DNA of 46,222 nucleotides from Tidjanibacter sp. (GTDB lineage: Bacteria; Bacteroidota; Bacteroidia; Bacteroidales; Rikenellaceae): the NCBI GenBank assembly GCA_017390585.1, contig JAFPBB010000028.1, positions 1-46,222 on the forward strand, in the 5' to 3' direction. The notes beneath the pieces are model-generated. The model worked only from the letters and a program-made list of their open reading frames with translations. It searched no databases and was not told the DNA's origin. A program made the position numbers and the translations under genes. Shown in pieces: positions 1-46,222 of the stretch. Within the stretch, counting starts at the first letter, position 1. The number at the start of each line of letters is the position of its first letter.

Positions 1-19
1 CCAACTGAGCTATGGCACC
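1..19 (-). tRNA. 5' end of a tRNA gene (truncated by the window edge)
   Basis: Read on the minus strand, these bases are a seven-base acceptor strand (GGTGCCA) followed by TAGCTCAGTTGG, the standard T8-A9 plus D-arm start of a bacterial tRNA. The anticodon lies outside the window, so the isotype cannot be decided. A well-formed Bacteroidetes promoter lies just upstream (55-86, minus), which supports a real gene rather than a chance match. Confidence 0.85.
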
Positions 20-54
20 AGCCTCTTGTGTTGCTTTCGTTTCCAAAAGCGAGT

Positions 55-86
55 GCAAAGGTAAGAACTTTTTTTTATTGTGCAAA
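55..86 (-). promoter_or_regulatory. Promoter of the leftward tRNA gene (-7 and -33 boxes)
   Basis: The minus strand carries TACCTTTGC (55-63), a perfect TAnnTTTGC -7 box. TTTG (83-86) lies 19 bp upstream, the expected -33 box and spacing for the Bacteroidetes primary sigma factor. Predicted transcription starts about 30 bp ahead of the tRNA 5' end. It is the best-formed promoter in the window. Confidence 0.7.
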
Positions 87-177
87 TCTTTTGGCAACTT
101 TTTTTGTTTTTTTACTGCACAAAGGTCCGGGAATAGAAAAATGTTGGGGCAATATGAGGGTTTATTGCAAAAAATGG

Positions 178-186
178 TATCTTTGC
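178..186 (+). promoter_or_regulatory. -7 promoter box upstream of nadE
   Basis: TATCTTTGC matches TAnnTTTGC exactly and lies 32 bp before the chosen nadE ATG. No convincing TTTG -33 box is seen at 19-21 bp upstream. Together with the opposed tRNA promoter it makes a divergent promoter region. Confidence 0.5.
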
Positions 187-218
187 GAAATTTATTACCA
201 CTTATTTATAATAGGGAT

Positions 219-1778
219 ATGAAGATTGCTGTTGCCCAACTAAACTTCACTTGTGGAGATTTTGAAAACAACAAATTCAAAATCATTGACGCCATTGCAC
301 AAGCCAAAAGCCAAGGTGCCAAACTCGTTGTCTTTGCAGAAGAAGCCATCACGGGTGTGCCCGCGCATTCGCTTCTTGTCCGCGGCAGCTTCCTTGATAA
401 AGCCGAGCAGGCATTGGTGGAAATCGCAGCCTTCTGTGATGATATCGCAGTGTTGGTGGGACTTCCCATTCGCCGTTATGGGGGTACTGTCAGTGCGGTT
501 GCCTACATCAAGAATAGGCACGTTCGCAAGTATGTTACCAAAAAGACTCTGGCAGGAGATGTCGATGCTGCGTATATGACAAGCGGACGTGGCTATGAGT
601 ATATCAACTTGGCAGGGGAGAAGTTGGCGGTAGTTGTGGGGGCAGATTTTATGCTCGACCACGATTTTTCGGACTCCAAGACAATTGTTGTCATCGGTGC
701 AGACCGCTACCATCAGGGTCGTATAGAGAAGCGTTATGAGAAACTCGCCCACAAAGCTTTTATGGCCGATGCAAATGTGCTGTTTGTCAACCACGTTGGA
801 GGCTCGAGCGAGTTTGTCTACGACGGCTCTTCGGCATTCTTCAATGCTCGCGGTGGTGCAGTCGCTCTGCTCAAGAGTTTCGAGGAGGAGATTCGTTATG
901 TGGATACCGAAGATACCGAGAATAGTATTGAGGTACCCTACCAGGATAAGATTGCAAATGTCTACTGTGCCCTGAAGCTCTCCGTGAGCGATTATTTCCG
1001 CAAGAACCATCCCGACAAGAAGGCCTGCATTGTGCTCACTGGAGGAATAGACTCTTCTGTGGCGGCAACCATTTTGGTGGATGCTTTGGGTGCCAATAGG
1101 GTGGTGGCACTGCAGATGCCATCGCGCTACTCCAACGACCACTCGGCCGATGATGCAGAGATGTTGGCAAGGACCCTCGGCATTCAGTTGATGACCATTC
1201 CTCTCTCCGAGATCTATAGGGGAAGCCTCGATACGATTGTGAGCGCCATTGGTGCGCCAGATAGGAAGAAGTTGGAGGTCGATTTCCAACTTCGATTGAG
1301 GACCACTCTCTTTATGGCCGTATGTGAGAAGTGGGGTTATGTGCCCATCAATAGTTCGAACAAGACTGAGCTCGCTGTGGGTGCTCTCACGCTTTATGGT
1401 GATACGGCAGGTATGCTGGGTATGTTGGGCGATCTCTATAAGACAGACGTGTATGCACTTGCTCGCCACATCAATTCGCACCGCGAGGTTATTGCCGAAC
1501 AGACAATGCTCAAGGCGCCATCGTCGGAGATGCAATTGCAGGAGAATGGTGAGCAGACTCTGCCTCCCTATGATGTGATAGATGCGATTCTGTATAGGTT
1601 GCTGGAGCGCTGGCAGACCCACGACGAGATTGTAGAGGCGGGATTTGAGGATGTTGACGTGAAACTTGTTCGTTCGCTCATCTATGGTTCGCTCGAGAAG
1701 ATATATCAGTTCTGCCCCATTGTAGAAGTCTCCTCGATGCCTCTCGACAAGAGCTATGTGGACCTTCCTATAGCATAG
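219..1778 (+). CDS. nadE: Glutamine-dependent NAD+ synthetase
   Basis: NadE makes NAD+ from deamido-NAD+ using ATP, with ammonia taken from glutamine. The 519-aa protein has an N-terminal nitrilase-type amidohydrolase domain (starts MKIAVAQLNF, with a FAEEA segment carrying the catalytic Glu) and a C-terminal ATP-pyrophosphatase synthetase domain with the P-loop-like LTGGIDSSV signature near residue 274. The length fits bacterial two-domain NadE. The open frame extends upstream to base 12, but ATG 219 is chosen because conserved sequence begins there and a -7 promoter box lies at 178-186. The stop is only 50 bp before rseC of the RNF operon, so cotranscription with the NAD+-reducing RNF complex is plausible. 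Confidence 0.95.
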   Translation: MKIAVAQLNFTCGDFENNKFKIIDAIAQAKSQGAKLVVFAEEAITGVPAHSLLVRGSFLDKAEQALVEIAAFCDDIAVLVGLPIRRYGGTVSAVAYIKNRHVRKYVTKKTLAGDVDAAYMTSGRGYEYINLAGEKLAVVVGADFMLDHDFSDSKTIVVIGADRYHQGRIEKRYEKLAHKAFMADANVLFVNHVGGSSEFVYDGSSAFFNARGGAVALLKSFEEEIRYVDTEDTENSIEVPYQDKIANVYCALKLSVSDYFRKNHPDKKACIVLTGGIDSSVAATILVDALGANRVVALQMPSRYSNDHSADDAEMLARTLGIQLMTIPLSEIYRGSLDTIVSAIGAPDRKKLEVDFQLRLRTTLFMAVCEKWGYVPINSSNKTELAVGALTLYGDTAGMLGMLGDLYKTDVYALARHINSHREVIAEQTMLKAPSSEMQLQENGEQTLPPYDVIDAILYRLLERWQTHDEIVEAGFEDVDVKLVRSLIYGSLEKIYQFCPIVEVSSMPLDKSYVDLPIA

Positions 1779-1828
1779 AGTACAGGAGATTAGGTTGAAA
1801 TTAGGTTAATTGATAAAACATCAAGAGT

Positions 1829-2257
1829 ATGTCGAAGATAATGGAGCACGAGGCTCGCGTCGTTGAGGTGTTCGAGACGGAGAGGCGTGTTGAAGTGGAG
1901 ATGATTGTCAATAGTGCTTGCGGCAATTGCAAGGCTAAGGCTGTGTGTGGCGGTGGCGAAAGCTCCACGCGCAGGGTGTCGGCCTATACCGACCATCCCC
2001 AAATCTATAAGGAGGGAGATGTGGTGACCATCTCTATTGAGCAGATTATGGGCTATAAGGCCATTGTTTTGTCCTATATTGTTCCCTTGGTTGTGATGTT
2101 GGCGGTGTTGGCACTGACCCACGGCCGCTATGGCGATATGGTGGCAGGCCTTGCTGCTTTGGGTGCTTGTGCGCTCTATTTCATTGTGCTCTCATTCTTC
2201 CGCAAGCGACTCGAGAGAGTGATCGTGTTCAGCGTGAAGAAGTGGGATTTCCGTTAG
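1829..2257 (+). CDS. rseC: SoxR-reducing system / RseC family membrane protein
   Basis: A 142-aa protein of the RseC/MucC family. It has a cytoplasmic N-terminal part with a CGNC...C cysteine cluster (CGNCKAKAVC near residues 31-40, a possible metal or redox site) and two transmembrane helices at about 74-93 and 97-117. RseC-type proteins accompany RNF operons in many bacteria, where they are thought to help deliver reducing power or assemble the complex; their exact role is not settled. It is the first gene of the block that continues into rnfB. An alternative start at ATG 1841 is possible. Confidence 0.85.
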   Translation: MSKIMEHEARVVEVFETERRVEVEMIVNSACGNCKAKAVCGGGESSTRRVSAYTDHPQIYKEGDVVTISIEQIMGYKAIVLSYIVPLVVMLAVLALTHGRYGDMVAGLAALGACALYFIVLSFFRKRLERVIVFSVKKWDFR

Positions 2258-2301
2258 GAGCGAATTAGTTAACTGTTAGGTTTATATTGAATATTTCTTT
2301 T

Positions 2302-3168
2302 ATGGAAAGTTTAGTGACAACTGTTTTGATTGTCGGAGGACTCGGTGCGCTCTTGGCGTTGCTGCTGTTCCTTGTGGCAAAAAAATTCTATGTCGAAGAG
2401 GATCCTCGCATCGACGAGGTGGAGAAAATGCTTCCGGGTGCCAATTGTGGTGGCTGCGGCTTTGCCGGCTGTCGTGCAATGTCGGAAGCCTTGGTTTCGA
2501 AAGATGACATCTCGGCACTCTTTTGCCCCGTGGGTGGCGATGAGTGTATGAAGAAGGTGGCCGGATATTTGGGCAAGGCGGCACCCGAGAAGGAGCCTAT
2601 GGTGGCGGTGGTAAGGTGTGCTGGTAGTTGCGACAACCGCCCAAGGAACAATAGGTTCGATGGTGCCAAGTCGTGCCTTGTGGCTTCGAGCCTTTATGCT
2701 GGCGAGACGGGTTGCCCGTTTGGTTGTATAGGCTTGGGCGATTGCGCTGTGAAGTGTGAGTTTGGTGCATTGAGCATCAACCCTGTGACCGGACTGCCCG
2801 AGGTTGACGACGAAAAGTGTACCGCTTGCGGTGCCTGCGTGAAAGCCTGTCCCAAGGGTATCATCGAACTGCGTAAAAAGGCTAAGAGGGGCCTCAAAAT
2901 ATATGTGTCGTGTGTCAATAAGGACAAGGGTGCTGTTGCCCGCAAGGCCTGCAAGGTGGCCTGCATCGGCTGTGGCAAGTGCGCCAAGGTTTGTCCTCAC
3001 GATGCCATCGTTGTGGAGAATAACCTCGCCTATATTGACTATTCCAAGTGTAAGATGTGTCGCAAATGCGTGGTGGAGTGCCCCACGGGTGCAATCGTGG
3101 AGTGTGGATTTCCCCCTCGTAAGGTTGCAGAAAATGACGCTAATTCTTCAAACAAAGTAGCAGAGTAA
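2302..3168 (+). CDS. rnfB: RNF complex subunit B (polyferredoxin)
   Basis: RnfB is the ferredoxin-like entry module of the RNF complex, which couples ferredoxin oxidation and NAD+ reduction to ion pumping. The 288-aa protein has one N-terminal membrane helix (about 5-27), the RnfB-specific Fe-S domain with CGGCGFAGC (49-57) and a fourth Cys at 75, then an extended Cys-rich part. That part has clusters at C173-C183, C221-C231 and C250-C260 (each CxxCxxCxxxCP) and further cysteines at 106, 110, 125, 138, 142, 148 and 152. The 26 cysteines allow five or more clusters, the long form typical of Bacteroidales and clostridia. ATG 2302 is preferred to an in-frame TTG at 2287. Confidence 0.95.
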   Translation: MESLVTTVLIVGGLGALLALLLFLVAKKFYVEEDPRIDEVEKMLPGANCGGCGFAGCRAMSEALVSKDDISALFCPVGGDECMKKVAGYLGKAAPEKEPMVAVVRCAGSCDNRPRNNRFDGAKSCLVASSLYAGETGCPFGCIGLGDCAVKCEFGALSINPVTGLPEVDDEKCTACGACVKACPKGIIELRKKAKRGLKIYVSCVNKDKGAVARKACKVACIGCGKCAKVCPHDAIVVENNLAYIDYSKCKMCRKCVVECPTGAIVECGFPPRKVAENDANSSNKVAE

Positions 3169-3171
3169 AGT

Positions 3172-4509
3172 ATGAAAACATTTCCCATTGGCGGAATCCA
3201 TCCGTCGGATTGCAAAGAGTATAGCAAGAGTGCTGCAATAGAGACTTTCCCTACTCCTGCTACGGTGACCATCCCTTTGTCGCAACACATTGGTGCCCCC
3301 GCTGTGGCTTGTGTGGCCAAAGGAGATAGGGTGTTGGTGGGTCAGGTGATTGCCAATGCCGGTGGTTTTGTCTCCAGCCCCATCCACTCCTCCGTTTCGG
3401 GTACGGTGGTGGCTGTTGAGCCCAAGGCCGATGCACAGGGTAACAAGAAACCCTCGGTGACCATTGCTGTTGAGGGTGATGAGTGGGTTGACACCATCGT
3501 TAGAGGCGGCGCACTGAAGAAGAATATCAACCTTTCGAAGGAGGAAATTGTGTCCAAAATCTCCCAGATGGGTATCGTGGGTATGGGTGGTGCCACCTTC
3601 CCCACTCACGTTAAACTCTCTATTCCCGCAGGTAAGAAGGCCGAGTGCTTGATTATCAATGCTGTGGAGTGTGAGCCTTATCTCACTGCAGACTATAGGG
3701 TGATGTTGGAGCAGGGCGAGAAACTCATTGTGGGCGCTCGCATCTTGGCCAAGGCAATCGGTGTGGATAAAATATATATAGGTATTGAGAATAATAAGCC
3801 CGATGCGATTAGCCACTTGCAGCAGCTTGCCTCTGCGTATGTGGAGGTTGAGATTATTCCCCTGAAGATGCGCTATCCCCAGGGAGGAGAAAAACAACTG
3901 ATTGCGGCAGTTACGGGTCGTGAGGTTCCCAGCGGTGGCCTTCCTATTGATGTGGGTGCCGTTGTGCAGAATGTTGGTACGGCATTAGCTGTCTATGAGG
4001 CGGTTATGCTGAATAAACCTCTCTTTGAGAGGGTAGTGACAGTCACAGGATCGCAACTCGCATCGCCCAAAAACCTCCTTGTCCGCATTGGTACACCTAT
4101 GAGTGCACTTATTGACTACTGCGGCGGAATGGAAGGTGTGGGTAAGGTAATCGCAGGTGGCCCTATGATGGGACGCGCGGTGAGCAATGTCGATGCACCG
4201 GTGACCAAGGGTACTTCGGGTGTGTTGTTGATGCCCACCGAGGAGTCGCTCCGCAATGTGGAGGGTAGCTGCATCCGTTGTGCAAAGTGCGTGGAGGCTT
4301 GCCCTATGGGCTTGGAGCCCTATCTGCTCAATAGACTGACCCAACTTGGTGATTTTGAGCAGCTCGAGCACCACTATATCGCCGATTGTATCGAGTGTGG
4401 CTGCTGCACATTCTCCTGTCCCTCCTATCTCCCCCTGCTCGATTGGGTGAGGATTGGTAAGGCCGAGGTTATGAAACGCATCCGCGAGAGGGCTGCTGCC
4501 AAGAAATAG
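3172..4509 (+). CDS. rnfC: RNF complex subunit C (NADH-side Fe-S flavoprotein subunit)
   Basis: RnfC is the peripheral subunit that reacts with NAD(H) and passes electrons to and from RnfB. The 445-aa protein has an N-terminal barrel-sandwich segment, a central NAD/FMN-binding Rossmann-like domain with a Gly-rich MGIVGMGGATFPTH stretch at 133-146, and two C-terminal [4Fe-4S] motifs (C367/C370/C373/C377 and C406/C409/C412/C416). The length is standard for short RnfC lacking the long C-terminal repeats of gamma-proteobacteria. The ATG lies 3 bp after the rnfB stop, so translation is probably coupled. Confidence 0.95.
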   Translation: MKTFPIGGIHPSDCKEYSKSAAIETFPTPATVTIPLSQHIGAPAVACVAKGDRVLVGQVIANAGGFVSSPIHSSVSGTVVAVEPKADAQGNKKPSVTIAVEGDEWVDTIVRGGALKKNINLSKEEIVSKISQMGIVGMGGATFPTHVKLSIPAGKKAECLIINAVECEPYLTADYRVMLEQGEKLIVGARILAKAIGVDKIYIGIENNKPDAISHLQQLASAYVEVEIIPLKMRYPQGGEKQLIAAVTGREVPSGGLPIDVGAVVQNVGTALAVYEAVMLNKPLFERVVTVTGSQLASPKNLLVRIGTPMSALIDYCGGMEGVGKVIAGGPMMGRAVSNVDAPVTKGTSGVLLMPTEESLRNVEGSCIRCAKCVEACPMGLEPYLLNRLTQLGDFEQLEHHYIADCIECGCCTFSCPSYLPLLDWVRIGKAEVMKRIRERAAAKK

Positions 4510-4539
4510 TGTGAAAATAAGTAAAATAATAATTGAGAT

Positions 4540-5520
4540 ATGGATAGTCAAAAATTGGTGATTTCGCCTGCGCCACACGTTCACGGCAGCAACGACACGC
4601 GTCGTATGATGGGCGATGTGCTTATTGCACTCTTGCCGGCATTGCTTGTCTCGGTTTTGGCCTATGGACTCCAGGCTCTGGTTGTTACGGCTTTTTCGGT
4701 GGCTTGTTGCGTGCTGGTGGAGTGGTTTATTCAGAAGTTTATGCTCAAGGGGGCTTCGACCATCGGAGACCTCTCTGCTATGGTCACAGGCGTGCTTCTC
4801 GCCTTCAACCTGCCCGCCAACATCCACTTGGGATTGGTGGCAATCGGTGCTGTTGTGGCAATCGGAATTGGTAAGATGACCTTTGGTGGCTTGGGTAAAA
4901 ACCCCTTCAACCCCGCTCTGGTTGCGCGTGTATTTATGTTGGTTGCCTTCCCTGTGGCTATGACCACTTTCCCAGAGGCTGCCGGTGCTGTTACGGGAGC
5001 AACTCCTCTGGCTATGGCGAAGGAGGCTCTGAAGGCAGGAGTGCCCGTGGGTGAGGTTATGGAGAGCGTGGACTTGGTTGCGATGAGTCTGGGTATGAAG
5101 AGCGGCTCTATGGGTGAAATATCTGTTGTGGCTCTGCTTATCGGCTTTGTGTGGTTGCTCTGTAGGAGAGTGATCTCGTGGCACATTCCCGTGTGCGTAC
5201 TCGGCACAATGGCCCTGATCTCTTCGGTGGCTTGGCTTGCTTCGCCCGAGGAGTTTATGAGTCCCATCTTCCACCTTTGCAGTGGTGGTGCAGTGTTGGG
5301 TGCTGTCTATATGGCAACCGACTATGTATCCTCGCCAATGACAAAGAAGGGTATGGTAATCTACGCAGTAGGTATCGGTGTGATTACTATGCTCATAAGG
5401 ATATGGGGTGCCTACCCCGAGGGTATGTCCTTCGCAATTCTGATTATGAATTCCGTGGTGCCTCTCATTGATAAGTATGTGCGTCCCAGACGTTTTGGTG
5501 CTGTGAGGAATGGTAAATAG
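4540..5520 (+). CDS. rnfD: RNF complex subunit D (membrane flavoprotein)
   Basis: RnfD is an integral membrane subunit homologous to NqrB. The 326-aa protein is strongly hydrophobic with about ten predicted helices and the GKNPFNPALVAR motif at 119-130. The TGATP motif places the expected covalent FMN on Thr155. It sits in the order rnfB-C-D-G-E-A, with 30 bp after rnfC. The FMN is normally attached by ApbE, which is not in this window. Confidence 0.95.
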   Translation: MDSQKLVISPAPHVHGSNDTRRMMGDVLIALLPALLVSVLAYGLQALVVTAFSVACCVLVEWFIQKFMLKGASTIGDLSAMVTGVLLAFNLPANIHLGLVAIGAVVAIGIGKMTFGGLGKNPFNPALVARVFMLVAFPVAMTTFPEAAGAVTGATPLAMAKEALKAGVPVGEVMESVDLVAMSLGMKSGSMGEISVVALLIGFVWLLCRRVISWHIPVCVLGTMALISSVAWLASPEEFMSPIFHLCSGGAVLGAVYMATDYVSSPMTKKGMVIYAVGIGVITMLIRIWGAYPEGMSFAILIMNSVVPLIDKYVRPRRFGAVRNGK

Positions 5521-5535
5521 AGGAGGAAAAAGAGT

Positions 5536-6516
5536 ATGAAAAGTTCATTGAGAAATATGGTTTTGATGCTCTTTGTCATCGCATTTGTCTGCTCGGCAGC
5601 GGTGGCAGGAGTATTCCAAATGACTAAAGAACCCATCGAGAAAGCACAGGCACAGAAGGTGGTGGATGCACTACGCAAGGTGTTGCCTGAGTTTGATGAG
5701 ACCTCGGAGAAGAAGAGTGTTGCTGAGTGCGGCGTCTATGAGGCTGTGTTGGGTGGCGAGATCGTTGGCTATGCTGTGGAGTCTGTGTCGCATAACGGAT
5801 TCAGTGGCGATGTTAAGATTATTGTAGGCTTCACTACCGATGGCACTATCTATAACATTGAGGTGCTCGAGCAGGCAGAGACACCTGGTCTGGGCGCTAA
5901 TATGGTGAGCGAGGATAACGTGTTGGTGGGTAGCTTCGTCGGCAAGAGGGCCGAGGAGATGAATATGACCGTCCGCAAGGATGGTGGCGATGTAGATGCG
6001 CTCACTGCTGCAACTATCTCGTCGAGAGCCTTTTCGGAGGCTGTGGCTTTTGCCTATGCTGCATACTTGGAGTGTGCGGCAGAGAATGGTCAGGGAGGCG
6101 TTGACCCCTCGAGACTTCTTCCCGAAAGTGACCAGATTGAGGAGATGGAGTTGGATGGCGTGGCTGCCTATAAAGCGTTGCTCGGCAATGAGGTTGTGGG
6201 CTATGCTGTGGAGGGGCGCTCCAATAGCGGGTTTAATGGCCTTGTTCGCGTGATGGTCGGTTTTGGCGTGGATGGCACCATTGTGGATGTAGCCGTGCTC
6301 GAGCAGAATGAGACCCCTGGCCTTGGCACCAAGATGTGCGATGAGGGTAATGCCCTTGTGGAGAGCCTCAAAGGTAAGAGTGCCTCGGGCGTGAAGTTCG
6401 CTCTCAAGGTGGAGGGTGGAGATGTCGATGCACTCACGGCAGCTACGGTATCGTCTCGAGCTTATGTGGAGGCTGTGGAATCTGCCTATGAGACATTTAA
6501 GAAGATTAACCTATAG
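5536..6516 (+). CDS. rnfG: RNF complex subunit G with two tandem FMN-binding domains
   Basis: RnfG carries covalent FMN on the outer face of the membrane and relays electrons within RNF. This copy has 326 aa against about 190-230 for a usual RnfG. After one membrane helix (8-26) there are two FMN-binding domains, at about 68-180 and 212-323. They share most of their residues, including GDVDALTAAT at both ends, with ApbE-type acceptor threonines expected at Thr160 and Thr304. Both copies keep the ETPGLG signature (115-120 and 259-264). An AGGAGG Shine-Dalgarno at 5521-5526 supports the ATG. The frame is continuous, so this looks like a true internal duplication rather than an assembly artefact. 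Confidence 0.93.
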   Translation: MKSSLRNMVLMLFVIAFVCSAAVAGVFQMTKEPIEKAQAQKVVDALRKVLPEFDETSEKKSVAECGVYEAVLGGEIVGYAVESVSHNGFSGDVKIIVGFTTDGTIYNIEVLEQAETPGLGANMVSEDNVLVGSFVGKRAEEMNMTVRKDGGDVDALTAATISSRAFSEAVAFAYAAYLECAAENGQGGVDPSRLLPESDQIEEMELDGVAAYKALLGNEVVGYAVEGRSNSGFNGLVRVMVGFGVDGTIVDVAVLEQNETPGLGTKMCDEGNALVESLKGKSASGVKFALKVEGGDVDALTAATVSSRAYVEAVESAYETFKKINL

Positions 6517-6535
6517 TATTAGTTGAGATATTGTT

Positions 6536-7126
6536 ATGGGTAAGAATTTGAAAATATTTACCGACGGTCTGCTGAAAAACAACCCCACCTTCGTGCTGGT
6601 GCTGGGTATGTGTCCCACGTTGGCTACAACCACTTCGGCTTTCAATGGTATGGGTATGGGTGTGGCGACCTTGTTTGTGTTGGTGATGTCCAATGTTGTG
6701 ATTTCGCTGCTCAAGAATGTCATTCCCGATAAAGTGCGCATCCCTGCCTATATTGTGGTGATTTCGTCGTTTGTGACTGTTGTTCAGTTGCTTATGCAGG
6801 CCTATGTGCAGGATTTGTATAACACTCTCGGCGTGTTCATTCCTCTGATTGTGGTGAACTGTATCATCCTTGGCCGTGCCGAGGCCTTTGCGTCCAAAAA
6901 TGGAATCTGGGCCTCTGCGCTCGACGGACTCGGCATTGGTTTGGGCTTCACTTTGTCGCTCACTGTCGTAGGTATGGTGCGCGAGTTGCTTGGCAATGGT
7001 CAGCTCTTCGGACTTGATATCTGGCAGGGTGGGGGAGCCTTGATTTTCATCCTCTCGCCCGGTGCATTCTTTGTGCTCGGCTACCTTATGATTGTATTCC
7101 GCAAATTAACCGCTAAAAAGAACTAA
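6536..7126 (+). CDS. rnfE: RNF complex subunit E (membrane)
   Basis: RnfE is one of the paired six-helix membrane subunits, homologous to NqrD, that with RnfA form the ion path and hold a membrane-embedded Fe centre. The 196-aa protein has the half-motif GMCPTLATT near residue 23 and NCIILGRAEAFAS near 105-117, each supplying a conserved Cys. Its length and hydropathy are standard. It lies 19 bp after rnfG and 6 bp before rnfA. Confidence 0.95.
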   Translation: MGKNLKIFTDGLLKNNPTFVLVLGMCPTLATTTSAFNGMGMGVATLFVLVMSNVVISLLKNVIPDKVRIPAYIVVISSFVTVVQLLMQAYVQDLYNTLGVFIPLIVVNCIILGRAEAFASKNGIWASALDGLGIGLGFTLSLTVVGMVRELLGNGQLFGLDIWQGGGALIFILSPGAFFVLGYLMIVFRKLTAKKN

Positions 7127-7132
7127 TCGGCT

Positions 7133-7705
7133 ATGGAACTATTTGCAATTATCATCGCATCGATTTTTGCGAACAACGTAGTTTTTTCGCAATCGCTTGG
7201 TATATGTCCCTTCCTCGGTGTCTCCAATAAGGTGGGTACCGCTGCCGGTATGGGCGCAGCCGTAACTTTCGTTATGGCCATTTCCTCTCTGGTGGTGTGG
7301 ATGCTTCAGTCGTTTATTCTCGCTCCTCATGGTCTCGAGTATATGCAGACTCTGGTGTTCATCCTCGTCATTGCTGCCCTCGTGCAGATGGTCGAGATCG
7401 TGCTCAAGAAGATTTCTCCCTCTCTCTATCAGGCACTTGGCATCTTCTTGCCTCTGATTACCACCAACTGTGCAGTGCTGGGTGTGGCTTTACTCTTGGT
7501 GCAGAAGGAGTATAATCTCTTGGAGTCGGTCATCTATGCAACCTCCACCGCCTTGGGCTTTGCTCTGGCACTTGTGATTATGGCAGGCATCAGGGAGAGA
7601 TTTGAGATCGTTAGTGTCCCCAAAGGTGTTAAGGGTGTGCCCATCGCGCTTATCACTGCCGGCATCTTGGCAATGGCATTTATGGGCTTCTCCGGCTTGG
7701 TGTAG
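7133..7705 (+). CDS. rnfA: RNF complex subunit A (membrane)
   Basis: RnfA is the 190-aa six-helix partner of RnfE, homologous to NqrE, with inverted topology relative to it. The conserved Cys motifs are GICPFLGVS near 23-31 and NCAVLGVALL near 110-119. It closes the RNF operon and is followed within 30 bp by a strong hairpin terminator. Together with rnfB, C, D, G and E the complex is complete. Confidence 0.95.
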   Translation: MELFAIIIASIFANNVVFSQSLGICPFLGVSNKVGTAAGMGAAVTFVMAISSLVVWMLQSFILAPHGLEYMQTLVFILVIAALVQMVEIVLKKISPSLYQALGIFLPLITTNCAVLGVALLLVQKEYNLLESVIYATSTALGFALALVIMAGIRERFEIVSVPKGVKGVPIALITAGILAMAFMGFSGLV

Positions 7706-7731
7706 GAGAAGTGCGATACGCATAGAATAGA

Positions 7732-7763
7732 GTAGGGCAACCATCCGATGATGGTTGCCCTAC
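7732..7763. terminator. Bidirectional hairpin terminator between rnfA and the ZIP gene
   Basis: GTAGGGCAACCATC (7732-7745) and its exact complement (7750-7763) form a 14-bp perfect stem with a 4-base loop, placed between two convergent genes. Downstream T-richness is modest on the plus strand. Confidence 0.7.
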
Positions 7764-7788
7764 CTATTTGTATGCCAGCGTGTTGGAA

Positions 7789-8607
7789 TCAGAAAATCAA
7801 AAGGCTTACGGCCATAACGGCCATACCCAGAAATACGCCATAGAGGGCGATGTGGTTCTCGCCGTAGTAGTGAGTGGCGGGGAGTAGCTCATCGAGGGCG
7901 ATGTAGATCATAATGCCCGCAACTGCAGCCATAATGCAGCTCACAAGAGCGGGTGTGATGAAGGGGAGCAGCACGAGCCAAGCAACAAGCGCACCAATGG
8001 GCTCGGCAAATCCCGAGAAAAACGAGTACCAAAAGGCCTTGCGTCGACTACCAGTGGCGTGGTAGATGGGCACGGAGACGGCAATGCCCTCGGGGATGTT
8101 GTGGATGGCAACCGCAACTGCAATGGCGATGCCTGCACCGACGTCGGTGTAGGAAGTCATAAATGTGGCAATACCTTCGGGGAAGTTGTGAATGGCGAGT
8201 GCTATGGCGCTGAAGATGCCAGCGTGACGCAGTTTGTGGTTGGAGTGATGGTGGTGTTGGTTGTCATCTCCGTTCATCTCCTCCACATTATGCAACTCGT
8301 GGGGGTTTTCGGCCTCGGGTATGAGTCGGTCTATTATGCCGGCGAGAATCATTCCGCCGAAGAAGAGGAGCACGGTTATGGCATCACCACGACCTTTGGA
8401 GTCGAATACCTCGCCCAATTCGATGCGTGCGCCGTGGAGCATCTCCATAAATGCAATGTATATCATCACACCTGCAGAGAGTCCGAGCGAGAAAGAGAGG
8501 AATTTTGTGTTGGTCTTGCGCGCAAAAAAGCCAATCAAACTACCGATTCCGGTGGCCAAACCTGCAAAAAGGGTAATTAAAAGCGCTATAAGTGTGTTCT
8601 CGTTCAT
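7789..8607 (-). CDS. zupT: ZIP family divalent metal transporter (ZupT-like)
   Basis: The 272-aa inner-membrane protein imports zinc and possibly other divalent metals. It shows eight predicted helices, the ZIP signatures HNFPEGIAT and HNIPEGIAV in the paired metal-binding helices, and a His-rich cytoplasmic loop (HHHHSNH) between the third and fourth helices. The start is placed at the internal Met beginning MNENTLIALL. The extra 24 upstream codons contain the -7 promoter box (8626-8634) and are unlikely to be translated. It is a single-gene unit, convergent with rnfA. Confidence 0.9.
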   Translation of the reverse strand: MNENTLIALLITLFAGLATGIGSLIGFFARKTNTKFLSFSLGLSAGVMIYIAFMEMLHGARIELGEVFDSKGRGDAITVLLFFGGMILAGIIDRLIPEAENPHELHNVEEMNGDDNQHHHHSNHKLRHAGIFSAIALAIHNFPEGIATFMTSYTDVGAGIAIAVAVAIHNIPEGIAVSVPIYHATGSRRKAFWYSFFSGFAEPIGALVAWLVLLPFITPALVSCIMAAVAGIMIYIALDELLPATHYYGENHIALYGVFLGMAVMAVSLLIF

Positions 8608-8625
8608 AGATTTTTTATTAACTTT

Positions 8626-8634
8626 GCAAATATA
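8626..8634 (-). promoter_or_regulatory. -7 promoter box of the ZIP transporter gene
   Basis: The minus strand reads TATATTTGC, an exact TAnnTTTGC, 18 bp ahead of the chosen ATG. No TTTG is seen at the standard -33 distance. No obvious Zur-like palindrome was recognised. Confidence 0.5.
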
Positions 8635-8707
8635 TACTTTTTCTTCCAAAGTTGGAGGGAGTAAAAATAGTAACCACATTGTTTTAACACATTAATATCA
8701 CTCTTCT

Positions 8708-9265
8708 ATGAGCCAGAATACCCAATCGAGAGTCGTACTGCACGACAAAACTTTTGAACTTTCCATCCCCTACGATAGCATTAATGATGCAATTCAGAAG
8801 GTTGCCGACAAGATTAACGAGGACTATAAGGATCTCGAAACTCCTCTTTTCCTCGGTGTTCTGAATGGCGCTTTTATGTTTATGAGCGAACTGATGCAGA
8901 AAATCACCTTCCCTTGCGAGTTGTCGTTTGTGAAACTTGCCTCCTATAGTGGTGTTTCTTCGACAGGTAAGGTGCAGGAACTCATCGGTTTGCGCAATAA
9001 TGTCGAGGGCAGACACATCATCATCGTGGAGGATGTGGTTGATACGGGTGAGAGTATGGAGCATTTGTTGCGCTCGCTTGCTGGTCACAATCCTGCAAGT
9101 GTTTCCATCGCTACGCTGCTCTTCAAGCCCACCAAATTCACCAAGGAGTATGAGGTGAAATATAGGGCTATGGATATCCCCGACGACTTCATTGTTGGTT
9201 TTGGACTCGATTATGATGAGTTGGGACGCAACTTGAGGGATATCTACACTATTGTTAGTGAGTAA
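8708..9265 (+). CDS. hpt: Hypoxanthine phosphoribosyltransferase
   Basis: This purine-salvage enzyme converts hypoxanthine (and guanine) plus PRPP to IMP (GMP). The 185-aa type I phosphoribosyltransferase has the PRPP-binding signature VVEDVVDTGES (about 106-116, with acidic pair E108-D109 before the DTGES loop) and a C-terminal DIPDDFIVGFGLDYD segment typical of HPRT. The length is normal. It starts a short co-directional run with the division protein gene 25 bp downstream. Confidence 0.93.
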   Translation: MSQNTQSRVVLHDKTFELSIPYDSINDAIQKVADKINEDYKDLETPLFLGVLNGAFMFMSELMQKITFPCELSFVKLASYSGVSSTGKVQELIGLRNNVEGRHIIIVEDVVDTGESMEHLLRSLAGHNPASVSIATLLFKPTKFTKEYEVKYRAMDIPDDFIVGFGLDYDELGRNLRDIYTIVSE

Positions 9266-9290
9266 CGGGGTGGCTCTATAGCGTGCTGCG

Positions 9291-9566
9291 ATGAAGCGCT
9301 TCTTGCGTAGATATTGGCATTGGTTGGTTGTTACGGCAGTGTTTGTCGTGATGGTCTTGTTTTTGTCGGACCTCACGTTGGTAAACCTCCTTCGGACCAA
9401 ACGTTCTGTGAGACGTTTGAAAGGCGAAATAGAACGCTACTCTTCTCAAATTGAGCAGGATAGTGTGTTCATACACAGCCTTCAAGACGACGAATTCATT
9501 GAGAAATATGCACGCGAAAAGCATTTGATGCACTCGGAAGGTGAACAATTATTCCTAATAGAATAG
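9291..9566 (+). CDS. Septum formation initiator (DivIC/FtsB-like)
   Basis: A 91-aa bitopic protein with a short basic cytoplasmic tail, one membrane helix at about 12-31 and a periplasmic coiled coil at about 33-70 (NLLRTKRSVRRLKGEIERY region). The EKYAREKHLMHSEGEQLFLI ending is typical of the FtsB/DivIC family, which forms the divisome core with FtsQ and FtsL. Bacteroidetes members are this short. It lies between hpt and the flippase gene in a tight co-directional run. Confidence 0.85.
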   Translation: MKRFLRRYWHWLVVTAVFVVMVLFLSDLTLVNLLRTKRSVRRLKGEIERYSSQIEQDSVFIHSLQDDEFIEKYAREKHLMHSEGEQLFLIE

Positions 9567-9579
9567 AGTATTTGGTAGG

Positions 9580-11043
9580 GTGGCTAATGAATTGAAGCAT
9601 AGCGTTGTGAAAGGCGTGGCGTGGTCTACGGTGGAGAAGATTCTTTCGGCTCTGCTGCAGTTGGCAGTGAGCCTTGTGCTGCTCAATCTTCTCTCTCCAG
9701 AAGACTATGGTTTGATGGCTATAGTGGCGGCCTTTCCCGCCATCCTTATGCCTTTGGTCGACAGCGGATTCTCCCAAGCACTGATACGCAAAAAGGAGGT
9801 GGATGATGTCGACTATTCGTCGGTCTTCTATGTCAATATTGCCATCTCGTTGCTGCTCTATACCACTTTGGTGGCCATAGCTCCCGCTTGTGCGCGGTTT
9901 TTTGGTGCGCCCGACTTTGTTAGCATCGCCCCGATTCTCTATCTGCTAATTCCCATCAACTCGCTCTCCAACATCCAAAACGCCATCCTCCAACGAGGTA
10001 TGGAGTTCAAACATCTCTCGCTCTATGTGCTTGTGGCCAACGCTGTTTCGAGCGCAGTGGCAATATGGATGGCAGTGAGTGGCTGGGGCGTTTGGGCTCT
10101 GGTGGGACAGAGGTTAGGCGTTGTAGTGGTCAAGACTGCTCTGATGTGGTGGGGTAGCAAGTGGCGCCCAAAGTGGGCTTTTTCTTTGGAGCGCATCCGT
10201 GGGATGTTTCGCTATGGTTCGCGCATTTTGCTCAGCGATCTCGTTAGCAACGTCTACTATCAGATTTCCAACCTCTTCATCGGTAAGTTCTACACAAAAG
10301 CCGACCTCGGCTACTACGACCGCGGTAATAAAATAAAGGAAATGCCTGTGACATCGACCATTATGGCTGTGCTGAATGTCACTTTCTCGGCGTTCTCTCG
10401 CCAAAAGGAGGATAGGGCAAAGCTCAATCTTAACGCCCGCAAGGTCTACGTAATATGGGCTTTTGTGATGTTTCCGCTTATGTGTGGACTCATTGCTGTT
10501 GCTGAGGATATGTTCCGCTTGTTGTTGCCCGAAGTGTGGTTACCCGCGGTGCCTTACTTGCGGATTTTGAGTATTGCAGGCCTGCTGGCGCCTCTCTCCG
10601 TCATCTCTTTCAACCTCGTGAAAGTGTGCGACGATGGAAATGTCATTTTCCGCATCGAATTCATCAAGAAACTTATTGCCACAGCCATATTGGCAATAAC
10701 CATCCCCATAAGTGTCAAGGCAATAGCTTGGGGACAGGTGGCCATCTTCATCTCCGATATGACCATCAACTGCTTGACCGCTAAGAGGTATGTTGTGGAA
10801 TGGAGCCTGATTGCACGCGCCAAGGATGTGTTGCCCTATCTGGCAACCACGGGTCTTATGGTGCTCTTCATTTGGGGCCTTGGGATTGCCGGCGCGGCAC
10901 TTTCACTACCTTTGTGGTTGGTGTTTACTCTGAAAATCATTCTCGGAGCTGCTGTCTATGCGCTTCTCTCCGAAGTGTTCCGCCTCGAGGCGTGGAAAGA
11001 GATGAAGGAGATTCTTAGAGGCTATATGCCTAAGCGACGCTAA
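9580..11043 (+). CDS. Polysaccharide flippase, MOP/MATE superfamily (Wzx-like)
   Basis: A 487-aa integral membrane protein with about 12-14 predicted helices. The N-terminal pattern GVAWSTVEKIL, followed by LLSPEDYGLMAIVAAF and SGFSQALIRKKE, is characteristic of lipopolysaccharide/exopolysaccharide flippases that move lipid-linked oligosaccharide across the inner membrane. The start is GTG 9580, 13 bp after the preceding stop; no better ATG precedes the conserved N-terminus. No glycosyltransferases are adjacent, so the transported sugar cannot be inferred. Confidence 0.88.
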   Translation: MANELKHSVVKGVAWSTVEKILSALLQLAVSLVLLNLLSPEDYGLMAIVAAFPAILMPLVDSGFSQALIRKKEVDDVDYSSVFYVNIAISLLLYTTLVAIAPACARFFGAPDFVSIAPILYLLIPINSLSNIQNAILQRGMEFKHLSLYVLVANAVSSAVAIWMAVSGWGVWALVGQRLGVVVVKTALMWWGSKWRPKWAFSLERIRGMFRYGSRILLSDLVSNVYYQISNLFIGKFYTKADLGYYDRGNKIKEMPVTSTIMAVLNVTFSAFSRQKEDRAKLNLNARKVYVIWAFVMFPLMCGLIAVAEDMFRLLLPEVWLPAVPYLRILSIAGLLAPLSVISFNLVKVCDDGNVIFRIEFIKKLIATAILAITIPISVKAIAWGQVAIFISDMTINCLTAKRYVVEWSLIARAKDVLPYLATTGLMVLFIWGLGIAGAALSLPLWLVFTLKIILGAAVYALLSEVFRLEAWKEMKEILRGYMPKRR

Positions 11044-11099
11044 CTTATGCGTGCCGCTGCATATCTTTAGCTTATTAATTTGCACATCGCATATAAGAA

Positions 11100-11124
11100 G
11101 AGGGGATGCATTTTGCATCCCCTC
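11100..11124. terminator. Hairpin between the convergent flippase and oxidoreductase genes
   Basis: GAGGGGATGCA (11100-11110) and TGCATCCCCTC (11114-11124) make a perfect 11-bp stem with a 3-base loop. It is palindromic and so could end transcription from both sides. The T-tracts on either side are weak. Confidence 0.6.
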
Positions 11125-11180
11125 TCTCGGAAGTTTTAAGTGGTCAAATTGATTGTTATCTTTTGACCCAAGAGCATCTC

Positions 11181-11735
11181 TTACTCTGCTTTGTGAACCA
11201 ACTCGATGATCTCACCACCGTGGCGGATTGCCTCCTCGTTGGCGGGAAGAGTCTTCCAAGCACGCTCGGGAAGCGACTTCTTCAGACCAATCTTCACAAA
11301 CTCCATATCTACGATGGGGCAAACTTTCAGGTAGCCGCCCAAAATCATAGTGTTGAAAAGGCGAGCATTACCCATCTTAGCGCACTCCTCGGTAGCATTG
11401 ATGGTGTAGATGTTGATGTCTTTACGAGTGGGGTGGTGGGTGATACCGTTGGTATCGTAGATGAGGTTACCACCGGGGCGAACACTGTTCTCGAACTTGT
11501 CCAAGCTCTGCTGGTTCAGAACGATGATGGTGTCGCACATCTGCACGATGGGGGAGCTAACGGGCTGGTCGCTAACAACAACAGTCACGTTTGCAGTACC
11601 ACCACGCATCTCGGGGCCATAGCTGGGCAACCAGCTAACCTCATAACCCTGCAACATACCCGAGTAGGCCAAAATTTTACCGGTCGAGAGGACACCCTGT
11701 CCACCGAAACCTGCGATAATCAATTCCTGTTTCAT
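11181..11735 (-). CDS. 2-oxoacid:ferredoxin oxidoreductase, gamma subunit
   Basis: The 184-aa gamma subunit belongs to the POR/KOR family, recognised by the N-terminal IAGFGGQGVLSTGKILAYSG motif (7-26), the SYGPEMRGG motif (38-46) and the gamma-family fold length. Together with the next three genes upstream it forms a complete four-gene 2-oxoacid:ferredoxin oxidoreductase. That enzyme oxidatively decarboxylates a 2-oxoacid to an acyl-CoA and reduces ferredoxin. It is the last gene of the leftward operon and ends near the hairpin at 11100-11124. Confidence 0.92.
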   Translation of the reverse strand: MKQELIIAGFGGQGVLSTGKILAYSGMLQGYEVSWLPSYGPEMRGGTANVTVVVSDQPVSSPIVQMCDTIIVLNQQSLDKFENSVRPGGNLIYDTNGITHHPTRKDINIYTINATEECAKMGNARLFNTMILGGYLKVCPIVDMEFVKIGLKKSLPERAWKTLPANEEAIRHGGEIIELVHKAE

Positions 11736-11759
11736 ATCTCAAAAGTCTGTTTTTAGGGG

Positions 11760-12524
11760 TTATTCGTCTTTAATGTCGCCAAGAGGATACTCGGGAACCA
11801 AGTTCTCCTCCATCCACTTGTTGGCCTGAACGGGGCTCATCTTCCAACCGCTGTTGCAAGTTGCAACGAACTCAACGAACGACAAACCTTTGCCTGCCAA
11901 CGAGTTCTCCAAAGCCTTGCGGATGGCCTTCTTTGCCTTGCGAACAGCTGCGGGAGTGTGTACACTCTGACGAGTTACGTAGCACACACCGGGAAGCTGG
12001 CATACAAAGTTGGCAACCTTGTAGGGATAGCCGTGCAACTGGGGATCACGACCATAGGGGCAGGTTGCGGTCTTCATACCGATGAGGGTATTGGGCGACA
12101 TCTGACCACCGGTCATACCATAGATTGCGTTGTTTACATAGAATACTGCGATGCTCTCACCACGGTTGCATACGTGGATACTCTCGGCGGTACCGATTGC
12201 AGCCAAGTCACCGTCACCCTGGTAGGTGAAGACGAGCTTCTCGGGATAGAGCCTGTGTGCGGCGGTAGCAACTGCTGCTGCACGACCGTGAGCTGCCTGA
12301 ATCCAGTCGATGTGGAGGTAGTTGTATGCAAATACCGAGCAACCTACGGGCGATACACCGATAGTCTTATCCTGAACGCCCATCTCCTCGATAACCTCAG
12401 CGATGAGTTTGTGGATAGTACCGTGGCTACAACCGGGGCAGTAGTGCATTACGTTGTCTTTCAAGACGGGAGTCTTCGAATATACCAAATTCTCTTTGGT
12501 TTTCTCAACAATATATTCTGCCAT
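11760..12524 (-). CDS. 2-oxoacid:ferredoxin oxidoreductase, beta (TPP-binding) subunit
   Basis: The 254-aa thiamine-diphosphate subunit has the TPP/Mg motif GDGDLAAIG followed by NNAIYGMTGGQ (roughly 102-140), and the CPGCSHG segment near 29-35 that binds the catalytic Fe-S/TPP region in KOR/VOR enzymes. The 2-oxoglutarate/branched-chain keto acid subfamily is favoured by similarity to Bacteroidales proteins of this operon type. Substrate specificity cannot be settled from sequence alone. It is 9 bp downstream of the alpha gene. Confidence 0.92.
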   Translation of the reverse strand: MAEYIVEKTKENLVYSKTPVLKDNVMHYCPGCSHGTIHKLIAEVIEEMGVQDKTIGVSPVGCSVFAYNYLHIDWIQAAHGRAAAVATAAHRLYPEKLVFTYQGDGDLAAIGTAESIHVCNRGESIAVFYVNNAIYGMTGGQMSPNTLIGMKTATCPYGRDPQLHGYPYKVANFVCQLPGVCYVTRQSVHTPAAVRKAKKAIRKALENSLAGKGLSFVEFVATCNSGWKMSPVQANKWMEENLVPEYPLGDIKDE

Positions 12525-12533
12525 AACTATCTG

Positions 12534-13616
12534 CTATTTAATGATTTTGTTCTTCAGTGCATCATAAACCTGATCGGGAGTGTAGACTGCACCACCGGTA
12601 CGGCCGTAGTGCTCAACGGGCACGGCACCATTTACTGCCAACCTTACGTCGTCTACCATCTGACCCATATTCAACTCGGCAACGAGCACACCTTTGGTCT
12701 TCTGGGCAACCTCGGCAATCTTCTTGCTGGGGAAGGGCCAGAGGGTGATGGGACGGATAAGACCCACCTTGTGGCCATTTGCACGAGCAATAGCGATGGT
12801 CTCCTTGCAGATACGAGCCGACGAACCGAATGCTACGATGAGGTAGTCGGCATCGTCACACATATACTCCTCGAAGCGAACATCCTCCTGCTCGCAACGT
12901 GCGTATTTCTCGAAAATCTTGTAGTTGAACTGCTCCTGTGCATAGGGATCGAGCTCCAAAGAGGTGATGATGTTACCCTCGCGGTCGGCAGTCTTACCGG
13001 TACAAGCCCAGCTGCTGTGCATCTTCACGATCTCCTCGTCGGTCCAGCGGGGACGCTGCTCGGCGAGCTCAACTTTCTCCATCATCTGGCCGATAACGCC
13101 GTCCGAAAGAATCATAACGGGGTTGCGATACTTGAAGGCCAAGTCGAATGCATCGAATACGAAGTCGTGCATCTCCTGAACCGAAGCGGGAGCGAGAACG
13201 ATGATTTTGTAGTCACCGTGACCGCCACCTTTAACTGCCTGGTTATAGTCGCTCTGTGCGGGCTGGATGGTACCAAGACCTGGGCCGCCACGAGTAACGT
13301 TCACAACAACGCAAGGAAGCTCGGCACCTGCCAAGTAGGTCAAACCCTCACACATAAGGCTGATACCGGGGCTCGACGAAGAGGTCATAACCCTCTTGCC
13401 GCAAGCTGCACCGCCGTATACCATATTGATCGACGACACCTCACTCTCGGCCTGAACAACCACCATACCGGTAGTCTCCCAGGGTTTGCGCTCCATAAGT
13501 GTCTCCATTACCTCGCTCTGGGGGGTAATAGGATAGCCGAAATAGCCATCGGCTCCGCAACGAATCGCAGCTTCTGCGATAACTTCGTTGCCTTTCATCA
13601 ATTTAACTTCTCCCAT
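12534..13616 (-). CDS. vorB: 2-oxoacid:ferredoxin oxidoreductase, alpha subunit (VorB-type)
   Basis: The 360-aa alpha subunit has GYPITPQSEVME near 27-38, the QAESEVSSINMVYGGAACG segment (about 55-73) that contacts TPP and the substrate, and the GGPGLGT loop near 110-116. Proteins of this family in Bacteroides are usually annotated 3-methyl-2-oxobutanoate dehydrogenase subunit VorB, although a 2-oxoglutarate role (KorA) is equally possible. It is 3 bp after the ferredoxin-like delta gene, so subunits are probably translated together. Confidence 0.9.
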   Translation of the reverse strand: MGEVKLMKGNEVIAEAAIRCGADGYFGYPITPQSEVMETLMERKPWETTGMVVVQAESEVSSINMVYGGAACGKRVMTSSSSPGISLMCEGLTYLAGAELPCVVVNVTRGGPGLGTIQPAQSDYNQAVKGGGHGDYKIIVLAPASVQEMHDFVFDAFDLAFKYRNPVMILSDGVIGQMMEKVELAEQRPRWTDEEIVKMHSSWACTGKTADREGNIITSLELDPYAQEQFNYKIFEKYARCEQEDVRFEEYMCDDADYLIVAFGSSARICKETIAIARANGHKVGLIRPITLWPFPSKKIAEVAQKTKGVLVAELNMGQMVDDVRLAVNGAVPVEHYGRTGGAVYTPDQVYDALKNKIIK

Positions 13617-13619
13617 AGC

Positions 13620-13847
13620 TTACTCAAATTTTTGTCTGTAAACCGTGATACAAGTGTCCGGGCAAATAATTGCACAACTGGCGCAACCCGTACAGTTGTC
13701 GGGGTTTGCCATATGGGCGTAGTTATAGCCTTTGCCGTTAACGTTGGGCGAGAGTGCCAACACGTCACAGGGGCAAGAGGCAACACATACCTCGCAGCCT
13801 TTGCAGCGCTCGGTATCAACAACGATTGTTCCCTTGATTTTTGCCAT
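13620..13847 (-). CDS. 2-oxoacid:ferredoxin oxidoreductase, delta subunit (2x[4Fe-4S] ferredoxin)
   Basis: A 75-aa two-cluster ferredoxin-like subunit with motifs CKGCEVCVASCP (16-27) and CTGCASCAIICP (53-64). It conducts electrons out of the oxidoreductase to free ferredoxin. It is first of the four oxidoreductase genes and starts 42 bp after the DUF1015 stop. No clear TAnnTTTG box lies in that gap, so it may be read from the serC promoter. Confidence 0.92.
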   Translation of the reverse strand: MAKIKGTIVVDTERCKGCEVCVASCPCDVLALSPNVNGKGYNYAHMANPDNCTGCASCAIICPDTCITVYRQKFE

Positions 13848-13889
13848 ACTGTTTAGTAGTTATTAAATAAATAGGTATAAGTAAGTTCT

Positions 13890-15125
13890 CTAAAACTCGT
13901 GGATTACAACGCCGCTACGCAACTTAGGCTCAAACCAAGTGGTCTTGGGAGGCATAATGTTGCCGCTGTCGGCGATGTCGATAAGCTGCTGCATCGAAAC
14001 AGGATAGAGTGCAAATGCAACCTTCATCTCGCCACTGTCAACCCTCTTCTGCAACTCGCCGAGGCCACGGATGCCACCAACGAAGTCGATGCGTTTGTCC
14101 CTGCGGAGGTCTTTGATGCCCAACACTTTGTCCAAAACGAGGTTGGAGAGTACGGTCACGTCGAGAACGCCGATGGGGTCGTTGTCATCATAGGTACCCT
14201 CTTTGGCGGTCATCGAATACCACTCGCCATCGAGATACAAACCGAAGTTGTGGAGAGCATTGGGCTTGTAGATATCTGCACCCTTCTTCTCAACAACGAA
14301 GTCCTTCTCAACCTCTGCGAGGAACTCCTCTTTCGAGAGACCATTGAGGTCCTTAACCACGCGGTTGTAGTCGATGATATTGAGCTGTGCATCGGGGAAG
14401 ATAACAGCCAAGAAGTAGCAGTACTCCTCCTCGCCGGTGTGGTTGGGGTTAGCCTGCATCCTCTCCTTACCTACGCCTGCAGCAGCAGCGGTACGGTGGT
14501 GACCATCTGCCACATAGAGTGCGGGAATCTGCTCGAAGATGGCGGTGATGTTGGCGATGTCCTCGTCTTTGTCGATGAGCCAGAGGGTGTGGCCTACGCC
14601 GTCCTCGCTCACGAAGTCATACTGGGGTGCGTCCTCGATAATGCGGTTAACGATGGCGTTCATATCCTCTCTCTCGGGGTAGGCGAAGAACACGGGCTCG
14701 AGGTTGGCGCTCTGTGCCCTAACGTGTTTCATACGATCCTCCTCTTTGTCGGCGCGGGTGAGCTCGTGCTTTTTGATGCGGCCCTCGAGGTAGTCCTGGA
14801 AGTGGCAGCAAGCAACCAAACCATACTGGCGTTTGCCGTTCATAGTCTGGGCGTAGATGTAGTAGCACTCCTTCTCCTCCTTCACGAGCCAACCTTTCTC
14901 TTTCCAGCTCTTGTAGTTCTCTACAGCTTTTGCGTAGACAGCCTCGTCGTGCTCGTCGATAATGGGGTCGAAATCGATCTCGGGTTTGATGATGTGGAGA
15001 AGGCTCTTCTCACCGGCCTCGGCTTTTGCCTCAACGGAGTTGAGAACGTCGTAGGGGCGCGATGCTACCTCGTTTGCCAATGCCTGTGGTGGACGTACAC
15101 CACAGAATGCTTTAATCTTTACCAT
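13890..15125 (-). CDS. DUF1015 family protein in the serine operon
   Basis: A 411-aa soluble protein of the DUF1015 family. Visible family marks are RPYDVL near 23-28, the KKHELTRADKEEDR stretch at 118-131 and a DGHHR motif at 207-211. No biochemical role is firmly established for the family. DGHHR resembles nucleotide-binding motifs of ParB/sulfiredoxin-fold kinases, which is only suggestive. It lies 15 bp after serA and downstream of serC, a linkage common in Bacteroidetes and some other anaerobes, pointing to a role in serine or phosphoserine metabolism (inference). Confidence 0.9.
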   Translation of the reverse strand: MVKIKAFCGVRPPQALANEVASRPYDVLNSVEAKAEAGEKSLLHIIKPEIDFDPIIDEHDEAVYAKAVENYKSWKEKGWLVKEEKECYYIYAQTMNGKRQYGLVACCHFQDYLEGRIKKHELTRADKEEDRMKHVRAQSANLEPVFFAYPEREDMNAIVNRIIEDAPQYDFVSEDGVGHTLWLIDKDEDIANITAIFEQIPALYVADGHHRTAAAAGVGKERMQANPNHTGEEEYCYFLAVIFPDAQLNIIDYNRVVKDLNGLSKEEFLAEVEKDFVVEKKGADIYKPNALHNFGLYLDGEWYSMTAKEGTYDDNDPIGVLDVTVLSNLVLDKVLGIKDLRRDKRIDFVGGIRGLGELQKRVDSGEMKVAFALYPVSMQQLIDIADSGNIMPPKTTWFEPKLRSGVVIHEF

Positions 15126-15140
15126 ATTGTGTGGGGCGGA

Positions 15141-16064
15141 TTATTTGTTAACCTGGAATTTGCGATTGCCGTTTACGAAGAAATCAACAATCTGAGTTGC
15201 AGCGGCTTTTGCGGCGTTGTAGTTGGCCTCTGCGGTCTCTGCACCCTGTTTCTTGGGGGTTGCAAACACGCGGTTGCCATATTTCTCAACGAGCTCTGCC
15301 TGGCAAGCTGCAGCGATATCGCTGGCATACTTGAGGTCCTCGCGCTCGCCCAAAACTGCCATCAGATCCTCCTCGTTGATAACCTCCTTACGAGCGGTGT
15401 TCACCAAGATGGCGCCCTTAGGCATCGACTCGAGAAGGTGGCGGTCAACCGATTTGAGGTATTTTGCAGTTGCGGGGATGTGGAGCGAGATGTAGTCGCA
15501 AGTTTTGTAGAGCTCCTCGGCGGTCTCAACGCGGGTTACGCCGTTGTTCTCGAAGATGCTCATATCGGTAATCGAGGGCGAGAGGGCATATACCTCCATA
15601 CCCAGAGCTTTACCATAGCGACCTACGATCTGACCGATGTTGCCGTAGCCGTGGATACCGAGTTTCTTGCCGCTAACCTCTTTGCCGGTGCCGGGTTTGA
15701 AGGTGTTGCGCGACATATAAATCATCAGACCGAGAGCCAACTCTGCTACTGCATTGGCGTTCTGGCCGGGGGTGTTCATAACAACGATGCCACGCTCGGT
15801 TGCGGCTGCACAATCTACATTGTCATAGCCTGCGCCCGCGCGTACAACGATTTTCAGCTGGGGAGCTGCAGCCATAACCTCGGCGGTAACTTTGTCGCTA
15901 CGGATGATGAGGGCGTCTGCGTCCTTCACTGCATCGAGAAGCTGTGCTTTCTCGGTGTATTTCTCAAGGAGGGCAAGCTCCATACCTGCCTCTTTCACTA
16001 CGTTAGCAATAGCATCTACTGCTGCTTTTGCAAAAGGTTTCTCTGTTGCTACTAAAATCTTCAT
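15141..16064 (-). CDS. serA: D-3-phosphoglycerate dehydrogenase, short form without ACT domain
   Basis: SerA oxidises 3-phosphoglycerate to phosphohydroxypyruvate, the first step of serine synthesis. The 307-aa protein has a substrate/NAD two-domain fold, the dinucleotide motif GYGNIG (139-144) and the active-site Arg in NTARKEV (Arg225). The segment that normally reads TPHxG is TPKKQG (269-274), so the usual catalytic His is replaced by Lys. No C-terminal ACT or ASB domain is present, so classical serine feedback is not expected. The start is the internal Met (MKILVATEKPF). An upstream in-frame extension to 16139 crosses an inverted repeat (16082-16152) and is probably leader. Confidence 0.92.
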   Translation of the reverse strand: MKILVATEKPFAKAAVDAIANVVKEAGMELALLEKYTEKAQLLDAVKDADALIIRSDKVTAEVMAAAPQLKIVVRAGAGYDNVDCAAATERGIVVMNTPGQNANAVAELALGLMIYMSRNTFKPGTGKEVSGKKLGIHGYGNIGQIVGRYGKALGMEVYALSPSITDMSIFENNGVTRVETAEELYKTCDYISLHIPATAKYLKSVDRHLLESMPKGAILVNTARKEVINEEDLMAVLGEREDLKYASDIAAACQAELVEKYGNRVFATPKKQGAETAEANYNAAKAAATQIVDFFVNGNRKFQVNK

Positions 16065-16081
16065 AGGTTCTATTAAGCCAT

Positions 16082-16152
16082 AAAAGTCCACAGCGCGCTC
16101 TCGATTATGCTCGAAGGTGTATGGCACAACGGTAGGCATACTGTGGACTTTT
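16082..16152 (-). promoter_or_regulatory. Leader inverted repeat before serA (possible attenuator or terminator)
   Basis: AAAAGTCCACAG (16082-16093) and CTGTGGACTTTT (16141-16152) are exact 12-bp inverted copies separated by 47 bp. In the serA-sense transcript the second arm ends in TTTTA, like an intrinsic terminator, 18 bp ahead of the serA ATG. The loop holds smaller complementary pieces (GTATG/CATAC and TCGA/TCGA). Seen: the repeat. Inferred: control of serA relative to serC. A 71-bp mini-insertion with terminal inverted repeats is the alternative. Confidence 0.45.
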
Positions 16153-16165
16153 TGTTGTATTAGGT

Positions 16166-16188
16166 GGTTGCGCCGCGAGGGCGCAACC
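16166..16188 (-). terminator. GC-rich intercistronic hairpin after serC
   Basis: GGTTGCGCC (16166-16174) and GGCGCAACC (16180-16188) make a perfect 9-bp GC-rich stem with a 5-base loop, about 23 bp after the serC stop. No T-run follows in the serC direction. It may therefore be an RNA-stability or pausing element rather than a full terminator. Confidence 0.45.
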
Positions 16189-16210
16189 GTTGGTTTTGGA
16201 TTAACTCGGT

Positions 16211-17284
16211 TTATTTAACGTGAAGTTTCTCAAACTCCTGCATGCACTCTACGAGGGCCTTAACGCTCTCGATGGGAAGTGCGTTGTAGCAGCTGGCGCG
16301 GAAACCACCAACGAGGCGGTGACCTTTGATACCAACCATACCGCGAGCTTTTGCAAACTCCATAAACTCACCTGCCAACTCCTCGTACTCGGGGTTCATA
16401 ACGAAGCAGATGTTCATCCTCGAGCGGTCCTCTTTGGCAGCGGTACCACGGAAGAGGGCGTTGCGATCGATCTCGTTGTAGAGAAGATCGGCCTTCTCGC
16501 AGTTGATGCGGTACATAGCCTCCATACCACCGATGCTCTTCATCCAACGCAAGGTCTCGAGAAGAACGTAGATGGGGAATACGGGAGGAGTGTTGTACAT
16601 CGAGTTGTTGTCGGTGTGGGTTTTGGGGTGAACCATACTGGGTACGTTGCGAACAACTTTCTCCAACATATCGTCGCGGATGATAACGAAGGTAACACCA
16701 GCAGGCGCGAGGTTCTTCTGTGCACCACCGTAGATGATGGCATACTTCGAAACATCAACGGGGTGGCTCAAGATGTCCGAGCTCATATCGCAGATGTGAG
16801 GAATGGGCGAGTCGATGTCGATGTGGTTCTCGGTACCGTAGATGGTGTTGTTCATACAGGTGTAGAGATAGTCACAGTCGGTAGGGATGGTGTAGCCCTT
16901 GGGAATAGCCGAGAAGTTGCTCTCCTCGCCGGAAGCGATAACCTCAACCTCGCCGAAGAGTTTAGCCTCTTTGATGGCTTTCTTGGTCCAAACGCCGGTG
17001 TTTACATAGGCGGCTTTGCCTTTGAGGAAGTTGTAAGGGATCTGGAAGAACTGGGTGCTTGCGCCACCACCTACAAAGTAGATCTGATAGTTCTCGGGGA
17101 TGTTGAGCAACTCACGGAAGAGGGCTTTGGCCTCGTCCATTACGGCGTCGAAGTCTTTGGTGCGGTGCGAGATCGAGAGAATCGAAAGGCCGCTGCCGTT
17201 GAAATCCAATACAGCCTCAGCTGCTTTCTTAATTACTACGTCGGGCAAAACCGAAGGTCCTGCGTTGAAATTGTGTTTTACCAT
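16211..17284 (-). CDS. serC: Phosphoserine aminotransferase
   Basis: SerC converts phosphohydroxypyruvate and glutamate to O-phosphoserine with PLP. The 357-aa class-V aminotransferase begins [12 protein letters not shown], has the phosphate-binding GGGASTQF (72-79), and carries the PLP-lysine in [11 protein letters not shown] (Lys190). The SHRTKDF segment (39-45) is typical of SerC. It is first gene of the leftward operon, with a -7 box at 17350-17358. The phosphoserine phosphatase needed to finish the pathway is not in the window. Confidence 0.95.
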
Positions 17285-17349
17285 TTTGATTTGAATAGGT
17301 TAAAAAAGTTAGTATTGTGTGTAAACTGTGTCAATCTACGATTGCATCC

Positions 17350-17358
17350 GCAAATATA
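17350..17358 (-). promoter_or_regulatory. -7 promoter box of the serC operon
   Basis: The minus strand reads TATATTTGC, an exact TAnnTTTGC, giving a leader of roughly 55-60 nt before the serC ATG. It is divergent from the yicC promoter about 70 bp away. Confidence 0.5.
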
Positions 17359-17425
17359 TACCATATTTTAGAGTAAAACAACTGAATCTCTCTTTATTTT
17401 TATTCTAACGAAAGAAAATTTGCCA

Positions 17426-17434
17426 TATCTTTGC
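17426..17434 (+). promoter_or_regulatory. -7 promoter box of the yicC operon
   Basis: TATCTTTGC matches TAnnTTTGC exactly, 23 bp before the yicC ATG. A -33 TTTG at the right distance is not obvious. Confidence 0.5.
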
Positions 17435-17457
17435 CCTTTAGAATAAAACCAAACAGA

Positions 17458-18342
17458 ATGATTAAGTCAATGACGGGTTTCGGTAAGTCCGAAATCAATA
17501 TTTCCAATCGCAAAATCACGGTGGAGACTCGCTCGCTCAATGGTAAGCAACTCGACCTCTCGGTGAAGCTTCCTGCGCGCTATCGCCAATTTGAGTATGA
17601 GATTCGCAATCGTGCCGCAAAGGTGCTCCAGAGGGGTAAGACGGATATCTTCATCACTGTGGAAAACACTGCGTCGAAGCCCACGACGGCATCGATTAAC
17701 ACGGAGTTGTTTGGCGCTTATGCCCAGCAACTTATGGCTCTTTCGTCGCAGTCGGGTCTTGGGATGAGTAGCGAGGTGTATGCTATGATTCTCTCCTCGG
17801 TGATGCGTATGCCCGAGGTGGTGTCGAGCGATGTGGATTCGGTGGATGAGGAGGAGGGTGCGGCCCTGATGAAAGCTGTTGATGAAGCCCTTGCTGCCCA
17901 CGATAAGTTTCGCGAGCAGGAGGGTGCAATCCTCATTGCAGACCTCCTTCATCGAGTGGACCTCATTCAGGGCTACAAGCAGAGCGTGATTCCCTATGAG
18001 GAGCGCCGCACGGAGGTTATCCGCAAGCGCATCCTCGATCAGCTTGCTCAGTTGAGCGTAAACTACGATGCCAACCGCCTTGAGCAGGAGATGATTTTCT
18101 ATCTCGAGAAACTCGATATAACCGAGGAAAAGGTGCGCCTCGATAAGCACTGCGACTATTTCCGTGAGGTGGCTACTGGTGAGGATAGTGTGGGTCGCAA
18201 ACTTGGCTTTGTGGCGCAGGAGATGGGACGCGAAATCAACACTATGGGCTCCAAGGCCAATGACTCCGAAATCCAAATTTTGGTGGTTAAAATGAAGGAT
18301 GAGCTCGAGAAGATTAAAGAACAAGTACTCAATATCTTATAA
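17458..18342 (+). CDS. yicC: YicC/YloC family endoribonuclease
   Basis: A 294-aa protein with the family start MIKSMTGFGKSE and the N-terminal VETRSLNGKQLDLS segment (24-37). The C-terminal domain (DUF1732) has the DKHCDYFREV and KLGFVAQEMGREINTMGSKAND patterns. YicC/YloC proteins act as RNA endonucleases and affect small-RNA turnover and stationary-phase survival. Nine upstream in-frame codons overlap the promoter box and are excluded. The stop TAA directly abuts the gmk ATG, so the pair is a coupled operon; yicC-gmk linkage is widespread. Confidence 0.92.
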   Translation: MIKSMTGFGKSEINISNRKITVETRSLNGKQLDLSVKLPARYRQFEYEIRNRAAKVLQRGKTDIFITVENTASKPTTASINTELFGAYAQQLMALSSQSGLGMSSEVYAMILSSVMRMPEVVSSDVDSVDEEEGAALMKAVDEALAAHDKFREQEGAILIADLLHRVDLIQGYKQSVIPYEERRTEVIRKRILDQLAQLSVNYDANRLEQEMIFYLEKLDITEEKVRLDKHCDYFREVATGEDSVGRKLGFVAQEMGREINTMGSKANDSEIQILVVKMKDELEKIKEQVLNIL

Positions 18343-18906
18343 ATGGAAAAACTGATTATTTTTTCCGCCCCCTCCGGTTCGGGCAAAACCACCATCGTAA
18401 AGCGTTTGATGGAGATGGTGGAGGGACTCGAATTCTCGGTTTCGGCCACTTCGCGCCTCCCTCGAGGTGTGGAGCAACACGGTAGGGACTACTACTTTCT
18501 CTCGGCCGAGGAGTTCGATGCGAAGGTTGCTGAGAATGCTTTTGTGGAGTGGGAGGAGGTTTATGTCGGCACCAAATATGGCACCCTGCGTAGTGAGTTG
18601 GAGCGCATCTGGGCAAAAGGAAACACCATTCTCTTTGACGTGGATGTCAAAGGTGGCGTGAGGCTCAAGAGTATCTTTGGCGACCAGGCGTTGTCGATTT
18701 TCGTGATGCCTCCTTCGGTGGAGGAGTTGCGAAATAGGCTGGTTGGTAGAGCTACGGATTCGCCCGAGAAAATCGAGCAACGTATTGCCAAAGCGGGAGA
18801 AGAACTCGGTTATGCCGACAGGTTCGATAGGGTGGTTGTGAATGACGACCTTGAATTGGCTGTCGAGCAGGTGCGCCGAGCAGTAGAGGAGTTTATCGCC
18901 GAGTAG
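18343..18906 (+). CDS. gmk: Guanylate kinase
   Basis: Gmk phosphorylates GMP to GDP with ATP. The 187-aa protein has the P-loop APSGSGKTT (9-17), the GMP-binding SATSRLPRGVEQHGRDYYFLS region (about 34-55, shown here only as landmarks S34, R38, G41 and Y51) and the VDVKGGV segment near 104-110. The length is standard. It is immediately after yicC with zero spacing and 12 bp before the nadD ATG. Confidence 0.95.
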   Translation: MEKLIIFSAPSGSGKTTIVKRLMEMVEGLEFSVSATSRLPRGVEQHGRDYYFLSAEEFDAKVAENAFVEWEEVYVGTKYGTLRSELERIWAKGNTILFDVDVKGGVRLKSIFGDQALSIFVMPPSVEELRNRLVGRATDSPEKIEQRIAKAGEELGYADRFDRVVVNDDLELAVEQVRRAVEEFIAE

Positions 18907-18918
18907 TTGGGTGTGATT

Positions 18919-19668
18919 ATGGCTACTACCGCACTCTATTTTGGTTCGTTTAATCCTCTGCACAAAGGCCACTTGGCTGTGGCTCAATTTGTTGTGAATG
19001 AGGGTTATGCGGATGAAGTGTGGTTTGTGGTTTCGCCCCAAAATCCCCACAAGTCGCCTCTTGGTCTGGCTCCCGAGGATGACCGGCTGGAGATGGTGAG
19101 ACGGTGTGTGGAAGGCATTGAAGGCCTTGGTGTGTGCGATGTTGAATTTTCGATGGAGCGACCCTCCTACACGGTGAAGACTATCGACCGTTTGCGAGAG
19201 CTCTATCCTGAGCGCGAGTTTGCCCTGCTTGGCGGAGGTGACGTGGCTGCGACGATCGGGAGTTGGCGAGAGAGTGATAGGCTTGTGAGGGAGAATCGAA
19301 TCCTTATATACCCCCGCAATGAGTATGACTTTTTCAGTGAGCCGTTTGTGATGCTCAAGGGGGCACCGAGGATGGATGTATCATCCACGCAAATTAGAAA
19401 TTTAATAGCCGAGGCAGGGGAGTGGGAGAGCCTTGTTCCCTTGTGTGTGGCCGAATATATCAAAAATAACGAATTGTATATGAATCAAGAGATTATAAAG
19501 GAGCTTGAGGCTGGTAAGAAAGCCTTTGCTGAGAGTGATTTTGGCGCTGCCAAGAATCACTTTGGTGCGGTGTTGCGCTTGGATTCATCCAATTGCGAGG
19601 CGGCACAGTGGCTCGAAATGATTGAGGATATCCTCGCATTCCGCCACAAAGATTACTATAATCCATAA
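18919..19668 (+). CDS. nadD: Nicotinate mononucleotide adenylyltransferase with a C-terminal TPR-like tail
   Basis: NadD makes deamido-NAD+ from NaMN and ATP, the substrate of NadE at the left end of the window. The 249-aa protein has GSFNPLHKGH (9-18) and the SSTQIRN motif near 155-161. The normal NadD ending (VAEYIKNNELY) falls at about residue 187. An in-frame tail of about 62 aa follows, starting at a Met codon (19480). It looks like one helix-turn-helix TPR unit and ends AFRHKDYYNP, like small TPR proteins of Bacteroidetes. Either a fusion or a separate tiny gene reading through in frame is possible. The start is ATG 18919; an in-frame TTG lies at 18907. Confidence 0.9.
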   Translation: MATTALYFGSFNPLHKGHLAVAQFVVNEGYADEVWFVVSPQNPHKSPLGLAPEDDRLEMVRRCVEGIEGLGVCDVEFSMERPSYTVKTIDRLRELYPEREFALLGGGDVAATIGSWRESDRLVRENRILIYPRNEYDFFSEPFVMLKGAPRMDVSSTQIRNLIAEAGEWESLVPLCVAEYIKNNELYMNQEIIKELEAGKKAFAESDFGAAKNHFGAVLRLDSSNCEAAQWLEMIEDILAFRHKDYYNP

Positions 19669-19681
19669 TGAGAGAAAACCT

Positions 19682-20683
19682 ATGTCCAAAGAAAAAGTAG
19701 TGAAAAAGAATATCGCGTTGCTCGCCGGAGGAAACTCCTCCGAGCGCACAATTGCGCTCCAGAGCGCCGTGCAGATTTCTATGTCCTTCGATGTGGAAAA
19801 ATACAACGTGTGGCTCATCGATGTCTACAAAAATCGATTTATTTATAGGGAAAACGGAGTTGAATATGACGTTGACCTCAATGACTTCTCCATCAAAAAA
19901 GGCGACCAGCGCATCAAACTCGACTACGCCTATGTGATGATTCACGGTACCCCCGGCGAGGATGGTCACATTCAGGGCTACCTCGAGATGATGGGCATCC
20001 CATTCTCGTCGTGCGATATGGTCTCGTCGGTCATCACCTTCGACAAGGTGACTACCAAGCGAACCGTTGCCGATGCGGGCATCCCTCTGGCCAAAGAGAT
20101 TTTGCTGAGAAGGGGCGATGTTGTTGATTCTGAGCAGATAGTGTCGCAACTCGGATTACCACTTTTTGTCAAACCCAACGCCAGCGGCAGTAGCTATGGT
20201 GTGACAAAAGTCAAGAGTGTCGATGAACTTCCTGCGGCTGTGGCTGCCGCCTTCGAGGAGAGTTCCGAGGTCCTTGTAGAGGAATTTATTGCGGGTCGTG
20301 AGGTGGCTTGTGGTATTCTGGTGACCTCCGAGAAAGAGTTGTTGCTCCCCATCACGGAGATTATTGCAAAGAATGAGTTTTTCGACTATGAGGCCAAATA
20401 TACCGCGGGTATGAGTGATGAAATCACTCCCGCCGATCTGGATGATGAGTTGGTCGAGAGGCTCAATCAGTTGACTCTGGCAGCCTACAAGGCGTGCCGT
20501 TGCCGAGGACTCGTGAGGGTGGATTTCATCGTTACACCCGAGGGTGTTCCCTATATGATTGAGCTCAACTCTATTCCCGGAATGAGCGCGGGCAGCATTG
20601 TTCCCAAGCAAATAGCTGCTGCCGGAATGACAATTAAAGAGGTACTTTCAATGGTAATAGAGGATTCGCTATGCAATCAATGA
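19682..20683 (+). CDS. ddl: D-alanine--D-alanine ligase
   Basis: Ddl joins two D-alanines for peptidoglycan precursors. The 333-aa ATP-grasp enzyme has the N-terminal LLAGGNSSERTIALQSA pattern (about 12-28), the HGTPGEDGHIQGYLE motif (about 88-102), KPNASGSSYGV in the ATP-binding loop and ELNSIPGMSAGS at the C-terminus carrying the Mg-binding residues. The start is the ATG in CCTATGTCC; 20 upstream in-frame codons overlap nadD and are excluded. It is 13 bp after nadD and overlaps the next gene by 13 bp. Confidence 0.95.
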   Translation: MSKEKVVKKNIALLAGGNSSERTIALQSAVQISMSFDVEKYNVWLIDVYKNRFIYRENGVEYDVDLNDFSIKKGDQRIKLDYAYVMIHGTPGEDGHIQGYLEMMGIPFSSCDMVSSVITFDKVTTKRTVADAGIPLAKEILLRRGDVVDSEQIVSQLGLPLFVKPNASGSSYGVTKVKSVDELPAAVAAAFEESSEVLVEEFIAGREVACGILVTSEKELLLPITEIIAKNEFFDYEAKYTAGMSDEITPADLDDELVERLNQLTLAAYKACRCRGLVRVDFIVTPEGVPYMIELNSIPGMSAGSIVPKQIAAAGMTIKEVLSMVIEDSLCNQ

Positions 20684-21255
20684 TAGATATTGACGATAAA
20701 ATCATCTCTACTGACATCCTCACCGAGGAGTTTTGTTGCCCCCTGGACGAATGTAGGGGCGAGTGCTGCGTGGAGGGTAATGCAGGCGCACCTCTCGAGA
20801 TTGAGGAGGTGGACATTCTCGAGCAGGAGTATGAGAACTACAAGCCTTATATGACTCCTGCAGGTGTGGATGTTATTGAACGCGAGGGCTTTATGTATGT
20901 CGACGAAGATGGCGACTACTGCACGCCATTGGTGAACGATGCCGAGTGTGCCTACTCCGTCAATGAAAATGGTCTTACCCTGTGTGCCATTGAAAAGGCC
21001 TATCGTGAGGGTAAAACATCTTTCAAGAAACCCATTTCGTGTCACCTCTATCCCATCCGAGTTAAGCGATTTTCGAATGGTAGCTATGGACTCAATCTTC
21101 ACCGCTGGGATATTTGCCGCTGCGCTTTCGCGTGTGGCAAACGCAATGGTGTGAAGGTTTATGAGGCACTCGAGGAGCCTCTGGTGAGGTGTTTTGGCAA
21201 GGAGTTCTACACCCAACTTTGCGAAGCTGCCGCCATCATTGAGGAGGAGTTGTAG
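20671..21255 (+). CDS. DUF3109 family cysteine-rich protein
   Basis: A 194-aa protein of the DUF3109 family, restricted mainly to Bacteroidetes and of unknown function. It has many cysteines: FCCPLDECRGECCVEG at 21-36, single Cys at about 83, 94, 103 and 124, then a CRCAFACG cluster near 148-155. The spacing resembles YkgJ-type zinc- or Fe-S-binding proteins. It overlaps the ddl stop by 13 bp, implying coupling. An AGAGG at 20659-20663 favours ATG 20671 over the ATG at 20680. A metal-binding role is inferred only from the cysteines. Confidence 0.88.
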   Translation: MQSMIDIDDKIISTDILTEEFCCPLDECRGECCVEGNAGAPLEIEEVDILEQEYENYKPYMTPAGVDVIEREGFMYVDEDGDYCTPLVNDAECAYSVNENGLTLCAIEKAYREGKTSFKKPISCHLYPIRVKRFSNGSYGLNLHRWDICRCAFACGKRNGVKVYEALEEPLVRCFGKEFYTQLCEAAAIIEEEL

Positions 21256-21258
21256 GTG

Positions 21259-22287
21259 ATGGTGAGGAGAGTTGTTTTGTCCTTGTTGTGGATGGTGGTG
21301 TTTGTTGCGATGCCGCTCGAAGCACAACGTAAATACAATCTCGAGGAGCTCCCTGAGATACCTATCGACACCATCGATACGGCCAACCCAAAGGTGAAAA
21401 TCATTACCTTCACAAATAATACTTGGAAGTACTATATCCCCGACTATCTGAAACTTACTGATGCGGAGGTCTTTACGTCCCATTGGGTGACCAACCAAGT
21501 TTTTGCCTATAAGGATGTGAAGATTGGAGATATTCCGGAGACTATGGAGATAGAGCTTGTGGAGTCGCTCGCGGACTACCATCCACCTGTGTTGGGGCGC
21601 GTCTCTTCGCGCTATGGTCCTCGCGGGCGCGGTATGCACAAGGGTATCGACATTGGGTTGCCTACGGGTGAGCCGATATATGCCACCTTTGAGGGTAAGG
21701 TTCGCTATGCCCGCTATAACTCGGGTGGCTATGGCTATCTGGTGATTCTGCGCCACCCCAATGGCTTGGAGACATACTATGGTCACCTCTGCAAACTCAA
21801 TGTTGATGTGGATGACTATGTGGTTGCAGGCCAAGTGATTGGCTATGGTGGAAATACGGGAAGGAGTAGGGGACCTCACCTCCATTTCGAGGTGCGCTAT
21901 GCTGACCTTACTTTTGACCCCGAACGAATCATCGACTTCTCGACAGGCGACCTGAAGTGGCAGAATTTTGTGCTTGAGAGGGGGTATTTCAACGTGTCGT
22001 CAAAATTGACCGAGGCACTCGAGGAAGAGGAGGGCGATATGGGTGATATGTTTGTCGATAAGGATGGCAATCCGCTCTCCTCCGAGGAGATTGTCGACAA
22101 ACTTGAGAAGGCAGCCGCAAAGCCCAAGCCAACGGTGAACGACGCGGTCTACCACAAAGTTAAGAGTGGCGACAACCTCTCGAAGATTGCTGCCAAGTAT
22201 GGCACGACCGTGGGGGCAATCTGTCGCCTGAACGGCATAAAGAGTTCCACTCCCATACGAATTGGTCAGCGACTTCGTGTGAAGTAG
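21259..22287 (+). CDS. Secreted M23 metallopeptidase with C-terminal LysM domain
   Basis: A 342-aa peptidoglycan hydrolase of the LytM/M23 type. It has a signal peptide (1-23, cleavage after LEA), an M23 domain with GMHKGIDIG (zinc ligands His127 and Asp131) and GPHLHFEV (His207/His209), and a LysM domain at about 297-341 (YHKVKSGDNLSKIAAKYGT). All zinc ligands are present, so it is probably active rather than an EnvC-type activator. A linker with acidic residues (about 255-290) separates the two domains. GTG 21256 directly abuts the previous stop; ATG 21259 is taken as start. Confidence 0.93.
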   Translation: MVRRVVLSLLWMVVFVAMPLEAQRKYNLEELPEIPIDTIDTANPKVKIITFTNNTWKYYIPDYLKLTDAEVFTSHWVTNQVFAYKDVKIGDIPETMEIELVESLADYHPPVLGRVSSRYGPRGRGMHKGIDIGLPTGEPIYATFEGKVRYARYNSGGYGYLVILRHPNGLETYYGHLCKLNVDVDDYVVAGQVIGYGGNTGRSRGPHLHFEVRYADLTFDPERIIDFSTGDLKWQNFVLERGYFNVSSKLTEALEEEEGDMGDMFVDKDGNPLSSEEIVDKLEKAAAKPKPTVNDAVYHKVKSGDNLSKIAAKYGTTVGAICRLNGIKSSTPIRIGQRLRVK

Positions 22288-22305
22288 ATATGATGAATAT
22301 ATGAT

Positions 22306-22336
22306 AAAGGGCTAATACATAACGTGTTAGCCCTTT
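22306..22336. terminator. Bidirectional terminator between the M23 gene and yggS
   Basis: AAAGGGCTAA (22306-22315) pairs with TTAGCCCTTT (22327-22336). The stem extends inward by three more pairs, one G.U, around a 5-base loop. TTTT follows on the plus strand and AAA-rich sequence precedes it, so both convergent genes can use it. Confidence 0.8.
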
Positions 22337-22357
22337 TATGTTGGTCTTGAATTGTAT

Positions 22358-23017
22358 TTAATAGACTCTCTCGCCAAAAATCATCGAACCAATGCGGACC
22401 ATCGTGCTGCCGCACTCGATTGCCTCTTTGTAGTCGGAGGTCATTCCCATTGATACCGTGTCGAAGTCGGGGCCAAACTGACTGCGCAACTCCTCAAAGA
22501 GCTCGCGGAGCGTGAGAAACTCTTTCTTGTTGAGTTCAATATCGTCGGTGAGTGTTCCGATGGTCATCACTCCTCGCGGGCGAACATTGGGGAATTGTGC
22601 CATAGCTCCGCTTGCCAAAAACTCCTTGAGCTCGCTGGTGTCCCAACCGCTTTTGCTTTCATCCTCAGCAAGATGCACTTCAAAAAGAATGTCGATGGTG
22701 CGACCGCATTTCTCGGCTTGGCGGTTGATTTCGGCCACAAGACGCTCGCTATCAACCGAGTGGATGAGCGCCACAAAGGGGGCAATCATCTTGACTTTGT
22801 TGGTCTGGAGGTGGCCAATCATATGCCACTCGATATCCTTGGGAAGTTGGGGAACCTTGGCCGCCAACTCTTGCGGACGGCTCTCGCCAAATATGCGCTG
22901 TCCGGCCTCGTAGGCCTCTCGAATCGCCTCTACGGGGTGGAATTTCGAGACCGCAACAAGGGTCACATCTTTAGGCAATGTGGCCTGCAACTCTCTGATT
23001 TGTGTGGTTACTGACAT
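22358..23017 (-). CDS. yggS: YggS family PLP-binding protein
   Basis: A 219-aa YggS/PROSC protein that handles pyridoxal phosphate homeostasis; it binds PLP but has no known enzymatic turnover. The PLP lysine is in VAVSKFHP (Lys25). WHMIGHLQTNKVK, SVDSERL and the C-terminal MGMTSDYKEAIECGSTMVRIG are classic family motifs, the last forming the phosphate site. The length is normal. It is a single-gene unit, divergent from the C69 dipeptidase gene. Confidence 0.94.
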   Translation of the reverse strand: MSVTTQIRELQATLPKDVTLVAVSKFHPVEAIREAYEAGQRIFGESRPQELAAKVPQLPKDIEWHMIGHLQTNKVKMIAPFVALIHSVDSERLVAEINRQAEKCGRTIDILFEVHLAEDESKSGWDTSELKEFLASGAMAQFPNVRPRGVMTIGTLTDDIELNKKEFLTLRELFEELRSQFGPDFDTVSMGMTSDYKEAIECGSTMVRIGSMIFGERVY

Positions 23018-23032
23018 TTTCGTATCTGTTTG

Positions 23033-23066
23033 TTTGGCAAATTTAGAGATAATTTTCTATATTTGT
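23033..23066 (+). promoter_or_regulatory. Promoter (-33 and -7) of the C69 dipeptidase gene
   Basis: TTTG (23033-23036) and TATATTTGT (23058-23066) are separated by 21 bp, matching the Bacteroidetes -33/-7 pattern. The -7 box ends 41 bp before the ATG. The -33 box directly abuts the oppositely oriented yggS -7 box. Confidence 0.55.
23037..23045 (-). promoter_or_regulatory. -7 promoter box of yggS
   Basis: The minus strand reads TAAATTTGC, an exact TAnnTTTGC, 19 bp ahead of the yggS ATG. It lies inside the promoter of the divergent dipeptidase gene, so polymerase binding at the two is likely to be mutually exclusive. Confidence 0.5.
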
Positions 23067-23107
23067 TGATTCGAGAAAAGAAACTAACAATTTTAATCCA
23101 AATTACT

Positions 23108-24748
23108 ATGAATAAAAGAATCTTTGTAACCTTTCTGACTGCAGTGTTGGCTTGGGGTAGTGCCCTCGCCTGCACCAACCTCATTGTCACTCGTGGCGCA
23201 TCTACGGATGGCTCCAATATGGTCTCCTATGCTGCCGATTCCCACCAACTCTACGGCGCTCTCTACCACAGCCCTGCGGCCAAATGGAAAGCCGGCTCGT
23301 TGCTGAAGGTCTATGAGTGGGACACCAGCCGTTACCTCGGTGAGATTCCCCAGGTGGCACAGACCTACTCGACCATCGGTAATATGAACGAGCATCAGCT
23401 CATCATCGGTGAGACCACCTATGGCGGTCGTCACGAGCTCGAGGATCCCGAGGGCCGTATGGACTACGGTTCGCTCATCTACATCACTCTCCAGAGGGCA
23501 AAAACCGCTCGCGAAGCCATCGACTGCATCGTCGATTTGGCCAATACACACGGCTATGCTTCGAGTGGTGAGAGCTTTACCATCGCCGACAAGGAGGAGG
23601 TGTGGATTATGGAGCTTATCGGCAAGGGTCCTGGCCGCAAGGGTATTGTGTGGGTTGCACGTCGCATTCCCGACGGCTACATCTCGGCTCACGCAAACCA
23701 CGCTCGCATCACCACTTTCCCCAAAAACGATCCCGAGAACTGCCTCTATGCCGAGGATGTGATCTCGTTTGCACGCGAGATGGGTTTCTACGAGGGTAGC
23801 GATGAGGAGTTTAGCTTCAGCGACACCTACGCACCTCTGGATTTCGGTGCTATGCGTGGCTGCGAGGCAAGGGTGTGGAGCTTCTTCCGCCGCTTTGCCG
23901 ATGGTATGGAGGCCTATGAGGACTATGCTCTGGGTCACAACCCCTCGAACCGTATGCCTCTTTGGGTGAAACCCAACAGGAAAATCTCTCCCAAGGATAT
24001 CTTCGATATGATGCGTGACCACTATGAGGGTACCAAGATGGATATGACCACCGACATTGGCGCAGGTGGTAGCAAAGTTCCCTACCGTTGGAGGCCTATG
24101 GGCTTTGGGGTGGATGGCCAGAAGTATGTGCAGGAGCGCGCTATTGCCACCCAGCAGACCGGTTTCTGGTTTGTGGCTCAGGCTCGTCCCCAGCTTCCCG
24201 ACCCCGTGGGTGGTATCATCTGGTTCGGTACCGACGACGCTGCAACTTCGCCCCTCACTCCCATCTACTGTGGCTCGACAGAGGTTCCCGAGTGTCTGAG
24301 CGAGAAGACCGCCGACATTCTTACCTACAGTGACCGCTCGATGTTCTGGATCACCAACCGCATTGCACAGTTTGCCTACCTTCGCTACGACTACATTGGT
24401 GGAGAGGTACGCAAGGTGATTGACGAGTGGGAGAATACCAAACTCGCCGAGGTAGCCGCAGTGGATTTGGCTCTTTCGCAGCTTGGCTCGGAGAAGAAGA
24501 TGAAGAAGATGGCAACCAAATACTCGGTGGCTACCGCACAGAACCTCTGGGAGAAATGGAGTAACCTCGATGACTACCTTATGGTTAAATACATCGACGG
24601 CAACATCAAGAAGCAGGATGAGAGTGGTAAGTTCCTCAACAATGGTCATCACCCCTCGCAGCCTGCATTCCCCGATCAGCCCGGTTACTCGGAGAAATTC
24701 TTGCGCGCTATTGCCAACGACAACCCCATCCTGAGGGAGGTTGAGTAG
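23108..24748 (+). CDS. Secreted C69 family dipeptidase
   Basis: A 546-aa Ntn-type peptidase. The signal peptide is MNKRIFVTFLTAVLAWGSA followed by L-A, and cleavage before Cys22 would expose the expected N-terminal nucleophile (ACTNLIVTRGAS). The STIGNMNEHQLIIGETTYGG segment and the WIMELIGKGPGRKG segment, each with short family-specific motifs, fit C69 (PepD-type) dipeptidases. They cleave dipeptides in the periplasm, in keeping with an amino-acid-fermenting anaerobe. The start is the ATG at 23108; 26 upstream in-frame codons overlap the promoter and are not translated. lpd follows after 32 bp. Confidence 0.92.
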   Translation: MNKRIFVTFLTAVLAWGSALACTNLIVTRGASTDGSNMVSYAADSHQLYGALYHSPAAKWKAGSLLKVYEWDTSRYLGEIPQVAQTYSTIGNMNEHQLIIGETTYGGRHELEDPEGRMDYGSLIYITLQRAKTAREAIDCIVDLANTHGYASSGESFTIADKEEVWIMELIGKGPGRKGIVWVARRIPDGYISAHANHARITTFPKNDPENCLYAEDVISFAREMGFYEGSDEEFSFSDTYAPLDFGAMRGCEARVWSFFRRFADGMEAYEDYALGHNPSNRMPLWVKPNRKISPKDIFDMMRDHYEGTKMDMTTDIGAGGSKVPYRWRPMGFGVDGQKYVQERAIATQQTGFWFVAQARPQLPDPVGGIIWFGTDDAATSPLTPIYCGSTEVPECLSEKTADILTYSDRSMFWITNRIAQFAYLRYDYIGGEVRKVIDEWENTKLAEVAAVDLALSQLGSEKKMKKMATKYSVATAQNLWEKWSNLDDYLMVKYIDGNIKKQDESGKFLNNGHHPSQPAFPDQPGYSEKFLRAIANDNPILREVE

Positions 24749-24780
24749 TTGAAAATGAGACAAATACCTAAAATTGCTAT

Positions 24781-26154
24781 ATGAAATACGACATTGTAAT
24801 TATCGGTAGTGGCCCCGGTGGTCACGTTGCCGCATTCAAGGCCGCCAAGAAAGGTAAGAAGGTGGCTGTTGTGGAGAGGGCCGAGTTGGGTGGTGTGTGC
24901 CTCAATTGGGGCTGCATCCCCACCAAGGCTATGCTCAAGAGCGCACAAGTGTACCACTATATGGAGTCGGCTGCCGCCTATGGCATCGACTTTGAAGGCA
25001 CTGTGCGTCCTTCGCTCGACAAGATTGTAGCCCGCAGTCGCGGTGTGGCCGACCAGATGAACAAAGGTATCGCATTCAGCTTCAAGAAGCTCGGTATCGA
25101 CGTTGTGGAGGGTCACGGAAAGATTGTGGCCAAGGGTGTTGTGGAGGTGACCAAGGCCGACGGCTCTGTGGAGCAGGTGGAGGCCGACCACATCATTCTT
25201 GCTACAGGCTCGCGCCCCCGCGAGATTCCCATTATGCCCGTGGATGGCAAACGTATCCTCTCTTCGCGCGAGGCACTCACGCTGGAGCAGTTGCCTGAGA
25301 GTATGATTATCGTTGGCTCTGGTGCCATCGGCTGTGAGTTTGCTTGGGTCTATGCTGCTCTGGGTGTGAAGGTTACCATCGTGGAGTATCTGCCCGCAAT
25401 GCTTCCCGTTGCCGACGAGGAGGTGAGCCGCACTCTGGAACGCTCGTTCCGCAAGATGAAAGCCACGGTGCTCACGGGTACGGCTGTGAAGGCTGTGCGC
25501 GTGCTCGAGGACGGCTGCGAGGTCGATGTGGAGGGCAAGAAGGGTGCCGACACTCTCAAGGCCGATGTGGTACTTTCGGCCGTTGGTGTTAAGTCCAATA
25601 TTGAAAACCTTGGTCTTGAGGAACTTGGTGTGGTGGTTGAGCGCGATAAGATTGTGGTCGACGACCTCTATCGTACCTCTGTGGAGGGCATCTACGCCAT
25701 TGGTGATATCACTGCGGGTCCGGCACTTGCACACGTTGCTTCGGCTGAGGCTACCGTGTGTGTGGAGGCCATCTGCGGAGAGGAGCCCCACAAGGTTGAC
25801 TACAGCACTATTCCCTCGTGTGTCTACACCACTCCTGAGGTTGCTATGGTGGGCCTCACTGAGAAACAGGCGGTGGAGCAGGGCTATGAGGTGAAGGTTG
25901 GTAAGTACCAATTTATGGCCTCGGGTAAGGCTACTGCGGCAGGTGATAGGGATGGTTTTGTGAAACTTGTCTACGATGCCAAGAGTGAGAAACTGCTTGG
26001 TGCTCACATTATTGGCGGCAGTGTTACCGAGATGCTCGGCGAGCCTACGCTGGCAAAACAGTTGGGCATCACCGCTCGCCAGATTGCCTCGACCGTACAC
26101 TCGCACCCCACAATGTACGAAGGTCTGCTGGAGGCTACCGAGGAGATTCTCTAA
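24781..26154 (+). CDS. lpdA: Dihydrolipoyl dehydrogenase
   Basis: This flavoprotein reoxidises dihydrolipoamide with NAD+ as E3 of 2-oxoacid dehydrogenases or the glycine cleavage system. The 457-aa protein has an FAD motif GSGPGGH (9-15), the redox-active disulfide GGVCLNWGC (Cys40/Cys45), a second dinucleotide motif GSGAIGCEF near 180, an FAD site YAIGDIT near 302 and the catalytic HSHPTMYE C-terminal motif. No E1, E2 or gcv gene is nearby, so the partner complex is unknown. Confidence 0.94.
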   Translation: MKYDIVIIGSGPGGHVAAFKAAKKGKKVAVVERAELGGVCLNWGCIPTKAMLKSAQVYHYMESAAAYGIDFEGTVRPSLDKIVARSRGVADQMNKGIAFSFKKLGIDVVEGHGKIVAKGVVEVTKADGSVEQVEADHIILATGSRPREIPIMPVDGKRILSSREALTLEQLPESMIIVGSGAIGCEFAWVYAALGVKVTIVEYLPAMLPVADEEVSRTLERSFRKMKATVLTGTAVKAVRVLEDGCEVDVEGKKGADTLKADVVLSAVGVKSNIENLGLEELGVVVERDKIVVDDLYRTSVEGIYAIGDITAGPALAHVASAEATVCVEAICGEEPHKVDYSTIPSCVYTTPEVAMVGLTEKQAVEQGYEVKVGKYQFMASGKATAAGDRDGFVKLVYDAKSEKLLGAHIIGGSVTEMLGEPTLAKQLGITARQIASTVHSHPTMYEGLLEATEEIL

Positions 26155-26170
26155 GAGGAGTTTCCTTGCT

Positions 26171-26214
26171 CAACAAAAATGCTCGACAATCCCGATTGTC
26201 GAGCATTTTTGTTG
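26171..26214. terminator. Very strong bidirectional terminator after lpdA
   Basis: A 20-bp perfect stem (26171-26190 with 26195-26214) has a CCCG loop. The A-rich and T-rich outer portions of the stem supply a T-run in either direction. It separates lpdA from the convergent SPOR-like gene. Confidence 0.85.
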
Positions 26215-26236
26215 GCAGGAGGGAGTATGGCACCTC

Positions 26237-27832
26237 CTATTTCTTTCCAATCTGATTGACGGTGATGGTGAGTTCCGGAGCAATCGAGCCTATCGCGGAG
26301 GCTAAAATGTGTGCTTCGCTCTCCTTTGTGAAAATGCCCACAGTATAGATTGTGGTGCCATCGTTTGTGAATTTTGAGATCTCCTTGCGGGGTGCATTAT
26401 TCTGAATTGTTGCTACAACCTCGTCGGACAGAGCACCTGCAGCACCCGAAATCTCAACGCGATACATTGATATCTTGCTGGTTGTGGGCTGACTCTTTGT
26501 GCGATCCACATAGTCGTCGCGGCGTATGCCATCACGCCACATCACCAACTCGGGTTGCTTGAATCCAAGTTTACGCAAGTATTCAAGGTCGTCCTGAGCG
26601 CTGAGCGCGGTGGGATAGAGACCTACGCAAATGTAGGTGCGTCCATCCTCGCGGCGGTCGCGGTAGAGAGGGGTGACATTGCGGAATACCTTGGTAGACG
26701 GCGGAAGGCTCGCGTAGTTGGCCACAGTGATGGAGTATAGCTCGCCCGAAGCGGGGATTTTTAGCTGTGGCAACGCGGAAACGGCTCCGTGTTTTGCTTT
26801 TTTCTGCACGCTCACACCTGCAAATTTTGCATCCGATCGTTTGGGTTGTGCCAGAGGGGCAAATAGGGTGGTGGTGAAATCGTAGTTTTCTGCCAATGTT
26901 TTGAGGGAGTCTACTCGCTCGGGCGATATCTGTTCGGCGAGATTGATCTCCATCTTGAGCGTGTGGTGGAGTTTGTGGGGATAGATAGCAAGTTCCATAT
27001 TGCTGCACTTACCCTCCATTTTCCCGTACAACATATCCTCAAGTGCCTCAATGTCCGACTCATAGCTACTCCTCATATCCATTCCTATGGAGTCAGCAAA
27101 GCCTAAGTAGGAGTTCTTCTTGCTTTCGAGAAGTCGTTCGCCCCTCGATATGATCTCCTGGGCAATCTTTTCACCTCTCGCAATAGCCTCGAGATAGGCT
27201 TTATAGTGGCCGTCGAGTTGTTTCATATTGGTGGATTTTGCGTAGCCATCCAAACTCGCAAGCGCACTCTCGTATGTTGATGCATACTCATCTACGAGAG
27301 CATTTATTTCGCTCTCGATGAGTGCATATCGCCTCGATGAAGTGGTGAATAAAGACTTGAGATTGTCGCTTATAGTCTGCTTATTTTCAGTCACTTCATC
27401 TTGCAAGTCGCCATCCAATGTGGGAGTGGAATCTTCCTCTGTAGTGGGCGACGTGGCAATGGGCTCAGGTTGTGGGGTTACGGCAGGGACATCAACATCA
27501 GCAGCAATATCAATAGAGTCTTGAAGTGGTATCTCCTCCTGCATCTTGGCATTCTTTTCTGCCTCAATTTGGGCCGAGAGTCGATTGATGGCATTGCCGA
27601 TGGCAATACTCTGTTTGTTGAGCTCATAGATTGCCACCGAAATAGAGTCGGAAGGTGTGGCTGCGTGGGCCTTGTGCAACTCGGTAAGTTGCTTGTTTAC
27701 ATTCTCTTGGCGTATGCGTAGCTGTTTGCATTGGCGCTCTGCAAAACTCTCGGAATTGCTCTGGGCAACCAGCTGCACGCAAGTTGCAACGGCAAGTGTG
27801 ATAGTCAGTATGATACGTTTTATACCCACCAT
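26237..27832 (-). CDS. Secreted coiled-coil protein with two SPOR-like C-terminal domains
   Basis: A 531-aa protein not recognised beyond its architecture. It has a signal peptide (about 1-23, ending LVAQ), a coiled coil (about 30-95), a Pro/acidic low-complexity linker (about 100-150), a helical region (about 155-320), and two similar C-terminal alpha/beta units at about 363-435 and 452-530. These resemble SPOR repeats (YSITVANYASLPP... and YRVEISGAAGAL...). SPOR domains bind denuded peptidoglycan. The start overlaps the trkH stop by 13 bp, so it belongs to that operon. The link to potassium uptake is unexplained. Confidence 0.85.
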   Translation of the reverse strand: MVGIKRIILTITLAVATCVQLVAQSNSESFAERQCKQLRIRQENVNKQLTELHKAHAATPSDSISVAIYELNKQSIAIGNAINRLSAQIEAEKNAKMQEEIPLQDSIDIAADVDVPAVTPQPEPIATSPTTEEDSTPTLDGDLQDEVTENKQTISDNLKSLFTTSSRRYALIESEINALVDEYASTYESALASLDGYAKSTNMKQLDGHYKAYLEAIARGEKIAQEIISRGERLLESKKNSYLGFADSIGMDMRSSYESDIEALEDMLYGKMEGKCSNMELAIYPHKLHHTLKMEINLAEQISPERVDSLKTLAENYDFTTTLFAPLAQPKRSDAKFAGVSVQKKAKHGAVSALPQLKIPASGELYSITVANYASLPPSTKVFRNVTPLYRDRREDGRTYICVGLYPTALSAQDDLEYLRKLGFKQPELVMWRDGIRRDDYVDRTKSQPTTSKISMYRVEISGAAGALSDEVVATIQNNAPRKEISKFTNDGTTIYTVGIFTKESEAHILASAIGSIAPELTITVNQIGKK

Positions 27833-29265
27833 TTCATTGTAAAGAAGTGAAGCAGACCGAAGATTTCAAGACGTCCGAGCAACATTTGGAGTGTGCTTAC
27901 AATCTTGACAATCACGGGCATAGATGAAAAATTATTGAGTGATCCAATCTCTCCGAATCCGGGTCCAATGTTACCCATCGATGCCACCGAAGCGGAGAAA
28001 CTTGTCATAGTGTCGAGTCCACAAGCAGCGTTGATGAGAGTGCCGCCGAGAATGAAGAGTATGTATATGACAATATATAGAATTGCGAAATTTACAATGC
28101 TCGACTCCTGAACAACCCCGTTATTCTTGATGCGAATGATGATGTTGGGGTGTTGTTGCTTGCGAATCTGCATTCTGATAACCTTGCCTGCCATCATCAC
28201 CCTATCGCTCTTCATTCCGCCTGCGGTGGAGCCGGCCATACCTCCTTGGATAGAGAAGTAGGAGAGGATGCAGATGCAGAGTGCTGGCCACACATTGGTG
28301 TCCGCTGTCGCAAATCCCGTGGAGGTTACAATTGACACGCCCTGAAATATTCCGTGACGCAATGATTCCCAGATGGTTGAATATGAGTCGTTCGACCAAA
28401 GGTTGAGACTAATGATTAGACACAACAGGAGGGTTGTAATGACGTAGAAGCGTGTATTCTCGTTGGTGAAAATGTTGTTTTTGCGGAGGGCAATAGTTGC
28501 AAAAACTACGCCCAAATGGATGCTTGCCACAAACATAAAAAAGACGGTGATGGCCTCAATCCAAACATTGTTGAAGTGGCCGATACTCGCATTTTTTGTG
28601 CTGAAGCCTCCTGTTGCAATGGTGGAAAGGGCGTGGTTTACGGCGTCGAACCATCCCATTCCGGCAATGTGGAGAGCCAGGGTGTTGGCAATGGTCATAC
28701 CGAGGTAGACGCCCATCAGAATTTTGATTATGGTTTTCGATGTGAAGCGGTAGTTGTCTCGCGCCATAGAGGAGATCTCAAGGTTGGAGACAGTCATACG
28801 GCTTCTGCCAATCATAGGCATAATCACCAGAGCAAACATCACAACGCCGACACCGCCAATCCAGTGGGTCATAGAGCGCCAGAAGAGTAATCCTTTGGGC
28901 AGTGCTTCGATGTCATTAAGAATGGAAGCGCCTGTGGTGGTGAAGCCGGAAACACTTTCAAACCAAGCATTTATGAGGCTGAACTCACCACCCCAAAGCA
29001 GGTAGGGGAAGGTGCCAACCACGCAAGATGTGAGCCAAGCACCGATAACGATTGCGTAGCTTTCCTTGGAACTGAGCGACTTGGTTTTGTCTACAAAAAT
29101 GAGGGGAAAACTACCAAGTAGGGCGGTGAAAAGAAACGATAGCAACAGAGGAACAAAGCCCGAATCGATGCCGTTGAAATAGGAAATCAGGGCCGACAAG
29201 AGCATAAATGCCGACTCAAAGAGCAGCACCATACCGATGTACCTAAATACGACCTGAAGTTTCAT
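27820..29265 (-). CDS. trkH: TrkH family potassium uptake protein
   Basis: A 481-aa integral membrane protein of the Trk/Ktr/HKT superfamily with about ten helices and four P-loop-like filter segments. Recognisable parts are VSGFTTTGAS and STIATGGFSTKN, plus VTSTGFATADT and SVASMGNIGPGFGE; each holds the selectivity-filter glycine. It imports K+ driven by an ion gradient, normally together with a cytoplasmic TrkA. No trkA is adjacent; it must be elsewhere or act without it. It lies between a HAMP-type membrane protein (10 bp upstream) and the SPOR-like gene. Confidence 0.93.
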   Translation of the reverse strand: MKLQVVFRYIGMVLLFESAFMLLSALISYFNGIDSGFVPLLLSFLFTALLGSFPLIFVDKTKSLSSKESYAIVIGAWLTSCVVGTFPYLLWGGEFSLINAWFESVSGFTTTGASILNDIEALPKGLLFWRSMTHWIGGVGVVMFALVIMPMIGRSRMTVSNLEISSMARDNYRFTSKTIIKILMGVYLGMTIANTLALHIAGMGWFDAVNHALSTIATGGFSTKNASIGHFNNVWIEAITVFFMFVASIHLGVVFATIALRKNNIFTNENTRFYVITTLLLCLIISLNLWSNDSYSTIWESLRHGIFQGVSIVTSTGFATADTNVWPALCICILSYFSIQGGMAGSTAGGMKSDRVMMAGKVIRMQIRKQQHPNIIIRIKNNGVVQESSIVNFAILYIVIYILFILGGTLINAACGLDTMTSFSASVASMGNIGPGFGEIGSLNNFSSMPVIVKIVSTLQMLLGRLEIFGLLHFFTMKWWV

Positions 29266-29275
29266 ACTATCTTCA

Positions 29276-30022
29276 CTATTGTTTGTTGATTCGACCTATC
29301 AACTCGTTGATATTCTCGTTCAATAAGGCAATTTCGCCCTCGGCATCACCTTTGGATTGGTAGGGCACTTTATTCTTGATGTAGTTATCCAAGTTGCGGC
29401 TAATTCGACGTATGGGTTTGGTGTAGTAGGTGTCTATGAAGAAATAGAACAGCAGCAGGATGCATACCGCAACAAGGAGGGTTAACACGCTGGGTGTCAC
29501 TGTTTTGTAGATGTCGCTCTCGAGTTTCGATACACGCAGGCCCACCGAACTCCTTGGCGAGGTCATATAGCTTTTGATGGCGTGGTCGAGGGTGTAGTAG
29601 GCCTCGATATAGGAGTCCATAAACCACTCTATGTCAGCAGCTTCTGTGTTGTGGGGGGAGTGGTGCTCGACAATGGAGTGGTAGTTGCTGTTGGCATTGA
29701 AAATGTCTTGGAGGTAGCTGCTGTTGGGTGAGCTCTCCATAGCCTCCATAATGGCCACATTGAACTCATAGACTCCATCGTGGTATTCGCTTGAAAGGGT
29801 GGAGTCGTTGAAGATGGCCATATTGAGAACTGCTCGGTTTTGAGTTTGCAGTGCATCGAGCATACGGGTCGCATACTCCGTGTTCTGGGTTCCCTCGGCA
29901 ATGGCTTGTTCGGCCGAGTTACTCAGTCGGTGCAGCTCAAAAATGTTGATGGCGACGGCACAAAAGAGCACTAAAAGTACTGCAATAAATCCGATGGATA
30001 TTTTTCGACGTATGGTGTTCAT
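29276..30022 (-). CDS. Membrane protein with periplasmic four-helix sensor and HAMP domain, no output domain
   Basis: A 248-aa protein. The first helix is at about 9-27, then a helical periplasmic segment (about 28-176) resembling the four-helix-bundle sensor of chemoreceptors and kinases. The second helix is at about 178-196 and a HAMP-like coil at about 198-246 (YTKPIRRISRNL...). The protein ends there: no kinase, methyl-accepting or cyclase domain follows. The stop is clear. It begins 38 bp after mtaB and ends 10 bp before trkH, so it may report periplasmic conditions to TrkH or another partner (inference). Start chosen at MNTIRRKISIG; the longer frame overlaps mtaB. Confidence 0.82.
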   Translation of the reverse strand: MNTIRRKISIGFIAVLLVLFCAVAINIFELHRLSNSAEQAIAEGTQNTEYATRMLDALQTQNRAVLNMAIFNDSTLSSEYHDGVYEFNVAIMEAMESSPNSSYLQDIFNANSNYHSIVEHHSPHNTEAADIEWFMDSYIEAYYTLDHAIKSYMTSPRSSVGLRVSKLESDIYKTVTPSVLTLLVAVCILLLFYFFIDTYYTKPIRRISRNLDNYIKNKVPYQSKGDAEGEIALLNENINELIGRINKQ

Positions 30023-30060
30023 AGCGCAGGCGGGTGTGTAAAATCGTACAAATATAGTGA

Positions 30061-31353
30061 TTATTTGATGATTTCGGCCAACATTTCGCAATTATCATCC
30101 ACCTCAATGAGTCGCACCTTTTCAGTGAGGTTGATGCGACTTGCATCGTAGGGTAGACGGACTTTGATGTAATTCTCGGTGAAGCCAACCATCCACCCTG
30201 CCTTAATTGAACTCTCCCACAGCACTTTAGCCTCGGTGCCCACATACTTGTCGTAGAAATCGCGGTGGAGCTTTTCGCAGAGTCTTTCGAGTCGTGCAGC
30301 GCGCTCGGTCTTTATGGAGTCTTGCACTTTATTTTTCATTGCCGCAGCTGGCGTGTTGGCCCTTGCGGAGTAGGGGAAAACGTGGAGGTATGCGGGTGCA
30401 AGGGCCTCCAAAAAATCGTATGTGGTTTGGAAATCCTCGTCTGTTTCGCCCGGGAAACCGGCAATGACGTCGATGCCGATGAATGCGTCGGGCATAGCCC
30501 TGCGGACAGCCTCGATGCGAGCCTTGAACATCGACGTGTTGTAGCGTCGTTTCATATCCCCGAGAATCTTGTCGCAGCCACTTTGAATGGGGATGTGAAA
30601 GTGGGGTTGAAATTTGGATGAAGTGGCGCAAATATCTATGATTTCGTCAGTTAGGAGGTTGGGCTCGATGGACGAGATGCGGTAGCGTTCGATTCCCTCG
30701 ACGCCGTCGAGCGCACGAAGAAGGTCGGCGAATGACTCGCCAGTGGTGCGCCCAAAGTCGCCCGTGTTTACGCCTGTGATAACAATCTCCTTATGACCTT
30801 GGGCTGCAATAGATTGCGCCTCCTTGACGATATCAGCAATGGGCATATTGCGGCTCGAGCCGCGAGCATTGTGGATGGTGCAATAGCTGCAGCAGTAGTC
30901 GCATCCGTCTTGAACTTTCAAGAAGGCACGAGTGCGATCGCCCGAAGAAAAGGCAGCAAAGAAGCGAGTCAACTCCTCGGTGGAACAACTTGTAACCTCT
31001 TGACGCACACCTTTTTTGCCAAGTTCCACCACCTTGCGGTAGAGGTCGCCCTTGTCGTTGTTCGAAAGCACAATGTCCACACCCTCTATGGCAGCAATCT
31101 CGTAGGGTTTGAGCTGTGCATAGCAACCCGTAACGGCAATGATCGCCTCGGGATTGAGCTTGTGGATGCGGCGTATGATGTTGCGACACTTTTTGTCGGC
31201 GTGCTCGGTTACGGAACAGCTGTTGATAACGCACACGTCGGCGTCGCGAAACTCCTCTGTGCGCTCATATCCGCCAGCGATGAACTCTCTTGCCAGGGTC
31301 GACGACTCCGAAAAGTTGAGCTTGCAGCCAAGTGTGTAGAAACAAACTTTCAT
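30061..31353 (-). CDS. mtaB: tRNA ms2t6A37 methylthiotransferase
   Basis: MtaB adds a methylthio group to t6A37 in ANN-decoding tRNAs, using a radical-SAM mechanism with two [4Fe-4S] clusters. The 430-aa protein has the N-terminal UPF0004 cysteines (in LGCKLN, NSCSVT and GCYAQ), the radical-SAM CDYCCSYC motif (CxxxCxxC, about 151-158) and a C-terminal TRAM domain. ATG 31353 (MKVCFYTLGCK) is preferred; ATG 31362 would add three residues. It heads the leftward mtaB-HAMP-trkH-SPOR run. The TcdA gene further right also acts on t6A37. Confidence 0.93.
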   Translation of the reverse strand: MKVCFYTLGCKLNFSESSTLAREFIAGGYERTEEFRDADVCVINSCSVTEHADKKCRNIIRRIHKLNPEAIIAVTGCYAQLKPYEIAAIEGVDIVLSNNDKGDLYRKVVELGKKGVRQEVTSCSTEELTRFFAAFSSGDRTRAFLKVQDGCDYCCSYCTIHNARGSSRNMPIADIVKEAQSIAAQGHKEIVITGVNTGDFGRTTGESFADLLRALDGVEGIERYRISSIEPNLLTDEIIDICATSSKFQPHFHIPIQSGCDKILGDMKRRYNTSMFKARIEAVRRAMPDAFIGIDVIAGFPGETDEDFQTTYDFLEALAPAYLHVFPYSARANTPAAAMKNKVQDSIKTERAARLERLCEKLHRDFYDKYVGTEAKVLWESSIKAGWMVGFTENYIKVRLPYDASRINLTEKVRLIEVDDNCEMLAEIIK

Positions 31354-31413
31354 TTTGTGCATATAACGTGGTTAATTTGGTGCGAAAATATGAATAATTT
31401 TGAGACTTTTGAG

Positions 31414-31422
31414 TAAATTTGC
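31414..31422 (+). promoter_or_regulatory. -7 promoter box of the metal ABC permease operon
   Basis: TAAATTTGC is an exact TAnnTTTGC located 31 bp before the ATG at 31453. On the other strand there is only a one-mismatch box (TATTTTCGC) for mtaB. Confidence 0.45.
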
Positions 31423-31452
31423 GAGCTTTTTGAAAATTTAGACCACCATATT

Positions 31453-32289
31453 ATGGAGTTTCTCAGAACAGTAGCCACATACGACTTCCTGGCCAATGCA
31501 ATGTTGGCGGCAATACTCTCCGGCATCGCTTGTGGTATAGTGGGAACCTATGTCACTTCGCGAAGAATGGTGTTCCTGAGTGGCGGCATCACCCACGCCT
31601 CCTTTGGCGGAATCGGTATTGCCTACCACTTTGGGCTCAACCCCATTGCCGGAGCTATGGTTTTTGCCATCCTTTCTGCCCTTGGCATAGAGTGGGCTGG
31701 GGCGCGAGGTAAGATTCGCGAGGATTCGGCCATCGGTATAATCTGGAGTGTGGGAATGGCGGTTGGTCTGTTGTTCATCTTTGCAACGCCTGGTTATGCA
31801 CCCAATCTTATGAGTTTTCTGTTCGGAGATATTCTCACAGTAAATGATTCAAATATAATTGCTTTGGCAGTTTTAGTTGCAGTGTTACTTGTGGTTATGG
31901 TTCTCTTTGGCAGGCAGGTGATCTATTCGGCCTTTGACCGTGAATATGCACGTAGTCAGGGGGTGCCTGCAGATGCGATTTTGGCCGTTATGACCGTGTT
32001 GACGTCCGTGGCCATTGTCCTCTCCATAAGGATTGTGGGAATCGTGTTGCTCATCTCGTTGCTGTCGATTCCTCCGGCAATAGCGGCTTGTTTTACGAAA
32101 TCCTATGTGAGGATCGCAACTCTGGCCTCGGTATTTGCAATGGCAGGAAATGTAATTGGCATCTATTTGGCCTACAAAATGAATCTCCCCGTAGGGGCAA
32201 CCACAATTATTTTGCTTGCAATAGCGCTTTTTATTGTAAAACTACTAACTTTGTCCTCCAATCGCCGACGTGGATTGGCAAAATCGTAG
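31453..32289 (+). CDS. znuB: Metal ABC transporter permease (ZnuB/MntB family)
   Basis: A 278-aa ABC-3 family permease with about eight helices and the family segment LSGGITHASFGGIGIAYHFG (about 43-62). It should form the membrane channel for zinc or manganese import. No ATPase or binding-protein gene is next to it, which is unusual as these are normally clustered, so the partners must be elsewhere. The 3' end overlaps nothing; lptF/G begins 13 bp downstream, so the two are probably cotranscribed. Confidence 0.9.
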   Translation: MEFLRTVATYDFLANAMLAAILSGIACGIVGTYVTSRRMVFLSGGITHASFGGIGIAYHFGLNPIAGAMVFAILSALGIEWAGARGKIREDSAIGIIWSVGMAVGLLFIFATPGYAPNLMSFLFGDILTVNDSNIIALAVLVAVLLVVMVLFGRQVIYSAFDREYARSQGVPADAILAVMTVLTSVAIVLSIRIVGIVLLISLLSIPPAIAACFTKSYVRIATLASVFAMAGNVIGIYLAYKMNLPVGATTIILLAIALFIVKLLTLSSNRRRGLAKS

Positions 32290-32302
32290 ACAACTGAGAG
32301 AG

Positions 32303-33760
32303 ATGAAAACCATACATAGATTTACACTCAAAGCATTCCTCGGCCCGATGGTGCTCTCGTTCTTCATCGTGATGTTTATCCTGATGATGAATTTCGTGTG
32401 GCGCTATATCGACGAACTCGTGGGTAAGGGATTGAGTTTCAGTATTATCATCGAGTTGCTTTTCTATGCAACGGCCAATATGATGCCCCTCGGCATTCCG
32501 CTTGCAACGCTCTTTGCGGGCATTATGACAATGGGTAACCTGGGAGAGCACAATGAGTTGCTGGCTATGAAGTCGGCAGGAATGTCGCTACCCCGAATCT
32601 TGACCCCGCTGATGGTTGTGGTGCTGTTTGTTGCTGTGGGCAGTTTCTTCGTGGTGAATAATTTGGTTCCGTACTCCAATAAGAAGATGATGGCCATCAT
32701 CTACGACATCCGTCAGCAGAAGGAAAATATGGAGTTTAAGGATGGCATTTTCTTCAACGGAATCGATAATATGAACATCCGAGTTGGTCATCAAGACCCT
32801 CGCACACAGCTGCTTACGGATGTGTTGATCTACGACACGCGCGACAGAAACGGCAATATGACAACCACCGTTGCCGACTCGGGGTACATCTATATGTCCG
32901 ACGACAAGAAGTTTCTGATGATCAAACTCTACAATGGCCAGACCTACGAAACCACTCGCAACTACAAGTGGAGCACGGAAAACACAGTTCGCCATCAGGT
33001 GTTTGCAGAGCAAAACGGTGCGTTGGCCATCGATGGATTCGATTTTGCGCGTACGGATATGAACCTTTTCAGCAATCACCAAACCAAGGATATTGCTGAG
33101 TTACAGGTGGATATAGACTCTTTGAGAATCGAGTCAGACCGTGGCTCGGCCAGATCGTATGAGCCTTTGCTCAAAAACTATCTGATGATTCGAGACAAAT
33201 CAGCCTTTGGCCTCTTTGATACGGTGCAAATCGACTACTCCTATAAACGCCCTGCCGACTTGATAGCAGCGCTCGACACTATGGATGTGAAAGATAAGGC
33301 AGCCATTGTTGGCAAGGCGAAGAGTAGTGCGAGGATGTCTCGAAACTCGCTCAACCGCAATGAGGATTCTGCTAAAGATTCGCTCAATAAACTCTATCGT
33401 TCTCAGGTTGAGTGGCATAGGAAGGTGTCTTTGCCCATTTGCGTGATTATTTTCTTCCTCATCGGTGCCCCGCTTGGTGCCATTATTCGCAAGGGTGGAT
33501 TGGCTATGCCTGTGGTTGTGTCGGTATTGTTCTTTGTGATATACTACATTATTAGTATTGCGGGTGAAAAAATGGCAAAAGAGGGAACCTGGGATGCCGG
33601 ATTTGGTATGTGGTTCTCCTCAATAATACTCTTCCCCATAGCTGTCTATCTCACTTATATTGCCACAAATGACTCCAATTTGTTCAATATGGATTGGTAT
33701 GTTGGTCAGTTTAATAAGTTGAAAGCTCGAATCAAAAACCTCAAGGAAGTCAAAAGGTAA
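32303..33760 (+). CDS. LptF/LptG family lipopolysaccharide export permease
   Basis: A 485-aa member of the YjgP/YjgQ family. These permeases extract LPS from the inner membrane together with the LptB ATPase. Three N-terminal helices (about 12-35, 50-75 and 97-125) and three C-terminal helices (about 385-470) flank a long periplasmic beta-jellyroll part (about 130-280) and a Bacteroidetes-type charged insertion (about 280-380). The start is ATG 32303; the frame extends 11 codons upstream into znuB. Which of LptF or LptG it is cannot be told from this sequence alone. Confidence 0.9.
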   Translation: MKTIHRFTLKAFLGPMVLSFFIVMFILMMNFVWRYIDELVGKGLSFSIIIELLFYATANMMPLGIPLATLFAGIMTMGNLGEHNELLAMKSAGMSLPRILTPLMVVVLFVAVGSFFVVNNLVPYSNKKMMAIIYDIRQQKENMEFKDGIFFNGIDNMNIRVGHQDPRTQLLTDVLIYDTRDRNGNMTTTVADSGYIYMSDDKKFLMIKLYNGQTYETTRNYKWSTENTVRHQVFAEQNGALAIDGFDFARTDMNLFSNHQTKDIAELQVDIDSLRIESDRGSARSYEPLLKNYLMIRDKSAFGLFDTVQIDYSYKRPADLIAALDTMDVKDKAAIVGKAKSSARMSRNSLNRNEDSAKDSLNKLYRSQVEWHRKVSLPICVIIFFLIGAPLGAIIRKGGLAMPVVVSVLFFVIYYIISIAGEKMAKEGTWDAGFGMWFSSIILFPIAVYLTYIATNDSNLFNMDWYVGQFNKLKARIKNLKEVKR

Positions 33761-33774
33761 AACGTGTTAGTAGT

Positions 33775-34728
33775 ATGAATTCCAAGGATTTGCGTATAGT
33801 ATATATGGGTACACCCGACTTTGCGGTGGCCCCACTTAAAGCATTGGTTGAAGGTGGCTACAATGTGGTTGCCGTTGTCACAACACCCGACAAACCATCG
33901 GGTAGGGGGTTGAAGGTGAATGAGAGCGCAGTGAAACGCTATGCAGCCTCAGTGGGGTTGCCTATTCTCCAACCCGTCAAGCTGCGAGACGAGGAATTTG
34001 TTGCTCAATTTCAGGCACTTGAGGCTGATTTGGGTATTGTTATTGCCTTCCGAATGTTGCCCGAGATAATATGGAGCGCTCCAAAGATGGGTACGTTCAA
34101 TCTCCACGCATCGCTGTTGCCTCAATATCGAGGTGCTGCTCCAATTAATAGGGCGATAATGAACGGTGAAACGGTGACGGGAGTGACCACTTTTTTGCTC
34201 AATCCTCGCATTGACGAAGGTGCTGTGCTTGGTCAAGTAAAGGTTGATATAGAGCCTACTGATAATGTTGGTACACTGCACGATAAGCTAATGAATGTTG
34301 GCGTAGATCTTGTGCTGGACACTGTGGAGAGAATCGCCAAGGGCGATGTGACCCCCATTGAGCAGGATGTGATGATTGAGGGCGAGCTTAAGGCTGCACC
34401 CAAAATTTTCAAGGAGGATTGCCATATCGATTTTTCCCAGTCGGGTGAGCAGATAGTTAATCTTGTGAGAGGCTTGTCGCCATATCCTGCCGCGTGGGCG
34501 TCGTTGACCGAAGAACTGAGTGCCAAAATTTTCGACGTGGCTTTTGAGGTCCAACAGATTGATAAAGAGGTGGGTACAATTGTTTCGGATGAGCGCAATT
34601 TTATCAAGGTCGTATGTGCCGATGGCCTTGTGGAGATAAAAGAGTTGCAGCTCTCGGGCAAGAAACGAATGTCCACCCAAGAGCTGCTCAGAGGCTTTAG
34701 GAATGTTTCGTCCTATCGCTTTTCGTAG
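33775..34728 (+). CDS. fmt: Methionyl-tRNA formyltransferase
   Basis: Fmt formylates initiator Met-tRNA with 10-formyl-THF. The 317-aa protein has GTPDFAV near residue 11, the VTTPDKPSGRG loop near 38-48, and the catalytic LHASLLPQYRGAAPINRAI segment (about 108-126) with its conserved His. A C-terminal OB-like tRNA-binding domain follows. The length is normal. It lies 14 bp after the LptF/G gene. Confidence 0.95.
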   Translation: MNSKDLRIVYMGTPDFAVAPLKALVEGGYNVVAVVTTPDKPSGRGLKVNESAVKRYAASVGLPILQPVKLRDEEFVAQFQALEADLGIVIAFRMLPEIIWSAPKMGTFNLHASLLPQYRGAAPINRAIMNGETVTGVTTFLLNPRIDEGAVLGQVKVDIEPTDNVGTLHDKLMNVGVDLVLDTVERIAKGDVTPIEQDVMIEGELKAAPKIFKEDCHIDFSQSGEQIVNLVRGLSPYPAAWASLTEELSAKIFDVAFEVQQIDKEVGTIVSDERNFIKVVCADGLVEIKELQLSGKKRMSTQELLRGFRNVSSYRFS

Positions 34729-34752
34729 TCTGTATCAAGGCGTGCTAAAGAG

Positions 34753-35688
34753 CTAATTCCCGCTCTGATAGTTGATTATGTTGGTGGCAATACACTCCAC
34801 CAACCCCTCTATGGACTCCACTGCCGACCACGCGTTGTGTGGCGAAAGGAGCAGTTTGTCGGGGTCTGCTGTATGGAGTAGGGGAGAATCGGCAGGCATA
34901 GGTTCGCGGGGATAGACATCAAAGGATGCTCCAGCAATTTTTCCCTCGTCCAAAGCATTGGCAACGGCAGATTCGACAATGATGCCTCCTCTTGCAACAT
35001 TGATAATGATTGCCGATGATTTCATTAGCGCAATCTCTTCTGTATCAATGAGTCCCTTGGTCTGCTCATTGAGTGGGCAGTGCACGGAGATGATGTCGGC
35101 CCAGGCAAGGAGTTCCTTCAGCTCCTTCTTTTCATACTCCTCTTTTCTATCGTTTCCCGATGTGGAAGCGTAGGCAACCCTGCAGCCAAATGCCTCGGCA
35201 ATTCGAGCCACCTCTCTGCCGATGTTTCCCATTCCGATAATTCCCCAATTTTTACCCCAAAGTCTGTGAGTAGGGCGGTCAAAGTTGACCCATTGCCCCG
35301 ATGCACTATAGGAACCACTCTTGACATATCTGTCGTAGTAGTTGACTTGTCGTAAAAGAGCAAGTGCGCTACCAAAAGTTGCTTCGGCCACGGTGTGGGT
35401 GGAGTAGCCAACTGCGTTGCGCACGGAGATGTTCATCTCCTTTGCGGCTATAAGATCGATGTTGTTGACACCCGTTGCAGCCACACAGATGAGGCGCAAA
35501 TTGGGTAACTGCTCCATCTCGGCGCGTCCGATGACCACTTTATTTACAATTACGACTTCGGCGTCCTTGCATCGCTCCACAACCTCCTCTGGAGTGGTGG
35601 AATAGTAGCCTTTGTACTCGCCAAGCTGCCTAATAGAGTCGAGGTTTGTTCCACCTAAACTATATTCATCTAAAAATACAATATTCAT
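34753..35688 (-). CDS. D-2-hydroxyacid dehydrogenase (glycerate dehydrogenase/hydroxypyruvate reductase-like)
   Basis: A 311-aa NAD-dependent D-isomer 2-hydroxyacid dehydrogenase with GMGNIG (152-157), the active-site Arg233 in VARGG, Glu262 near FDVYPREP and His284 in SPHNAW. All three catalytic residues are present, unlike SerA in this window. Bacteroidales homologues are usually called glycerate dehydrogenase or hydroxypyruvate reductase. The true substrate is uncertain. It is last of the tatD-tcdA operon, 34 bp after tcdA. Confidence 0.87.
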   Translation of the reverse strand: MNIVFLDEYSLGGTNLDSIRQLGEYKGYYSTTPEEVVERCKDAEVVIVNKVVIGRAEMEQLPNLRLICVAATGVNNIDLIAAKEMNISVRNAVGYSTHTVAEATFGSALALLRQVNYYDRYVKSGSYSASGQWVNFDRPTHRLWGKNWGIIGMGNIGREVARIAEAFGCRVAYASTSGNDRKEEYEKKELKELLAWADIISVHCPLNEQTKGLIDTEEIALMKSSAIIINVARGGIIVESAVANALDEGKIAGASFDVYPREPMPADSPLLHTADPDKLLLSPHNAWSAVESIEGLVECIATNIINYQSGN

Positions 35689-35722
35689 ATTACCAAGTTT
35701 TTAATGATTAGTATCTAAAGTA

Positions 35723-36439
35723 TTACATCTCCCTAAGTAGTGCTCGGACAACTACACTACTACATACGCATCCAAAGGCTGCAGGTATGTATGAAATTGA
35801 GCCAACATTCGACTTCTTGTTGGTCTCCTCGGCAATGATCATCGAACCTTCTCGTACGGGTTCGGGCGAAAATACGGCCCAGAAGCCGCTTCTGATACCG
35901 AGCTTATGAAGGCGTTTGCGCAACATATGTGCAAGAGGGCAGTGGTGACTTTTCTCAATGTCCTTGACTTCGATTTTTGTGGGGTCTGTTTTTGCTCCTG
36001 CACCCATAGAGCTGACGAGTGGAATCCCCCTGTTGAGTGACTCGGCTATGAGGTTTACCTTGGGAGAAAGCGTGTCGATGCAGTCGACCACATAGTCGTA
36101 TTTGGCGGCATCGAGTAGCTCTGTGGTCTTCTCGTCACGAATGTATTCGGTGTGGATATGTAGCTCGATATTTGGATTTATATCTCTCAGTCTTTCAGCG
36201 AGAACATCCGTCTTATTTCGACCAATGGTTGAGTGAAGTGCAATCAACTGTCGATTGATGTTTGTCTCACTCACGGTGTCGGCGTCCGCAATGGTCAGAT
36301 GGCCAATGCCGGCCCTGGCGAGCATCTCTGCAGCATAGGCGCCAACGCCCCCGAGACCCACAACAAGTATGTGCGAGTCTTGTAGAATTTTCAATTTTTC
36401 TTCGCCAAGTAGCAGGCGAGTGCGTTCTTGCCAACTCAT
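35723..36439 (-). CDS. tcdA: tRNA threonylcarbamoyladenosine dehydratase
   Basis: TcdA cyclises t6A37 of tRNA to ct6A using ATP. The 238-aa E1-like protein has GLGGVGAYAAEML (28-40), the INRQL motif (61-65) and the DCIDTLSPKV segment typical of the TcdA/CsdL subfamily, which lacks the zinc-binding adenylation partner domains of ThiF/MoeB. Its substrate overlaps with MtaB's target position in this window. It overlaps tatD by 4 bp (ATGA). Confidence 0.93.
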   Translation of the reverse strand: MSWQERTRLLLGEEKLKILQDSHILVVGLGGVGAYAAEMLARAGIGHLTIADADTVSETNINRQLIALHSTIGRNKTDVLAERLRDINPNIELHIHTEYIRDEKTTELLDAAKYDYVVDCIDTLSPKVNLIAESLNRGIPLVSSMGAGAKTDPTKIEVKDIEKSHHCPLAHMLRKRLHKLGIRSGFWAVFSPEPVREGSMIIAEETNKKSNVGSISYIPAAFGCVCSSVVVRALLREM

Positions 36440-37083
36440 ATTTGGAATAGTTGTTTGAAATTAGCTTCTATTATATCTTTAAGTTTATCTATTTCAATAC
36501 TCTTGATTGTGGCCGCAGTCTCATAAACCGTTGTGATGGCCATTGCGGTGTCGTCGCTCTCGAAGAAGATTCGGTCCAATGGGCACCATCTGAATGCCTC
36601 GATATGCTTGGGTGTTGCGAATGATTTGGGACCAAATGATATGTAGTATCCGAGTTTAACCAATGCTTGAGCTTGCGCGAGTGACCCCCTGAATCCGTGA
36701 AAGATAACTGCGCGGAGGTTGTGGCGGCTGAGTATGCTGCATACCTCGCTCCACGCTCTTACGCAGTGGATGATTACGGGGAGTTGCCTATCTTGTGCGA
36801 TTGCCAATTGGCGCTCGAAAATTTCGATTTGTTTGTCCCACGGGGAGGATGTGCATTTGTCGAGACCTATTTCGCCTATTGCCGCACAATCGATGAGGTT
36901 GAGCTGTGAAATTGTTGACTCACAATCGCTTACACTATTCACATCCCACGGATGTATGCCGGCGGAGTATAGGGGTGCTTCCGCTGTCGGGGAGTCGATT
37001 CCAAGGCGGATGTTGCCGACGGAAATGACGTTGTTTTCGTCGGGAGAAGTGTGGTGGGTGTGTATGTCAACAAAATTACTCAT
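36436..37083 (-). CDS. TatD family metal-dependent hydrolase
   Basis: A 215-aa member of the TatD deoxyribonuclease-like TIM-barrel family. Metal ligands are in VDIHTHH (His8/His10), GEIGLD (Glu), VIIHC (His) and SDDTA (Asp). It is shorter than the usual 255-265 aa family average but covers the whole motif set. The exact substrate is unknown; TatD proteins are 3'-5' exonuclease-like hydrolases. It starts the leftward operon, with a -7 box at 37091-37099, and overlaps tcdA by 4 bp. Confidence 0.88.
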   Translation of the reverse strand: MSNFVDIHTHHTSPDENNVISVGNIRLGIDSPTAEAPLYSAGIHPWDVNSVSDCESTISQLNLIDCAAIGEIGLDKCTSSPWDKQIEIFERQLAIAQDRQLPVIIHCVRAWSEVCSILSRHNLRAVIFHGFRGSLAQAQALVKLGYYISFGPKSFATPKHIEAFRWCPLDRIFFESDDTAMAITTVYETAATIKSIEIDKLKDIIEANFKQLFQI

Positions 37084-37090
37084 TGCTACC

Positions 37091-37099
37091 GCAAAGATA
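37091..37099 (-). promoter_or_regulatory. -7 promoter box of the tatD-tcdA operon
   Basis: The minus strand reads TATCTTTGC, an exact TAnnTTTGC only 7 bp from the tatD ATG. That makes the message nearly leaderless. Confidence 0.45.
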
Positions 37100-37167
37100 G
37101 GAAATTAGTTTGTGAAAAAATCTTGCAAAATATTCTGTATATATTACCTATTTATAAAAATAAAGCC

Positions 37168-37176
37168 TATCTTTGC
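37168..37176 (+). promoter_or_regulatory. -7 promoter box of the nqr operon
   Basis: TATCTTTGC matches TAnnTTTGC exactly. It leaves a leader of about 80 nt before the nqrA ATG. The leader is AT-rich and I see no riboswitch or strong hairpin in it. No clear -33 TTTG is visible. Confidence 0.5.
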
Positions 37177-37263
37177 GCGTATTATTTGGAACGTGGGGAC
37201 ATAATTTCAAATCAAATATCTTAAACCAAACATTTATTAACTTATTTACCTATCTTAACAGAT

Positions 37264-38616
37264 ATGTCGAAAGTCATTAAACTCAAACAGGGTCTCGACA
37301 TTAAGCTCGTAGGTGAGGCTGAGAAAACCGTTCTGGAACTTCCCATTGGGGAGCGCTATGCGGTGTCTCCTCTCGCATTCGAGGGTGTCGTGCCTAAGCT
37401 GTTGGTGGCTGAGGGTGATAAAGTTATGGCGGGCGATGCTTTGTTCTACGACAAGGCTCATCCCGAGGTAATGTTCACCTCGCCAGTCAGTGGTACCGTT
37501 TCGGCAGTGCGTCGTGGTGAGAAGCGCAAACTTCTCTCCATTGAGGTTGCGGCCGATGCAAAACAAACCTACAAACCCTTCAATGTCAACCTCGCGAAGG
37601 CTTCGCGTGAGCAGGTTGTGGCTGCGCTCTTGGAGAGCGGCTTGTGGGCAATGATTATTCAGCGCCCCTACGGTATTATTGCCAATGCGAAAGATATGCC
37701 TAAGGCAATCTTCGTGTCGGGCTTTGATTCCGCACCCCTCGCTCCCGATATGAACATAGCACTGAAGGATGATCTCAAAGCACTTCAGGCAGGTTTTGAC
37801 GCTCTGAAGAAACTTTGCTCCACCGTTCACCTCGGCCTTAAGAGTGGTCAGAAGAGCATTCTCGAGGGTATTGAGGGCGTTGAGAAACACTACTTTGCAG
37901 GTGCTCATCCCGCAGGTAATGTGGGCGTTCAGATTCACCACATCAATCCCGTTAACAAGGGTGAGGTTGTGTGGACCGTTGGCATCCAGAATGTTGCAAT
38001 CATTGGTCGCTTGTTCCTTGAGAATAAGGTGAATATGACCAAAACCTATGCAATCACCGGTTCGCAGGTGGCTCACCCCCAGTATGTTAAAGCATTGGTT
38101 GGCAGCTCCGTAGCGGATGTGATTATGCCTGCCCGCATTAAACCCCAGGGTGGCGGTTCGACTTTCCGTATCATCGAGGGTAATGTACTCACCGGTAGGA
38201 AAGCCTCCGCAAATGACTCGCTCGGTTGCTACTCCTCGCAGGTTACCGTTATTCCCGAGGGTGGCGAGCTCGAGCTTATCGGTTGGTTGGCTCCCCGCTT
38301 CCACAAATTCTCCGTTTCGCGCACCTACTTCTCGTGGCTGATGCCCAAGAAGAAATATGACCTTTCGACCGGTCTGAATGGTGGCGAGCGTCCCTTTGTT
38401 GTTACAGGTCTGTATGAGAAATATCTTCCTATGGACATCTATCCTATGTATCTCTTCAAAGCAATTTTGGCAGGCGACATTGAGAAGATGGAGAACCTCG
38501 GTATCTACGAGATTGTGGAGGAGGATGTGGCTCTGTGTGAGTTTGTAGATCCCTCGAAGCAGAATCTGCAGGCTTTGGTAAGAGATGGTATTAACCTTAT
38601 GATTAAGGAGATGTAA
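37264..38616 (+). CDS. nqrA: Na+-translocating NADH:quinone reductase subunit A
   Basis: NqrA is the cytoplasmic quinone-side peripheral subunit of the Na+-pumping NADH:quinone oxidoreductase. The 450-aa protein starts MSKVIKLKQGLDIKL, has an N-terminal barrel-sandwich fold related to RnfC, and keeps the PVSGTVSAVRRGEKR region (about 76-90). It lacks the Fe-S motifs of RnfC, as expected. It heads nqrABCDEF. Confidence 0.95.
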   Translation: MSKVIKLKQGLDIKLVGEAEKTVLELPIGERYAVSPLAFEGVVPKLLVAEGDKVMAGDALFYDKAHPEVMFTSPVSGTVSAVRRGEKRKLLSIEVAADAKQTYKPFNVNLAKASREQVVAALLESGLWAMIIQRPYGIIANAKDMPKAIFVSGFDSAPLAPDMNIALKDDLKALQAGFDALKKLCSTVHLGLKSGQKSILEGIEGVEKHYFAGAHPAGNVGVQIHHINPVNKGEVVWTVGIQNVAIIGRLFLENKVNMTKTYAITGSQVAHPQYVKALVGSSVADVIMPARIKPQGGGSTFRIIEGNVLTGRKASANDSLGCYSSQVTVIPEGGELELIGWLAPRFHKFSVSRTYFSWLMPKKKYDLSTGLNGGERPFVVTGLYEKYLPMDIYPMYLFKAILAGDIEKMENLGIYEIVEEDVALCEFVDPSKQNLQALVRDGINLMIKEM

Positions 38617-38620
38617 GAGT

Positions 38621-39790
38621 ATGAAACAGAACTACAATAAACCACTCCCAAAACGATTGCTCGATAAGTTTGCCCCCACCTTCTCGGAGGGAGGCAAGTT
38701 GTCGTGGCTCCACTCGTTCTATGAGGCAATGGAGACCTTCTTCTATGTGCCTACTGACGTAACCAAGAAAGGTTCGCACGTTCGTGACTGCAACGATATG
38801 AAGCGAACAATGTTTATGGTTATTATCGCCCTCATTCCCACCATTCTCTTTGGTATGTGGAACATTGGTTTCCAGAGGATTGACGGCGCCGACTTCAACA
38901 TTTGGCAGAACTTCTGGTATGGCTTCTGGCAGATGCTCCCTTCGATTCTTGTGACCTATGTTGTTGGCCTCTCGATTGAGTGTGCTTTCGCACAGATTCG
39001 CAAGGAGGAGGTGAACGAAGGTTTCTTCGTGTCGGGTATCCTTATTCCCCTTATCATTCCCATTGGTACTCCTCTGTGGATGACCGGTTTGGCTACCGCA
39101 TTTGCTGTGGTTATCGGTAAGGAGATTTTCGGTGGTACCGGTATGAACATCTTCAACCCCGCTCTGCTGGCTCGTCTGTTTATCTTCTTCTCCTACACCT
39201 CGAGCATCTCGGGTGAGACCGTGTGGTTCAGCGACGCACGCACCGGTGCAACTCCCCTCGGTGAGCTCGCAAATGTGGGCACTACCAATGTGTCGATGCT
39301 CGATGCATTCATTGGTACTATCCCCGGTTCGGTGGGTGAAACTTCCACCTTGTGTATCTTGTTGGGTGCCATCGTGTTGCTCGCAACCGGCACTGCAAGT
39401 TGGAGGACTATGATTAGCGTATTTGTGGGTGGCCTCGTGATGGGTGGCATCTTCAACCTGCTCGCCCCCGCAGAGCCCCAGACCGCAACCGAACTCTATA
39501 TGAGCCTTCCTGCTTGGCAGCACCTGCTGCTCGGTGGTTTCGCTTTCGGTGCTGTGTTTATGGCAACTGATCCCGTTACCTCGGCACAGACCAACTGCGG
39601 TAAACTTATCGTTGGCTTTATGATTGGTGCATTGGCAATCCTCGTTCGCGTGTTCAACACCGGTTACCCCGAGGGTATGATGCTTGCCATCATCTTGATG
39701 AATGCCTTGGCTCCCGTTGTGGACCACTATGTTGTTCAGGCCAACATCAACCGCCGCAACCGTAGGGCAAAAAAGAGTATTAACGCATAA
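38621..39790 (+). CDS. nqrB: Na+-NQR subunit B
   Basis: NqrB is the membrane subunit homologous to RnfD that carries covalent FMN and binds riboflavin. The 389-aa protein has about ten helices, GMNIFNPALLARLF (174-187) and the SDARTGATP motif placing the FMN on Thr211. The N-terminal extension (about 1-60) is characteristic of NqrB over RnfD. It lies 4 bp after nqrA. Confidence 0.95.
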   Translation: MKQNYNKPLPKRLLDKFAPTFSEGGKLSWLHSFYEAMETFFYVPTDVTKKGSHVRDCNDMKRTMFMVIIALIPTILFGMWNIGFQRIDGADFNIWQNFWYGFWQMLPSILVTYVVGLSIECAFAQIRKEEVNEGFFVSGILIPLIIPIGTPLWMTGLATAFAVVIGKEIFGGTGMNIFNPALLARLFIFFSYTSSISGETVWFSDARTGATPLGELANVGTTNVSMLDAFIGTIPGSVGETSTLCILLGAIVLLATGTASWRTMISVFVGGLVMGGIFNLLAPAEPQTATELYMSLPAWQHLLLGGFAFGAVFMATDPVTSAQTNCGKLIVGFMIGALAILVRVFNTGYPEGMMLAIILMNALAPVVDHYVVQANINRRNRRAKKSINA

Positions 39791-39795
39791 CTGAT

Positions 39796-39800
39796 GGAGG
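39796..39800 (+). promoter_or_regulatory. Shine-Dalgarno sequence deciding the nqrC start
   Basis: GGAGG lies 8 bp before ATG 39809 and overlaps an earlier ATG at 39794. The downstream ATG is therefore the likely start. Clear Shine-Dalgarno sites are rare in this window; others are at 5521-5526 (rnfG) and 41160-41165 (nqrE). Confidence 0.55.
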
Positions 39801-39808
39801 ATAGAAAT

Positions 39809-40531
39809 ATGAGCAAAAAACAATTCTTAGGCGGCAAAAATAGTAGCGCCTACATCGTATTCTACTCGACAGTAATGGTTGTCATCGTGGCCGTAATGCT
39901 GGCATTCACCTCGCTCTCGCTCAAGGAGAAACAGAATGCTAACATCTTGGATGAGAAGAAGAACGCTATCGTGGCTTCGCTCGGTCTGGAGAAAGGTTCC
40001 TACGATGCCAATATTGAGGCTTATGTTGTCAATAACGAGGGTGTGAAAATCGAGACTACCAACACTCCTCTCGATATGCTCTTCGACTTGGCTGCAAGCT
40101 ATGCGGCTGGTGAGTATCCCGTATTTGAGGATAAGAACACCGGCGCACTGGTATTCCCCGTGACCGGTAAGGGTCTTTGGGATGACATCTGGGGCTACAT
40201 TGCACTCGAGAACGACCTTAATACTATTAAAGGTGTAGTTTTCGACCACGCAGGTGAGACTCCTGGTCTGGGTGCAGAGATTGCAACTCCCAAATATCAG
40301 GCGCAGTTTCCCGGCCAGACTATCTATGAGGGCGACCAGCTCGTTGGTATCTATGTTGTGAAAGGTGGCGCACAGGGCGCAGCCCACTCCGTTGATGCCG
40401 TTACCGGCGGTACAAAAACCTCCGAGGGCCTTCAGAATATGATTATCGACTGCCTCGGCTGCTACGATAATTACATTAAGGCTGCAAAGGCTGCAAAAGA
40501 GGAAGTAGTATTAACTGAAAATGCAGAGTAG
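39809..40531 (+). CDS. nqrC: Na+-NQR subunit C (FMN-binding)
   Basis: NqrC anchors covalent FMN on the periplasmic side, as RnfG does. The 240-aa protein has one membrane helix (about 14-35) and a single FMN-binding domain with [10 protein letters not shown] (149-158) and the DAVTGGT acceptor motif at 196-202 (Thr202). This is one domain, in contrast to the two in the RnfG of the same window. The start is chosen from the GGAGG site. Confidence 0.95.
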
Positions 40532-40535
40532 GAAA

Positions 40536-41156
40536 ATGAAAAACAAAACTTTTCAATCGCTGACTAATCCGTTGGCAAAGAACAACCCCGTTCTGGTTCA
40601 GATTCTGGGTATCTGCTCCGCACTTGCAGTTACCACCCAGTTGAAGCCCGCTCTCGTTATGGGTCTTTCCGTAATGGCTGTGTGTGCATTCTCGAACCTC
40701 GTGCTTTCGCTTCTGCGAAACGGTATTCCCGATCGTATCCGTATCATCGTTCAGCTTGTGGTTATCGCAGCGTTGGTAACCATCGTGAACGACATCCTCA
40801 AGGCTTATGTATATGACGTGAGCAAACAACTCTCTGTATATGTGGGTCTTATCATTACCAACTGTATCATTATGGGTCGCGTAGAGGCATTTGCACTCTC
40901 CAACAAACCCCTGCCTTCGTTGCTCGATGGTATCGGCAACGGTATTGGTTATGGTGGCGTTCTCGTTATCATCGCTTTCTTCAGGGAGTTGCTTGGTAGT
41001 GGCACGTTGTTCGGCTACCAGATTATCCCCGAGTGCTTCTATGAGGCTGGCTATGTGAACAATGGTCTGATGTTGTTCCCTCCCTCGGCACTTATCATCG
41101 TTGGTATTGTCATCTGGGTGCACCGCACTGCTAACAAAGATTTACAGGAAAAATAA
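40536..41156 (+). CDS. nqrD: Na+-NQR subunit D
   Basis: NqrD is the six-helix membrane subunit paired with NqrE, homologous to RnfE. The 206-aa protein has [10 protein letters not shown] (about 26-35) and [12 protein letters not shown] (about 108-119), each with the Cys ligand of the membrane Fe centre. The frame permits ATG 40521, which overlaps nqrC; ATG 40536 after AGTAGGAAA is preferred. Confidence 0.94.
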
Positions 41157-41174
41157 ATTGGAGGAGCATAGTAT

Positions 41175-41789
41175 ATGGAACTTTTGAAACTATTTATTCA
41201 GTCTGTCTTTATTGACAATATGGTATTCTCGTTCTTCTTCGGCATGTGTTCCTACATTGCCGTATCGAAGAGCGTGAAGACTGCAAATGGTTTGGGTTTG
41301 GCAGTTACCTTCGTGATGCTTATCACTGTGCCCCTGAACTACCTGCTCGAGAACTACCTCCTCAAGGCCGGTGCCCTCTCGTGGATTTCGCCTGAGTTGG
41401 CAGGTGTCGATTTGAGCTTCTTGAGCTTTATTCTCTTTATTGCTGTGATTGCAGCATTTGTTCAGATTCTTGAGATGGTCGTGGAGAAATTCTCCCCCTC
41501 GCTCTACAACTCGCTGGGTATCTTCCTTCCCCTTATCGCTGTGAACTGCGCGATTATGGGTGGCGCTCTGTTTATGCAGCAGCGTGCTTTTGCGACTGTT
41601 GGTGAGGCTGCCGTGTTCGGCTTTGGCTCGGGCTTTGGTTGGTGGATTGCTATCCTCGTGATGGCTGCCATCCGCGAGAGACTTGCCTACTCCAACGTTC
41701 CCAAAGGTCTGCGCGGTCCCGGTTTGGCCTTCGTAATTACCGGTCTGCTGGGTATGGCGTTTATGATCTTCTCGGGCTTCCAGATGTAG
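41175..41789 (+). CDS. nqrE: Na+-NQR subunit E
   Basis: NqrE is the inverted-topology partner of NqrD, homologous to RnfA. The 204-aa six-helix protein has GMCSYIAVSK (about 22-31) and NCAIMGGALF (about 120-129) with the conserved Cys residues, and the SPSLYNSLGIFLPL segment. A GGAGGA ribosome-binding site lies at 41160-41165. Confidence 0.95.
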   Translation: MELLKLFIQSVFIDNMVFSFFFGMCSYIAVSKSVKTANGLGLAVTFVMLITVPLNYLLENYLLKAGALSWISPELAGVDLSFLSFILFIAVIAAFVQILEMVVEKFSPSLYNSLGIFLPLIAVNCAIMGGALFMQQRAFATVGEAAVFGFGSGFGWWIAILVMAAIRERLAYSNVPKGLRGPGLAFVITGLLGMAFMIFSGFQM

Positions 41790-41811
41790 TACTTAACAAA
41801 TCAGAAGAGAA

Positions 41812-43059
41812 ATGAATACAACTATTATTGTAGCAGTCGTAGTCTTCCTGGTAGCACTCTTGCTGCTTGTGGCTCTGCTCTTGGTTGCCAAGGCAAAGCT
41901 CACCAGCTCGGGCGAGGTTACGATTAATATCAATGAGGGTCAGAAGACTCTCAAGGTGGCCAGCGGCAACTCGCTTCTCAACACCCTCGCGCAGGAGAAG
42001 ATTTTCCTTCCCTCGGCTTGCGGTGGACAGGGTAGCTGCGGTATGTGTAAAGTGCAGGTGATGGACGGCGGTGGCGAGATTCTCCCCACTGAGGTTGGTT
42101 TCTTCACCCGCAAACAGCAGAAAGAGCACTGGCGTTTGGGTTGCCAGGTGAAGGTTAAGAATGACCTCGACATCCGCATCCCCGAGAGCGTTCTGGGCGT
42201 TAAGAAGATGGAGTGCGAGGTGGTTTCGTGCCGCAGCGTCTCGACCTTTATGAAGGAGTTTGTGGTTAAGCTGCCTGCTGGCGAGCGCCTGAACTTCAAG
42301 AGCGGTGGTTACATCCAGATCGATGTTCCTCAGTATGACGAGATTAAGTTCTCCGATATGGATATCGATCCCAAGTTCCACGCCGACTGGACCAAATTCA
42401 AGATGTGGGATATCGTGGCCAAGAACCCCGAGCCTACTTTCCGTGCCTACTCGATGGCCAACCAGCCCGCTGAGGATGACATCATTATGCTCAACGTGCG
42501 TATCGCCACTCCTCCCTTCGATAGGGCTACCGGTGGCTTTATGAATGTGCCCACAGGTATCTGCTCGGCATACATCTTCTCGCGCAAACCCGGCGATAAG
42601 GTGACCATCTCGGGCCCCTACGGTGAGTTCTTCATTAAGGATACCCCCAACGAGAAGATGTTTATCGGTGGTGGTGCCGGTATGGCTCCTATGCGTTCGC
42701 ACATCTTCCACTTGTTCAAGACCGTCAAGAGCGATCTTCCCATTTCGTTCTGGTATGGTGCTCGTTCGAAACAGGAGATTTTCTATCAGGAGCAGTTTGA
42801 GGAGTTTGCTAAGGATTTCCCCAACTTCAAGTTTGCCATCGGTCTTAGCGACCCCAGGCCCGACGACAATTGGGATCCCAAGTATATCGGCTTCATCCAC
42901 AATGTTATCTACAACAACTACCTGAAGGATCATCCTGCTCCCGAGGATATTGAGTACTACCTCTGCGGTCCTCCTATGATGATTTCGGCAGTGGTAAATA
43001 TGCTCGACAACCTGGGCGTACCTCCCGAAAATATTATGTACGATAACTTCGGTAGCTAA
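41812..43059 (+). CDS. nqrF: Na+-NQR subunit F (NADH-oxidising)
   Basis: NqrF oxidises NADH through FAD and a [2Fe-2S] cluster. The 415-aa protein has one N-terminal helix (about 4-26), the plant-type ferredoxin motif with Cys70, Cys76, Cys79 and Cys111, an FAD motif RAYSMAN (211-217), an NADH-binding GGGAGMAPMRS (287-297) and the C-terminal YYLCGPPMM segment. It ends the nqr operon; a nested hairpin follows at 43103-43150. Confidence 0.95.
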   Translation: MNTTIIVAVVVFLVALLLLVALLLVAKAKLTSSGEVTININEGQKTLKVASGNSLLNTLAQEKIFLPSACGGQGSCGMCKVQVMDGGGEILPTEVGFFTRKQQKEHWRLGCQVKVKNDLDIRIPESVLGVKKMECEVVSCRSVSTFMKEFVVKLPAGERLNFKSGGYIQIDVPQYDEIKFSDMDIDPKFHADWTKFKMWDIVAKNPEPTFRAYSMANQPAEDDIIMLNVRIATPPFDRATGGFMNVPTGICSAYIFSRKPGDKVTISGPYGEFFIKDTPNEKMFIGGGAGMAPMRSHIFHLFKTVKSDLPISFWYGARSKQEIFYQEQFEEFAKDFPNFKFAIGLSDPRPDDNWDPKYIGFIHNVIYNNYLKDHPAPEDIEYYLCGPPMMISAVVNMLDNLGVPPENIMYDNFGS

Positions 43060-43102
43060 AAAGTGCACATAGCAGGTACTTTTTGCACCAAGTAAATTTC
43101 AG

Positions 43103-43150
43103 AGAGCGGCTTCTTCATTTGCGCCAAGCAAAAGGAGGGGCCGCTCTTTT
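43103..43150 (+). terminator. Terminator after nqrF
   Basis: AGAGCGGC (43103-43110) pairs with GCCGCTCT (43140-43147), followed by TTT. The 29-base loop holds its own small stem TTTGC/GCAAA. The complement of the outer stem also suits the minus strand. Confidence 0.65.
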
Positions 43151-43267
43151 ATTTGGCACAAAAATCCCAACGCTCTTTGCACTTTGGGGAGTGTTATGCG
43201 CAGGGGATTTCTTGTGCGCCAGATCCGATTGATTCTCTGCGCCACCGTTGCGTTTGTCTAATTTCAT
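43151..43267. other. Noncoding spacer after nqrF
   Basis: The region between the nqrF stop and guaD (43060-43306) has no convincing gene. A 21-codon frame from ATG 43197 has no recognisable ribosome site or homology. Short repeats of TTGCGCC/TGCGCCA and TTGCACC occur but are too brief to define an element. Confidence 0.4.
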
Positions 43268-43307
43268 AAACAAGAGGTTGCCCGTGGTGTTGGGCAACCT
43301 CTTGTTT
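43268..43307. terminator. Strong hairpin at the 3' end of the guanine deaminase gene
   Basis: A 16-bp perfect stem (43268-43283 with 43292-43307) has an 8-base loop and A/T-rich ends. It includes the first base of the guaD stop codon complement. It can end guaD on the minus strand and serve as a second stop for nqr on the plus strand. Confidence 0.8.
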
Positions 43308-43774
43308 TAGTACTCCACCTTGTCCTCCTTGGCCTGCCAGAGGCGGAAAGCCTCGAGGCCCTCGGCTCTCATCAGTGGAAGTGAGGGAATGGTGCGCTCG
43401 GTGGGGGATAGGGGGATCTGGTCGTAGATGAAGGCGTCGTCGAAGCCTATCTCGGCGGCATCGCCGCGGGTGTTGGCGTAGTAGATGCGCTCGATGCCTG
43501 CCCAATAGATGGCACTCAGACACATAGGACAGGGCTCACAGGAGGAGTATATCTCGCATCCACGTAGGTTGAAGTCGCCCACGGAGGCACAAGCAGCTCG
43601 AATGGCGCTCACCTCGGCGTGGGCCGTGGGGTCGTTGAGTAATGTGACGCTGTTGGAACCTGTGGCCACAACCTCGCCGTCGCGCACGATTACAGCACCA
43701 AAAGGACCGCCGCCTCGAGCCACACTCTCCTTGGAGAGTTCGATGGCCATACGCATAAATTTGTTCTCGTTCAT
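43307..43774 (-). CDS. guaD: Guanine deaminase-like nucleoside deaminase
   Basis: A 155-aa zinc-dependent cytidine-deaminase-superfamily enzyme. It has HAEVSAIR (His52 ligand and Glu54 catalytic) and CEPCPMC (Cys82 and Cys85 ligands). The length and the C-terminal KVEY ending resemble Bacillus GuaD, which deaminates guanine to xanthine. A tRNA adenosine deaminase (TadA) is the main alternative and cannot be excluded. It is a single-gene unit divergent from the 95-aa gene. Confidence 0.85.
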   Translation of the reverse strand: MNENKFMRMAIELSKESVARGGGPFGAVIVRDGEVVATGSNSVTLLNDPTAHAEVSAIRAACASVGDFNLRGCEIYSSCEPCPMCLSAIYWAGIERIYYANTRGDAAEIGFDDAFIYDQIPLSPTERTIPSLPLMRAEGLEAFRLWQAKEDKVEY

Positions 43775-43809
43775 AGTCTAAATAAATGGTAAAAAGTCGG
43801 TCTGTGTTA

Positions 43810-43818
43810 ACAAATATA
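43810..43818 (-). promoter_or_regulatory. -7 promoter box of guaD
   Basis: The minus strand reads TATATTTGT, matching TAnnTTTGY, about 35 bp ahead of the guaD ATG. Confidence 0.45.
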
Positions 43819-43873
43819 CGAAAAATTATTGAGATAATTGCATCGGATGAGTACATCGTGTCGAATTTATTGT

Positions 43874-43882
43874 TAACTTTGC
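43874..43882 (+). promoter_or_regulatory. -7 promoter box of the 95-aa gene
   Basis: TAACTTTGC matches TAnnTTTGC exactly, 39 bp ahead of the ATG at 43922. Confidence 0.5.
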
Positions 43883-43921
43883 TTTGTTGAACAAACACAA
43901 ACACCAAATAATGTTTTAATT

Positions 43922-44209
43922 ATGGCAAGCTTAAGAGACATCAAAAAGGAGATTGACTACACCGTAAACGAAGTAGTATATGATTGCTATCTGTCGCTCG
44001 GTTTCCACCCCGAGAAGCAGGATGAGATTATCGCGCTGATGCAGGGCACTGTAGATATGCGTAATAACCTTATGGAGTTGGTGAACAATCCCGCCGAGAA
44101 ACACAATCCCTCGCTTGTTCGCAAACACTATGCCTACATTCGTGCCCAGCTCGTTGAGCGCACCGAGGAGATTTGGGGCAAACTGAGCGAGATTTGCAAA
44201 TTTGAGTAA
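43922..44209 (+). CDS. Small helical protein of unknown function
   Basis: A 95-aa soluble protein, predicted almost wholly helical and charged, without signal peptide, membrane segment or recognised motif. Notable stretches are YTVNEVVYDCYLSLGFHPEK (about 13-32) and an HYAYIRAQLVERTEEIWGKL C-terminal helix (about 69-88). I do not recognise a characterised family, though short conserved Bacteroidetes proteins of this look exist. Its own promoter box (43874-43882) and two terminators downstream make it a genuine single-gene unit. Confidence 0.8.
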   Translation: MASLRDIKKEIDYTVNEVVYDCYLSLGFHPEKQDEIIALMQGTVDMRNNLMELVNNPAEKHNPSLVRKHYAYIRAQLVERTEEIWGKLSEICKFE

Positions 44210-44232
44210 TCGACCTCCTGCACTGATAGAGT

Positions 44233-44259
44233 AGGGCGACACCTCCTTGGTGCCGCCCT
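44233..44259 (+). terminator. Hairpin after the 95-aa gene
   Basis: AGGGCG (44233-44238) with CGCCCT (44254-44259), then CACC (44240-44243) with GGTG (44249-44252), form an interrupted stem with one A.C mismatch. It is followed by TTACTTATTAAT. Confidence 0.6.
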
Positions 44260-44272
44260 TACTTATTAATAA

Positions 44273-44299
44273 AAAAGCCGAGAAGTATTCTCGGCTTTT
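44273..44299. terminator. Bidirectional terminator between the 95-aa gene and the surface protein gene
   Basis: AAAAGCCGAGAA (44273-44284) pairs exactly with TTCTCGGCTTTT (44288-44299) around a 3-base loop. T-runs occur in both directions. It lies 10 bp after the stop of the leftward gene. Confidence 0.85.
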
Positions 44300-44309
44300 C
44301 GTAGTTATT

Positions 44310-46222
44310 CTAAAAATCGTACCCCACAATATCATCAGCGTATTCTTTCCATCCTTCTGCTGTTTTGTATGCCTCTACACTCTCCTTGGGAACATAAATC
44401 TTACGGCCAAGAGCATTGGAGCTAAACATATTGGAACCTCCTGAAGGTGGCGTTGTGGCTTTACAATATATTTTTTTCAGTTTTGAACAACCAGTAAATG
44501 CATTATGGCCAATTGAAGTAACTCCCTCCCCAATTGTTACATTAGATAGGCTTGAACTATAGAATGCGACATAACCTATTGATAAAACGCTATTAGGAAT
44601 GATTACATTCACAATGCTTGTACATCGGCTAAATGCCATATCATTAATGGCGGTGATATTCTCGGGAATGACCACATCAGTTACTAATTCCTCGTTTAGA
44701 TAAAGGTTGCGAGCATAATATAGTGGATTTGATTTATCGGACACAAACTCGATATCACACCAAGTTCCTATATTAGGAATACTAATTTTTTTCAAACCAA
44801 GACAATCCTGGAATGACTCAAACTCAAATTTCTTAAAATTATTGGGAATAGTAATATGCGCAAGATTGTAGCAGCCATCAAATGAATATGTACCTGTTGA
44901 AATACAATTATCTGGTAGTGTAATTTGATACAGTCTCGTACAGTTTTGAAAAGCTTGATCGTCAATTTTAGTTACATTGGTGAAAAATTTCAATTCATTA
45001 AATGTTGATATTTCTTTATTGTCTCGGAAATAATCAAATAGTCTATATGCATTAGCCGCTTCTTCATAAGATAACTTACCATCGAAGTTTGTGTCCCAAT
45101 TAGCAATACAAATTCTTTCAACCTCTTTATCGGCAAATCTAATGTTATAGTTGGCGGTAAGGTTAAGGTAGGGTGAGTGGATGTAGTTGTTGCCGTCGGA
45201 CACCTCGAGGGTGGCGCTGGCGGTTATTTTCTCAACAAAGAAGTTTTCGCCAAGGTTGGTGCCATCTACCTCGATAGAGATAGTTCCATTGGTGGCATCA
45301 GCCTCGAAGGCGGTAATGGGGAGGTTGATGAAGTCCACGGCACGGGTTTGGGTGGCAACAGCCTTTACCGAGAGTGCGGTTTGCCACACCTTCTCCAAGT
45401 CGTTGATTGCGCTCTTGGGCGAGATTTGGAAATCGAGGGTGCCTCGTTTTGTGTGGTAGTCGATGGTTGCCTTGCCGTCATCGTAAGTTGGAATGTAGGT
45501 GATGGACTGGATTTGAGCCAAGAGTTTCTCGGTGATTTCTTGGAGCTCCTCTATATCCACTTGCAATTGGAGCACATCGCTTTTGAGTTGTACAATGTCC
45601 GCCTCGGCAGTTTCCATTCGTGCCTTGCAGTTGGCAATGAGTGCCTCAATAGCGGCGATGTCCGATTTGTCGATGCGCTCGTTGATGGCGGCAATCTCCT
45701 CTGCGAGTTTATCGCTCATCTTGCCTTCGCTCTCGGCAATAGCAGCAGCGATGGCAGCGGTGTATGCCTCGGTGAGTTCCGTCTTCTGCTCGGCAAGTTT
45801 ACCACGCAGTGCTTCAATCTCCTCGGCGTTCTTTGCGATTGCCTCTTCAATCTCCTCAATCTGCTTTCTAATTGCAGTAATATCGGTGGTAATGCTCGAA
45901 GAGAGGGCGTTCACAAGTGCCTCCAAATAGGTTTTCTGCGCTGTAAGTTTGCCATCCATCTCGCTCTGCAAAGCGGTGATTTTTGCCTCGGTACTCACGA
46001 TGGTTGAGTAGGCAGTGAGTTGCTCATTTACCCACTCCTTCATTGAGGTTTCGAGGGTGGAGATAGCACTTTCCAACTTGGCGGTGTACGCCTCGGTGAG
46101 TTCGTTTTTAGCGGTGGCGATTGCCGAGGTATAAGCTTCGGTAACATCCTTTACTGCGTTCTGCAAATCTGCCGAGAGGGTGGCGCAGGCGGTTTCGATG
46201 TCTTTGGCAATCTTCTCATTGA
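44310..46222 (-). CDS. Coiled-coil surface protein with EF-hand-like loop and BspA leucine-rich repeats (5' end outside window)
   Basis: The reading frame is open to the right edge, so the N-terminus (signal or lipobox) is missing; about 636 residues are visible. The first ~230 residues are long charged coiled coils with repeated EAYT(S/A)xI units. An SITYIPTYDDGKATI segment and an Ig-like part follow, of the kind found in Bacteroidales surface lipoproteins. Then comes a canonical EF-hand or dockerin-like loop, DTNFDGKLSYEE. The last ~200 residues are five or six BspA-type leucine-rich repeats (for example AFQNCTRLYQITLPDN). The LRR part is clearly more AT-rich than the coiled-coil part. BspA-type proteins are often adhesins; function here is inferred. 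Confidence 0.88.
   Translation of the reverse strand, partial: NEKIAKDIETACATLSADLQNAVKDVTEAYTSAIATAKNELTEAYTAKLESAISTLETSMKEWVNEQLTAYSTIVSTEAKITALQSEMDGKLTAQKTYLEALVNALSSSITTDITAIRKQIEEIEEAIAKNAEEIEALRGKLAEQKTELTEAYTAAIAAAIAESEGKMSDKLAEEIAAINERIDKSDIAAIEALIANCKARMETAEADIVQLKSDVLQLQVDIEELQEITEKLLAQIQSITYIPTYDDGKATIDYHTKRGTLDFQISPKSAINDLEKVWQTALSVKAVATQTRAVDFINLPITAFEADATNGTISIEVDGTNLGENFFVEKITASATLEVSDGNNYIHSPYLNLTANYNIRFADKEVERICIANWDTNFDGKLSYEEAANAYRLFDYFRDNKEISTFNELKFFTNVTKIDDQAFQNCTRLYQITLPDNCISTGTYSFDGCYNLAHITIPNNFKKFEFESFQDCLGLKKISIPNIGTWCDIEFVSDKSNPLYYARNLYLNEELVTDVVIPENITAINDMAFSRCTSIVNVIIPNSVLSIGYVAFYSSSLSNVTIGEGVTSIGHNAFTGCSKLKKIYCKATTPPSGGSNMFSSNALGRKIYVPKESVEAYKTAEGWKEYADDIVGYDF
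45757..46103 (-). repeat. Near-identical direct repeats encoding EAYT coiled-coil units
   Basis: A 23-bp unit occurs at 45757-45779 and 46081-46103 with one C/T difference, 324 bp (108 codons) apart. A diverged third copy lies near 46126-46150. Each encodes TEAYTA-type residues of the coiled coil. Only the short units match; the spacer does not. Confidence 0.5.

Follow-up and report, generated by a model that had tools for sequence, protein, structure and literature searches.

RnfG proteins with more than one FMN_bind domain, called multi-flavinylated RnfGs, have been described together with a proposed second electron path that leads to other acceptors (PMC8238504). In known complexes, RnfD and NqrB carry covalent FMN, and RnfG is proposed to move back and forth between the RnfA/E cluster and RnfD (PMC12174285). 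The minimal motif recognized by ApbE, D-x-x-[S/T]-G-A-[S/T], consists of seven residues and is reported to work best at a terminus. In one tested protein the replacement of the motif aspartate by alanine had a minor effect only, and the replacement of the glycine by alanine halved flavinylation (PMC12052999).

The window, which is the whole stretch of 46,222 nucleotides analysed here, belongs to a Tidjanibacter-like Rikenellaceae MAG (84 contigs, 84.68% complete) whose closest relative is the genome G009; the other close matches were MAGs of Tidjanibacter or of Rikenellaceae, often labelled as coming from ruminant guts. It includes an operon with the gene order rnfBCDGEA, in which rnfD and rnfE adjoin rnfG. 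A ZIP transporter gene is located downstream of this operon on the opposite strand, and no electron-acceptor gene was seen beside the operon within the window. The source genome has three FMN_bind matches in all, and one ApbE gene was found in it (G000:C62:27322-28152). The features considered are the following:

1829..2257, plus strand: RseC/MucC-like gene, upstream of rnfB
2287..3168, plus strand: rnfB (start codon uncertain), with Fe-S domains, named from its domains and operon position
3172..4509, plus strand: rnfC, with RnfC_N and Complex1_51K
4540..5520, plus strand: rnfD, with NQR2_RnfD_RnfE and its own flavinylation-type site, TGATPL
5536..6516, plus strand: rnfG, 326 amino acids, with an N-terminal membrane helix, FMN_bind domain 1, a linker and FMN_bind domain 2 (from the reading frame, profiles and an AF2 model)
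5797..6057, plus strand: FMN_bind domain 1 (PF04205, 70.2 bits)
6013..6015, plus strand: codon of Thr160, candidate FMN attachment site of domain 1 (DALTAAT), from homology and invariant in alignments
6085..6135, plus strand: inter-domain linker, residues 184-200, with pLDDT below 50 at 185-187 (AF2 model)
6229..6489, plus strand: FMN_bind domain 2 (PF04205, 65.4 bits)
6445..6447, plus strand: codon of Thr304, candidate FMN attachment site of domain 2 (DALTAAT)
6536..7126, plus strand: rnfE (Rnf-Nqr; told from rnfA by gene order)
7133..7705, plus strand: rnfA (Rnf-Nqr; told from rnfE by gene order)
39794..40531, plus strand: nqrC, with a single FMN_bind domain, used for comparison

The rnfG reading frame is intact. 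Its product scored 231.8 bits against the TIGR01947 rnfG profile, above the cut-off of 102 bits, and has the layout by which an RnfG is recognized, namely an N-terminal membrane helix followed by a linker helix and an FMN_bind domain. An earlier note, made from the letters of the sequence, had proposed two FMN domains in this protein, and Pfam indeed matched PF04205 to the two stretches listed above, with 126.2 bits for the whole protein. The note's estimate that the domains share about half of their residues agreed with their direct alignment, in which 62 of 116 aligned residues and 214 of 348 nucleotides were identical (BLASTP of the two halves: 62/110, E 6e-42). Both halves include ETPGLG and GGDVDALTAAT, in line with the ETPGLG and GDVDALTAAT of the note, and the ApbE-type motif DALTAAT was found at residues 154-160 and 298-304, with an alanine in place of the consensus glycine in both; the two threonines that the note had singled out, Thr160 and Thr304, are the last residues of these motifs. 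Its remark that the NqrC of the same window keeps one domain was also borne out by a single FMN_bind match. Since the two halves have diverged to the extent given above, the duplication is, on this comparison, an old one and not the product of a collapsed or repeated assembly.

The two FMN_bind domains, the conservation of both attachment motifs, the purifying selection seen in relatives, the operon context and the presence of one ApbE gene lead us to regard domain 2 as probably a further FMN domain with covalently bound flavin, located at the free C-terminus of RnfG. The flavinylation motifs found in the C-terminal tails of single-domain relatives would achieve the same on a smaller scale. 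ApbE would load FMN onto Thr160 and Thr304. Electrons would then pass from the RnfA/E cluster to the FMN of domain 1, and from there either to RnfD, which is the normal route, or to the FMN of domain 2 and on to a putative periplasmic acceptor. In the single-domain RnfGs, the tail motifs would provide an extra flavin beyond the canonical one. The helix between the two flavins, about 36 Å long as calculated from its 24 residues, would be an obstacle to transfer between them unless the linker or the tail folds back.

Domain 2 could instead work inside the normal RNF circuit, as a serial relay or a second moving shuttle between RnfA/E and RnfD, with no electron exit. If RnfG swings between these partners as proposed (PMC12174285), a second nearby flavin could raise the rate, and the window operon, with no acceptor gene seen beside it, is consistent with this view. 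Such a role is nonetheless unlikely. Domain 2 of the window RnfG lacks a membrane helix and matches the RnfG profile from about 32 positions in, by which point most of the linker helix has been passed. In other lineages the attachment motif stays while the ETPGLG loop of this domain has been changed or lost, and linear tails of widely differing length would make an odd relay.

The condition of the loop, which is lost in the Alistipes-genus copies, would also suit a domain that serves as a structural or binding module or as a flavin store, with its redox activity unused. The same can be said of the lower conservation of domain 2 with respect to domain 1 in four of five pairs. We find this explanation doubtful, however, as every second domain read has retained the attachment motif, whose last residue is Thr or Ser in each of the 16 cases within the order that were readable that far, and linear flavinylation motifs recur in relatives that have no second domain. 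The dN/dS of second domains was approximately 0.09-0.19 in the four usable pairs (the pair formed by the window and G009 had no usable dS), and by this measure purifying selection acts on these domains in the relatives. Among the RnfGs read, alanine mostly replaces the consensus ApbE glycine in the folded first domain ([ST]A[AS]T), a substitution that counts against the flavin reading, whereas GA[ST] or GSS is found in the tails and in many second domains.

Many single-domain RnfGs from Bacteroidales have a C-terminal tail with D-x-x-[S/T]-G-A-[S/T] in one to five copies, and up to five strict copies were found in one protein. In a draw of genomes spread evenly over the order, tails of at least 18 residues were present in 41 of 122 single-domain RnfGs. 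The strict motif occurred in 15 of these long tails (shuffled mean, 0.08; highest, 2 in 2000 shuffles) and a relaxed form, D..[ST][GSA]A[ST], in 21 (shuffled mean, 0.30; highest, 4). The relaxed form was found in none of the 81 shorter tails of the draw. It could be argued that these motifs arose by chance in tails of low complexity and carry no information on a second flavin: A, S, T and G are abundant in many tails, 20 of the 41 long tails lack even the relaxed motif, and the motif is patchy on the RnfG tree, with 17 changes compared to a shuffled mean of 19.7 (17 of 500 shuffles as low). We consider this argument improbable in view of the excess over the shuffled tails and of three further observations. 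First, the spacing of the aspartate is exact. In a pooled set of 249 single-domain rows, many of which are the same gene twice and from which 26 tandem rows were left out, there were 54 [ST]GA[ST] sites in 71 non-redundant tails of at least 18 residues. An aspartate stood exactly three positions before 42 of the 54 sites and in no case at either of the positions next to that one, the background of aspartate being 7%. Gln, Asn or Glu takes the place of this aspartate in some tails, which counts against the flavin reading. Second, the copies within one tail mostly differ by synonymous codons, although some of those of locus L026 are nearly identical. Third, when 772 genes from the window and 80 named loci were read as a control, RnfD accounted for 53 occurrences of the strict motif, NqrB for one and RnfG for 10; the 514 other genes (192,723 residues) had none, and three occurrences of the relaxed motif. 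The tail motif was also absent from all 30 NqrC proteins of relatives, 18 of which have tails of at least 15 residues.

The strict motif was present in 16 of 30 and 24 of 30 loci from two further families; these loci are the best 30 of 47 and of 38 genomes matching a motif-bearing query and may therefore lean towards the motif. The families were taken as Bacteroidaceae and Tannerellaceae because the RnfG of a member shares 78% identity with its Bacteroides finegoldii counterpart in the first case and 82% with its Parabacteroides distasonis counterpart in the second. Three strict copies each were found in the RnfG tails of loci L328, L362 and L374, from two other Bacteroidales families. RnfGs of named species that bear the motif include those of P. 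distasonis (WP_008771710.1), B. finegoldii (WP_007752522.1) and Phocaeicola massiliensis. Two related but non-strict sites lie in the RnfG tail of Rikenella microfusus DSM 15922; in one model of modest quality (mean pLDDT 69.7) residues 196-265 of this tail are without helix or strand, with pLDDT values of 42-64 per ten-residue block. An origin of the tail motif as the remnant of a lost second domain seems unlikely, the residues that follow the motif being, by eye, unlike ISSRAY.

Other features of these proteins were observed along the way. Four Tidjanibacter RnfGs (loci L013-L016, genomes G010, G014, G013 and G018) have cysteine-rich tails of the type CGGCTKEEAKECGxGPHGxCGxNCKHK, and cysteine-rich tails are also found in L166 (G193) and in L315 of P. 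massiliensis, where many cysteines follow a DGASGAT motif. They could be a metal or Fe-S site; no CxxCH haem motif was seen in them by eye. Across the order, many RnfGs end in KGG or EGG followed by a few residues, a sequence that may come from translation through the ribosome-binding site of rnfE. The RnfD of L109 carries the flavinylation motif twice in succession at about residues 149-164 (DSLTGATGMDASSGAT).

Within the genus Tidjanibacter, RnfG was found in 22 of 23 genomes, the source included. Seven of the 22 had the tandem form, one of them cut by a contig end and one without a start; among the remaining RnfGs, six had a motif-bearing tail, four a cysteine-rich tail and five neither. 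A search of the family Rikenellaceae gave an RnfG match in 248 of 268 genomes and tandem RnfGs in at least 16 of them (7 Tidjanibacter, 6 in genus g4, 1 in g6 and 2 in g39, taken as Alistipes), a figure that is a lower bound, with the domains of the tandems checked. In the draw over the order, RnfG exceeded the cut-off in 124 of 149 genomes and was tandem in two, the window's own and one from another family. Tandem RnfG is rare in the order Bacteroidales. The earlier note had called the tandem arrangement at least unusual in RnfG, which holds across the order (2/124), holds less within the genus (7/22), and has to be set beside the multi-domain RnfGs already published (PMC8238504). The gene for RnfD, RnfE or both adjoins rnfG in all 16 tandem relatives tested, and a Subdoligranulum record includes a tandem RnfG too. 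In two MAGs, contigs break inside the tandem rnfG (G005:C16/C20 and G019:C95/C76), perhaps owing to the repeat, and the pieces are unjoined. There are also rnf genes on three PLSDB "plasmid" records (NZ_OY725751.1, NZ_OY725914.1 and OY725990.1), which may be chromosomal pieces. Although the source MAG is in many pieces, a duplication made in assembly or sequencing, which the earlier note had named as a case that would weaken its reading, is practically refuted by halves only 61% identical in DNA and by the same layout in separately assembled genus relatives, at 57-72% protein identity.

The history of domain 2 was followed in trees that combined first, second and single FMN_bind domains. The starred branches of these trees require at least two (one tree) or at least three (other trees) changes between the first and second labels, which may be gains or losses, and in the two tandem proteins of the Alistipes genus (g39) both domains group together (100/96). 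Monophyly of all 16 second domains of the family gave a p-AU of 0.0512, and a single duplication was not formally rejected. It was rejected when long or truncated rows were removed (12 second domains, p 0.0197) and when the second domains of Tidjanibacter and the Alistipes genus were placed together (8 rows, p 0.0098). Because both subsets were picked after the first tree had been seen, it is likely but not proven that tandem RnfGs arose by more than one duplication.

In the 16 tandem RnfGs of the order whose C-terminus could be read, the last 25 residues never include the relaxed motif, and the tandem domain and the tail motif seem to be mutually exclusive. For this reason we infer that both meet the same need, that of an additional flavin at the RnfG C-terminus, in two ways. 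We propose that Bacteroidales have repeatedly added a second covalent FMN at this end of the protein. More tentatively, and just short of what we would call probable, many Bacteroidales RNFs, including those of human gut Bacteroides, Phocaeicola and Parabacteroides, may carry one to several extra covalent C-terminal FMNs on RnfG by means of linear tags or a duplicated domain, which would make RNF a branch point to the periplasm. RNF is an energy pump of anaerobic gut Bacteroidales, and a requirement for it in the gut has been reported (PMC12718326). Should RnfG carry additional flavins, RNF may have an electron exit that is absent from the solved RNF structures found; if the tail motif is real, counting FMN_bind domains misses true flavinylation sites. 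The claim of extra flavins can be tested in a tractable species, since deletion mutants of rnf, their complementation and an RNF-selective growth medium are reported for Bacteroides thetaiotaomicron (PMC12718326).

The canonical RnfGs (7zc6_G, 9eri_G and 8rb9_G) consist of a membrane helix and one FMN_bind domain and align with residues 1-187 of the window model. The window protein is longer by about 140 residues, which amount to the whole second domain. Repeated FMN_bind domains are shared with SaFMN3 and CbFMN4 (PMC10339131), of which 8p2a (SaFMN3 domain 2) aligns with window-model residues 221-321 and 8p2b with residues 78-176. The domains of those proteins are loaded by ApbE but, unlike the window RnfG, they are from Streptomyces azureus and a Clostridiaceae bacterium and are not RNF subunits. 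As for the tails, the Flavin-tag (PMC12052999) places the same short ApbE target near a terminus, but it is an engineered tag. The nearest case is that of the ApbE-associated FMN_red proteins (PMC11334425), which are described as having motifs on an unstructured C-terminal extension; in a model their sites are near a conserved flavin-binding site, whereas strict copies number up to five in the RnfG tails, for which no pocket is known. A search of the main texts of open-licence PMC articles, outside which many journals lie, found no report of linear motifs in RnfG tails. The tandem RnfG class and the idea of a second path are already published. The main text of PMC8238504 has no word beginning with "bacteroid", no "unstructured" and no "linear motif", and its supplements may list such proteins. 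By sequence, the window RnfG is a member of the multi-flavinylated class reported there (Meheust et al. 2021), with which it shares more than one FMN_bind domain, an RNF gene cluster and an ApbE-type motif in each domain. It differs from those reported RnfGs in belonging to the Rikenellaceae, in the signs of more than one duplication, and in the tails with linear motifs that appear to be the alternative to a second domain.
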